Of a DNA stretch of 64,000 bases, positions 1 to 64,000 are shown piece after piece; within the stretch, counting starts at the first letter, position 1, and every line of letters begins with the position of its first letter. The stretch is from Aldrovandia affinis (lineage: Eukaryota; Chordata; Actinopteri; Notacanthiformes; Halosauridae), in NCBI GenBank assembly GCA_029706075.1, contig JAINUG010000325.1, positions 577,501 through 641,500 on the forward strand, in the 5' to 3' direction. The translations under genes were made by a program, and so were the position numbers. The notes under the pieces were generated by a model. That model searched no databases, was not told the DNA's origin, and saw nothing but the letters and a program-made list of their open reading frames with translations.

Positions 1-89
1 GTGCAGGGATAAGTGACTATCACCATGTCGCTGGGTGGCAGGGATGGCCACCATACCAGGTAGAGAGTGGATGAAAAAAAAAGCAGTGC

Positions 90-160
90 CTTACACTACT
101 GTGGCCTTATTTTTTAAAATAGATTATATATTTTTTTAAATAAGGCCACAGTAATGTAAG
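90..160. repeat. Short inverted repeat (hairpin), possible MITE remnant
   Basis: The arm around 91-119 (TTACACTACTGTGGCCTTAT...) is matched by its near reverse complement around 132-160 (...ATAAGGCCACAGTAATGTAA), with an AT-rich loop. One arm has a small mismatch. No target duplication was identified, so this may be a MITE end or just a cruciform-forming sequence. Confidence 0.5.
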
Positions 161-218
161 TAACTGAATGACCTGTAGCCTATTCCCAATGCATTCATAT
201 CTCAGATATACTGTACAT

Positions 219-230
219 ATGTTTGTTAGA
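219..230 (+). repeat. SINE target-site duplication, left copy
   Basis: ATGTTTGTTAGA at 219-230 recurs exactly at 607-618, immediately bracketing the SINE. Confidence 0.8.
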
Positions 231-606
231 GGCGGCACGGTGGTGCAGTGGATAGCGCTGTCGCCTCACAGCAAGAAGGTCTCGGGTTCGAATCCAGGCC
301 GGGGGCCTTTCTGTGTGGAGTTTGCATGTTCTCCCCGTGTCCGCGTGGGTTTCCTCCGGGTACTCCGGTTTCTTCCCACAGTCCAAAGACATGCACGTTA
401 GGCTAATTGGAGAGTCTAAATTGCCCGTAGGTATGAGTGTGTGAGTGAATGGTGTGTGTGCCCTGCGATGGATTGGCGACCTGTCCAGGGTGTATTCCTG
501 CCTCTCGCCCGGAACGCATGCTGGGATAGGCTCCAGCACCCCCCCCGCGACCCTGACCAGGAATAAGCGGCTTAGACAATGGATGGATGGATGGATGGAT
601 GGATGG
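231..606 (+). mobile_element. tRNA-derived teleost SINE with (GGAT)n tail
   Basis: The element starts GGCGGCACGGTGGTGCAG and has a pol III A-box-like TGGTGCAGTGG (241-251) and a perfect B-box GGTTCGAATCC (285-295). The body (TTTGCATGTTCTCCCCGTG..., ...GGGATAAGCGG-like end) is that of a very widespread fish SINE. It ends in a (GGAT)n tail at about 579-606. It is flanked by a 12-bp direct repeat, ATGTTTGTTAGA, at 219-230 and 607-618. That is the expected target-site duplication of LINE-mediated retroposition. Confidence 0.85.
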
Positions 607-1307
607 ATGTTTGTTAGAGTATTGTTTTGTGCTCATGAGAATGTATCAGCCATTGTCCCATTTCTGCTTTTTTCATTTTATGACAGGCAGTGAGGTAGAT
701 TAGACAGGTGTGTGGCCTCACCTCTTCAGTCTCCGCAGATAGAATTAAGGGGAGGGGTTGTGAATAAAATGGTGGTTCCTATTACTGATGGGGCACAGAG
801 TGTGAACTGCCTTTTCCCCTCAGACAATTTGGCCATTTGCTTATGCAGTCATTGTGGTATTTGTTTACTTTATATTTACATTTTTACACTAAGAAGTTGC
901 ATTGCCTGCAGAGTTGTACTTTATTTAGTACCGTTCGTCAACCATTGCTTAAACACTCATTTAAGAGTCAAGATATATAAAGTGCTCATTTATCTTGTTG
1001 CTTATTTTTGTCAATTGTACTAACCCTACCATATTGCCCCTGGTGCAGGTCGGTGGAAATGCAGTTTTCTTTGAAGGAAAGGCATACAACCTGGTAATTG
1101 CTTTCCAGGTTATAGAAAAATATTTTGTGAGCCCTTGAATATGTTTGTAAGTGAGTTTGTATGGGACAGAGGCATCTCCAGTAATAGGACTGTCTCTGCC
1201 CAGAGAGAGTGATGAGATCTTCTTTGATGGTGATATACAGTTATATCTTATCTCTTGGTTTAGAAAGAACATGGTGCAGTAGGAGTGTTCCTCAGCCTTA
1301 GAATGAG

Positions 1308-1310
<3 letters not shown>

Positions 1311-1340
<30 letters not shown>
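1311..1340. repeat. (GA)n microsatellite
   Basis: An uninterrupted GA dinucleotide run of about 30 bp. Confidence 0.9.
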
Positions 1341-1343
<3 letters not shown>

Positions 1344-1798
1344 ATACCCAACATCCCACACCCGATTACTTTTGTTATCATTTTCTGTTGTTTGGGCTGT
1401 TTTTGTATGCATACGTAAGGAATAAACCATGACAAGCCGTTAGTTATATTAGTTACCTAACGATGCATAAAGCCAGCTTGCTATCAGAGTTTGAGGGGCT
1501 CGTACCATAGCCGAGGAGCTAGAACAAGTTTATAGTGGTGCTAGCTCATTAGCTAATGTTAGCTAACATTTCATGTGTGAAATGCTAACATGTCTGGCTA
1601 GTATCATTTGGCAAGCTAGCTGCATCTGCACTGGTGGTATTAAATCGTTTCTTGCAAACATTTTGAATTACCAATGGTTAGTAAGCTATTTAGCTAGCTA
1701 TCTAGCTTGCCAGATGTTTTCTGTATTAAGAAGTTACTAGCCAGATACGTTAGCAATCTATATAATAGATAACTTATGTGACAGACAAGTGAATAGCT

Positions 1799-1850
1799 CA
1801 AGTCAAGTCAAGTAAACTTTATTATCCCACAAGTGGGGAATTAATTTAAC
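1799..1850 (-). repeat. LINE 3' tail remnant (minus strand)
   Basis: (AAGTC)n is followed by AAACTTTATTATCCCACAAGTGGGGAA. This is the reverse of the ...GGGGAnnAATAAAGT(nnnnn)n terminus typical of teleost LINE 3' ends. Only about 50 bp survives. Confidence 0.45.
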
Positions 1851-2710
1851 TAGTGAGCTAGCACTAAGTATTCCAAACCTGTTCTACCTCTACGGTATGA
1901 TTTCAAGTTACAAATAACTTATTACACAAACCAAGTTGGTGTGGGAGTCACTGTTGCCAAGTTCGCTGAAAAAGGTAGACGTTATAGAAGCTGGCTGGCT
2001 AACTAGCAATATACTGTACATTCCTGGGTACGTTAAAAAAAACCTATTCCAGTTATTGCAATCGTTTTATCTAAGCAAACGAGTCCTATTGCTTTAGTAA
2101 ACTCCCACACAGACTTTCTGATTGTCTGGACATTAATTTAGTAACTTTCCTGATTTGTAGATGAGCCGCCATGTCTGTATGAATTCGGAATCCTGACAAA
2201 TGTGAGGAAGTTCCGGTGCTGAACTACTGTTGATTGTTGTTTATGCAGTGTGTGCCTTTCCGCAAATTAATATGGAACTTTTTTTTAGAAGTGAGAAGGA
2301 TTTGCCCGTGACATATATATACGCACGACTGTAGCTTGTGTTTAACAATTTTTTTATTTGAACTGCCAGATATGTACACAAGAAATGCAGTTTCCGTGCT
2401 CAATGGCACAACAGCAATTCAATGTGCAACTTTATAGTTATACGATCAGTTCCTCGAGTGCTAAACCACACCTTAGACAGCACCTCATGCCATACCTGCC
2501 TTACCCTACCATCTTCCTAGCATGCTTCTTTCTTATTTGTAATTGTGTGTGTGTGTCCTGTGGCCGCAGTGTTGTAGCAGTTGCATGACTAGCACAAGTT
2601 TGAGCATCTCTCAGATGCAGTCTAGGAAAATTGAAGCTGTGTATCACTATGTCGACAGGAAGATTTGACAGGAAAATTGCATTATAGCTTGTTGAATGGA
2701 GAGGCTAATC

Positions 2711-2758
2711 ATGTGTGTTTGTGTGTGTGTGTGTGAGTGTGAGTGTGTGTGTGTGTGT
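2711..2758. repeat. (TG)n-rich microsatellite
   Basis: TG dinucleotides with GAGTG interruptions. Confidence 0.8.
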
Positions 2759-3468
2759 TTGTTTTCAGGGCGTGCATGTCTCAAACACTCTTTCAAACCC
2801 CAATGCCAGCTGAAACCAGTACATAATGGGACAAAAAAAAAGACATTTCTAAATCAAAAGGTCAGGGATCCAGGCAATCGCCATTTAACACGCTAGCCTT
2901 TTTCCTGAGTGACTGTGAAATTGTGACAGAGGTTCTGCAGACTAAGATGAGGATTCAGAGTTAAGGCATGGACTGTTAAAGCTGCCATCGAAAACAACTC
3001 TCACAAATTGGAAGGGTAAGGAGTTTACACCTTTTTAAAAAAGCATGTTTGTGTTTGCCTTGACAGATGGGGCTAGGGCCAGGGCAGCATTCAGTGCAGA
3101 CAAACAGATGATGATACCAGTTCACAAATAGCATGAAGAGTGTCTGCCTCCTCAGTGCACCTCCAGCATAATATAATAGTTGTGTTGTTTATTATGAATG
3201 AGTGTGTGAGTGAGTGTATTGATGCCTGTGAAAAATAAATGAAAATAAAAGAGCTTTGGGGGAAGATGGCCGCTTCCTGCTGACACGCGTTTTGCAAGCT
3301 GCAAACAAAGCAATGCCAATGCACAGAATAATTGTAAAGTTACTATGATTGGCATCATTTAAATAGATTATTTGTTTTCTCGCTTTGTGATGGTAATTTG
3401 ATCCTTTGGTACTGGAAACGGGAGTGGATCTTACGAACTAAAACAACCTTTTATCAAGCGCAAGCAAG

Positions 3469-4205
3469 ATGACGAGCAAATCCGACAAAACTAGGCATTT
3501 ACATCTACTGAACCGGAGACGCCGCGGGGAAATAAGCGATTTAGAAACTTGTCTACTGACACTGAGGGTCTGGACACAACTGAAGTGGAGACTTCGCTGT
3601 TGCGATCCATTAACAACAAGCTGGGCCTACTGGAGTCTCTGCACAAGGACATTCAGGATTTAACTGCCAGTCTACAATTCTCGCAGCAACAAATTCAAGA
3701 GCTGGCAGAGGATAATAAGAAACTAAAAGGTCATGTAGAAACCCTTATAATGACAGTTGATACACTATGCAAAGAAAACAAACAACTCAAAGAGTCTTTG
3801 CTAGACTTGCACGCCCGTTCTATGCAAGACAATTTAATTGTCACCGGCATTGAAGAAAAAAACAATGAGAATGCAGAAGAGTTCTTAAAAGCATTTATGG
3901 AAACAAACTTGCGCATATCAGCTGAGGAAGTATCAGGCATTGCCTTCCATTGCCTACACAGAATGGGAAAGAAAAGAGTCGGCGTTACACACCCCATTGT
4001 CTCTAAATTTAGATTCCAGACAAGATCTATGTCAAGATCTTGTCTGCTTGTCAGCTTCGCAAAACTAAATATGGGCTTAACCACCAGTTTCCTAAAGAGA
4101 TCGTTGAAAGGCGAAATAAATTGTATCCACTCTGAGATTAAGTCAAAGGGTAAACTGACCTATATAGCGGTAGACAAGCCTTACATTGCTGGTTTGAGAA
4201 ATTGA
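3469..4205 (+). pseudogene. L1-type ORF1p (coiled coil plus RRM-like), frameshifted
   Basis: An ATG at 3469 opens MTSKSDKTRHL... and shifts frame near 3540-3560 into the long frame 3549-4205. In the long frame, residues about 12-95 form a heptad-rich coiled coil (LLRSINNKLGLLESLHKDIQDL). It is followed by DNLIVTGIEE (about residues 95-104) and HRMGKK...PIVSKFRF, which match the RNA-recognition-like domain of vertebrate L1 ORF1 proteins. The known role is an RNA-binding trimeric chaperone in L1 particles. No CCHC knuckle is seen. The frameshift makes it a pseudogene. Confidence 0.75.
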
Positions 4206-4253
4206 GATTTTGGAAAGCATAAATCATTTTTTATTAAATCCTTACTTGTCCTT

Positions 4254-6830
4254 ATGCAAAATAACTTTATATCAATTACAAGTTACAACTGCCATGGGCT
4301 AGCTGATTCTGTTCAAAGGAGATAAGTTTGGACTTGGCTTCATGTCAAAAGATCCTATATTATAATATGCTTACAGGAGACACATTCCATTTTAGAAAAC
4401 GAAACACTATGGAAGAATGAATGGAGGGGACCGATTTATTTTAGTCACAGCTCTAAGATTAAAAAGGTGGTTCTTATTTTGATAGAAAGTCATACTCATT
4501 TGGAAACTTTAATTCATTTGTTCATTCAGTTAATAATGACACAGAATGAAGATGATATTTCAATTGATTAAAATTTATTATTTTAAATTTGGACTTATAT
4601 ACTCTCCAAATAATGATGGTATAATATTTTTGAAGAGATAAGCTCAATTTTGAATGATAATTCTTGTAATGTATATCTTGTAGTAGTTGGGGATTTTAAC
4701 ACTGTATTAAATGTTGGTCTAGACTAGAGACTGGCCCAGTCAATATAACTATCACCCCAAAGCATTTAAAGCTTTATCTGAATGCATGGCCACACTAGAT
4801 CTGGTTGATATTTGGAGACTTAGGAATTAAAGAGATACAGTATACTGTACATGGCACAGGAATAAACAAGCAAGTAGGACTGACTACTTTCTTACCTCAT
4901 TTATTTAGTTGCTAGTGTATCACAAGCTAAAATCTTGGATCGGTTTAGGTCAGATCATGCTCTCATTATGTTACAATTGATCACTAGTGATTTTCCTAGA
5001 GGTAAAGGTTATTGGAAACTTAATCAACAGCTGTTAAATGATCACAGATTTATTGTGAATACAAGAAGTTTTCTCTTTACATATTTTCAAATAAATTAGG
5101 GCACAGCTGACACCCACATGGTTTGGGACCGATTTAAATGTGCTGTTAGAGGGCATGTCATAAAATGGTCATCATGGAAGAAAAAGAAACGCCTCCAAAA
5201 GGAGAGTAGGCTAACTGATGAGATAGAAAAATGGACACAGTATCTAATCCTCCAATGGCAATGCTTCTGTTATTAAAAGATAAACAAAATGAGTTGGAGA
5301 GGCTTCACACCGAAAAAGTTAATGCCATTATTCAGAGATCAAAGGCTATTTGGATGGAGAAAGGGGAAAAGTGTACAGCCTTTTTTCTTAGATTTAATAA
5401 TAGGAATGATCATTGGAAAAACCTAGTTAAATTGCTATCATCAGATAAATGTTATATAACTTCCCCCCAACAGATAGAACAAGAAAGTTATTTCAGAGAT
5501 ATTTTTTCTTTCAATCAGCAACCAACACCCTTGACAGAATTAGATTGTAGTAACTTCCTTCTAGATAATACTGTTAAATTAAATGAAATACAAAAAGCTA
5601 GTTGCAAGGGGCTAATATCATATATGTAAATTCATTCCAGACCGGAAAATCCCCTGGACTAGATGGGATTCCCATTGAATTCTATAAGACTTTCTTGGCA
5701 GAGATTAAAGGCCCACTTCGTGCTTCTTTTCAATTATTCTTACGTGCAAGGCGAATAGTCTCCCACACAGAGGGAGGAATTGATCTCTTTGTTATTGAAA
5801 CAGGACGCTAATGGACAAGACAAGGATCCTGTACATTAAAAAAATTGGAGACCTTTGACTTTATTATGCTGTGATACATGCATCCTATCCAAATGTCTGG
5901 CTCTAAGAATGAAGAAGGTGATTGGTCACATTGTACAAACAGAACAATCTGGTTTTATTGTCGGTAGATACATTGGGGATAATATTCAACATGTTTTAGA
6001 AACTATCGAAAACTACGAAAAAGGAATTAAAGGGGGGATTACTGTTTGTGGCTGACTTTGAGAAGGCCTTTGATAAAATAAGGTGGGATTACATCTACAG
6101 ATGTCTTCAAAATTTTAATTAGATTTTTCCTTTATTCAATGGTTTGAAGTCCTATATAAAAACCCCCGAAGCAAAGTAACGGACAATGGATATCTATCCG
6201 ACAGCTTTGAGTTGTTGCGGAGAGTTAGACAAGGTTGCCCTCTTTCACCGTATCTTTTTATTATTGCCATAGTGTTAGCTAATCGAATTAGAAATAACAA
6301 TAACATTTTAGGATTAAACATCAATGGATTTGAAACCAAAAATGCATTATATGCTGATGATACAATGTTTTTTATACAACCTAAACAAACATTACTGGCA
6401 GCTCTTATTGAAGACCTGAATTATTTTTCTCTAATATCCGGTTTGAGCCTAAACTACGATAAACACAATATCTTAAGGATAGGTACTCTAAAATACTCTA
6501 ATACGCAGCTGCTGTCTTCTGCTCCAGTAAGATGGAGTGAGGGTCCTGTGAATATACTTGGGATTACTATACCAAAAAAAATTTCTGAGTTGGTGAAAGT
6601 TAACTTCCACAAACAAATTCACAAAGATTGATAACAATACTTACAATACTGCTTGCTACACTTCCCGACAGAGTCCGAGAAGCGTACGAATACTATGACA
6701 GAAATACAAAGATATATATATATTTTTTAAAGAGACGCTGCCATGGCATGGGAAAGCACAGTCTCTTTATGGTAGAGTGACCCTAATTAACACCTTAGTT
6801 GTGTCTCAATTTGTCTATTTCTTTTTTAAA
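4254..6830 (+). pseudogene. L1-type ORF2 (endonuclease and reverse transcriptase), decayed
   Basis: It starts with an ATG at 4254 reading MQNNFISITSYNCHGL, the typical start of L1 apurinic endonuclease. IICLQETHS and VVGDFN follow in broken frames (about 4360-4700). Reverse transcriptase blocks lie at 5602-5811 (KSPGLDGIPIEFYK), 5855-6055 (QSGFIVGRYIGDNIQ) and 6212-6631 (RQGCPLSPYLF, then the catalytic YADD within NALYADDTMFF). Stops and frameshifts separate these blocks. The intact family protein nicks target DNA and primes reverse transcription; this copy cannot. Confidence 0.8.
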
Positions 6831-7070
6831 GATTTTGTTTCTGATTTTCTCCCATTTTCTCCCAATTTAGTAGCCAATTACACCCGCTATTTTATGGCAA
6901 TCCCCCCCTAGTAATGTGAGTTCGCTGCCGTAGTCCTGCGACTGGTAGTGACGAAGGCGAAGCATTGTCTCCTCCGAGATGGCACTCGCCAGGCCGTCGA
7001 CCGTAACCCGGTACTACAGGGCCACTCTTGTGTGCAGTGAACGTCCTGTCGGCTTCCCTCCCCCCTAAAT
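6831..7070. repeat. Dispersed repeat-like segment, family not identified
   Basis: GATTTTCTCCCATTTTCTCCCAATTTAGTAGCCAATTAC starts a segment with a CpG-containing, G+C-richer body (CTCGCCAGGCCGTCGACCG...). The TTTTCTCCCAATTT-type start recalls a common fish interspersed repeat. It abuts the truncated L1. Confidence 0.35.
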
Positions 7071-8529
7071 TATATTTATGAATGATCTGATTGATTTAAA
7101 TCGGATCGGATTGATTTAAAACCCCCCTACCCCCACCAACCACCTCCGCACACTCTGTCGTCTCGTCCCATGGTGTGGGAACGTGTAGGTTTGGGAGCAG
7201 GAAGGATAGATGACCAGACTCACTTTGCAATTTACTCACAAATGATTTGGAGCTTATCGGCCCAGGAGAGAGAAGGGGTCCCAAAGAAAGAGCAGAGGCC
7301 CCTCCCCATCCCGCCACCAGCCCAGGTGAATGTTTGATTGAAGGAGGGAGGGGGGGACGGGGTTGGTGCTGCAGCTGTGCTGGGGAGATAAGATACTGAC
7401 CATGGCAACCGTGGCTCATCACAGTCACTCACTCATTGAGGAGCCAAGGGAGGAGGGATGGAGAGGAGAAGAGAGATGGATCTATGGAAGGAGGAGGAGT
7501 GAATAAAATCATCTCTAATCAAGAGTAAATAATGGACAACAGGGAGGAGGAAAGTAGAAATAAGCAATTGAGATGTCCTGTGATTTGATGGGTTTAATGG
7601 CAGCGAGGTGAGGGAAAGCTGCTCACTATCTTCCCCTTTCCCTGGTGATGGCACCATCGTGTAATCATGTAATCCTGATAGAGCACAAGTTCTGATCTCA
7701 CATCCTCAAATCCATGGCAGTCCTGTGTGTGTGTTTATATGGACGAGAGGAACACTATCTTTCCGTCCCTGACTTGTGTGCACCTGTTAATTGCATTATG
7801 CACTAAGACTATCACTGGACTGTGCTGTCTTGACTAATTAAGCAAGAAGATGCTTCCAGGCTTCCACCATACGTACAATTGCACACTCACACACACATGC
7901 ATGCACACACATGGACACAGACACTTATACTTCCATGCATACACCCACACATTCACATCTACACACACACACGTTGGGGAGGTGCATTTTGGTCATTCTG
8001 CACAGGCAGACAGAATGTGGCCCAGCCTAACCTGGATGCCCATGGACAGGCATGGGGCCATCATTGACAGGTTTATTACTCTGTGAATGAAACCAGGGCA
8101 CTTAGGTATGTAGCTTTGGCAGCCAGCGCAGTCCATATTAGATCAGCACACCAAACTTACAAGCCTGTCACACACCACAATTTCAGGGTTCTACCTATGA
8201 GCTGGAAATTATGGATCATGGAGAAAATAATTATGGCCCACCAGATTGAAAGTGGGGGTCAGCATGATATGATTAGCCTTGCAACTTGGTAGCAATTTTC
8301 TTGAGCATATTATGTCTCTCCAAGTATCAGCTCAACCAACATCTCTGTATAAACCAAACTGTCCTCCCAAGGCCCTATCGATGTTTGGCATCACTACAAA
8401 TCTCAACGTGAGAAGAGCATATCAATGGCAACCTTGAAAAAATATCTTGTGGTAGTAAGTGACCCAAAACGAAAATATAAAAAGGGGGTCTGAACCTGGC
8501 TTGCGCCGGACCATCCCCCAAATTGTAAA
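7071..8529. other. Non-coding region, no gene recognised
   Basis: Purine/pyrimidine-biased sequence (7100-7640) gives only low-complexity open frames. A degenerate (CA)n tract lies at about 7880-7975. No domain, splice-bounded exon or RNA gene was recognised. Confidence 0.55.
7880..7975. repeat. Degenerate (CA)n microsatellite
   Basis: Interrupted ACACAC runs with CATG insertions. Confidence 0.7.
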
Positions 8530-8796
8530 TGAATCATGCATGGCCTAAGGAGTGAACCCCTTGTGCAATCATAGAAATCTAGAGTTTTTACCATAAAATC
8601 TTTAATTAATCAGAACCAGTCTCTTCTTAACTGAAATAAAGGGTCTATATTTATCAATGTCATACATTTTTAGAGGAAATTCTGCATATAGTAGAATAAA
8701 AATATGGAAAAAATAATTAATGAAGGTGCAAAAATAAGTGAACCTCCTGTTGCCTTAGTTAAATCAAGTAGGTAAGTAGAATCAGGTGGGTATATA

Positions 8797-10270
8797 CACT
8801 ACGGGTCAAAGGTTTTAGAACAATTTAAACAGTTGAAGTCCAGTGAATAACCTGAAATGGTACAAAGGTAAGCGGTAAACTGCCAGAGGTTTAAAAAAAA
8901 GTTTAGGTTACCAAAAACTGAAAAATAATGTAAAAATGCCCATTTCAGGGAACAAGTAATGGGTTAACAACTTGCAGCTGTTCTGCAGCAATGGAAGTAA
9001 ATTAAGCCTTGAAAGTTGATGCAAACAATTCCTACAGGTGTCCCAACTTTTGTTGATTACTTACAAACCCTCTGTCTGTATAAAAGCAGTGTTGGAACAG
9101 ACTGTGTTACTACACCCTCTGAAGCATGATTTGGACAATATTGCACTGCAGGAACCATTATAACCCTTAAAAGTGTAGGTCTTTCCTTTAGAGAAATTGC
9201 AAAGAAGGCCAAGGTGTCAGTGAGTACAGTTTCCTACACCATCAAAAGGCACTTGGAAACTGGAGGAAACTCTGACAGGAAGAGGTCTGGCAGACCCAAA
9301 GCCACAACAAAATCAGAAGACAGGTTTCTGACAGTCAACAGCTTGCGTGATAGGCGGCTCACAGGACAACAGCTTCAAGCACAGCTTAACACTGGTCGAA
9401 GTAAGGAAGTCTTAGTTTCAACTGTGAAAAGAAGACTTCAAGCTGCAGATTTGACAGGTTGAGTGGCAGTAAGAAAGCCATTGCTAAGATGGCAAAATAA
9501 GAGAAAGAGGCTTGCCTGGGCCATGAAGCACCGCCAGTGAACTACCGAAGACTGGAAGAAGGTCTTATGGTTCAATGAATCAAAATCTTGAAATCTTCAG
9601 TTCATCACGCAGGGTTTTTGTACGCCATCAAGTAGGCGAAAGGATGGTTCCTCAGTGTGTGACTGTCAAACATGGAGGAGGAAGCATGATGGTCTGGGGC
9701 TCTTTTACTGGATCCAGAGTCGGCGACTTGCACAGAGTGACTGGCACCCTGAACCAAAAGGGCTACTACAGCATTTTGCAGCGCCATGCAATACCGTCTG
9801 GTCTACGCCTAGTTAGTCAGGCGTTCATCCTACAGCAAGATAATGACCCAAAACATACCTCCAGGCTATGTCAGAACTACCTTAGAAGAGGTAGGCTTCA
9901 AATCATGGAATGGCCAGCAGTCTCCAGACTTTGGGATGAACCTACAAGTAACAAAGCAACCTACAAGTGCAACACATTTGTGGGAACTTCTGCAACAGTG
10001 TTGGGAAGAACTTTCCAAAGAATATTTGATTTACATTGTAGAAAGAATACCACGAGTGTGTTCGGCTGTTATATCTGCAAAAGGTGGCTACTTTGATGAG
10101 TCAAAAATTTAGATTAAATTTAGTTAAACAAAACGATTCCATGATTTCTTTTTTTATCTCCAATTGTTTATTTGTTCTATGCTTTAATTTCAGAGTTCAA
10201 TGAAACATTAAACTGCATAAATTTCTATAAAAACTGGAAAAATGTGTTCTAAAACTTTTGACCGGTAGTG
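8797..10270 (+). mobile_element. Tc1-like transposon nested in the older Tc1
   Basis: The left terminus CACTACGGGTCAAAGGTTTT (8797) and right terminus AAAACTTTTGACCGGTAGTG (ending 10270) are imperfect inverted repeats. TA dinucleotides flank both ends (8795-8796 and 10271-10272), as expected for Tc1/mariner. The total is 1474 bp, typical of Tc1. It carries a broken transposase in the + orientation. Confidence 0.88.
9130..10112 (+). pseudogene. Tc1-like transposase, inactivated
   Basis: The paired-like helix-turn-helix is visible at 9214-9462 (VSVSTVSYTIKRHLETGG, then GRPKATT, a typical GRPR-type linker). The DDE region follows in other frames: VKHGGGSMMVWGSF at about 9670-9710 and the second-aspartate motif QQDNDPKHTS at about 9833-9862. 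The third motif, normally SPDLNPIE, is eroded to SPDFGMNL and lies in a third frame (9843-10112). There is a stop after 9460 and several frameshifts, so no functional enzyme is predicted. Intact relatives cut and paste at TA sites. Confidence 0.8.
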
Positions 10271-10417
10271 TAATTGGGTACTAAGTTAACCAATCAAAGG
10301 CCAGATCTTTAGGAAAGAGTTTGGGTGACACTCTCATAAATACAGGTGAGAAACTGGTCAGTTCGGTGTTACCCATACAGCTGAATGCAAAACACACCAT
10401 GCCGGGATCTAAGGAGA

Positions 10418-10425
10418 CCTCAGAG
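10418..10425 (+). repeat. hAT 8-bp target duplication (left copy)
   Basis: CCTCAGAG is repeated exactly at 11363-11370 on the other side of the element. Confidence 0.9.
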
Positions 10426-11362
10426 TAGGGTGACCAGATGTCCCGCATTGCGCGGGACTGCACAGCATTTTCATGACTTTTCGTGCGTCCCGCAAATTGA
10501 GAAGATGTCCCTCCTATTTCATTTTGATTGGCTCTAGTTTTCAAAGACGCGTTTCTAAAATCAGGCTTATCCAATGGCTGTGGAGAAAGCAGCAAGGGCT
10601 GTCATCACGGGGCTGTGTTTGCTGTCAATCAAACTGCAGCACACGTGGGGTGCTGGGGACAAGGGGCCAATGAGGTTAACCTGTCGGCATCTTATCTGCC
10701 TAGTAACGCTAGTTACGCCCTCGCCCCCCGAACAACAACTACGAACAAGACAGTCGATTTGGAAAATGGTGGAAAATGGAAACTACGACAAAAAAGGAGA
10801 TGCAGCTACAACAAGGACTGGGAAACTAGTTATCCGTGGGTGAAGCCAGTGCAGGGTGATGCTCAGAGAGTTTTTTGCGATCTTTGCAAGAGTTCTTTTT
10901 CAATTTCACATGGAGGAGAATACGACGTCAAAAGACACAGCAACGAACAACGAGCGATGTAGCTAGCTTCCTATATGTCTATTCCCAATGTCATCGCTTG
11001 CTATTTAAGAGCGGAGTACTAGTACCCAGCACAAGGTAGAATCCAAACCCTAATAGCAGCTAGATAGATAACGAAACTATCGTTATGTGAGCTCCTCTGT
11101 TTTATTTGCCTTCAAATATATTTGTTATATAATTTGTTAAGTTTTTATCTGCATAGTCTATTGGGTGCTACTGAATCAACCACAGGGCAAAGCATAGAGA
11201 TGTTACGAGCTAAGGGGCAGAATAGAAATGTTTATTTTTTAAGTTGGATAGACATTATATCTAATTTTAGACTACCTCGAAGCATTGGTAACGTGTCCCA
11301 CATTGTCCCACACAAACATCCTCTTTGTCCCACATTTGGTTGGTTGGGACCTGGTCACCCTA
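10426..11362 (+). mobile_element. Non-autonomous hAT element with BED-like finger remnant
   Basis: The left terminus TAGGGTGACCAGATGTCCC and right terminus GGGACCTGGTCACCCTA are inverted repeats. They are flanked by an exact 8-bp duplication, CCTCAGAG, at 10418-10425 and 11363-11370, which is diagnostic of hAT insertion. The 937-bp element is too short for a hAT transposase. It keeps an N-terminal BED-like zinc-finger fragment: WETSYPWVKPVQGDAQRVFCDLCKSSFSISHGGEYDVKRH at about 10820-10940, with the CxxC and a His. It may be a deletion derivative of a ZBED-type hAT. Confidence 0.9.
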
Positions 11363-12399
11363 CCTCAGAGGGCCTCAGAAAGAGAGTAGTGAGTGCACAT
11401 CAGTCTGGAGAAGGATATAAAATCATATCAAAAAGACTTGGGCTCCATCAGTCCACTGTGAGACAAATAATATAGAAATGGAGTGTTTAACACGACAGCA
11501 ACTCTGCCTAGAAGTGGCCGTCCTTCTAAAATATCACCAAGAGCCACAAAAAATAATAATAAGTCAAGTAAAAAGCAACCCAAGAATATTATCCAGGGAT
11601 CTACAAGCCTCCCTTGCTACACCTGATGTCATTGCGCATCCATCAATAATAATAAGAACGCTGAATAGAACTGCCATGCAAGGGTAGCCTGGAAGAAGCC
11701 ACTGCTGTCTAAAAATAACCAAGCTTCATGTCTTAAGTTTGTCAGAGATCACCTGGATATACCTGAAGGTTTAGGTCACAATCAAACCCAACACTGCCCA
11801 CCACCAAAAGCATGGTGGCGGGAGTGTCATGATCTGGGGCTGATTTTCTTCCTCTGGGCCTGGACGACTTGACATCATTAAGGGAACCATGAATTCTGAG
11901 GGATATCAGAGAATTCTTGAACAGAACTTCAGGCCATCAGTCCGAGAGCTAAAATTGGGTGTTCCAACAAGACAATGATCTGAAGCATTCAAGCAAATCT
12001 ACCAAAGAATGGCTCAGGAGAAAGAAGTTCATGCCCGACAACCCTCAAACCTCACTGAATTGGCTGGGTTCTGTAAGGAGTGGGCAAGAATCCCTCAAAG
12101 AAGATGCCACAGTCTGATCAGTAGCTATAGGAGACATTTGCTGCCAGGAGATGCCACAATTGATTGAAGGGGTTCACATATTTTTGCACACAAGCATATC
12201 TGAGTTTTTGTTAAATAAACCAGTTTTGTTGAATTAACAATGAAAATATATCATATTTCTTTGTGTGTGTCCATTATTTGGGATATCTTCATTAACATTT
12301 GAGGTTTATATAAAGATTTTATATGGTTATTTTTCTATAATATATGAAAATAATGACCACCCCCTGCAGGGTTCACAAACTTTCAAGCATCACTGTATA

Positions 12400-13012
12400 T
12401 ACTCACAAGCGCATACACACTCATGCGTACATGCACACACATGTATGAACACACGCAAGCACATACACACCACAATTGTGGTAGTGATGTGTCTTTGTTT
12501 GCATCCATTCTCTTCCCCCGTCACTGCTGAGATTAGATCCAGTGACGTGCTTTTCCCACATGCCAGCGTTTTCTCTGTGATGAATGTGTCACAGTTAATG
12601 CTTGCAATGTAAACTGTAATGTGTCATTGCTGTAGATGTCGCCATAACATGTGTTCAGTAAGGGCTCGCCAATGAACCAAAAGAAGGTGAAAATCTGAAT
12701 GACTGATGAAGATTTAAGGTCATGTACGCCATATGTGAAATGCAGTCTCTGACGTGTTGATCAAATGGACAATCACTGTTTCATTGGGTTATTCTCACAT
12801 TACTCTTTGCAACTGGAAAACAGTTTTCTGCATTTATTCTGCAAATATCTGCAGGCCCCTCTTCAGTTTGTGTTTGTGTTCCATTTGAACAGGAAGCAAT
12901 GTGTCAAATCTGGTGAGCAGAGGACAGATTGTATCAGAATTACATGTTTTAAAAAATGTTTTACAATAAATACCAAATATGAAAAACCAAACAATATATG
13001 AAAATGTATTAA
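12400..13012. other. Non-coding stretch, no gene recognised
   Basis: A degenerate CA-rich tract lies at 12402-12475, followed by unique AT-rich sequence. No protein domain or RNA gene was seen. Confidence 0.5.
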
Positions 13013-13990
13013 CTAATAAGGAGTTGGGCTGCCCTTTTCCTTCTGAACAGCTTCAGTCCGTCTTGGAATGCTGTTATACAAGTTTTGAACTGTTTCTAGT
13101 GAGATATTGAAATATTTTAGGAAGGAAAGCCTCCAGTAATTTGAGAGATGAAGTCGGTGGAAATCTACTCTGCACTCTATGTTCCAGAACGTCCCATAAA
13201 GGTTCAATGATGTTTAGATCTGGTGATTAAGGAGGCCATGGAAGGTGTTTGACTTCACCCTGATGTTCATGAAACCACTATTGAATCCATTTATCAGTGT
13301 GTATGGAAGTGTTATTGTCTTGCAATATGGGAACATCCTGCACCTGGTCGACCTAAAATGGCTTTTTATTCCTTGGCAGTAGTTCAGAGTAATAATTGGA
13401 CTCAATGACTCCCACAAGTTGGCTGCTCATACCATAACAAATCCAACACCACGTGTGACAGTTGAGTTGGAAACAGGCAATGTTGGTTGAAAGCGTTCTT
13501 TGGCTTTCTCTAAACATAATCTCATCCAAATGTAGGAAAAGAGTAAAAGACGACTCATCAGACCATATCACTTTCTTCCACTGCTCAGAAGTAAAAGTTT
13601 TGCGCTCATTACAACGGGTTATGCGTTGTCACGCGTTGGCCTTGGTTACAAGTGGTTTCCGAATGGCAGGCCCACCATAAATAAAAACTTTTCAGTGGAT
13701 ACTTTTCAGCCTGTTGTTTTGTGCTTTTTAGCAACTACCCTGTTACGTTTCTGTCTAACCGTGTTGGTGAGCTTTGACTTGCAACCACTTTTCTTCTTTC
13801 CTGATGCAGTTTCTCCTTGTTTGGCATGTTCTGTAATTATTTTCGACACTGTTCCAAAGCACATTCCTGGCACATTAAATAATTTAGCAGTTTCTACGAT
13901 TGACGTACCTGCAAATCGGGCACCAACTACTTGACCTCTTTCAAAATCTCTCATGTTGCTTTAGAAATTCACACATTAAAGTGTTTATTT
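13013..13990 (-). pseudogene. Tc1-like transposase fossil (minus strand)
   Basis: Reading leftward, an ATG at 13954 begins MRDFERGQVVGARFAGTSI, a Tc1-type HTH with VSKIITEHAKQG (to about 13706). The catalytic part follows in shifted frames: WSDESSF at about 13560, and SPDLNIIEPLWD, the conserved third catalytic motif, at about 13196-13231. The frame ends EAVQKEKGSPTPY near 13013. Frameshifts between blocks make it non-functional. Clear terminal inverted repeats were not found, though candidate ends lie near 12960 and 14160. Confidence 0.75.
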
Positions 13991-15061
13991 TAAAACATCT
14001 TTTATAGCAGAAACATACCGGTAATTAGTATTTAAATTCATATGAAACACTCCTTTTGTGTATACTCCTTTTTAATTGCTTCAAAATATCTTAGTTACTA
14101 GTTACTTCAAAATGCCTTTTTCATTTGCTATCCCCTTTTTTGTCTGTGGAAATTGATGTCAGCAGAGGCGGATGAAACGTCAGCTGTTTTCTTTTGCATT
14201 ACCATTTGCAAAGTGCTCATTCTCATCTCTGAGAGCTAAGCTATTCAGGTCACCTTGAACTGAATTGCCTTCCTTTAGCATTTGATCGAGGAACTGAGCT
14301 GTTGTAAGAGCTTTTTAAACAAAGACAGACCCAACAAAACCTCTGACCAGGATACCAGATGCTGTAGTGTGGATCGAGGGTGGAAGAGCCACACGCAGAT
14401 TTCACGAATATCTCAAAACTGACCACGAGTGATCAGCCACTAAGTCTGCGAACAGATTAGGGAACAGGGGAAAAAATGGCAAATAAAAGAAAACTCCGGG
14501 CACAAAAAGTCCACGGAAAATAAATCAACAGAAAACAACCCAATAAGGACAAGAACTCTTCAACGAAGAGGTAAGAAACTAAAATGACTTTAGAGACTTT
14601 AGCTCTGGGAATCCGTGACAGATGCGGCCACCGCCAAATACTTTCTCCTATTTCTCTGACTCAAAATGACTTGCAGAACATCAGTGCAATAAAAGTTCAA
14701 AGAAAAGTACTGACTAACTAACAGAGGCCGGAATACAAAAAATACACTGTCCATCAGATATAAACATTATACAATTATTAACATATTTCACAACTCCAAA
14801 AATCATTTCCTAGATAACAGCATATAGCTGCAGGGCACACTGTACAACAAAGTACACTGTTTGTATCTTCCTATTACAGTTGTTGCAGCTGGTAGGCATT
14901 ACAACAATTCACCAAAACAACATGAGGAATATTTTACTAACTTCACTAGGGAGACAGGCAGTTGATTTATTTTTCTTAGTGCTCGTTTTACGAAAACAGT
15001 ATTGTCTTTGTTGAGCTGTTTTACTTCAAGAGTTTCCCCCCCCGATGCTGATTCAAGAAAG

Positions 15062-15751
15062 AGAAAAAAACTGCGGACTCTGTGGCCCACCAGGACCAGG
15101 GTTGAGGAACCCCCGGACAGGACAGGGGAAATAATAACAATAATTTTTTATGTTAAAACATCTATTTACATCCTCTTTATGTGATATGACATATAAAGGG
15201 GGTGAGCCTCAGAGTCTGCATTATTCAGTCCATGAGGCTAGGTTGCCGTTGTGAAGAAAGATGTAGAGCAAACATCCAAACACACATGCTCAGTGCGCAG
15301 CACTCCACTTTGCTGTTTTTCTTCTGGAGTTTCCCCCCAGGTGCTGATTCAAGAAAGAGAAAAAACATGTTTGTGTCCAAATTTGCCCCTTTTCCACCTC
15401 CAAATCCCTGTCCGCTCGTGTCAGTGAACTGAATTTCTTTTGGGGTGGATTTCCGAAAATGGAGACGCTGCCAGGGACATTCTGGTTCCACACTGAGCCC
15501 CTGTGGCTTTGCACGTGGCTTTCTGCTGGCTTCACTTCACAGACAATTGAGCTGGACCAAGAGGAGTCCAAGGCATGAAAAAGCCAGACTGACAGAGAAA
15601 ATGTTTCCAGTATTTTATAATTTTTTTCTGAACAATCTTGAGTGGGTTATTTTTCACACAATTTACAATAATTCCCATCATTGGGGGGAAGTAAAGAAAG
15701 TAAAGACTTGAATAAGGTTTATGATGAAGTACGTGGCATATGACCAATCAT
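15062..15751. repeat. Duplicated segment, copy 1
   Basis: From GCGGACTCTGTGGCCCACC to GCATATGACCAATCATTAA this stretch is nearly identical to 18509-19231. Shared features include a 76-codon identical open frame (15202-15432 and 18650-18880), which is probably not coding. The left part begins inside a palindromic MITE-like repeat whose full form is present only in copy 2, and the junction lies in a poly-A run. Confidence 0.85.
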
Positions 15752-16319
15752 TAATTTTTTGTAGTGCTCGTTTTATGAAAACTGTATTGTCTTTGTCTTA
15801 TATGCTGAAGATTTGGAGCTCTGTTGACATTTGAGGAGAAAGTGTGTTTGTCAAGCACAATTGGGCATTTTGACTCAACCGGCTGTTCCATTGTGACACA
15901 AATCCAAACTAATCACGCATCCTCCATGATGTTTTTTATAACTAAATGGTAACCAGCAGGAGATGTCGGCAGTAAGTTTGTATGTGGCATGCCTGGAACG
16001 TTTTTCTGTGACTTTGACATAACTTGTTAGGAACAGTAAGATTGTTCGGGGAATGTTGTCATAAAATGTTATCTTGCAGCCAAAGGTAAATCGAACCAGA
16101 ATCTCCCCAATGTTCTTGAAACATTTTGTGACTTTTCATCCGACGTTTATTTAAAATGAACAAAAAATGGAAGCACCAATGCAAAGTCACTTACACTTTG
16201 AGTATTTGAGAATTAAAACAAGCAAATTATATAGTTTTGCAGAAAGAGTTTTGTTATTGATACATAGCCTTTAAGTTTTGATCAGTGTGTCCAAAGTACT
16301 CGCTTTTGTGTGTAAACAA

Positions 16320-17600
16320 TTGAGAAAAACTGTAATAATTTTGGGCCACCCCATCTGGCCAGTATGGCCTGTAAGCGCTGTGGCATAGTCTAACAGTAAC
16401 TGGTATTCTACAGCTGGAATACAACACCGCTCTTCCACCAGAAGGTCAATCCACTCACACTTGGTTAATGACTGTTTGTTGAAAATGCTGTCTCAGGCAT
16501 TGTTCCAGAATCTCCCATAAATGCTCTATTTGGTTGAGATCAAATCAAATCAAATCAAATCAAATGTATTTGTATAGCGCTTTTCACAATAGAATTGTCA
16601 CAAAACGCTTAACAGAGGGGGAACCCAGGCCTAGACCCCCCCAAAAGCAAGCCTAAAGGCAACAGTGGCAAGGAAAAACTCCCTTGGTAGGGAGAAACCT
16701 TGGGAGGAACCAGACTAAAAAGGGGGGGAGCCCATCCTCTTCTGGCCGGCACAGGGTATGTCCAAAAAAGACCATGTCATGTTCAGTTCAAGGTGGCTCA
16801 GGGCTGAAAGACTTTGACCCTCCTGAGTTAGGTAGTCAGCGGGGGCTAAACCACGCGGAGAGGGTCAGATCCAGGAACTGGGGTTGGCGTGGGGGTGAGG
16901 GTTGATGGGGGCAGCTCACACTTCTCGCAGGATCTAGGGCTCGGGGGCAGGTGCCAGAGGCCGAGGCAGAGAAGAGAACATGCAGTCAGAAAAAAAAGCA
17001 GTGCTATAGCCAGTAGCATTATGTAAGAGCAGGGGAGCACAAGCATAGGAAATATACAGATAGCCCCAACAGGTGTAAGCTATGGCAGCATACCTATTAG
17101 GAGAGGGACAGAGAAAACACGTAGCCATGAGAGTTCCAAACCATCCACACCTGATCAAGGATAACCAGCCTAACAGTGGTGGTGACACATTGAGGAGGTG
17201 ACAGTATGGAAAGTTTCTCACTCCATAAGACACTAGGGCACGGCCTTCTCCATCTCTCCACTTAGACTATGTTTGGCAGTAGGCTAGGCTGAAAAGATAT
17301 GTTTTTAATCTACACTTAAAAATTGAAACTTTGACTGAGAAGGCCATGAGGTATGGATGCTCATCAAACCATTGGGCGACGACTCGTGCTCTGTGGATGG
17401 AGCATTGTCATCTTGGAAGACACCTCTCTCTACAGGAAACAAATGCTTTCACCATTGGGTGAAGATGATCACTCAGTACCATTAAGTAAAAATTGGCATC
17501 AACCTTGTCTTCTAAGGGTATGAGTGCATCCAAACCATGGTAGGACCCCACCCCACATGGTTACGTAACCACAAGGACCCTGCACCGTTGGAACAATGCT
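16320..17600 (-). mobile_element. Tc1-like fossil split by a LINE tail
   Basis: The text at about 16500-16542 (TCTCCCATAAATGCTCTATTTGGTTGAGATC) resembles the minus strand of Tc1 transposase genes. It stops abruptly at an (AAATC)n tract. Matching sequence resumes near 17330 (GACTGAGAAGGCCATGAGG...). Ends and frame are not resolved and no intact enzyme motif is visible. Confidence 0.45.
16543..17330 (-). mobile_element. LINE 3'-end fragment (minus strand) with (AAATC)n tail
   Basis: (AAATC)n at 16543-16565 is followed by TGTATTTGTATAGCGCTTTTCACAATAGA and, at about 16669-16715, AAGGAAAAACTCCCTTGGTAGGGAGAAACCTTGGGAGGAACCAGAC. This is a very common teleost retroelement 3' UTR. The simple-repeat tail lies on the left, so the element points leftward. 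No coding part is retained. Confidence 0.7.
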
Positions 17601-17639
17601 GTTTCCATATTTTGTTCACTACCCTGTAAGTAAACTCGG

Positions 17640-18350
17640 ATAAGGGTATCTGACAAATAAATAAATAATACTAATATTGCAACCTGGCTTATTTTCTTCA
17701 CTTTACAGTGAGAAATGCTAATGTCTTACCTTCATTAGACCACCTTGGTGTATATATGCTGCATGAAAATAAATGAAAGCAAAGGTTTTATCATTAATCA
17801 GGACTCCTCTCTCCATAATTGACAATTATCCTTTGGCCCAGTGGAAGCCATGTTTGAATTTAGTCTAAACTGATTTAACTAGGCATAGACAGAAACTCTG
17901 ACCTAGATTTAAACCTAGCGAGGGCCACTAATTCCTTATATTTTACATTAATTTGTGTAATCATATTGTACATATTTATTTTATTTTGCCTCATTCACAA
18001 GAAACCTTGAGATGTACATAGCAAAACTTTTATTTGCAATGACTTTGTAATGGAGTCGTAGAGTGCCAGTATTAACTATAAATAATGTGTTTATTCACTG
18101 GGCATGGTCTACAGATGAAAGAATCTCTGGGCTGGGCGCTGAGCACTTTCACAGCTTTGTACAGCTTTAGCTTCATTATTATAATTTTTTTAATATTGCA
18201 AAAGTATTTAGCTGAACCTTGAGCAGTTTTTCGTTATACCATATACTCCACACTGTGAGACGACAGTACATTGGGCCCTTTCCTTTCCTTTCCTTTCTCA
18301 GAAAGCACAATGAACAACAGGTGTCTATTTCATTTGGAAGGAGGGCTTTA
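17640..18350. other. Non-coding stretch, no gene recognised
   Basis: AT-rich sequence with short random open frames only. Confidence 0.5.
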
Positions 18351-18351
18351 A

Positions 18352-18558
18352 AGCAGGGCTCCTGGAGAACCACAGGGTATGCTGGATTTGTTGTCACTCA
18401 GCACTTTTGTCATCACCCTGCACTTAATCAATCAGTTAAAGCTATTCACTGCACAGTTAACTCACCTGACCTGGTTCCTTTGGTCTGAATTGGTGGATTG
18501 TTTTAAGGTGAAAAAAACAGCGGACTCTGTGGCCCACCAGGACCAGGGTTGAGGAACC
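18352..18558. mobile_element. Palindromic MITE-like repeat
   Basis: GGGCTCCTGGAGAACCACAGGGTATGCTGG at the left faces GGCCCACCAGGACCAGGGTTGAGGAACCCC at the right as imperfect inverted ends. Between them are AACTCACCTGACCTGG and a TCTGAATTGGTGG motif typical of a widespread fish MITE. Related sequence occurs near 46185-46340 and 53210-53380. Confidence 0.45.
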
Positions 18559-19231
18559 CCTGGACAGGACAGGGGAAATAATAACAACAAAAAATGTATG
18601 TTAAAACATCTATTTACATCCTCTTTATGTGATATGACATGTAAAGGGGGTGAGCCTCAGAGTCTGCATTATTCAGTCCATGAGGCTAGGTTGCCGTTGT
18701 GAAGAAAGATGTAGAGCAAACATCCAAACACACATGCTCAGTGCGCAGCACTCCACTTTGCTGTTTTTCTTCTGGAGTTTCCCCCCAGGTGCTGATTCAA
18801 GAAAGAGAAAAAATATGTTTGTGTCCAAATTTGCCCCTTTTCCACCTCCAAATCCCTGTCCGCTCGTGTCAGTGAACTGAATTTGTTTGTGGGTGGATTT
18901 CCGAAAATGGAGAGACGCTGCCAGGGGCATTCTGGTTCCTGTGTGTGGAGACAGTCAGGCTGAACACACTGAGTCCCTGTGGCTTTGCATGTGGCTTTCT
19001 GCTGGCTTCACTTCACAGACAATTGAGCTGGACCAAGAGGAGTCCAAGGCATGAAAAAGCCAGACTGACAGAGAAAATGTTTGCAATATTTAATAGGTTT
19101 TTTGTGAACAATCTGTTGAGTGGGTTATTTTTCACACAATTTACAATAATTCCCATCATTGGGGGAAAGTAAAGAAAGTAAAGACTTGAATAAGGTTTAT
19201 GATGAAGTACGTGGCATATGACCAATCATTA
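18509..19231. repeat. Duplicated segment, copy 2
   Basis: Near-identical to 15062-15751. It differs by scattered substitutions and by an insertion around 18940-18970 (GTGTGTGGAGACAGTCAGGCTGAACA). The left edge continues into a complete MITE-like repeat, so the duplication breakpoint lies inside that repeat. Confidence 0.85.
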
Positions 19232-20740
19232 AAGACAAGCCAATGTTTGTATTGTTTTAGTATTAAATATGGTGTCAAGAACTCGGTTAACAAATTAACA
19301 TGTCTGAGCATGCAAGCCTGAATATTAAACCTCTTCTGAAGCACATAATCTGAACAATTGTATTCCCACTTTCCAAAGGCAAATCCTCATAATGTAACGT
19401 AATGTTCAGCCTCAGCTATGGTACTCAGATGACAGTGTTTTTGACTAATGGTTTACAAGCCTATTTAAAACAGATTCATCACAGTGAGAGTTTCCTTTCT
19501 GCCTTCGTTAAAAAACCTTCTGAGAAATGGAGTGTGTTGAATGGAGGAATTTTAATTAAATTGAACACTGAACTGTGTAGATGAATGAACGTCAACAGTG
19601 GCTGCTCAGCACTAGTGATTTCTGTTGTTGTGTTTGGCAACAAAAAGAGGCCTTTTAAATCAGACAGTGTTTTGGCAGTTCCAGTGAATGAAACAGTTGG
19701 CACCAATTTGAAGGGTTTACGACTGTCAAAATGATGAAGAACCCAGGAGCTGTCAGAACTGGGCTCCGACTTTATTCAGCCTGGTAGTGTAACACATCAT
19801 GTTGTCTTTGTATCATAGACAATTATACATTCATTGACTTGGTATTTTGCCATGCATCACAATGCTTTCAGATTGTGTGCGTTTTGGTTATCACTGAAAA
19901 GTAAAACCAGTAGCACACACGTCTCGCATAGAGAAAGATTACCAGGCTCCCACAATAGGTTACCTACCCCATCGTACCTACACAGACCTGAGCTCCTTGA
20001 GGCAATCAAGGAGCGCCTAATTAACATGAAAACCGGGCATGGTGTGGTTAAGGGCAATCCCTGCCCTGTGAGCCTTTCACAGCCAGATGGAGACCAGGGA
20101 TCACCCGCCGGCTCCAAACAAATCAGAAGCAAAGCGAACACGCAGATCCGAATCGATAAATTAGTAAAAACAAAAAGGGATTCTCGCACAGGTATCAATA
20201 AATCAAAGAGGAGACAGATGGATGAGCTTGTTCTAGCAGCAAGGAGTACTGAGGTGACGGTGAACGATGAACGGCCTGGCGTGCTCTGGGCGATGTTCGT
20301 CCCTGCTCACTGTGGGAGGAAATGTGGCTAAAAGAATTACTCTGAAAACCCCGGGCCCTTCCATCTTCGTGTCAGACTGCATTTCACTGACATTCGTCCC
20401 CAGGAAAGGATTTTTACATTCGCCAACCGTCTTTAACAATACACAGGGGTGTCCTTACCATCTCAATCAGGGCGGAATAGTGAGAAGGAAAAGCCCATAA
20501 GGGCTTTTGAAATATGAAAATATGCAATTATTTAGATGATATTTGATAAGCTACATCCCAGGTTTTAAATATAGAAGGATGGGATTCATTCATACATTCA
20601 ACAGAGCTTCCAGACAAAATGTTTCTAAATTGGATAAGAACTTTTGTACTTGATACTTTTTTTTATAAGTGTCTATGATTCCTCTCATTTAATTTACAGT
20701 TGCTTGTGCTTTGTTTTATTTTTTGCTATTTTGCGGTATT
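19232..20740. other. Non-coding stretch, no gene recognised
   Basis: The open frames at 19834-20500 lack any recognised domain. There is no splice-bounded exon or RNA gene I can support. Confidence 0.5.
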
Positions 20741-20744
20741 AAGT

Positions 20745-21200
20745 GCCTTGCAAAGTACCCAGACTTGCACAATTTTCACATTTTGTTGCTTTCAAGCTTT
20801 CATTTATAACACTTTTATTTAGGAAGTAATATCTGTTATAAATACAACCTACTCCACACACCTGTAAAAAAAAAACATTTAAAAAGTGAAAAAAGTATAT
20901 AGATACTTAAAATGATATAAAAATTGAAAAATGTTCATTGCAAAAGTGTTCAAAGCCTGTGCTCTCGCAGCTGTAATTTAATGCAGGTGCAAAGTATCAC
21001 CTTAATGAGCCACACAATGAGTTGATTGGCTCCTGTCTGTGTGCCATAGCAGTGATTGTCATGATTTCAGGATTAAAAACACCTGTCCTTTATCGGGTAG
21101 TGAATTTGAAGGAAATACATAAAAATGAAGAGCAAAGAGCTTTCTCGGGAAGCCAGGGATGTAGTTGAATGTGTCGAATCAAATCCTACAATTTCAAGCC
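20745..21200 (+). mobile_element. Tc1-like transposon, 5' fragment
   Basis: The start TGCCTTGCAAAGTACCCAGAC...CACATTTTGTTGC is a Tc1-type terminus. A transposase start follows at 21125 (MKSKELSREARDVVE, an HTH start), and the element stops at about 21200, just before Harbinger-like sequence. Only the 5' third remains. Confidence 0.6.
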
Positions 21201-21221
21201 ATCAATAGGTCATACTTTGGG

Positions 21222-22430
21222 CCCTATTTTCATGCCGGCGCTAAGCGGCGTTATGCCCTAGCGCAGGCGAATTGCCAGTTTCGTCTGTCGCAAACGGATC
21301 ATTTCCCGTCTCCACCGAGTTTGGCAATTTCGTGTTGCGCAATGAAGGCGTTTGCGTGACTATGCGTTGGGCAGCGCAATAGGGGGTGTGACTATGAAAA
21401 CAGCGCTATGCAAGTTTGGTGTCAAATAATGTGTTTGCGTTAACGTCCAACTAGACCACCTCTTAGCGCAAACGCTGGCGCTCTGTGCAATTTGGTGACT
21501 TTATTGATGCACACATATGAGCATAAGGTTATCTGAAATCACATGAAAATGATTTGTGAATATTGTGAATTTCCCCCCATGTTGAGGCAAATCGTCCAAT
21601 CCATGGGTAACTTGCAAGCGTAATCAATTAAGCTAAAAACAATTTCAGCACAGCTTGTTGGTTATTCAATGCACGGACATGAAAGACTGAAGCCAGCAGT
21701 CCATCCATCGCTACCGTTCAGTAAGATACACCTGTTAAATAAATATATGTTTGTATGCACATAGTTTTTCTTATGTGAAAGGGTTTTATTCTTTCCATTT
21801 GCACTACAGAAAATGCGATAGGCGATATGCTAACGCGATACCGTGAGCGATACCCTGGGTTTGGTAGCCGGTGTTTGCCAGACGGCTATCAGTTCGGCTG
21901 TACATGCAGTTTCTTCCAGTCTTGTCCAACATGCAAATTCGTTTATTACTTTTCCTACACCCGACAGCCAGCAGAGAACTAAACAGGATTTTCATACGCA
22001 ATGTGGATTCCCTGGGGTCTGCACACATGTGCAGTTGCGTGCTCCATCTGATCACGGTATCATTTATGTGAATCGGAAGGGGGTCCACTCCATTAATATC
22101 CAGGTGGTTTGTGATGCACACTCCAGGGTGACACATGTAGGCATACTGCATGACGAACATAAATGAAACAGGCCTAGTTAGAGTTGTGAGTTTGTTATGT
22201 ATTGCTTTCCATTTAACAATGACATTAAGTTAGAAGAAAATAAACTTTGTTTTTTTAAAGTTGGAAAGCCTACCTAAGTAAAAAAAAGAGATGGTCAAAT
22301 AAAACACTTTCTTTTAACAATGTAGGTCTCAAAATATAAACTCAAATCATGAAAATAACAAATTAATGTGCGCCTTGTTTTCCCCCTCTGATTCGCGCGC
22401 CAACTTTTCCGCACCTTACATGATCCTTTT
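21222..22430 (+). mobile_element. PIF/Harbinger-type element, degraded
   Basis: The left edge GGGCCCTATTTTCATGCCGGCG is a Harbinger-type terminus seen in fish, followed by CpG-rich subterminal sequence. It contains a HARBI1-like nuclease fragment (21843-22166). No matching AAAATAGGGCCC right end was found, so the right boundary is an estimate. Confidence 0.6.
21843..22166 (+). pseudogene. HARBI1-like transposase fragment
   Basis: The frame reads ...GVCQTAISSAVHAVSSSL, then SQQRTKQDFHTQCGFPGV, LRAPSDHGIIYVNRKG and HSINIQVVCDAHSRVTHVG. This is the order of the helix-turn-helix end and first catalytic blocks of HARBI1/PIF nucleases (family pattern: KQDFY..AGFPGV..IDGTH..I..P...YVNRKG.HSINVQ.VCD). 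The IDGTH box, which holds the first catalytic Asp, is reduced to CTHVQL. The C-terminal half is missing. The family is a DDE nuclease that needs a Myb-like partner. Confidence 0.75.
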
Positions 22431-23628
22431 CCCAAGAATTGGCTCTCTTGCTGATCAGTGTCATATCACCACTTTTTCTGCATATTTTTTTATTTTTTTA
22501 TTATGAATAGAAGCTTTTACATGTTCAGTTGCATGTAATTTCTGTTTTATATGTTTAGTGACAAGAAGAGTGTTGTGCTTCTTATTCTTACAAAAATGTG
22601 TATGAATTAGTATGAATATACACGTAGTGGCGTGCTGTAAAGTCCTGAATATGTTATTCTGCTTGTGGAAATAACAGGTTTCCTAATGGGTATCCTAATG
22701 GGTTTCTTAAGACTTGCCTGAACAAAACCAAGTCCTTATTTTTGCGATGGTATGTACTAAATGTAATTATTACTACTTTAAAATGTCAACGCTGAAAGCC
22801 GTTGGTTGGGGTCATCTTGTGTGCTTGGGAACGTTTAGCATTAGAAGGGGATGACTTCCTTATCTAGCTCAGCTAGTGACATATTTTTGTTCAATTCTCC
22901 TTGGTGTGTAAAAGAAAAGTGATATATTTGTACTGGGAATATTGATTATTAACATCAAACAAGCGTAAATGTGAAAGAGGGACCGTTTCTTGCCTCCCGG
23001 AATCTATGGACTGTGTGACCTCAATATACATTTATTGTCTTGTTGAAGAATTACCACAGGTATTCTTACGATAAACTGAAGAAACATCTTTTTATAGCTG
23101 GAAGTGATCCCTTACATGATTGCGTCACTTGTGCTACTGTACAACGGCATCAGTGACTGCCAAGTGTGATGAGCACATTCAAAAGAAAAATGAACAATAC
23201 AGAACTTAAAACTACACTGACGACAACTGAAGTATAGTTCCTATTATTTTAAATTATGCTGTTGATTTTTACTCAATTAAACCACTTACTGTCAATTACA
23301 TTATCTAAATTAAACCATTTACTGTATTTACATTCTCCAACGTGATGTGAAGAGACAGATCACTACAAATGGGGACACACCAGCAGGCCACTGGGGCGGG
23401 GGGTGGAATCGGTGAACTAAATGATGATCAATTCGGGAGGTGGTAATTATTATAAACAATGGGTGGTCAATTTTGTCCCTGCATCTTATTTATAGCAATC
23501 ATAACTCATATATGGTCTTTGTCCAAAATGATTCAGAACGTAGTTGGAGATGTAAATAGGAAAGCTCTCTATCAAAGCTCTCAAGTTTGCTGTTATTTCT
23601 ACCACTACTAGGCTACTACTACGATTAT
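22431..23628. other. Non-coding stretch, no gene recognised
   Basis: AT-rich sequence without supportable genes or recognised repeats. Confidence 0.5.
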
Positions 23629-25391
23629 AAGTACAATTACTACTATTTCAATAAGATTGAGCAGAAGTTTGAGCAAGGCAACTACAGGGCAGCGTGGCAG
23701 GGAATTAAAAACAGCATTGTCAATACAACAAACGAGAGGTGACATGTGAGTGTGATGGGGGTCAGTGATTCCTCCAACAAATTCTACACCCGCTTCCAGA
23801 GGCCTGACCTGGTATCCAAAATGGTGGAATACAAACTCAGCCTTACACCATCCACCACACTCACCCTCCAAGAACAGGATGTGTTAAAGCTGCTCAATGC
23901 CACCCAAACCAACAAGGCCGCCGGACTGGATGGCATCTGTGGCAGGGCCCTCAGGCACTATGCTTAGCAGCTCAGCGGGGTCCTCCTGCAGCTATTCCAG
24001 TCTTCGCTGGTCCCACTGCCATGGAAAACCTCGACCATCATCCCAGTCCCCAAAAACAACAAAGCTCACTTTCTCAATGACCACAGGCCCATAGCCTTAT
24101 CATCACTGATCATGAAGGTCCTAGAGAAGTTGGTCAAGTCCCACATCATGTCTAGTACTGGTGCCCACCTGGACCCTCTCCAGTTTGCTACCGTAATAAA
24201 AGGGGATGGATGATGCCAAACTGTTCCTGCTTGACACCATGCATAGTCACCTGGAGAACAGTGGAGCTTTTGCCAGGCTCTTATTCGTGGATTTCTCTTC
24301 CTTATTCAACTCCATGCAGCAAGGTCTTATTTTGTGGATTATGGACTCTTTCACAGACAGACCACAAAGAGTCTTTACCAATGGCACACTATCAGACACA
24401 CTGTACACCTGCACAGGCTCACCACAAAGGTGCATCCTGTCCCCCCTCCTGTTCATTCTCTACACTAATGACTGTAAGAGTACCCATGCCAACTGCCATC
24501 TCATCAAATACGCTGACGACACCGTCCTTCTCTCACTCCTCTCAGAGACTGAGCAGGACCATGGCCTCATGCTCTGCTGGAGTTGAACGTCTCCAAGACT
24601 AAGGAGATGGTCATCGACTTAAGGAGGAAGCCCCCCAGGATGGGCCCAGTGTTCATCCATGGTGAGGAGGTGAATGTCGTGGACCAGTATAAATATCTCG
24701 GTACCATCTTTGATAACACCCTGAAGTTTGAGCAAAACACAGAAGCCATAATCAAAAGCACACCATGACAATACCTCCTCAGGAAGCTAAATTCATTCTG
24801 TGTCCAAAAAACCATCTTACAAACCTTCTACAGCTCCTTTATTGAGAGTATTCTGTGCTTCTCATGCATCTGATGATTCACATCCCTCACTGTTAAAAAC
24901 TGGAACCGCCTCCAATCCATAGTAAACACCTGTTCCAAAATCACTGGGGTGCCTCTCAGAAGCCTTTTCTAATTCTATGAGCAGCAGGCCAGGAGGAAGG
25001 CCCACAACATCCTGGTGGACAGTACCCATGTCCTCTATCCTCACTTTCAAATGCTCCCTCTCGGGTGCCGTCTGCGCCTCCCCAGGTGCTCTACCACAGA
25101 CGCAGAGCATCATTCATACCCAAGGCCATCTGCCTGGTAAACAAATCACTGAAAGACGATCCTAGGCTCTACCTGGAGCTTGGCACGTGGCATGCCTACA
25201 TTGCATGTGGACTAACTTTTAATTTCCCAGACTTATTTCATTTTAATTTTTTTAATTGCACTTGTGCGTCCAGCCCTAACATAGCTCTATTGTATCTGTC
25301 TGTGTCTGCTTCGTGTATGTTCTTACCATGCCCAAAAACAAATTGACCCTCGGGGATTAATGAAGTTGTATTGTATTGTATTGTATTGTAT
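23629..25391 (+). mobile_element. L2/CR1-clade LINE, 5'-truncated, with (TTGTA)n tail
   Basis: It begins within ORF2 and ends with CCCTCGGGGATTAATGAAG followed by (TTGTA)n at 25366-25391, a typical L2-type 3' end. It was truncated at the 5' end, as is normal for LINE insertion. The reverse transcriptase frame is broken by several stops and shifts. Confidence 0.85.
23640..25140 (+). pseudogene. LINE reverse transcriptase (L2-type), broken
   Basis: Blocks in order: NKAAGLDGICGRALRHYA (about 23910-23965), TSTIIPVPK...FLNDHRPIALSSLIMKVLEKL (24030-24130), FVDFSSLFNSM (about 24280-24320), GSPQRCILSPLLFILYTNDC (24418-24477, Q-G changed to Q-R), KYADDTVLLSL (about 24506-24540) holding the catalytic YADD, LNVSKTKEMVIDLR (24580-24620), and the C-terminal LPLGCRLRLPRCST (25050-25092). 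Internal stops (for example near 23965 and 24585) and shifts disable it. Confidence 0.85.
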
Positions 25392-25825
25392 TCCATTATA
25401 ACTTCTAAAACTACTACTACTATTACTACAACTACTACAGTGCTTGGCTTTTTCAAGCCAACCAAAGTTTGTCCTCAAACTAGTTGGCCTCTTCAATTCT
25501 TTCTTGTATGCTCTCAGTTTGGATTTACTCAAACAGATTCACTTTGGCCCCAAAAAGAGGATTGATTTATTCACCGTTTATTCGACCAGAAATGATTCTG
25601 TCAGTTACACCGGGATCTATACTCCATTGTGCAAGCAGACTGCTTCAAAGAGCCGTCCACAGCCCCATCACATCAACATTACAGGAGGCTATAAATGGGG
25701 TCCCATTGACCATCTGTCCATCAAAAAATGAGTACTATAGGGATGGCTAGGCGCTACGTCATCATATTCCAAAACGCCCCTTCCGTGTCCTGTTGCTTCC
25801 AGGCGGGATATTCAAAGGCAGTAAA

Positions 25826-26005
25826 ATGGTGCAGTGCTGTGTCCCGTGTTGCAGCAATAGAAATGATGTCAACAAAACAGTCTCTTACTACCGCTTTCCT
25901 CCCGACGACAAAGAGAAGAGAAGGTGGCTGAAGTTAACAATAACAGTTAACAGGCAGGCTAGCGCCAGGCAGGCTAAACAGGCTAGCGCCTGTAGTACTA
26001 GCTAG
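25826..26005 (+). CDS. THAP-domain first exon of a transposon-derived gene
   Basis: The ATG at 25826 reads MVQCCVPCCSNRNDVNKTVSYYRFPPDDKEKRRWLK. This gives the THAP N-terminus: paired cysteines, then the F-P and W residues of the fold. The second metal pair (C-x2-H) is absent, so this is one exon of a split THAP finger or a truncated copy. THAP domains bind DNA in P-element-like, Kolobok and ISL2EU-like transposases and in host THAP proteins. It lies 88 bp inside the left terminal repeat, in the direction expected for an element-encoded gene. A possible donor (AG|GTGGCT) follows RR. The frame itself stops near 26003. Confidence 0.6.
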   Translation: MVQCCVPCCSNRNDVNKTVSYYRFPPDDKEKRRWLKLTITVNRQASARQAKQASACSTS

Positions 26006-26559
26006 GCTAACGTTACTACGGTAGGTACTAGTTAGGTAACGTTAGCTAGCGCTAAACTTAGTTTACATAACGTTACCTGTCTATATAACGTTGAGGCAAA
26101 AATGATAAAGTGTGTGTGAGACTGTGTGCGTGTGTGTTTTGGTGGACATTGGACAGCAAAGCAGAACATGCATTGCAGTTAGCCAAATAGCTGACGTTAG
26201 CCCCTTTCTTTGCCAAACAGAATTTATCACTCTCGTTTCCAGAGCTGATAACGTTATCGTTAAGTCACTATCTTGTGATAGTAACATGGTCGTGGTGTGA
26301 ATTACCTCTAAATGAAAGTCTTTTTGGATGACACAACAGTAATATTCCCTATGCTAACACAAGAAGAAGGATGGCAAGGTACTTGCCTTCACCTCCTGTC
26401 CCTCAACCTGTACCTGAATGAAAATAACTTGGCTAACCCTCACCCTAAACACTGCTAAGACAGCCAGCAACGTCCTGTGTTTACATTAGGCTACATAACT
26501 AGCTAGCGCTAGGCTACCAATCCTAACATTTCACTACATTTTAATATACTGTGTAATTT

Positions 26560-26793
26560 AATATGTGTAATTTTGCGTAATTTAATATACTGTGCTGCCA
26601 CTGGGCAGCTGCTGCTCCATTGTTGTTTTTATGCAAACTGTTTTATGTTTTTATATTTGAGCCTATTTGTGATTGTTGTCTTTTACTGTAGTACTGCTGA
26701 GGGCTGGGGGGAACGATATTTCGTTTTTTTTTATGCACGCAAGTGTACAAAGACAACGACAAATAAAGAAATCTTTGAATCTTTGAATCTTTA
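26560..26793 (+). mobile_element. LINE 3'-end fragment with (AATCTTTG)n tail
   Basis: GAACGATATTTCGTTTTT...GTACAAAGACAACGACAAATAAAGAAATCTTTGAATCTTTGAATCTTT is a typical fish LINE 3' terminus with a short tandem tail. It lies inside the THAP-bearing transposon and so is a secondary insertion. Confidence 0.6.
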
Positions 26794-26974
26794 ACCTGTC
26801 TGGTGCTTGTAAGACATTTCCAGTGTGTAGTATTTACATCAGAAAAACGTGTAAAATTGTCTGTTACGTTGTCAACTAACCACTTTTTCTAACATAGCTA
26901 ATAAACACTAGCTAACGTTATCCGGTACGGCAGGCAGCTAACTAGCTAGCTTTATTGCTAACACCCTGTCTCAC

Positions 26975-27163
26975 CTCAACCTCATAGCTCTTCTTTTTCA
27001 TTGAGGCCTGGACTTTCCCAGTTAAAGTTCCACCTGGCATTAAACTAACATTTATAACTCGGTTTGAGTTATACGAGTTGAGACCCTTTTTCACAGACTT
27101 TGAGAAGTCAGCGAAGTAGGATGTCACAGTAAAAAAGGTGACCGGTTCCTGGGCTGTAGCCAT
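26975..27163 (-). CDS. Second first-exon-like frame of the THAP element
   Basis: The ATG at 27163 begins MATAQEPVTFFTVTSYFADF and continues SVKKGLNSYNSN...GGTLTGKVQASMKKKSYEVE. It ends after exactly 63 codons at a good donor, GAG|GTGAGA (minus strand). The tract with a conserved-looking GKV...MKKKSYEVEV recalls the N-terminal part of the YqaJ/SWIM-type companion proteins of ISL2EU elements, but I cannot confirm the family. It starts about 80 bp inside the right terminal repeat and points inward, mirroring the THAP exon. Confidence 0.45.
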
Positions 27164-27244
27164 TGCTGTTTACATTGGCCGCATTAGACTACAAAAATGC
27201 TGGACACGGAAGTAATACGTGACGTCACGCTAGCCATCCCCATA

Positions 27245-29549
27245 AGGGTTTCCTCCTAAAAGCCTGTTTAAAACTCCACATTCCAACAAGAGATTATGTC
27301 AGAGAAGATTGACTGTTTAAGTACATTGTTGTTTTCCCTGAGGCGTGATAAAGCTTGTGGAATGAGACCAAATCATGGTTATAATTGACAGAGCTGTGGC
27401 TTCAGCCCAGCCAGGCTCCAGACATTTATCTTTGTGCTTGGGGGCTCTGTGGTCATCTGACACAAGGTCAAGGTGAGAGAACAGGTGCTTTTGTTAACTT
27501 TATAATACGTTTCTTACTGTTCTCTTCGATAACTTCAGAACTCTTTCCATTTTGTTCACTTTATTCATTGTACATGGGTGTTTGGAGTATTATTAAGTAT
27601 TTGGATAAAAAGCACAATTTAATGTACGCGTGCACGAGTGTGCGTGGTTAACTTACATCTGTTAACATCTATATCTGATTTTGTTGCATGATCGATCCAT
27701 CTGTTTTCAGCACATCAAAGGTCTAAGTCATGAATAATGCAATTAACAAATTGAAAACATACACAGTTTCTGGAGCATACACTGTAGCTGTGTAAGTGTG
27801 CTGTGGATTGTGTGTTTCTTGTTGTTTCTTCATGCGTACGAGTGTGTGTGAGTGTGCAAGTGCATGCATGCCTGCGAGTGTATGTACAGTATGTGTGCAG
27901 GTTTGTGTCTATGTGTGTGTATGTGCGCACGTGCGTGGGCATGTGTGTGTTTGTGTGTAATTGTGCTTGTTTGTGTGCATGTGTGGGAGTGATAAGAAGA
28001 TTGCCCAAGGCCGGAAGCAGGGGCAAGGTAAATGGAGAGATATTGGGGCAGGTGTAATGGCTCTGTTTTTCTTCGGTTGGCTAATGAGACAGTTTAGCCA
28101 CAGGGGTCTTTTTGTTAAAAACAACAACTGCAAGAGGTGGGGGAAAAACACAATCTAATCAGAACCATTGTGCTTGCTGAGGTGGCAGCTCAAGTCTAGC
28201 TTTCAATCAGACAAGATGGTTATATCCCAGGGGTTGGTTTTGGTATGGTGGGGAAGGAGTGGTTAGGTTAGGGGTATAAGAGAGGATCACTCACTATTAT
28301 TAAAAGACAATGTGCAAAATAAAAACAAAAACAAAGTAGTATATTACCTCTAAGGCCTGTTTAATACATTGCATTTGTTACTTTTTGCTGAAAAAAGGTC
28401 ATTTGTTAAAGGTGCTGATTTTGTTTTGAATGGAGAAAGTGTGTAGTTTGCCATGTAACTGACAGCCATCATTGGAGTTTGGAGCACCATGGGAGTGACC
28501 TTCAATAATTAGGCTCATGTTTGTCCCTGCATAGAGGTGAATACATAATGGTAATTGTAATGTGGGATGGCTTTTGATTTGTTAAAATTCAAGTAATTTT
28601 ATTCACCAGAAGTAATCAATGCGTCTCCAGCCAGTTGTCGGAAATTACCATTGTGGGTAATTTAGTAAGTCACTAATCGATTCCAATCATTACATCCCCC
28701 CAGTTTGGGAAATACTGTTTCCCTCCTGAGTCTCCTTACGTTGCTGGGATTGGTCCATTTCCCCTTTTCCCCTGAAAGGATTCCAGTGCCTGGTGATTTA
28801 TATGTTTATGGCCATTACTGACGTTGAGTAATTCATTTTATTTTCCTTTTGGCAGAGGTGGTTTGTGGTCCTCAGAGGAATATCAATTACCATGTTCCTT
28901 TTTTAATCATGATTTTCCCAATGTTTACCAGAGGGCCAGATCAGAGCAGCCGCTTTTAGTTTTTCTGTGGTGTGGCAGGCCAGTGGCAACTGATTATATG
29001 ATCGATTCACTTTTTTGATTGCAATGACAGTATTGATATCACTTATAGCTGTCCCCTGCGAACTGTAGATGACACAGCACAGTTAGGCATGGTGAATGAA
29101 TTACCTCCACCTTGAAACAAATGGAGATTTTCTTTGAGATTGTGTGCGAGATTATACTGAGATTTTGGTAAGATTATGAGGAGAATTTGTTTATGACTAA
29201 AGTGCTATTTCGGTGAGATTATGATGAGATTTTTGTATGATTTCAGTGAGATTACTTTGCGTAATCTAGTGTGTGCTGAGAAATTATTTACAACATATAC
29301 CACTTGAAAACATATTTGCCGCACCCCGTGCGACAAAACCAGGAGTAGAACAGAACAGCAGAATGCAGGGATTGTCGTTATCAGTCTGCGGACCGTCCTT
29401 TTATTTTTCCTTCTCCTGCAGGGAGAGGAGGGGCATGTATATGAAACAAAATTCACAAATAAAGCTTCAGCCATACCCTCACAGGTTCTGGCCCAAAACA
29501 ATACATCTAAATAAACTAAACAAAAAACAAATTTCCGCAAAACCCTACA

Positions 29550-29619
<70 letters not shown>

Positions 29620-30296
29620 GACAGACGCTTGCCATTGCCAGCTGCGTTCTCATTGATCACAGTGCTCTCTCTTCAGCACCCAGCTCCATTGTTCCAGCCA
29701 CCTGCTGAGAGAGCAGAGCAGTTTTAAGCACACAGGTATATTTAGATAATGCCTCACAGCTGTGTGCCCTGGCTGCCCTACCAGTAGGTGTGGCCATTAA
29801 TCATCCCGATAACCCTGCCCAGACCGACGCCTTCCACAATATTATAAGACAAGTGTGAAACTGTGGTATGACTGACAGGCTTTGCAGAGCATCCCTAAAT
29901 TACTCTTATGGCATCATAAAGCAGTGGCTAAAATATACTGAATGGAAAAGCTATCTCTGTATCATTAACGAGGTAATCAATAACATTTCCCATCTTGTTG
30001 TCAATGTTCTCATTGTTCCATTTATATTGAATGTGGAGGAGAAAAATGATGACTGACTGACACTGCATAAAATGTGTTGATGCACTCAATCTTTGAACAG
30101 TTGGACATTGGAGATAGTCAGTAACACAGGTTTAATGACATTTTAATTCTGGTTACTGACTGAAATATTTTTATCAATCATTTTGCTTGCTCTTTTTTCA
30201 AATAGTGTAATAATACCTATTGCTAAATAATACCAAATGTTTTGTCAGAACAGAATATTCTGTTTATATTTCTCAATCATGCAAGTCCAATTAAAT
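27245..30296. other. Non-coding region with microsatellites
   Basis: A TG-rich tract at 27836-27992 and a long (CA)n tract at 29554-29614 dominate. The open frames (for example 27803-28057) are microsatellite artefacts. No exon was recognised. Confidence 0.55.
29554..29614. repeat. (CA)n microsatellite
   Basis: About 30 uninterrupted CA units, followed by GACA repeats. Confidence 0.95.
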
Positions 30297-30300
30297 GTAT

Positions 30301-31636
30301 TGTTACATCCCCAAAATTCACCCACACTATAATAGCTGGGGAACGACACTAGACACAACACATACACAAAACCACCAGGCCAAACCGTCCACAAGTTAAC
30401 AAAGATTTATTATTTACAAACAGATATCAACAAAAATACATACTTACAGTAAGGATGGAAAAACTAATTACAGTTTTTTCTGATTGCTTAGGCACTAACT
30501 TTGAAACTATAGGCTATTTTTGCAAAATTCTACACACTAATCACAAAACCTTACACCAAACCAGCAAAACATTATACATCTCTTGCGAAAGCAAACAATT
30601 CTTGCAAAACTCTTCAAACTCTTTTTTGTTTTTGCGTCAATACAGTACACACAAAGCATCATTTGAATAAGCACAGGGAGCACCAACTACGCACTGATAG
30701 TATAAATGAAAAACACTTTTCTTTTTCTGTATAGTAAACACACATACACACAGGTATCCAAATGTGTAAAGTATGGATGTGTATTCTGAACATTGGACTT
30801 TTGGACTTTTTAGTGTTCTCTCATTACCTTTGTTTATGGTTCAATTGGTTCAAACCAAACACACAGTGTTCCCTGATTGGTCATTGTGTAATTGTTTTAT
30901 TGTTTGTTTTGATTGATTCCTCCTGTGTCTCAATTTGTGGTCTATTTAAGTTGCCCATTTTCTTTTCTGTGCTTGGGCTTGAATGTTTGTTGAGTGCTTT
31001 GTTCCTTGTGTTAGTGGTGTCTGAGTATTTTCCCCTGCCTTTTTGAGTTTTGCCCTCATATTGTTTCGTGCCAGTGTTTAATTGAGTCTTGGGTTTGATT
31101 TTTCATCCCTGGGTTTTATTTAGTTCCTGAGTTTGAATTTTGTCCTTTGTGTTTTATTAAATTATCTGTTACTTTTGGATTCCTGCCACTCTACGTTTTC
31201 CTGCACTTGGGTCCGATTTCCTGCCCTCATTTAAAAAACAGCCTGCTATCTACTCCTATCCTCAAAAAGAAAGAAAACTACCCCTCTCTATCGATGCAAA
31301 AGAAAGGGTGAGTCTTCCGCAAGCTGGGTAATCTACCCTATTCTTCACCTAACTAAAAAGGTGGACAAAACCAAAAGTAAGCTGATGCATATAACGATAC
31401 AGACATCACTTTAAAACATGGATGGGAACAAGACAGAAACAAATGGGGAAATACAAAATGGGTGTGGTCTGCTTTTGAAGCCTCGGAGTGGGAGGGGCCA
31501 GCAGGGTTCACAGACAGGACAATCAGTAAACAATTAAAGTCAATCAGTCTGGCATGCCTGGAATGTGGCTCCTTGGGGTGGTTTCAAACAGGAAATCAGC
31601 CACCTGGCACTTCTTCCATGGCCACCGTGCATAACA
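30301..31636 (-). mobile_element. Solo LTR, interrupted by a later insertion
   Basis: It starts TGTTACATCCCC and ends GTGCATAACA (TGTTA...TAACA). A 4-bp duplication GTAT flanks it at 30297-30300 and 31637-31640. A minus-strand AATAAA-type signal lies near 30410 (AGATTTATTATTT on +). LTR-like sequence covers about 30301-30450 and 31250-31636. The middle is foreign AT-rich DNA. No internal retroelement region is present, consistent with LTR-LTR recombination. This is inference from termini and duplication. Confidence 0.55.
30455..31250 (+). mobile_element. Insertion inside the solo LTR, family uncertain
   Basis: TAATTACAGTTTTTTCTGATTGC at the left recalls a mariner-type end. Further right, a TATTTAAG box (about 30943-30950) and a TTTATTAAATTATCTGTTAC tail (about 31155) look LTR-like. 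The insert may itself be composite. No coding capacity was recognised. Confidence 0.3.
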
Positions 31637-32689
31637 GTATAGTTGTACTTACATTCTATGTACCATAAACTGTAAAAAAACATTCTGCTGAATTTGACAA
31701 ATTTTTACACAGTTTTCTATTGGTAAATGAATTGGCGTGTTAATCAGTAAACAAAAAAAATTATGTTTTGGGGCTACTGGGTAGTGTGTGAATGCGCCCC
31801 ACTTTGGCCGGCAGCTCTGGTTATGCATCATGTCAAAATTGCACGCGTGAGACGGTCTTTCATACAACACCAAGCGAGACAATTTTAGGACCACAACAGA
31901 CTTACTTTTCCAATAATCCAGTGGCTGTGTTATCTTCATAGCCATGTTTAGTGTCGCCCGGAAACTACAATCCCCAGCGGTACAACTCCGACAAATCTAT
32001 TTTGTAACGTGAAATGTAACAATATTTATTTACTATTGAAGTTCCCTTCGTAAAGATGACCATGCACTTGAGGTTGTGTTAAATATGCTACTCTGGCACT
32101 TGGGGGTGCTGTGGCTCCATGGAACAGGTGAGGGTGATGTTTGAGGTGGTCTGGCATTGAGGTGTCTGTTACTTTACAGTAAGGTATGTTTTTTTTGTAT
32201 GAATGGTTGGGTATTGACACTTATTGCCTTTGATGAGTTGTTCTGGGTTGAAAAGGGGAGTTTGAAACTGTCAGTGGAATGCAATGAGGGATTTGTTCCC
32301 TTTTGACATTTTGGGAAGTTTAAGGGGGAAACATTTATATAATTATGTATTTTTAATAGTGACCCTACAGCATGAAAGGTACTATTCTGCCACAATGGCT
32401 GTACTGTTCAGCTGGCAGACTGTGGAGTGAATTTCATAGTTTCTTGTCATCCCACAGTTCAGTTGGCTGTTTTATTTGTGCCTCTCCTCTGCTAACTGAT
32501 AACCATCAATAACACTGAGTTCATTTCTTAAAGTGTTTATTTATTGTAACTGTTTTCACGCGCTGTCCTCATTTTTGAATGTTAAAGCACTGTGGATAAA
32601 TCCATCCACCTCATGGCTAATTATTTAATCCACTGTATTTATTCATTCTTCATTTGTTTTTGGCAAACTAATTGACCAGACATGACCGA

Positions 32690-32960
32690 AAAACAAGAAA
32701 CGTCCTATTCCAACTTTGGACTCTAGTTTTTGGCCGAACGGTAGCGAAAACAGACCTGGACATAATATATGTTGACTCCGCCCTGTTTGGTAATTTGTGG
32801 TCAGCAGTGATATTGTTCACATCAACATGGGTTGGGCAGTACAATGGGGGTGTGTCAATAAAAACATTAGGTGATGTGCAAGTTTTGTGTGTGATCATTT
32901 GTTTGCGTTTTCATCCACCTACTTAACTCAAACGCAGGGCGTTATATGCTAGTTTGGTGA
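32690..32960. mobile_element. Harbinger-related terminal fragment
   Basis: The stretch around GTTGGGCAGTACAATGGGGGTGTG...GTGATGTGCAAGTTT...GTTTGCGTTTTCATCCACCTACTTAACTCAAACGCAGGGCG parallels the subterminal part of the 21222 element (GTTGGGCAGCGCAATAGGGGGTGTG...). It is thus a diverged relative. Confidence 0.5.
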
Positions 32961-33307
32961 CATTATTAATGGTCACATATAAACAGATTATATTAAATAA
33001 ATGCCCCATCACACAAGCTTTGTTTCTCATTCAATGTCTTGCATGTAACGTATATAAATAAACATATTTAATCTTCCATTTTATTCATTTATTGTTCGTT
33101 TTTACTTTCGTGTTGATTCCACTAGTTACTGTTTGATTAACCTAACAATGAATTTGGAGGTTTAGATCAGAATGATTATCTTTAAAAATAACTAATATTT
33201 TAATTGTTCAAATATTCGTTGTATTCGAGTCTTTTGTTCCTTGTTCCCGTGGGTTATCTTTCAGAGGGGTAACCTGTTATAAGGGGATAATTTGTAGTTG
33301 GCTGGAA

Positions 33308-33750
33308 TCAGAGATGCCACACCCTAAAGTTGAGAAAAATCCTACTTGCCCAAAATTTAATTGAAAATGGAATCTTGGATTTTTCTAAATAGACACCCTT
33401 TGCTATGATAACAACCTCAGAATCACGGGCCATTCGGTTAATACGTTTCAGCAAGAAATCACCCGACGTTCTTCCCAGCTCTTCCGGCAGAAATTCCCAG
33501 AGACACTTGTGGGTTGCTTTGCTTTGACTCTTCTGTCCAGTTCGTCCCATACAAGTTATATGGGATTGAGGTCTGGACACTGGGCAGGCCAGGTCATTAG
33601 TTTGAGTTGTCCTTCACGTTCCTCCTTCACCAGATAGTTCTTGCACAACTTCAAGGTGTGTTTCAGGTCGTTATCTTGCTGAAGAATGAAGTCGTGCCCG
33701 ATTAGCCGTAATCCAGATGGAAGGGGTACTCAAACTTTTGACTGGTACTG
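33308..33750 (-). mobile_element. Tc1-like 3'/5' remnant (minus strand)
   Basis: The right terminus GGTACTCAAACTTTTGACTGGTACTG is followed by TA (33751-33752), a Tc1-type end. A minus-strand frame (33580-33308) reads HKCLWEFLPEELGR...RMARDSEVVIIAKGVYLEKS, as at the C-terminus of Tc1 transposases. The left terminus is missing. Confidence 0.6.
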
Positions 33751-33751
33751 T

Positions 33752-34245
33752 ATACAGTATATAAGATCTTCATATTTGTTTTGTTTTGTTCTGTTCTTTT
33801 AATCAAAAGTGTCTGTATTCAAAATGTATTTTCCACATGACTTTAGTGGGAAACTATATTAACAAATCCATCTATTACCCAATGAAAATGACTTTTAACA
33901 ATGAGAGAGTCAGCTCTCATGCTACCACTTCACCATGGAGCAATCTGGATCCCCTCAGTCATATAGTTACTTTCTTAAGCACATGTCATATTATGTGACA
34001 TGATTGGAGCTCGGGCACATGGACTCACTCCCTCCCTGGGGGCTGCTGAAGACTGCACCGCTCAATTCCGAAACAGAAGACCAGGTGCTGAAGCTCAGTC
34101 CCAGCACTCTGATTGGATGTGACACAAATATTAAGTTTGTCTACCATCTGCGCTTGTCCCACCCTTGACCCATGTAAGAGAATGGGGGTAAATATTTGCC
34201 TCTCTGTCCCTGGTTGTAGGACAGCTCAAAGGTGTGGGCCGGTGT

Positions 34246-34280
<35 letters not shown>

Positions 34281-35090
34281 TGTGTGAGAGAGGAGGATGT
34301 GTGTCTACACTATGTGGATGTACATGGTAAAGTCCCCAGCCTTGTTGTGTTGTCTAAGCTGCATTCGTTACCCTGTCACATGCTACAGACCACTAAGTAA
34401 ATGTTTTTGAGGAAAGTAATGAACAGTGAATTAGCTTGTTGGTTTGTATTTTTAAAGGTTAGACTGGCATGTTTTTGTACTCATTTAGACATATTTCATG
34501 TATTATACAGTGATTCATAAGTCAGAGGCTACCATGGTAACTTATGCCAAAACCTTTAAAACAACATTTATGAAAATGGTATTGAGTGGTATTGACAGCT
34601 CATACCAGGGATGTGATTTTTTTTAAATAGATAACTGAAAAACATTAACAAACAGGCAAGACAATAAGAAAAATCCCAAAACGATAATGCCATATGCCTT
34701 TAAGAGCAGCATGTGAACAAAAACCTACATGGTGACATTTCTAAGCATTCCTTATTTCTAGGCCTGGAGCAGCTCTACACACCCACTAGAGAAAAACTTG
34801 GAAAACTCTTTATGATCCAAAAATGTGGCAAGGCAAGAAACTGTCAATGTCATTATAAAAATGCAACTCGGTTGACTGGTTTGAATAAGGAATAAAAATG
34901 CTGTTGTAATGTTTTGTATGGTTACTTTTAGAATGTTTTATTGGCTATAGTAAACCTAACGGCCTGCTAGCCTACATTAGCAAGGATCATATGCAGCTGT
35001 AACACACTATATATCATTAACAGCCCATATTCTGGACATTTGCCACCTCTTTAGGCATACCCAAATATAACAGTTCAGAGACACAATAGT
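33752..35090. other. Non-coding stretch, no gene recognised
   Basis: It contains a (TG)n microsatellite at 34249-34286. Nothing else is supportable. Confidence 0.5.
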
Positions 35091-35094
35091 TCCA

Positions 35095-35380
35095 GTGCCC
35101 CCCCCCCCCCCCTCTGCCCGTGGTGCTGGGGGTGTGCAGGAGAGGGCAGCAGTGGTCGCTGTGTTTTCCATTGTTATCCACATCTCAGTGAGGGCCAGGA
35201 AGTGGGGGGAGAGGGTGTAGGTCTGAGGTGAGATGAAGCCAGCCTTCTGTACAGCTGATTGGCAGTTCCAGAGACCCCCTGCAGCCACAAGAGCACCGGA
35301 GGAGTGCGGCGGGTGGGAGAGGTTGCAATGGCTAAAATGGCTGCCTGGTCTATTGAAAGAAAATAAAGTGAATCTTTTTC
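35095..35380 (-). pseudogene. LINE endonuclease fragment (L2/CR1 type)
   Basis: The minus-strand frame reads GLWNCQSAVQKAGFIS, then HFLALTEMWI and GGGGGTGTIV. This matches the start of the AP-like endonuclease of L2-type LINEs (LWNARSV.NK...LALTETW...TGRGGGTG). It is only about 95 codons long with no RT attached. A C14 homopolymer lies at its right side in the coding sense (plus 35099-35112). Confidence 0.65.
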
Positions 35381-35389
35381 CAACTTGCA

Positions 35390-37450
35390 ATACAAAAATT
35401 CATGAAAATGTCTTGGTGAGCCTGAAATATAATTTGAAATGTCATTATATGTATGTAATATAACATAATACAATGAACTAAAATAATGTCTATTATAAAT
35501 AGATTAGCCTTGCTCTTTCCAATTTCCTACAAAATACTTAAAAAGTTTGGTTTGCTTGCTTTTCAAAGGAAACATATTTTTCAGTATTGTGTAGTAATTT
35601 CAACTAAACTAATGCCATTTATATATTTGGCAATTAATTACAGTATAGACATTACTTCAAACCATTGCAGTGCTAATTAGAGACTTTTGTGATTCGTGCT
35701 TGTTCCTCTGTACAAACTATTCATCATTACCAGCTCATTATGTCAATGTTTTGTTCTAGCACCAGTTAAGCACTCAGTTCTGTATTGATTTCCTATTTTA
35801 TTTTGCTTTTGTTACAGGCTACGATTTTTGGTCCATAATTGTTTCAGCACATATTTTGGTAATGTTTATCGAATGAAACATTACCAAAGTAATATTTTAT
35901 ATTTTTGAAAATATAAAATATAAATTTTTGAAAATGGTATTACCATGAAAAATGTCTAGGTCAAGGTGTCAGTATGAAATAATTTCTGGATAAACAGACT
36001 TGTATGCTGCATCCATCCATTCATATAGTCTTACATTGCTTGGAGCACACATTGCACTTTACCTGCAAACCAGCTGGAAATGTAGCTGAAAAGCAGCAAT
36101 CACAGTAGACTATATGTGAATGCTCCATCTTTAAACTACCAGGGATATAATGCATGTATTATTGATGTATTTCTGAATGCCAAGACGTTATCATTAGTTG
36201 TGCAGTTAATGGCGATGTTTTTTAAAGAGTAGGTTTATCCAGCAGGTTTTTGCCCCCACCTAGTGGCATCAAAATCACAAGCACTGAGTCCTGCATTCAA
36301 TCAACTTTTGTATTTAACTCGCTCACAAATGCAAGTGTTTTTGCATTTGTGTATTTATTTATACAGTTTGGCAAAGTTTAACGCACCAAACTGTTTGTGG
36401 AGAAATAAATTAGTACTTGCATTTATTTTTAAGTTATGGACCAATGTGGCCTGAGTGTGGACAATACTATACCAGCCAAGTTCGGAACTCTCAGCTCACT
36501 TTTCAACACGATACTCAGCACACACAAAATGGCCAGGCAATGTTAATTGTGATGTGGTGCAATGAAGAATCGGCATATTATTTGTGATTTTGTTGACTTG
36601 AAGAATTGGCAAGTTTATTGGTTTGCACATTATGGCACATGTATCCGAAAAATATTTAGTCCAGCAAAGGTCTACTGCATGAATGTATTGCATATTCAGG
36701 AAACACTACAGTATGTCATTACAAGAAGTAGTATAATCTAAAAAGGAACCCCATGTGACATTAAGTCCTTTAAATACAAATATGTTTGGGCACTGGCATT
36801 GTCACTCTTGTGCTCCCTGCTGTGAAAATTGAAACTTTTTTTAAGCTCTTGGTGTTGTGAAATCACAGTAATACTAATGGGAAAACAAGTCTCAAGTCTC
36901 AATTTTGTTTCAAATTTTTCCATTGTGTGACATTGCTTGACTGTTTGGGTTTATGTATTTACATTTTGAATTTTAAATGCATGCATTATTTCAGCAACTG
37001 CAGTGAATATGAAATTGTTTTCAAAGAAGGTTGCAAATCTGCAGATATCGCCTGCTTAATGAACCGAAGTGAAAACTGCAGTTTAGTTTATTAATTTGAT
37101 AATTTTGCTGTATGATGTATGAGCCAAGGCTTTTGAGGTAATTGTAACCATTTCAGCTTATTCACTGTGTGGAAGAAATTAGACCATGATGCGTATTATT
37201 TATCAGATTTGTTCAAGTTGCTGAAAGCTCAAAGTGTGTGATTAGACAGGAAGTCATTACACAAACGAGCTCTTTGCTGATTAAGAAACAAAACTGAAAT
37301 GCGAGTTCCGTTAGATGCCTGTCGCTCTTCACTAAACCTTTCGGATGGAAGGATTGATTGCTTTTTCCAAAGCTCTACAACGGTCATTCACATTGTGGGT
37401 ATGCTGTCTTGTCTCGTTGCTTTTGTAGATCGATCCTAGAACTAACCTGT
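35390..37450. other. Non-coding AT-rich stretch, no gene recognised
   Basis: It contains a short palindrome around 35860-35945 (AATATTTTATATTTTTGAAAATATAAAATA). No exon or recognised element was seen. Confidence 0.5.
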
Positions 37451-37454
37451 AGAA

Positions 37455-37526
37455 GAACTACCACTACCACTACCACCAGAACCACCACTACCACTACCAC
37501 CAGAACTACCACTACCACTACCACTG
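37455..37526. repeat. (CCACTA/CCACCA)n minisatellite
   Basis: Tandem hexamers in two higher-order blocks, each starting AGAACTACC/AGAACCACC. Confidence 0.85.
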
Positions 37527-37689
37527 AATTCTGTACATCTACGCAATTGTCATCACCACTGCCTACTTGCTCAACACTTCTTGTATATGTATCCTTGCCT
37601 ACTCCTCATTAAAACAAATTTAAAAAAAATTACTAACCTCTTCCTTCCCAGTGTTACAAGTACGGTACGCAGCTGCCTACAACAATGTT

Positions 37690-37775
37690 TATCGTTGTAT
37701 TACTGCACTGATCTCTGGATAAGAGCGTCTACAAAATTCTTAAAATGTCAAAATGTCAAATGTAACTAACCTGTG
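37690..37775 (+). mobile_element. SINE/LINE tail (GGATAAGAGCGTCT)
   Basis: ATCTCTGGATAAGAGCGTCTACAAAATTCTTAAAATGTCAAAATGTCAAATGTAA is the conserved 3' tail shared by fish HpaI/V-type SINEs and their partner LINE, with a short tandem end. The tRNA head is not recognised. Confidence 0.55.
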
Positions 37776-38954
37776 TTCAAGTAACCGTCTCCGGCACAGA
37801 CGTCTCCCGTTCAGCAGTTTTGTTGGGTCTCTGGTCATAACTCCCAGCCTTCTCATTTATCTAACTGAACTTGCATGTGCTTCATTGTTTTGTGTCAGTG
37901 CTAATTAGCAGCTAATTGAAGGGTTGCTTTTGGACACCCCAGCTAGAACATAAGGCATCGCATAGCTGCTAAACCCATGCAATGCTCTTTCCATTTTGTT
38001 GTCCATTCATGCACAGACAACCCTGTGCAGGGATCGTGCAGTCAGCAGCTGAGGATTGACGTTTTGTAAGGGATTGCGGAAAAACAAGCGATGAAACTGA
38101 ACCAGGGGAAAAGGTTGAGGCTACATGACCTGGGAACATGATCTTCTCATTCCTCATTCTCCCTCCCTTCCTCTCTCTATCCCTTCCCAAAGAGGGGGAG
38201 AAAGGCGATCCCTGAAAATCGTTAAATTCTGCTCCTCATGAGCAGACTGATTCTGGGCTCCTGGGGAGTATATCTTACAGCCCTGCCTTGTGGGTGTGGG
38301 TACGGTCAGGGGCAGGACAGCAGCCAGCCTCAGGCAACTCAGCACAGGCTCCTTCCTCCTTTGACTTCTGTTCTCTGCAGTGTTTCGGTCGGGCTGTGGT
38401 CCATCTCTGTTCAGCTGGAAAGCCTAACTTTCCCCCGCTTCTTTCAGCAAGCTACAATGAGAATAAGGAGCTGTGAAGGACACCAGCATTTTCTTCTTGT
38501 GTCTGTCCTTTCGGTTTTTCTTCAGGACTAGATTTGTATGTTTTTTCCAGTTGCTTTTGTCTGTTTTATGAAAATATTTGACGTGGAGAAAGTTCCGTGT
38601 AAATTGTCTCAGTTTGTCTGCAGATCACAGAACCAACTCCTCCAGCGTCATAAATATGGCGGATTCGTGTAAACCGCAGTGGGTGCTGTTGGGCAGCATT
38701 TATTCTTCCAGAATAGTGGTAGTTGTTTAAAAAAGGATTTGTAGCTTACAAATCAGAACCGTTCTGTTTTTGGGGGGTTGAAGACTTTATTCATGCTGCT
38801 ATCATTACAGTAGTTTTGTAACATTCCATCTGTTATCAAATCAAAGTGACGAGTTATCATTTTAGTGTCGCAATCAACTCCTGAAGTGCAAGTCCTCTTT
38901 CCAACAGTATTTCCAAGACTGCACTTGCATCGCATATTTGGACTTGGAGTGCTC
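37776..38954. other. Upstream flank of the first ASIC exon
   Basis: No exon was recognised. The last few hundred bases are a plausible promoter or 5' UTR region for the exon at 39109. I see no definite TATA box or initiator. Confidence 0.4.
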
Positions 38955-39108
38955 ATTTTATTTTACTTGTGAACGTGCATCAACTCTCCAAACTCGGTAC
39001 GGGAAAACGACTGAAAACAAAAAGAGAACCGGAAGCAGCGTTCCTTACTGAGCCAGTTCTGAGGTGCTGCGCGGGTCTCAAAGAAAGCAGGAGAATCACA
39101 CGACCGCC

Positions 39109-39777
39109 ATGCCTGTCCGGATCACCTGCACCATCTCGTTCTCGACGGACGACGAGCCCGGGGGCGTGGCCTGCAGGGACGGTTTCGAGGACCGCTACAA
39201 GCGGGTCCTCCGGGCAGGGAGCTCGGGAGATGGGACGACCGGGCCCCTGGGGGACGAGAGCGACGACTTTGAAGTGTACGAGGAGGAGGACGCCAAACAG
39301 GTGGACGACCTGGCGACCTTCGTGGCGGGCTGCTCTCTACACGGGGCCAACCACGTGTTTGTGGAGGACAAGAAGTTTGGGGTGCGGCAGGGGCTGTGGG
39401 CCATCGTCTTCCTGCTGGCGCTCTCCATGTTCCTCCTGCAAGTGGTGGACCGCGTCATTTACTATCTGCAGTACGACCACATCACCATGCTGGACGAGAG
39501 GGTGGCCGACAAGATGATCTTCCCGGCCATCACCTTCTGCAACTATAACACCTTCCGCCGCTCCCAGCTGCGCTACAGCGACCTGCTGTTCATGGGGCCC
39601 CTGCTGGGCTACGAGGAGGACATGGCCCCTGGGATCCCACTGGCCCCTGAGCTCGACCGTCAGGGGAGGCCCTTTGGCCTGGACGAGTTCTTCAACCGCA
39701 CCCGCCACCGCATGGAGGACATGCTGCTGGACTGCAAATTCCGCACCACGGAGTGTGGCCCCGAGCACTTTCTAGAG
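39109..39777 (+). CDS. Acid-sensing ion channel, first coding exon (ASIC1b-type)
   Basis: This is the N-terminal exon of a proton-gated sodium channel of the ENaC/degenerin family, which acts at the plasma membrane as a trimer. The ATG at 39109 (context CCGCCATGC) opens 223 codons: MPVRITCTISFS start; acidic stretch 49-61; the conserved cytosolic His-Gly at 78-79 (SLHGANHVF); transmembrane helix 1 at about 95-112 (LWAIVFLLALSMFLLQVV); the post-TM1 FPAITFCN at 138-145; sequon NRT at 196-198; extracellular cysteines at 144, 209 and 216. It ends GAG|GTGAGC at 39777 in phase 0, just before where (V/I)FTRYGK is expected. The MPxxI start, LHGANHVFVE and PGIPLAP are closest to the alternative ASIC1b N-terminus of mammals. 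The exon is GC-rich against AT-rich flanks. The rest of the gene is not in view; paralogue identity is uncertain. Confidence 0.9.
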
Positions 39778-42070
39778 GTGAGCAGATTCCACGAAAATCA
39801 TACGTTGCGTGTCTGTGGCTCCACCCGTACCACCAGTACGAGGAAAACCAAGTCATGTGTGTTTATATTGCGTGTTTATTGGTTGTGTTTCCCCCCCCCC
39901 ACAATAATTTTTTTCAAAACACTCCTTTTGAACATTTCATTAGTGGACTGTAGGGTTGTCAATTTCATTTAAATTCAGTCAATTGTCAGTTGACAATTGT
40001 CAATTGAACAGTCAAGAAGGAAAATGAGGAATTCAATACATTCATTGAAAAGTCCAAGCACATATAAGACAATTGAATTTCAGTTCATTGACTGAATTGA
40101 AATGAAATGGAATGAACCCCAAATATATGTTCATATTGTATGTTTATAGTTTTTTTTCAGCCCTCCCATAACCCCCAGTCCACTGTTGATCACTTCATTA
40201 GTGAACTAGCAGGGCGAAATTGTTTCTCTGGCACTTTTTGACGGGACTATGGAAAGATGTGGAGGGACGATATCCATTCATTCTGTAGCTCTTATTGCTG
40301 TGTTTGGATTTGGAAGTGCTGCTGCAGACAGAAGGGTAGGTTTGCATTCTGTGCACAAAATGCCACAGAAAACAGACGGTATCAGTCAGTCTGACCAGAA
40401 TGCCAATTTCTTTATATGTTGACATTTCACCATGAAATGTATTGATCTCTGTGAAATGTGCCCAGTATTGAAAATGAGGAGAAAAAAAGCTGTGTATCGT
40501 TCTGACTAACAACTATATCCAGTTATTACTGTAATTGTTTTAATTGAACCACACAACTGGAGGGGTGTCCATTTCAGTGTAATTACCTGCAAATGAGACA
40601 CAGATTGTTCTATGGAAGTTGTCTATAAAAGCAGCTGATTGCGCCATTGGCCAAGCAGTCAATATTTGGACATTGGTAAGTCCAGACATACAGCCACAAA
40701 TCAGCAGGTCTAAAATCTGCCTCCTCTAATGTCTCGCTACCACAGTGACTGAGATCTGGTGATACATTCTGATGATGTAGTGTGCGTATTATAATGCATC
40801 CCAACCCTTGGAAGCACATATTCTAAAAAAACTCCTCATTCCACTTCTGGGCATAGACCCCGGAATAGTAGCTTGTAACTTGAGCACACACTCATCAAGA
40901 CCGTCCTTATGATACAAGAACTTTGGTCCAGCGTAAACCCTTAATTTAATTCTGGAATACGTTCTGTATTGTTTTTCAAATGTGTGAAAGGCTTTGACTG
41001 GCACAACGTACAGTTGAGGGCACTCTATATTTTCACAAAGAAATGTCACGGCGTCGGTAAGTGTGCTCGGCGCTGCGCTGTTCAAATCGCCGAATGCATC
41101 TTTCAGACCTTCCACTGGGAACGACCCTGATAAGATCGTGGGCTAAAGTAATGCCAGTGAGGGAATTCACCGAGAGACTACCCCATAAACGTATGACCAT
41201 GTCGCCAAGCGTAATTCATCGGCATCATACTTTGTATATGATGTTGATATTAGTAATGAAAGCGTACATTACACATGTCCTCATGTTAAAGTACGCTTGG
41301 GTTATGACATAAAGAAGAGATGGAGGGGACTCACCTTGGCTGGGTCGATACCAGCCTCTGGAGCCCATGAATGAGAGGGGGCTCAGCTTTCTCTTCCGGG
41401 ACAGAATATGAGCCCCCGGCTGTTCCTCCCACTTCCGTGTCTCCATTAGGCTCAGCTCTGATTTCATCAAATCCCAAGTCGCCCCTGTCATCTCAATTCT
41501 TGTCCCCTTCTGTTGCCTTCCCATGTGCCATGACAAAACAACTGAATCTCATTTCCTCTGATTTTGGTAAGATACACCGAATATATATTTTTTTTAATGA
41601 AGGTGCAGGGAAGGGGCATTCAAGGAAACTGCTGTATCCTTTAACTTCGAGTAGCCAGTTTAAGCCAATAGTATACTTTCCTGATTCTTGTACATGGTGG
41701 TCACTAAAGAAAGATTGTGCAAGGATGAAAAGTAATTTTGTTTAGTTAAAGAAAGAGCACTATGGCAACTGGCCCCGGCATTGAAAGAATTTGCTCAAAT
41801 TATATTCCAGCAGCCCCTCAATATTAGTTCATTTTTAATAACTTAAACACTGTTTTTGATTTCATTGAAACTTATACTTTAATTTGTGTACTAGTCTTGA
41901 TATATAACTGTAAAATAAGTCAGATGTCTGAGAACATACCAGAATGTTAAGCACTGGGGAACATCTGATATTCAAAAACCAGAGTATTTGTTCCGAATGG
42001 GAAACTTGGTGAGGATAATAGTGGACATTATATAGATTCACATTTACATTAGACTTCGTTACTGTAGTTG
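39778..42070. other. Intron-like region downstream of the ASIC exon
   Basis: It starts with the GTGAGC donor. A low-complexity tract rich in AATTGTCAATTGA/ATTCA words covers about 39955-40110. A possible spliced minus-strand frame is described separately (40840-41536). No ASIC exon 2 (FTRYGKCYTFN-like) was recognised. Confidence 0.5.
40840..41536 (-). other. Unrecognised possible two-exon minus-strand frame
   Basis: A frame from the ATG at 41536 (MSWHMGRQQKGTRIEM...SRGWYRPSQG) reaches a good donor, AAG|GTGAGT, near 41333. A second frame (about 41145 to 40840; EGLKDAFGDLNSAAPSTLTDAV, then CENIECPQLYVVPVKAFHTFEKQY) is preceded by a T-rich acceptor-like TTACTTTAG. I do not recognise a family. 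It could be a remnant of a transposon gene or chance. Confidence 0.25.
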
Positions 42071-42074
42071 TGTG

Positions 42075-42235
42075 AAGCAGCTGGGGGCAGTATTGAAGCA
42101 TGCTTTTATCCAAAACGACTTACGGAAATAAATGCTTAGAATTTTCAGTATACGTGGTCCCAATGGGAATCAAACCCACAACCTAAGCATTGTCAGCGCT
42201 ATGCTCTACCTACTGAGCCACACAGAACCATGATG
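42075..42235 (-). mobile_element. tRNA-derived SINE (minus strand)
   Basis: On the minus strand, TGGCTCAGTAGG (A box, 42220-42209) and GGTTTGATTCC (B box, 42176-42166) are followed by AAGCATTTATTTCCGTAAGTCGTTTTGGATAAAAGCATG, the conserved SINE/LINE tail. The order head-box-tail fits a HpaI/V-like fish SINE. It is not a functional tRNA gene: there is no cloverleaf closure and no CCA-proximal acceptor pairing. Confidence 0.75.
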
Positions 42236-42436
42236 ACGAGAACAGGTTGTTCAGCCCATCTAGGCTTATCCTTTCCCAGTCTAAAGAATATCCATTACTG
42301 CATCAAGCCTTTCCTTTCCTCCTAGCTTTTACCTTTCATACTAGGTACCAATTTAGTTCCCCTTCTTTGTACTTTTTTTTCAATAGCTTCTATATTTATC
42401 TTGTAGTGTGGTGGTGGTAATGAGCCCATAAAACAC

Positions 42437-42600
42437 AACACACACACACACACATATGCACACACACGCACACAAATTACGCATTTGCAAGTGGATGTTT
42501 GTCAAGCATGTCTTACTGTCTCAGCTGTGTGGTTGCCCTTTGTTCACTATCTGTGTCCATTAGTGTTCCTTTATGTGTGTGTGTGTGTGTGTGTCTTTGC
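42437..42600. repeat. (CA)n and (TG)n microsatellites
   Basis: CA-rich at 42437-42473 and TG-rich at 42570-42594. Confidence 0.8.
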
Positions 42601-43537
42601 CTCTGCCTGTCTGTATTTAGGCCTGACTTGGGGGGTTGACTTTTAGTGATGAGGCGTTTTGTCCTTGACGGTGAGCAGTCGTAATCTGAATCCGGACTGC
42701 ATTGTTTAATTAAAGCTCCAGCAGAAGCCGTGGGAGCTGACGACAGCAGTGCATTAAACATTTACGAGCCGGCGAAGCTGATACTGCACCTCTGTGTGGT
42801 CCACCTCCTCTTCCACTCCCTGAACTTCCTAACCCTCTGATTCACGGTTTCATTCAATGGCTTGAACGTGTTCACCAATGCATGCAGTTGGGCCACGGTC
42901 TGGGAAGAGAGTTCAGTAAAGCTGAGGACTTCTGTCAAAGCAATGGCGTGGTATTCTCTGTCTGACTTAACCTTGAGAGAAACCATAGACATCTTGTGGA
43001 TTAACCTTGAGAGCAACCATAGACATCTTGTTGTTTGGCTCTGTCCCCCTTCCGGGATTACAGTTGGGTTTTGTTGCTTTCGGTTAGTCATTCTTTCCTG
43101 GATGCATTAGGTCTGCATTGACCCTATAGATCGAAAGTGTGGTATCTGCGTTTTAAACCACGTTCTCGAATGACTACAAGCTGCAGCAACCTGATACACC
43201 AAAACAAAAAGTAGATTCTCCCTAGCAGCCAACAACAGAGCTGCAGAGCTGGCTCACATTTTGATGAGAAGCACCTCCCACAAAGTCGGGGGCCTGTGAC
43301 TGTTCTTCTGAGAACAACGGCATTATCAGGCATTAATCGACGAGTAGCATGCAGTTGTTTTTTTTATTGTGGTGTTCTGTTTTACTGTATTAAAATAGAA
43401 TGAATAATAAGGATTGCACAAAGGAAGGGACGTGGGAACCGAACAATAATGCGCAGCTTGGATGGGACAGCGATATCCACAAAGAGGACAGGAGTATACC
43501 TGTGCCTCCGCCCCTACCTGTGGATCTAGGAGTGTAC

Positions 43538-43880
43538 GATAAGATAAGATAAGATACGATAGCCTTTATTAATCCCGGGGGGAATTTGGTTTGTCACAGC
43601 AGCAATGATACAGGAGACAGTGAAAGAACACACAAGACATACAGGACATCACAGTATACTAAATAATAAATACAAGATAAATATATTTAGAAACCAGAGT
43701 AAAAACCTAGCAGCTATACAGACATACAGAACATCATAGTATATTGAAATACCAGATGCTAAAATACAAGAATTAAAAAAATGTAAAAATAACAAAAACA
43801 ACCTAGCAGCGATCATACTGGAGGTAGTGCAAATCCACCAGATAGACAGCGCATACCAGTGTACTGAAGTACTAAGAAAA
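43538..43880 (-). mobile_element. LINE 3' UTR fragment (minus strand)
   Basis: (GATAA)n at 43538-43558 is followed by GCCTTTATTAATCCCGGGGGGAATTTGG, the reverse of the ...CCCCnGGGATTAATAAAG(TTATC)n 3' end typical of fish LINEs. Two near-repeats (GACATACAGGACATCACAGTATACT / GACATACAGAACATCATAGTATATT) occur inside. No coding sequence. Confidence 0.65.
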
Positions 43881-45619
43881 CAAATGAGTGTGGGAGAAGG
43901 TGTAGGGGTGGCGTGTTATCAGTATTACTGCTGCGCTCAAAGAAATGACAGCATTATGTATCAGACATAGTTGAAATATCTTAATTCTTTAAATGCCAGG
44001 AAAACACTCCTGCCAATCCCCGAGAATCTGCAATGAAACATGTTACTAACCAAAACTTAGTCAGATGAAAGAAAGATATTAGTGAAAAAAACATTTTATT
44101 TCCAGTATTCTGCAGGAATTGTACTCGTGCCTGAAGGATTCAAGTGCATAGAATGGTTTGACCCAGGTCTGGTATATACAGCAGCCACTGAGACTATATA
44201 TGGGGTAAGCAATAAGCATATGCAACTTTTACTGGCACTTTTATATTGCTTCAATAACTTAACATTTTCAGATTGAACTCCATCTTGCATCCACCTAAGC
44301 AGTGTTGTGTTTATTATATAGCCGAGTAAATATTGCCCCCCTTTAAGCCCTTAATCAATCAATGCCTGTATATGGTTTTCAGAAAAGCCCCTATGCTTTT
44401 CTTATGTAGTGTGAGTGGAATTATATTATTTAAATAATGTAGTCTATTGCACTAATTCACAAATATTTTACCCTGATATGTATTTAATTTGACTGAATGT
44501 GGTTTTAAATACATTTTGCAGCCAACCTTGTAACTGTGGTCAACCGTAATTCAAAGTCACACACAACAACCGCTTCAGTTGAGCTCTCTGTTAATGAGCA
44601 ACGGGAACTGGAAACAAGCTTGTGCCCCAACAACACCCCATCACACTTTTATACCACTGGAGGGCACTGTTTCACTGGAAGCCGGTTTCCCAGGTTACAG
44701 TATTGCAGCTGACAGGATTCATTTGTATTTCCCCCCAAGAATAATGCTTTATTTATTTATTAGGTTACATTTTATAATTAAGGGATCATTAGTGAATCAG
44801 TCATAAGTGAGTGAGTGATCCTTTACTCATGGGCTTTCTGAAACATGCATGGTTTAATAGTCACACATTGTTTTGCTGCATAAATGTATAAATGAATTGT
44901 GTTTTTGTGTATAAAGCTCTTGGTCACTTAATAATATATTATTAGTAATGCAGGGGAAGGAAAAATTATATTAGGAGACTATTGCTCATTAGTGAGTAAT
45001 TCCAAAAATTAACCATAAATTGAAGATTTCCTGAACTCAAGCACATTGTGGGGTATTTATATATTAATCATACATGTTTGAAAATGTTTGTAGCCTGTCT
45101 TCCATATTATAACAAATTATTCAAATAAATGACAAATTATTTTAAATGAAGTAATTACTGGAAAGTCCTATCAAATGGAAAATGATTTGTGATGAAGGCA
45201 GGTTAAACGGAACAAATACATAATAGTCCATTATCAATAATTTACTCAGATGCCAAATCAGACACCTCGGTCTGCTCTGATTATGAATTAGTCACTTAAT
45301 TAGTGACTGATATGTCCATCCTAAACTAACTGTGGTTGGCCCCAAATGGAAAGTTGCAGACTAAGCAACAAAAGGGACCGGAGACGCCAGTGCGTGTTGA
45401 ACATGCTTGAAGTGTGCTAGACGGAGATGGGCAGCTCTAGTCTGAGAGGACTGCAGTGCAGGCATGGCTTCATTCTCAGCACATCAACTGTTTATTGAAT
45501 AAATTGTCTGATGTGCCAGTTATTCCAGGTGTAAATGACTTGGTAAATCTGAATCGGGCAGTACTGTGGCACAAAGCCTGGAGCAGCACACACTTGTATG
45601 ACAGCTAGGTGTTAGTATG

Positions 45620-45659
<40 letters not shown>

Positions 45660-48460
45660 CCTGTTTCAGCGTGTGTCACAGTTTGAGTACAGACGTTATC
45701 TAATAATGACTCACAAGCTTTTGGCAGAAGCACAGTTTGGGTGATTAAAATAAGTGATAATATTATTCATGCTCACAATTCAATAAGCACAGCTGTAGTA
45801 AATCTTGCCGCCGTTAATCTCCAACAAAGTGTCACTCACAGTTAGGGGCCATGTTCGCTCCCTCCACAAATGCATTTTCAGAAAGCATTAAGCTTTAGGA
45901 GGGGAGAAAAAAACGAATGTTTTGCAATTCAACTGTTTGGTTTTGAGAAAGCCAGTGTGTGTCTATTTCCCCTGATCAGGCTACTGGCCTCTCGAGGGCC
46001 CAGGCGGACACGGCTCAGCCTGTTAGCACCGTTCAGCCTGACGTGTGACCACCCTCCATGCTGTGTGCCACTCACCCATGCCCTAAATGTGTTACTACTT
46101 CTGGTGCTACATAGTGTGTGTCATGGGCCTCAATGGCAGTATCATTCGGGTGAAAATAACCTTAGAAAACCCCTACAGCAGTGGTTCTCTTGCCCTTGGA
46201 GAGCCTCAGGGTGGCTGATTTTTATTTTCACCTGAAAATCTGCAACCAAGTCAGAGCTGAGAAAGCAGGCGAGGTGAGGTGAGTTAACTGTGCAATAAAC
46301 TGCTCGAAATTCACTCTCGCCCTTGCAGAGCCTCAGGGTGGCTGATTTTTATATTATTATCGCTTGTCCACTTTTTTCGGTTTCTTCCTGGTGTGGACTT
46401 CCACATTGTCACTTCGCTCGATCGAAACAAAGCTCAACACACACGTCACGTTTGGTCTGAACTCAACGTGAGGAATGTTTGGGAAGCGTTTGCCCAAAAG
46501 CCACGCCCACTATGCCCAAAAACCACACCTTTTTTGCACCCTTTTTGGCTGAAGAAGGCAAACGTGGCAGAACATTATAATTAGGTCGTTATTAGTCCTT
46601 AGCAAATGTAGTATCAAAATTGCAAAGGAATAAGCGATCACGCGTACGCTTAGGTGGCCACGCCCCCTAATGTTCACGCACCACCCAAAATATAGGCGTT
46701 TCGCATACCTTACTCTGTGGCTACAATAGATAACTATGGTACAAGGTTGACCCCAAGTTACAGGGTTGACTTCATGCCTGCATATATTAGACATACAGGC
46801 GCATATTTCTGCACTTCGGTCTTGAAAGCCTAAAAATTGGTTGTATGATCAGGGCTTGGCACATACAGCAGGGGCACAAGCCAAACCCTTTAAACAGATG
46901 ACTACTGGTGTTATCAGAACGGAGGATAGAGCACCAATAAAAAGACACTTCATTTTTCACATACGAATACTGCTTATAATATTCCAAAAAGCTTTTTTAA
47001 AAATATTCAAACATCATTGTAATATCAAATTCAAAAAGAAGGCCCTGGAGTGTGGAACAGGTCTAATAATGACACCAATGTACTTCTGTAAAAGCTTCAT
47101 GTGCTTCACTACTATTGAGCAGATCGAAATGGTGTCCTGCTGCCTGGTAGCACCGCTCCTGCCCTGTGGTGGGGGGCCAGCCAGCAGAGCACTGTGAGAA
47201 CACGGGTGGCACAAGAACGGAGTGACAAGTTAATAAACTCTGTTGTTCCAGAAGTCAAGCCTTCATTTCAAAAGGTATTGAAGGCCGATGGCGCTGGTGT
47301 TGAATCTTGACAGTTTCAATCAGGTGGGTCTTGGTCAGGTGGTTGAAATGCGGCATGCACCAGTTTGTTTTTGGTAGCGCCAGTGCTTATTGTGGATGTC
47401 CACATTACATGCCCTGATAAGATGAATCCTGACCATCCCAGTGCTGCGTAAAGAGCACTCCTCAATGCAGTAACTGCGCAGCTCAGCTGGTGGACTGCAG
47501 CATGCAAAGAGGCTGCATGCATGCGCTTTTGGGGAGTGCTTCTTTGTGCTCTCCCGAATTGATGGATGATGTCGCTGCAATGAAATGGGCCCACGAATAC
47601 GACTGGGCATTCCATATTTGGAGAAGATTGGTATTTTGGTATAAAAAAATTGGCATAACCGTTGGTAATCAAACGTGGCAAGCAGGGACTTTGAAGTCTT
47701 GGTTTTAACTTCTGAGCCAAAAACCTATCAGAGGTCATTTCAAGTCCAGTGAATTTTTTCGAATTTATATTCTTTTTAAGGGAAGGTACATCCAAGAGGC
47801 TACTCTGGAGTCACATGGTGTAACATAGCAATGTATCTCCTAGCAAGTTAAATTTTCTTTTACAAATGTAAAAACTCAAGCACCAAGTCCAGTAAAACAA
47901 GGTTTAATAAATTAAGTCTATAACGGCTCCTTTTATTCAAAAATATTCACATTTCTTTAAAATACACTGTGATAATTATATTCGGAGAAAGTCAATTTCT
48001 TAATATGGGCCATCACTCAATGCTTTGTGTTATAATTATACAGTGAGTGAAGAGATGGATGGGAGATAAAGGCAAATTAAATATTAAAACCATATTGGGG
48101 AAGGTGTGGGGGAGTGCTTGGTTTGACCGTGTCCATCTACAAAAACAGAGATCTTCTGTAATGAGGATTACAGAGCTGGATGCTGCACTGAGGGGGAAAA
48201 ATCAATCAAATCAATTTTATTGCCAAGTATCAATCAACAAAACAACTGTTTAAATGGTTTTGGTCCATTTGACTTCCCTCTTTGTTCACTTTGGGCTGGG
48301 TTTAAATAGCCTGCCTGATTTTGTATCCCTGTGGAGAATTCCAACATTTTTGGTGTAATTTTGAAATCCTCAATTTTTTGTAAAGGACATTTTTATTGTA
48401 AAGGACTCTTCCATGTCCTTTACAAGGTACATGGAAGAGTCAGTCACCGCAAGAAACAAT
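43881..48460. other. Largely non-coding region
   Basis: It contains a (TG)n microsatellite (45619-45653), a MITE-like repeat around 46185-46340 with a duplicated AGAGCCTCAGGGTGGCTGATTTTTAT motif (about 46200 and 46328), and a short (AATC)n LINE tail at about 48197-48232. The minus-strand frame 47316-47795 has no recognised domain. Confidence 0.45.
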
Positions 48461-48464
48461 ATAC
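48461..48464 (+). repeat. Target duplication ATAC, left copy
   Basis: ATAC immediately precedes the left LTR and recurs at 51892-51895 after the right LTR. Confidence 0.8.
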
Positions 48465-49085
48465 TGTGGCGTCCCCAAGGGTTGGGCGACACTCACTGAC
48501 CTTTCAGAGGGCGTAGGCAAGTGTAAGAACACTGAGGAGGCAGTAATATCAGCAGAAATTATGATTTATTAGACGAACACACACAAAACGCAGGGTGGGG
48601 TCTTTTGGGGAATACGAACACAAAGTCCACAATCCTTGTCTCTTTGTCGATGTCCGTTCCAAATCCAAAATCCAGGTCCAAGTTCCGTTGTCCAGTCCGT
48701 AATCCAATTCCAAGCAATCCAATCCAAACACAAAACAAACACACTTTCAAAACTCTCTCTCAAAAACTCTCTCCAAAAATACTCTAAAAAAATACTCTCC
48801 AAAAATCTCTCTCCAAAAATACTGGCTGGTCAATAGACTTCACAGTTATCTTTTTCTCTCTCTCACTCACCAACTCCTCACAACCACGTTCCTACTCCTC
48901 TCCAAGAACAATGGGCATCAGCCCTTTAAATAGGCCTCCAAAATGGCTTCCAGCTGGTCGTTTGTCCAATTTGCCGTGACTTCGTTCAGGTGTTGCGGTG
49001 GCATGCTGGGAAATGTAGTGAAAATGGCTGCCATGTGTTGGAGGCCAGGCAGCCATTTTGGGGTGCAACCCTTCGGGCCGCCACA
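48465..49085 (-). repeat. 3' LTR (left copy), 621 bp
   Basis: It reads TGTGGCGTCCCCAAGGG...CTTCGGGCCGCCACA on the + strand. On the transcribed minus strand the order is U3 (ZNF143-like and YY1-like motifs), TATTTAAA box (48932-48925), then AATAAA (48570-48565), as expected for U3-R-U5. By eye it differs from the right copy only near 48786 (CTCTAAAAAAA versus CTCTCAAAAAA). Confidence 0.92.
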
Positions 49086-49098
49086 CACCCTCCTCCTC
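49086..49098 (-). other. Polypurine tract candidate
   Basis: The minus strand reads GAGGAGGAGGGTG directly abutting the TGTGGCGG start of the 3' LTR. It overlaps the stop codon of the internal frame, so the reading frame fills the whole interior. Confidence 0.65.
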
Positions 49099-51259
49099 AG
49101 CTCTGACCTCGGGGAGGGCCGAGCGGCCTATGTCCAGCGGCCACCAGGAGGGTCCCCTCTCCAGGTCCACTCAGGAAGTGTCCCCCTGGGTCAAACGTCC
49201 AGAATCCCCAGTCTCCGGTTGCCTGAAAAAATGTCTGGCAGACATTAATGAGTGACGCAAGTTGCTCACCTTTTCTGCCACAAAATGGCCAACAGTGTGT
49301 ACAGGCTCTGGGCTCCATGGACGGAGCGGTCACCGCTCCTGTTCTGGTCTTCACCAGCCCCCATGGCTCCTCCGGTATACGTTGTGCCGTTCGAATCCAG
49401 TGTCCATGCTTCAGCCTTTTCCTCCACATCCCTTTTTCTTTCAGAGGGTCTGGTGGGGTAACTGGGGAAATCATGCTCTTCACAACACTGTTAATTCTCC
49501 CTTTGTCTTTCTTTTCCACATTTTTCTTCAAATCACCTTTCCATGGCCGCCTGTTTTGTTTCCCTTTTTTCTTAATGTGGGAGCTTCTGAACTCCCATTC
49601 TTTTCTCTGTCTGATTAATGTTAGTGAGGGAGATGGACTTACCACGTCAGGAGATGGTCGGGTGCTCAAACAGGCCTCGGCCTTAATTAGGAGGCCTTCC
49701 TCAACCCTATGGTCCCCCCATAGCTCCTCTAGGCCCCCTTGAAGGTCCGGCAGGCTGAGTGGGACTGAGGACCACTGTCCCCACCCCAATGTCTGGTCAT
49801 CATGTCCTCCCAGCTCCGCTGGCTGCGGGACCTCCACCTGCGTGCTAGCGTCTTGGGTGACAGGAACACACTTTACCCAGTCCAGCTCTTCACTCACCCC
49901 TTTCAGTCGGGCTTGTAGGTCCAGCACAGTCTCGGCTTGGACCTTCCATACTTCCCGAAATGCATTCTCTGCGGCCCGCTGCTGGGCTTCCATCTCCGCC
50001 ATTTTCCCCTGAAGCTGTGCGGACTGCTCCAGCTGCAGCTTCTGGACCTGCTCCTGGTGCTCCAGCGCACTCTTCTCCGCCGTCTCATCCGCCTCCTTGA
50101 GTCTGCGCTCGAACCATCCCCTTGGTTCCTCCATGGACTGGATTTGAGCCTGCAGCTCCTCCACCGTCTGCTGTAGGCTCTCCAGCTCCCGAGTGCGGGC
50201 CTTCTCGTTGCGGAGTTGTGAGCGGATCTCCTCCTCGGCGCGGTTCTTGTCCTCGTGCAGGCCGCGCAGCTCCTTCTCGTAGCGCGCCCGCCCGCCCAGC
50301 ACCTCCTTCTCGTGCTGCAGCCGCGCGTCGCTCAGCTCCTCCTTGTGCCGCGATTTCTCCTGCGCCACGTCAATGGCCAGCTCGTCCAGCATGGCCTGGC
50401 GCTTGTCCGCCGTCTTCCTGGTCTCCTCCAGCTCCTGCTGGAGTTTGTCCTTCTCTTGGCCCAGTTCAGTCAGCTGCTCCAGGAGCCGGCTGTTGGCGCG
50501 GTTTACCTCCTGCAGCTGGGAGCTGACGTCATCTCTCTGGGCCAGGAGCTTCTCCTGCTCGGTCTGCCTCTGCTGCAGCTCCACGTTCAGCGCCATTTCC
50601 TGCTCCACACTCTTCTCCAGCTGGGCCAGCTGCTCCCGCAGGGCGTTGGCCTCGACCTGGTGCATATCCCTGCTCTCCTGCTCCACTTGGCACCGGAGTT
50701 GCTCCGCCTCGGACGCATGGTTCTCCGCTGCTTTCCTTAGCTCTGCCTCCTTCTGGGCGAGCCTGGTCTGGGCATCCCCCAAGGCCCTGGCATACTCATC
50801 TGTGGCCCGGTCCTGGGACTCCTGCATGTCCAGACAATGTCGCTGCTCATCCTCACGCATCTGGGTTAGGGTTCTCACCTGCTCTTTGAGCGCCAGGTTG
50901 TGGGACTCGACACGCCTCATCTCATCGCCATGGGACGCCTTCTCCTTTTCTATCTCCGCACCCATGATTCTCACCACTCCCAGGGAGTCCATGTGGTGCT
51001 CCTCTCGCAACTTCATTACTGCCATCATGTGGCGCTCCTCTGAGGCGCTCACCTCCAACTTTGCCTTGCACAGCTCAAGCTGGGCACTCTGCTTCAGCTG
51101 TTGGACCTCACGGAGGGTGACACGCCATTGGTCCTCCACCATGGCTGCCCGTCTCTTCAGTCTCTGCATCTCTTCCATCGTGGAGTCTGTTGCACAAACC
51201 AAACATAAACCCTGCTGCACTACCTCCTCTTGCCTATCTGTGCTGCCCTCTGCCCGCAT
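49097..51259 (-). CDS. Retrotransposon-borne GRIPAP1 (GRASP-1)-like coiled-coil protein
   Basis: One intronless frame of 720 codons from the ATG at 51259 (inside the PBS) to TGA at 49099-49097. A better-placed start may be the ATG at 51178 (ACGATGG context, 693 codons). The frame is also open upstream into the LTR, but from a GTG only. Residue numbers below count from that upstream point (51298). About 41-475 is a near-continuous coiled coil. Within it, 237-405 follows GRIPAP1 closely: [74 protein letters not shown]. Similarity probably extends to about 165 and 450. GRIPAP1 is a host recycling-endosome scaffold that binds GRIP1 and Rab4. Residues about 480-733 are not GRIPAP1: a basic patch (574-600) and a Cys/His-containing stretch [12 protein letters not shown] (665-676) of unknown origin. 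The coding part is GC- and CpG-rich, unlike its flanks. No stop or frameshift. Whether protein is made is unknown. Confidence 0.85.
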
Positions 51260-51268
51260 TCTCCACCA
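51251..51268 (-). other. Primer binding site candidate (tRNA-Ala-like)
   Basis: Two bases after the 5' LTR, the minus strand reads TGGTGGAGAATGCGGGC. The first nine bases complement the ...UCUCCACCA 3' end of tRNA-Ala, and with one extra A the match continues into ATGC. The spacing and the leading TGG are what LTR elements use. Choice of tRNA is inference. Confidence 0.6.
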
Positions 51269-51806
51269 TATGTGGCGTCCCCAAGGGTTGGGCGACACTC
51301 ACTGACCTTTCAGAGGGCGTAGGCAAGTGTAAGAACACTGAGGAGGCAGTAATATCAGCAGAAATTATGATTTATTAGACGAACACACACAAAACGCAGG
51401 GTGGGGTCTTTTGGGGAATACGAACACAAAGTCCACAATCCTTGTCTCTTTGTCGATGTCCGTTCCAAATCCAAAATCCAGGTCCAAGTTCCGTTGTCCA
51501 GTCCGTAATCCAATTCCAAGCAATCCAATCCAAACACAAAACAAACACACTTTCAAAACTCTCTCTCAAAAACTCTCTCCAAAAATACTCTCAAAAAATA
51601 CTCTCCAAAAATCTCTCTCCAAAAATACTGGCTGGTCAATAGACTTCACAGTTATCTTTTTCTCTCTCTCACTCACCAACTCCTCACAACCACGTTCCTA
51701 CTCCTCTCCAAGAACAATGGGCATCAGCCCTTTAAATAGGCCTCCAAAATGGCTTCCAGCTGGTCGTTTGTCCAATTTGCCGTGACTTCGTTCAGGTGTT
51801 GCGGTG

Positions 51807-51826
51807 GCATGCTGGGAAATGTAGTG
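51807..51826 (-). promoter_or_regulatory. ZNF143/STAF-like site in U3 of the 5' LTR
   Basis: The minus strand reads ACTACATTTCCCAGCATGC, very close to the ZNF143 promoter motif ACTACAnTTCCCAGnATGC. It lies about 70-90 bp upstream of the TATTTAAA box in the transcribed direction. An identical copy is at 49001-49020 in the other LTR. Confidence 0.55.
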
Positions 51827-51838
51827 AAAATGGCTGCC
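51827..51838. promoter_or_regulatory. YY1-like site in U3 of the 5' LTR
   Basis: AAAATGGCTGCC on the + strand, with an inverted GCAGCCATTTTG about 20 bp away. The same pair occurs in the left LTR near 49021-49060. AAnATGGCnGCC is the YY1 core. Binding is not shown. Confidence 0.45.
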
Positions 51839-51891
51839 ATGTGTTGGAGGCCAGGCAGCCATTTTGGGGTGCAACCCTTCGGGCCGCCACA

Positions 51892-51895
51892 ATAC
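51892..51895 (+). repeat. Target duplication ATAC, right copy
   Basis: It matches 48461-48464 exactly. Confidence 0.8.
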
Positions 51896-52270
51896 ATTAA
51901 TTTAATTAATATAATAGTGAATATAATTGGCCTTTTGAAGAAAATATATCCAGACCCAGACAGCACCGAAAGCGCATAACCACTGCCGAGTATTCCATTA
52001 TTTAGACTTTACATTATTTATACTAGAACATTAGTCTGCGTGTCTTTTCTTGTATGACTTTACACGCTCATAGCAGCTGGCTCAAATTGAAACAGAATTC
52101 TGATGGACTGGCAGGTCAATATTTCTGCCTGACAAACTTGACAAATCCTACCTTACATCTCAAATGATAAGTCCCAAATGATTAGTTAGTGGTTTAAAGA
52201 ATTTTGGAAGATTTTCAGGCTCTAAGACATGTGAGGCTCATGTAAATGATTTCCCATCTGCTACGTACTA

Positions 52271-53045
52271 CACTATATGGCCAAAAGTCAGTGGACACCT
52301 GACCATCACGCCTATATGAGCTTGTTGGACATCCCATTCTAAAACCATGGGCATTAATATGGAGTTGGACCCCCCTTTGCGGCTACAATAACCCTTTTAA
52401 ATATAGTCAATTTTTCATTCACAGTTCTGCAATCTAGAGGTTTTACCCAATCTATATTACTTAAATTCTCTCTCATTTTATTAAAGTAAGCTCGTCTAAA
52501 ATTAAAAATTCGAGAGTTAGAGGAGGCTGTTTTAACTTGCCAAAAAATATAAAAAATAACTGCACTGTGGTCACTTGCCCCTATTGGTTCTCCTAACTCT
52601 GTGCTGCAAATTCTATCAGGATTGTTACACAAAACCAGATCCAGTATTGATTTCCCTCTCGTAGGCTGAGTAACAGACTGTACCAAAAAGCAGTCATTGA
52701 CCATATCTAAAAACTCCTCTTCACATTTGCCCTGACCTGTCACTATCTCCCAATTAATAGAGGGGTAATTGAAGTCGCCCATTATTATCGTCTCTCCTTC
52801 AGCACAGATTTGTTTTATGTTACCAAAGAGCGTACTATTTATGTTACTGTCTGAAGCTGGAGGTCTATAGCATACTCCTACAGTATATTAAGGCCCTTTA
52901 CGAACCATTCTGAATTCTAAATGTTTGTCTGTGGAGATTGCATGGCTATGTGCTGGATTTTATGCACCTGTTGGCAATGGGTGTGGCTGAAACACCTGAA
53001 CTCAATAATTAATAGGGGTGTCCACTGACTTTTGGCCATATAGTG
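52271..53045. mobile_element. Tc1-like derivative with TA flanks, split by a LINE fragment
   Basis: The left terminus CACTATATGGCCAAAAGTCA and right terminus TGACTTTTGGCCATATAGTG are near-perfect inverted repeats, with TA at 52269-52270 and 53046-53047. Tc1-type subterminal sequence (GTGGACACCTGACCATCACGCC; GGGGTGTCCACTGA) is present, but no transposase remains. About 52390-52920 is replaced by LINE sequence. Confidence 0.85.
52390..52905 (-). pseudogene. LINE endonuclease fragment (L2/CR1-like) inside the Tc1 derivative
   Basis: Minus strand: VGVCYRPPASDSNIN (about 52880), IIMGDFNYPSINWE (52780s), QPTRGKSILDLVLCN (about 52660) and GASDHSAVIF (about 52580). These are the conserved blocks GDFN and SDH of AP-like LINE endonucleases. 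The ends fall inside Tc1 sequence (GGAGTTGGACCCCCCTTTGCGGCTACAATA at the left). No reverse transcriptase part. Confidence 0.8.
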
Positions 53046-53047
53046 TA

Positions 53048-54326
53048 TATGCAGCGAAACACACAAGTGCGGTGTAGATTGGCTTTTATGCACTGTGCGT
53101 AAATGTGTCCGTTTATGCATAATTCTCCACCCACTCTTCTGCGAGTGCAACGGAATAAATTCCTGAATGAAGAGAAGTTTCATCAATGGTCAGATCTCAA
53201 ATCGGTCCTTGTGGGCCAAGCACCGCTGTTTTTCCACCCTCCCTTTACCTGAGAGTCAGGTGTGAAGACACTCTGGCCAATCAATTGCATTAATTGTTCA
53301 ATTAATTACCTGAGAGAAAGGAAAACCAGGACCTAATTTGTATTCATGTGCCAGATTTGAGGAACCTTGGTCTACAACATCTAACGCAGCTGTCTAACGT
53401 GACCACTGCTAGCAATGTTGTTTCAGCAGCTCTTCAGTTTTGGAGTTAGACATAATGTTCAATTTTTCTTTTAGACATTTGTTTACCTAAGATTAGCCTA
53501 CTGTTATCAGTGATACCATAACATAGAGTTGAGTAATGTTATTTACTCAACTGTTCATGATTTAAGTGTATGCCTACACAAAACTTATTTTCTGTGTCAA
53601 GTGTTAGCTTATTTATTACTGCAGATGTCATGTCATCATTCACAATGTTCATGAAATATTATTACAGAGAAGTGGTTGCTTAAATGGGCAACTAGAAGGA
53701 AATGGTTCCCTTGGCCTCAAATCTTGTCTTCTCTGGCCAACTGGGCAACTATTACTGTCGAGTACTGTGTAGTTCTATGTAGTAAGATGTGCAGATATGC
53801 CAAATTGTGTATTGGGGTTGGCAGGGCATACCCCAAACCTATACAGCACAGAGAGTTTGGTACTTTTCAGGGTCTACCACAGAAATAACTACAATGACTC
53901 TCAAACATTAACTTCTGCACAATTTAACCTCATGTAAACACACAGATTTCAGATACAACTTCACACGGACACACAGCACTTCAGCACTTCTGCTCTTCTG
54001 CTTCTTCATCTTCTGCTCCATCCTAATTTTCCTGCCGATGACATCATCAGACATGCTGCATTACCCCAATTATTAATCCTCCCAATTGGGCAATGTCTAC
54101 TTAAACCAATAACATCATCTCTAGTAGCAAATAGCAGGCAATGCAACAGGTGACATCATTATTTAGACGTATAAGGATGTGCACGTGATACTACTTCAGC
54201 CAATAGAACATGCTCACAAAAACTTGAAACATGCCATATTGCATTTCTATGAGGAGTAGCTTCCTTGCTATCTAATACGTGGGAAATCGAGTTGGCATTA
54301 CCTTATCAACAATCATAGTAAGATGA
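53048..54326. other. Non-coding stretch, no gene recognised
   Basis: A MITE-like segment at about 53210-53380 (TACCTGAGAGTCAGGTG...AATTAATTACCTGAGAG...GAGGAACCTTGG) resembles the 18352 repeat. Nothing else is supported. Confidence 0.45.
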
Positions 54327-54722
54327 ATTTCTGGGACTAAACAACAGACTGGAAGCCATTCATTTCAAATGAGACTTTTCTTCATTCATATTCCTTGAAT
54401 TATTTGTTGATAAACCATTTTATTAAGGAATCGTGTGATCATTTTAAAAAGTACAACATTAAACTACAGCTGCAGGTACCACCGGTCGCTATGAAACATT
54501 GCACTCCCATGGGAGTTGTAGTTCAATATTCATTTAGGCATTTTACTTTTAAGTTGATCACTCGATTCCTTAATAAAAGGGACTTATTAACAGCAAATAA
54601 TTCAACAGCGTCCAAGACTTGTCTCAGTGTTTTAATGGTCACTTTCTTCAATATGACGAAGGAAAGTTTGTGTCCCATTGAAAATGATTGGCTTCAAAGT
54701 TGAGTTTCGTCCCGGAAGGTAC
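54327..54722. mobile_element. Foldback (long inverted-repeat) element, about 0.4 kb
   Basis: The left arm (about 54327-54509) and right arm (about 54510-54722) are diverged reverse complements. TTCTGGGACTAAAC...GAAGCCATTCATTTCAAATG pairs with the inverse of CATTGAAAATGATTGGCTTC...GTTTCGTCCCGGAA. TGAATTATTTG...TTTTATTAAGGAATCG pairs with CGATTCCTTAATAAAA...CAAATAATTCAA. The axis is the perfect palindrome ACTCCCATGGGAGT at 54503-54516. It has no coding capacity. Confidence 0.7.
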
Positions 54723-55102
54723 GTAACTTCAGTTTCCGCTTTCCTTGCGTATACTAACCAAAAGATAAATAGTATTGCTTTTACAAATGTATAATTTCTA
54801 CAGCCAACAAAAATACATTTCTATAATGTATTTCTTTTCATTTCACATGTAAACCCTACATATTGTTTTGTGGCTCTGTAGCTACAATAGATAACTATGG
54901 TAAGTACAAGGTTGACCCTAAATCTCCAGAATAAATGTATACTCTTAAACCAATAAGACGTAGGTATAGCCAGCTATAAAGCCACATCTGTTCTGTTTCA
55001 TTCAGACAGCTAGCTACCTAGCTACACAGCTACAGTACATAACATTTCATTACAACAAGCAACTACTTAGCTTCCTAGCTTCCAGTAGCACAACAAGCCA
55101 TG

Positions 55103-55870
55103 CATAGGGAGCTGATGGAAGAGCAGCGTCAGCAGACCGCACTGATGTGAGCCAAGCTCAGCCAACTGGCAGCTGCCACCGCTGCCGGAGCAACGACAGC
55201 AACAGCGTCCTGTCCCAAACCCAGCTTATTCCTCCTGAAGCTGGCCGAGGTGGACGACATCAAAGCGTACCTCCAGACCTTAAAACGGACAGCACTCCGG
55301 GAAAATTGGCCACCGGAACAACGGGCCAGTCTAATCGCGCCATTTCTGTCAGGAACAGCACAAAAAGCTTAGCAGGATCTAACTTCGGGGCAACTATGAG
55401 GTGCTGAAGAACGAAATATTATGACGCTATGGTTATACCCAAATTCACCGGGCCCAGCGTTTCCATGAATGGACTGCTGAACCCATGTCCTTGTGCTGGA
55501 TACATTCTTGCATTCTCTCCCATTCGAAGCAAAGAAACTAGCGAGTCAAGCTAATCCCCAAAGCACGGACCAACTCATAGAGCTGGTGGAGGGGCACCAG
55601 GCGGCGATGGACGTTTTACGAAGCAGACGACCGCTGAAAACAGATGCAGCCACTCGCTCAAAAGAGTAAAAAAAGACTGATGACACTACCTGGAACACAG
55701 TCAAGGAAGGAGGGAACTCTCACCCTAACTCCCTGAGACGTCGCCCCTTTTTGAACGTAGACAGTAGAAAATGTTTGGACTGCCGCGAACAGGGACATAT
55801 CTCCTGGAACTGCCCGGTGAAAGCATATGGGGAGGACACCATACGCTGCTGGACTTGGGCAGCATGGTGA
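55103..55870 (+). pseudogene. Gag-like region with CCHC knuckle, broken
   Basis: ATG at about 55100 (MHRELMEEQRQQTAL, then a stop). Further on, in shifting frames, are EVDDIKAYLQTLKRTALRENWPPEQRA (about 55247-55330), a gag/SCAN-like helical segment of fish Gypsy elements, and CLDCREQGHISWNC (about 55777-55818), an intact C-x2-C-x4-H-x4-C zinc knuckle. Multiple stops. The role in intact relatives is particle assembly and RNA packaging. Confidence 0.7.
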
Positions 55871-55894
55871 CGCTGGTCCACAGCCCGAAAACAG

Positions 55895-57438
55895 GTGAGA
55901 GTCACCAGCAAAGGAGAGAACCAATGGTGTGCATATCAGGAAGTAGACCCCAATGCATCTACCAAACCTCTATCGGAAGAGGGTCCGGTCAAAGAGGAAC
56001 TGGAAGATGTTGAGAGAGATTTGGTGGAATTGTTTCTGATGGAACACGAGGGGGAGCCCAAACCCACTTTCTTATCAAGCTGGTTCAGGACAGCGCAACT
56101 CGAGGATCCCAATCTGGCTAATGCTCTCCAACAGGTCATGGTCATCGACGGGAAACCCCTCGAGGGGGTAAGTCAAATTGTTTACTCTCACTTTGCGATA
56201 AAAAACAAATTATTATATCAAGTAATAACAAAGAACAATGAATGTATTGAGTTACTATTGGTGCCCAAACAGTATGTACAATCTATCCTTCATTTGGCAC
56301 ATGCTTATATCCTTGGTGCCTGTCTGGGGGTAGAAAAGACATTAGACAGGATACGAAGCTGGTTTCACTGGCCCAGAGTGAAGAAAGCTATTGAAGAGTT
56401 CTGCCACCATTGTCCCGAGTGCCAGTAGGTGGCACCGAGACCGCATTATCGCAGTCCCTTAATCCCCCTCCCAATAATCTCAGTTCCGTTCAGCCGAATT
56501 GCAATGGATCTTCTTGGCCCATTACCCAAGAGTTCCAGAGGGTACCAGTATATCTTAGTCATTGTGGATTACGTCACCAGATACCCTGAAGCCATTCCAC
56601 TGTGCACAATGGCCACCAAGGGAATCAGTGTCAGTGAGTTGACACTGTTATTTTCCCGAATGGGGAACAAGAACAAATATTGACTGATCACGCAACCCCA
56701 TTTACGTCCAGAATAATGAGAGACGTATGAATGAAACCCAACTACAAACCTCAGTATACCACCCACAGACAGATGGACTGGTGGAGAGGTTAAATCACAC
56801 GTTAAAACGTAATGGTGCTTAAAAACGTAATGGAGGCAGATGGGAAAAATTGAGACCAACTGTTGCCATATCTGATGTTTTCTATCAGGGAAGTTCTCCA
56901 GGCCTCAACCGGATTTTCACTGTTCAAGCTGCTGTTTGGGAGATGACCCCACGGACTGCTAGATGTGGCTAAAGAGGTGTGGGAACAGCAACCGTCCCCT
57001 CACTGAACCATGGTGGAACACATGGAGGAAATAAGAGATCGAATGGCAACTCCATGGCCCCAAGTACGTGAACACATACAGGAAGCGCAAAATGCTCAAG
57101 CTTGGGTGTATAACCGCAGAGCTCAGCAATGGGAATTCCAGAGAGGAGAAGACGTGTTGGTGCTAATCCCCAGCTCTGAATGTAAGTTCTTGGTTAAATG
57201 GTACAGACTCTACCAGATAATAGAGAAAGTGGGCCAAGTCAATTACAGGGTCCGACAACTGGGACGCCGAAATATAACCCAATTATATCATATAAATCTG
57301 TTGAAACGGGGCAATGCACGTGAAATACTGTATACCATTGTCCCCAAGATATCTGTTACAGAGATCATGCCTGCCCCCACTGGGGGAGCAACTGAGCCAG
57401 ACCCAGACACAAGACATGCGGGAATTGATAAACAGTAA
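55895..57438 (+). pseudogene. Gypsy-type integrase, broken
   Basis: The H-H-C-C zinc-binding domain is at about 56290-56428 (HLAHAYILGACLGVEKTLDRI, CHHCPECQ), ending at a stop. The core starts at 56429 (AMDLLGPLP, GYQYILVIVDYVTRYPEAIPL), so the first catalytic Asp is present, and then shifts frame after about 56660. TDGLVERLNHTLK-like text (about 56770-56805) is the third core block. The C-terminal domain is at 57010-57438 (RGEDVLVLIPS, HINLLKR). Non-functional because of stops and frameshifts. Confidence 0.8.
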
Positions 57439-58245
57439 CCAGGATGTGTTCTGGTCACACAAACCTTATCCAACACAGCATAATTACCACCCCAGGCGAA
57501 AAGGTAAAGTTACGGCCATATCGCATGCCCGCAGCAAGAAGAGAAGCTATTCGAGTAGAGGTAAAAAATATATACTGGACGCAGGCATCATAAAAACTGC
57601 GTTTGCCACCCCAGAGGGATTGTTTCAGTACAGAAAACTGCCATTCGGCAGTATGAACGTTTGTGGGACTAAGCAGTTATTATAGAAGATTTATACCTAA
57701 CTTTACTTCTCTAGCCAGCCCCCTTACAGATCTAACCAAGAGTCATCTGCTGGACCGGGTAGAGTGGACAGACAGGACAGAAAAAGCATTTCAGGACTTG
57801 AAGAGGTCACTGTGCTCAGGACCCGTGCTGGTGACTCCGGATTTCAATAAAACCTTAATAGTACAAACCAACGCATCAGTAACCAGGGTGGGTGCCGTTC
57901 TGTCCCAGCTACAAGAGGGGGAGGAACACCCAATCAGCAGAAAACTGTTACCTCAAGAACAAAAATACTCAACAGTAGAAAAAGAGTGTCTAGCGATCAA
58001 GTGGGCACTTGAGACTTTGCTGTACTATCTGTTGGGATGGTATTTCACCCTGGTAACGGATCATGCACCACTAGTTTGGATGGCACAAAACAAGGACAGT
58101 AATGCCCGGGTCACGCGGTGGTTTTATCGTTACAACCATTTGCTTTCTCTGTCCTACACAGGTCCGGGGCTGCCCATGGGAATGCCGACGCTCTCTCCAG
58201 GAGGGACGCACTATGGTGTCAGACCTCCCGGTCGGAGCTAAGGGT
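57430..58245 (+). pseudogene. Gypsy-type RT remnant and RNase H, broken
   Basis: Only the end of RT is present: EGLFQYRKLPFGSMNV near 57614-57660, with no catalytic YxDD block visible. RNase H follows at 57663-58241: GLSSYYRRFIPNFTSLASPLTDLT, then VTPDFNKTLIVQTNAS (the usual D of TDAS changed to N), QEQKYSTVEKECLAIKWALE and TDHAPLVWM. Most of the RT has been deleted, consistent with the short gap between the integrase end and this block. Confidence 0.8.
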
Positions 58246-58250
58246 GAGGG

Positions 58251-58726
58251 TGTGTGGCAGACGGCCGGGGGAGGTGCGGGGAGAGGTGATAGAGGGGAGA
58301 TATGTGCCGACGCGCTGGCTCCACCCCCAAACCTTATATGGAGGTCCGGAGGAAATGGGATGCACTGAGAAACCCCTGACAGCTGACCACTCAGAAATAC
58401 CTTACTGGTTGCAAAGTACCGTATGAGAAAAGCGTGAGGCGTTGAAGGCGGAAAATTGTTTTGTGATCGGATTTATCATTTTGACCTGGACTTCCTGACT
58501 TCCCTGATCGTGTAACGAACTGTTTGTATGAGAACCTGGATGTGTACTGGATTTTGGATAACGGACAACGACTACGAATACGGACTGTGGATTTGGATTG
58601 TTTGCCTACGTTTCCCATCTCTTCCCCGTCTCCCCCATTGTGAGTTTCCCCTAATAAAGCCTGTTTTATTCCAATTGAACTCATTGTGTTTTGTTTCCCC
58701 TTATCACCCTTATTCCAGCTACAACA
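58251..58726 (+). repeat. Probable 3' LTR of the Gmr1-like element
   Basis: The purine-rich AAGGGTGAGGG (58240-58250) is followed by TGTGTGGCAG. The segment contains a late AATAAAGCCTG polyadenylation signal (about 58653) and ends CTACAACA near 58726. No partner LTR is in the window, so its limits are provisional. Confidence 0.5.
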
Positions 58727-59149
58727 CTTATAAGGGCATATACATGATATCAATATCCTCTCCTCTAATATACACAATAAAAAAAATTGATATCTCAACA
58801 AAAGGCTTTCAACATAAAATAAGTCAATTTTATGACATAAAAAGCACATGCTCTATATACATTTCTAAAATATAATTTCTACATTTAGCCTGCATACCAA
58901 TTTTATGCCAAATTGCAACTAAACTTTCATCAGTATATTTCACAGAAACTAAACAAGCACTGTTCCAGAGCAATGCTTCGTATATTTTCCTACATTCTTT
59001 GAATTAACTTAGCCCTGTGTTTCTTCATCCAAATGTAGGAATTTTACAGATGTACTGAGAGTATGTGCTTTGTATATGTGAGTAACTTGGCTTTTTTAAT
59101 GTTGTAAACATTTTTGTTGAGATGTGACAATACTGGGAGCTGGCCATAG

Positions 59150-60737
59150 TGTTACCAATTTTGAAAATGTGTTGGAGATCTGGAACTACAGTGGCAACTT
59201 TTTAAATATTTGCTAACAAATACCAGACCAACTTCTGTAATAGGACACGTCTTAAAGAGTGAAGCTTCATTGGATGCATGTTTAGGATCGTTGCCTTGTT
59301 GGAAGGTCCATCTGCAGCCAAGGTGTAGCTTCCTGGTAGAGGGAACAGGGTTTTTGGACAAAATGTCTTGGTACATGCTGGAGTTCATGGTCCATCTATT
59401 TTAATAAGGGCCCCAGGACCTGTGGATGCAAAACAACCCCAAAGCATTAAAGATCCACCACCATGAGTCACCATAGGCATGAGGTGCTTGTCAAAATGAC
59501 TTACATTCTTTGGATGCTGTAAAAAAGGCCAGCTTCAGACAGCTCTACAGAACCCCCTACTGGGCATTTTAGTCAGGCAACCCTAGCTTCCCTTTGGTGA
59601 AGGACCCAAACACTTAGTCAGGTGATCTACGGAGCTAATGTTGTGTTAGACTGTGTTGTTCATAGTTACCATGTATAGCATGCATGTAAATCAATTTGTA
59701 TTATAGCAATGCCTATATTTTCCCCCTTTTTCTTTAGAACCACATATAATACTGGATACTCAGTTCTAGAGTGGTGTAAAAGTGTGATGTGTATATGGAC
59801 TCCTCTATTAAACCAACTTAAACTGGACATTCTTCTACTGCTTGTTCTGATCAAACCGCTTCTTGCCACAGGTCCATAACCAGCAGTAAGGTTTTTCATT
59901 CAACAATTCATGGTCCTTCGAGTTATTTAGCCTCACCCCATTTTTCAGACGCCAAACATAACACTGATGTGCATGTCCAAAAAGCTTGATTTCGACCACA
60001 AGACACGGTTCCAATTGTAGTTCAGATGTAGTTTGACGAATTCAAGACGCCTTTTTGAGTGAATTTTCTTCAAAAGAGGCTTCCTTCTTGCGACTCTGCC
60101 ATAAGGCCATTCTCATGTAGGAATCGTCGAATGGTAGCTTTAGACACCTTGTAGCCCCAAGATACCAGGTTGTTTTGGAGATCTGTGCCCCATGGACTTA
60201 TTTTTGCCTCTCGAACCATCCGTCTCACTACACGTGGGGGCAAGACAGACTTGCGTCCTCTGCCTGGACTGCCTGTTCCAGTGCTCTTAAACGTCCTAAT
60301 AATTGACACAACAGTGGAAAGTGGTATCTTTTAACTTCGTTTTTTGTAGTATCTCCTGATCTGTAGAAGTTAATAACCTTTTGTCTGATGCTTTCAGGGA
60401 GTTCTTTGCCTTTCACCATGATGATGGCTGACCACAGTATTTCAAACTTGTGTTCCCTCCTTTTTATACCTTTGTATAACCATTGTAGGCCACTTCACAG
60501 TTCCATAACCTACCAATGATCAAATTTAAAAGAATAGTTTAGGGTATGAATAATTGTGATCAGATATTTTCTATTATTAATAAAATATGTTTTTCTGAAC
60601 AATTGTATTAGTAAGGTAGGTTTGGAATTTCCTGAATTTGTTGAGAATAAAATATACCTCATGACTTATATCGTTTATTTTATACGATATAATTTGTTCA
60701 TCTTTATCAAGGGTATGAATAAAAATGGAGCCTACTG
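59150..60737 (-). mobile_element. Tc1-like transposon (minus strand), 3' end eroded
   Basis: The right terminus, CATACCCTTG-type inverted (AAGGGTATGAATAAAAATGGAGCCTACTG), is followed by TA at 60738-60739. A decayed transposase reads leftward from 60419. No corresponding left terminus was found near 59100, and an unrelated stretch (about 59560-59700) may interrupt it. Confidence 0.65.
59152..60419 (-). pseudogene. Tc1-like transposase, inactivated
   Basis: The ATG at 60419 gives MVKGKELPESIRQKVINFYRSG, the N-terminal HTH. After a shift, GSPGRGRKSVLPPRVVRRMVREAK (about 60260-60190) and LVSWGYKVSKATIRRFLHENGL (about 60165-60095) form the second DNA-binding domain and linker. The catalytic block QQGNDPKHAS lies near 59300. 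The frame is broken in several places and the first-Asp region is missing or displaced. Confidence 0.75.
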
Positions 60738-60739
60738 TA

Positions 60740-60866
60740 TCATTTGAAATATTATCCAGGGTGATTTACATGAAACTCCCGACCACCCCACTTCCATTTA
60801 GGAGTTAATCCCATTAACATTCTATGCCACACTGCCAATTGCAACACAATTCGCAGGAGTAAGGTA

Positions 60867-60898
<32 letters not shown>

Positions 60899-62378
60899 TG
60901 TGATGGTGGATGGGGGTTAAAAAAAAGCGTAACTTCAAATGTACTTTAGTCTCAGACTCAGAAGCGAGACAGTTAGGGAAGTTGATGTGTCAGGCTAGAG
61001 GGAATGGGATGGGCATGGGGAACAGGGTGAGTGATGGGATGAAAGTTGGAGACAAATGGGGGGGGGGTGATGAATATATGCAGAGAAAGCAAATGATAGT
61101 GGCAAGGGGAAGGATGCATTAGCCAGCTTTATGGGAAACAGAGAGGATGGGGAGGGGAGGGGAGGAGCGGAGACTGCAAAGACTTTGGTAGACAGACCGA
61201 TGGTAAGACCGAGGAAGGAAGGTTGCCGGTGTAGAGAACGCCTGTGACCACAGATCGGACTGAGATCGACAAGAGAGGAATAATATACTGGAGACGCTGT
61301 GGTGTCAAATTGAAAATAAGCTTTCTTGCTTGGATAAAACAAATGTTAGCGCGTGTACTACTGCTGTCGGTTCCATTAAATGTTTAATTCTGCAACGAAC
61401 GCAGCTTTCTGCGGAACTGAAGTGGATTTTTAATTAACTTGAGCTGGGAAAACACCGAAAGGCTGCACAATTTCTCCTCTCCTCTGGCGAGTAGAACCTA
61501 TATTATACAGCGGTTTATAGCTATTTACGTTCCAAATTAATGTTACAGTTTGTAACACATCATCTCGTAGACATACGGAGTTTCGTTTTTTCTTTCCTTC
61601 ATCAAGACAGGCTGGTTTACTGAAGAGCGTGTTAAAGAATTGTGCGGGTAATTAGTTGCTTCTGTTCGTTTAATCTTAAACGTAATGTAAACGTATGAGC
61701 CCATAACAAACTTCAAATCAAATGTGTTCTCTTGTGTATTCATTTGAATAGTTCAGGCCTGTTTAGTCAACGCTCTGAAACTCAAATTAAGTACGTTATA
61801 TATTAGTTACACCCTGTAAATGTATTTTAATTGTTAATGACATTTCAACACAGTAAAAGTGAAACGACAATTGAACCTAGTCGCGAGTAAATTTATGCGT
61901 AAAGCAGCACAATAAAGGCTACATAGCTACCTAATGAAACACTCTCTTGGATTAAAAATGATTATTTCCTAATGCTGTACAATACCTGAAAACGAATTCG
62001 ATGTTTTCTTATGACAAGATTTTTAGTTAGGATAAGTGTTTAAGTCGATTAAAAACCAATAACAACAACAACAGGTTAATCGATATAGTATTCATAATAA
62101 TAATAAGCATAACCAGTGCGTAAAGCACGTCTGCAGCACTACTCTACAGACCCTATAGGCTATTTAATAATCTCTGATAATTTAGCATGCACCGGAAAAC
62201 GGAATACTTTGGACAGCCTCGAAAAAACTACTGACTTGGACCGAAATGCACAGTAGCATACACATTGAGCGCTTTGACACGTCGGATTGCTTGAGTCTGA
62301 ACGAGTGAGTAACCGACTGAGTAGATGTGCGTATTCACTTCGGAGTGACAGACAGATGCTGCGCGTTTTCTCGCCAAA
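60740..62378. other. Upstream flank of the second ASIC exon
   Basis: A (TG)n microsatellite at 60866-60902 and a purine-rich tract around 61140-61170. The last kilobase before 62379 is the probable promoter and 5' UTR of the ASIC2b-type exon. No TATA box or splice-bounded upstream exon could be supported. Confidence 0.4.
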
Positions 62379-62975
62379 ATGTGCCAGTATGCAGCGGTGC
62401 CAAGGGGGAGAACTTCCCTTGCAGAAGCTGGGAAGCTCTTCTTAAAACACACTACCTTCCATGGTCTGCGGCACGTTTTTCTGGCTGGATCGTACCCGCG
62501 GAGACTGGCGTGGCTGCTGGCTTTTTTGACGGCTCTCGCTCTCCTGCTCACCTGGTCCACCAACCGGGTGCGGTACTTGCTGTCCTCACCTGTTCACACA
62601 AAGGCGCATGTGGTCTATGCCAAGCGGCTTGTATTCCCCGCAGTCACCATCTGCAACCAGAATCTCCTGTTGCCGAGGCGCATGAAGAAGCCGGACATTT
62701 TTAGCGCTGGAAGGTGGCTAGGACTCTTAGGAAGAAACTGGCAGGTGTCTGCTGGGGCCAGAGAGGCACTTTCTAACGGTGGCGACAGCGTCAGCAACGA
62801 GTCGCCCTGGTCCCCACTTTCCCGCATACTGGACTTCAACCACTTTCTTCCGCCGCCCCACGAATCGCAGCCCTCGATGAAGCAGTTGCTGGAGCGGCTC
62901 GGACACCAGCTAGAGGAAATGCTACTACACTGCCGTTTCCGGGGAGAGCAATGTGGGCCCCGGAACTTCACTACC
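62379..62975 (+). CDS. asic2: Acid-sensing ion channel, first coding exon (ASIC2b-type)
   Basis: This is the N-terminal exon of an ENaC/degenerin-family, proton-gated channel subunit. The ATG at 62379 (AAAATGT) follows an in-frame TGA at 62346-62348, so it is the first available start. The exon has 199 codons. His-Gly of the cytosolic gating motif at 28-29 (TTFHGLRHVF); TM1 at about 43-61 (LAWLLAFLTALALLLTWST); FPAVTICN at 86-93; GRWLGLL at 111-117; FLPPPH at 156-161; LGHQLEEMLLHCRFRGEQCGPRNF at 174-197 with Cys 185 and 192. It ends ACC|GTGAGT at 62975 in phase 0, where VFTKYGK is expected to follow. The words HGLRH, TWSTNR, GRWLGLL, FLPP and LGHQLEEMLL are those of the ASIC2b alternative N-terminus. 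In mammals ASIC2b gives little proton current alone and modulates partners. Shared exons are not in the window. Confidence 0.88.
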
Positions 62976-64000
62976 GTGAGTGTCTGGAAAGCGCACAAAT
63001 GAACTGCAATCACTAGGCCATTGTGACAGAGCAACATGACACTTTTGTCCATGAGATTAACCTTGCAACAAGTTAGTTAGGTTAGTTAGTTGTTGCAAGG
63101 TTAGTCTCTGAGACCTCTACAACAAGCAGTTGCATAAACAAATTGATGACGTTTCAGTGACCATGACACCAACTTCAGTCTTTTTTATTTATTTTAAGAA
63201 TGACATATATACAACCTAATTACATCTCTGTCTCAGTTTCAGCTTTGAACTTGAGGAGGCAAAGCAATGTGTTTATAATTCAGCCTTTCCGTTTCATTTG
63301 CAAACATGTATCCAAAGTAATCAGCTTGAGTACTGGATAAATTAGCCATGGCAGTCAATCTAGCCATAACTGAAGCTTGTTTGTTTTTCAGTGACTGGGC
63401 GCACGACGCTCCCTGAAAACTCCCACAGATACTGAGAGGCCAGGCCAGCTGTCAGGGGAATGTGCATGGATGACCATTTGTTAAAGTAATATTCATGGCA
63501 GTCTGTGGAAATATTCTACTGTTTGAGCTGTGGGTTCATAGATACAACATTTGTTCTAGGTTGAATATTTTTGGTATAAAAACATATATATTGAAGCCAG
63601 TTTGGGAGTCAAATGAAAGGAAATGGAAGGATCCGATCCTTTTTATTTTTCAATGTAGTACATTTTAAATACACATACATTATGAAAACAAAAATGCCCA
63701 CCAAGCTGTCATGGTGCTTAATTTATAAAGGGCCTTGCTATCCTTAAAATGACTAAAAGAGGCTGGAATGGTTGGTGTGAATCATGTCATGGTAGAATAG
63801 TCATGGAATAAGAGGGTAAATATTATATTTTTTTTCTGTATTGTAGCCTACTTACAGAGCAGGCCAGCTCACACTCCTGGGGAAACAATTATAATGCGAT
63901 AGCATGGTCTGCACTCAGAATTGCCTGCCTCCGAATTCTTAGTAGCCTACTGTAGCACTAGTAGCCGTTACTGTACTGTCTATGAACAATATCATTTTTT
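62976..64000. other. Intron-like region after the ASIC2b-type exon
   Basis: It begins with the GTGAGT donor. A short inverted motif (TTAACCTTGCAACAA / TTGTTGCAAGGTTAG) lies at about 63058-63104. No further exon is seen to the window end. Confidence 0.5.

Follow-up and report, generated by a model that had tools for sequence, protein, structure and literature searches.

An LTR element with a single open frame

The window (the whole 64-kb stretch of DNA that was analysed) holds on its minus strand a complete LTR element of 3,427 bp, at 48465-51891, exactly where a sequence-only reading of the same DNA had placed an LTR retrotransposon (Table 1). All four structural features of such an element are present, namely LTRs, a target-site duplication (ATAC), a primer-binding site and a polypurine tract. 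The LTRs are direct repeats with TG...CA termini (TGTGGCG...CCGCCACA), and the duplication, at 4 bp, falls within the 4 to 6 bp expected of LTR retrotransposons. The single difference per 621 bp between the two LTRs points to, and leads us to infer, a recent insertion. The primer-binding site is complementary at 18 of 18 positions to the 3' end of tRNA-Ala(AGC), CCA included; the vertebrate tRNA sequence used for this match, presumably correct, is identified by ARAGORN as tRNA-Ala (agc). The first 12 bases of the site have no second occurrence on either strand of the window, and tRNA-Ala primer sites in fish LTR elements were not found in the open-licence literature. No further copy of the element or of its frame was detected in the 64-kb window by blastn and tblastn.

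Table 1. Positions of the parts of the LTR element, in window coordinates
Feature	Position	Strand	Basis or remark
Target-site duplication ATAC, left copy	48461..48464	.	sequence comparison
3' LTR	48465..49085	-	621 bp
Polypurine tract GAGGAGGAGGG	49088..49098	-	read from sequence; 2 nt before 3' LTR
Open reading frame, 720 aa + stop	49097..51259	-	spans the interior
Basic stretch, residues 546-625	49385..49624	-	residue count
Predicted helical, coiled-coil-like part, residues 28-436	49952..51178	-	single-sequence AlphaFold2
GRIPAP1-like segment	50084..50590	-	frame residues 224-392, corresponding roughly to human GRIPAP1 366-534 (numbering of the working sequence)
Primer-binding site, 18 nt	51251..51268	-	2 nt inside 5' LTR
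5' LTR	51271..51891	-	621 bp; 620/621 identical to 3' LTR
AATAAA	51371-51376	-	LTR position 516
TATA-like box TATTTAAA	51731-51738	-	LTR position 154
Target-site duplication ATAC, right copy	51892..51895	.	sequence comparison

The interior had been described as one 720-codon frame without gag and pol, and it is indeed occupied by an intact frame of that length, which spans it from end to end: its first ATG falls within the primer-binding site and its stop codon overlaps the polypurine tract. The frame runs in the same sense as the transcription signals of the LTR, in agreement with the direction previously read from the primer site, the purine tract, the TATA-like box and AATAAA. Pfam searches returned no family, whether gag, pol or env, in the 720-residue frame (E 0.1), none in its tail (E 1), and none in the nine further interior frames searched (61-320 aa, E 1), so that the gag and pol of an autonomous LTR retrotransposon were found by Pfam in none of the interior frames. 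As to the superfamily (Ty3/gypsy, copia, BEL or ERV), pol was not found and the 4-bp duplication alone is not decisive. Pattern searches for relatives gave 20 matches in viral contigs and 38 in prokaryote genomes, none of which was confirmed. An antisense frame at 50343-51305 (plus strand) matched no Pfam family and was judged to be a by-product of E/Q/L-rich codons.

Openness of the frame and signals of translation

The longest stop-free run of the interior, 723 codons, exceeds the maxima reached in simulations of order 1 (490 codons, n = 1000) and order 2 (603 codons, n = 1000). Examined by parts in 4000 simulations of each order (order 1 and order 2, respectively), residues 1-236 were open in 2 and 5, residues 206-430 in 30 and 253, and residues 431-720 and 521-720 in none of either. 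The frame is thus open beyond what composition provides on both sides of the GRIPAP1-like piece. Residues 1-430 show a clear three-base periodicity, which weakens in 431-520 (p 0.00025) and is not detected in 521-620 (p 0.69) or 621-720 (p 0.88), nor in four stretches taken as controls, namely the LTR and three flanks; its absence from residues 521-720 speaks against long-standing coding selection there.

If transcription is presumed to start 30 bases past the initial base of the TATA-like box, the leader ahead of the frame is 449 nt long and contains a single ATG, when order-1 simulations have a mean of 8.2 (probability of one or fewer, 0.002). Among the early in-frame ATGs, graded by the start-context rule, codon 28 (51178) has the best context, a strong one (ACGATGG). 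The unlikely openness of the frame and the paucity of ATGs in the leader are what would be expected if the protein were made and selected; selection in favour of an ancestral gag may also have left the leader poor in ATGs.

A GRIPAP1-like segment in the middle of the frame

The frame was compared with human GRIPAP1, for which we used a working sequence of 841 aa, presumably correct, rather than a database entry. Over the core, residues 224-392, 120 of 169 positions are identical in an ungapped alignment (71%). BLASTP extends the match to frame residues 181-388 against 306-530 of the working human sequence (135/225 identical, E 4e-68), with 17 gap positions, all of them left of residue 224. Windows of 20 residues hold 9-17 identities within the core, 1-2 to its left and 2-5 to its right. 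As had been claimed, no introns interrupt the match, which is also co-linear and in the sense orientation. Its limits had been set at residues 237-405, which is nearly right, the ungapped likeness running from about residue 220 to 395. With shuffles that keep the heptad phase, the local score of residues 205-430 against the working GRIPAP1 sequence was 668, and the highest of 300 shuffles reached 161.

As a small independent check, the working sequence contains LSEKLK, which is one reading frame of the knock-down target GCTCTCTGAGAAATTGAAA given in PMC2808209, where GRIPAP1 has 837 residues. No Pfam family matched the working GRIPAP1 sequence, and the silence of Pfam on the frame therefore says nothing for or against this origin. 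In a PDB sequence search the working sequence gave one match, an MLV-related Env chain at E 0.3, which is not meaningful.

On sequence similarity we can confidently assign to GRIPAP1 about 170 codons of its central coiled coil, that is, about a quarter of the frame. The captured gene that had been proposed is therefore to be read as a fragment within a longer frame of 720 codons: the GRIPAP1 segment stands, the whole gene does not. This bears on what the protein might do. According to PMC2808209, the truncated forms of GRIPAP1 that were assayed bound Rab4 only with aa 280-300 present, the full-length protein without them still bound Rab4 in part, the C-terminal region was needed for binding syntaxin 13, and both ends were required for endosomal location. 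The Rab4-requiring stretch and the syntaxin 13 region lie outside the BLASTP match (306-530 of the working human sequence), and only an alignment with softer gap costs passes, weakly, through human 280-300. Because the confident match covers neither binding region, it is unlikely that the protein of the element acts at endosomes.

The remainder of the frame

The softer-gap alignment is co-linear over frame residues 39-453 and human 197-594 (working sequence), with low identity outside the core. Scored separately against the working GRIPAP1 sequence, residues 28-205 (score 111, reached by 3 of 300 shuffles) and 100-205 (score 86, reached by 2 of 300) find stretches that are not co-linear, and several other parts are at shuffle level: residues 1-100 (79/300), 391-470 (78/300), 391-440 (41/300) and, with full shuffles, 440-720 (50/300). 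The flanks of the core may derive from GRIPAP1 and have diverged, or may have another source.

In single-sequence AlphaFold2 predictions, residues 28-436 form three long helices (mean pLDDT 77.4, pTM 0.28) and no fold is seen for residues 437-720 (mean pLDDT 36.3, which is uninformative). Residues 546-625 carry a net charge of +18, with 25 K/R and 7 D/E among 80 residues. Database searches with the frame returned five weak coiled-coil matches in the PDB, the best to a keratin at E 0.085, and one SMC match in NCBIfam at E 0.037, far below its cut-off. A Pfam match of residues 28-220 to NodS (E 0.048) was below its cut-off and was rejected as not meaningful.

The predicted coiled coil of residues 28-436 might serve as an oligomerising rod and the tail of residues 546-625 might bind nucleic acid, the two jointly filling a role like that of Gag or of LINE ORF1. 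We regard this proposal as improbable. Under it, the frame protein would gather the element's RNA for the enzymes of a partner element, with the captured GRIPAP1 coiled coil as a working part. Should the protein be produced and be of use to the element, a host coiled coil would have been recruited as a substitute assembly protein.

Origin of the element

Between the LTRs lies an intronless, same-sense segment homologous to the working human GRIPAP1 sequence, and viral genes were not found; these properties fit the capture of an mRNA by template switching. The explanation that we consider probable is a non-autonomous LTR retrotransposon, in a vertebrate and probably fish genome, that gained a segment of GRIPAP1 mRNA in this way and was moved in trans. 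GRIPAP1 mRNA would have been packaged into a particle together with the RNA of an LTR element, and template switching during copying would then, most likely, have brought the GRIPAP1 segment in, with gag and pol lost in exchange. The resulting frame would consist of a coiled coil, the central coiled-coil segment of GRIPAP1 and a basic tail. Transcription of the element would start from its LTR, its reverse transcription would be primed by tRNA-Ala, and copying and integration would depend on the proteins of an autonomous partner. The anatomy, the near-identical LTRs, the open frame and the similarity to the working GRIPAP1 sequence are observed; template switching, mobilisation in trans, transcription, translation and the recent age are inferred.

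A different outcome of the same capture route is a one-off, LTR-flanked retrocopy, in which a chimeric cDNA integrated once, was never propagated and has a functionless frame; this differs from a mobile element in propagation and function. The LTRs of a single event would be near-identical by construction, as here (620/621), only one copy is seen in the 64-kb window, and residues 521-720 have no three-base periodicity. Such an accident does not, however, account well for a frame that is open beyond composition on either side of the GRIPAP1 piece and takes up the whole interior between primer site and purine tract; moreover, by reasoning, a random fragment placed in coding sequence would stay in frame on both sides only about one time in nine. 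We therefore consider a one-off retrocopy rather unlikely.

It could also be argued that the interior represents the gag coiled coil usual in an LTR family and that its likeness to GRIPAP1 is of the generic kind shared by coiled coils, since both proteins are E/Q/L-rich and since residues 28-205 and 100-205, compared with GRIPAP1 stretches that are not co-linear, score a little higher than shuffles do. This is very hard to reconcile with an ungapped identity of 71% over 169 residues to the working GRIPAP1 sequence, with a score several times the shuffle maximum, and with the lack of any Pfam gag family in the frame. If the working GRIPAP1 sequence is right, the sequence comparison refutes a gag origin for the core segment; residues 1-205 and 440-720 may have such an origin. 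The intact frame would agree with all or part of the chromosomal gripap1 gene, or with a domesticated gene under the control of an LTR. Either reading is scarcely credible for an intronless frame that is set exactly between two LTRs with a target duplication and that can be assigned to GRIPAP1 with confidence over no more than about a quarter of its length.

Relation to known cases of capture

The uptake of a host mRNA by an LTR element is a kind of event already known, and the GRIPAP1 element, in the reading that we prefer, is a further case. Maize Bs1 is a short, non-autonomous element. Like the element described here, it is an LTR element whose interior holds cellular gene segments joined in a chimeric gene (PMC13317346 and PMC5408686); it differs in being from a plant and in having captured three genes (a membrane ATPase, a xylan endohydrolase and a glucanase), whereas the GRIPAP1 element is from a vertebrate and has one recognised host segment. 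Captures by LTR elements have also been counted across plant genomes, in a survey that attributes 672 genes in rice and 1,343 in sorghum to them (PMC3726574).

In vertebrates, the capture of host mRNA by LTR elements is relatively uncommon according to PMC4299795, which describes crocodilian ERVs that carry captured host mRNA in frames that are open and under purifying selection. CrocERV29 carries KIT-ligand and has lost no ERV domain, and in CrocERV31 nectin3, a whole host protein, replaces env and is present in six insertions (PMC4299795). By comparison, the GRIPAP1 element yielded no viral domain, and what can be recognised of a host gene in it is a fragment. In the LTR-mediated retroposition of metazoans, retrocopies arise when the template is switched between the RNA of an LTR element and a host mRNA; PMC5408686 reports this in summarising Tan et al. 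2016, states that mosquito, zebrafish and chicken use both LTR and non-LTR routes of retroposition, and describes how such switching captures mRNA within the particles of LTR elements. No element with GRIPAP1 as cargo was found in the open-licence literature, as judged from titles and the beginnings of abstracts, and six peptide strings were not found there either. A recent capture whose frame is still open would make the capture route, the partner that mobilises in trans and any selection on captured coding sequence testable, by comparing copies of the element with chromosomal gripap1.

Other features of the window

Ty3/gypsy-like pieces occupy 55895-58241 of the window (plus strand), with Integrase_H2C2, an integrase C-terminal domain and, downstream, RT_RNaseH (Pfam), an order which implies either that the usual one was rearranged or that two elements lie together; at the sensitivity of blastn and tblastn these pieces (55.9-58.2 kb) have no similarity to the GRIPAP1-carrying element. 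At 52269-53047, perfect inverted repeats of 31 bp, separated by 717 bp, delimit a transposon-like unit, and between them a frame at 52354-52782 matches Exo_endo_phos_2, a LINE-type endonuclease (Pfam). A reverse-transcriptase fragment at 6212-6631 (RVT_1, E 4.9e-10) is probably of LINE type. ARAGORN, with the bacterial code, reports a tRNA-Val (gac) at 42154-42229, which may be the head of a SINE rather than a tRNA gene. Two directly repeated copies of roughly 0.7 kb, with 92.7% identity, lie at 15063-15754 and 18510-19232. Two frames of the ASC family (amiloride-sensitive/acid-sensing channel), at 39064-39972 (E 1.5e-21) and 62379-63002 (E 3.7e-25) by Pfam, both match the start of the profile, lie on the same strand about 23 kb apart, and could be a tandem gene pair.
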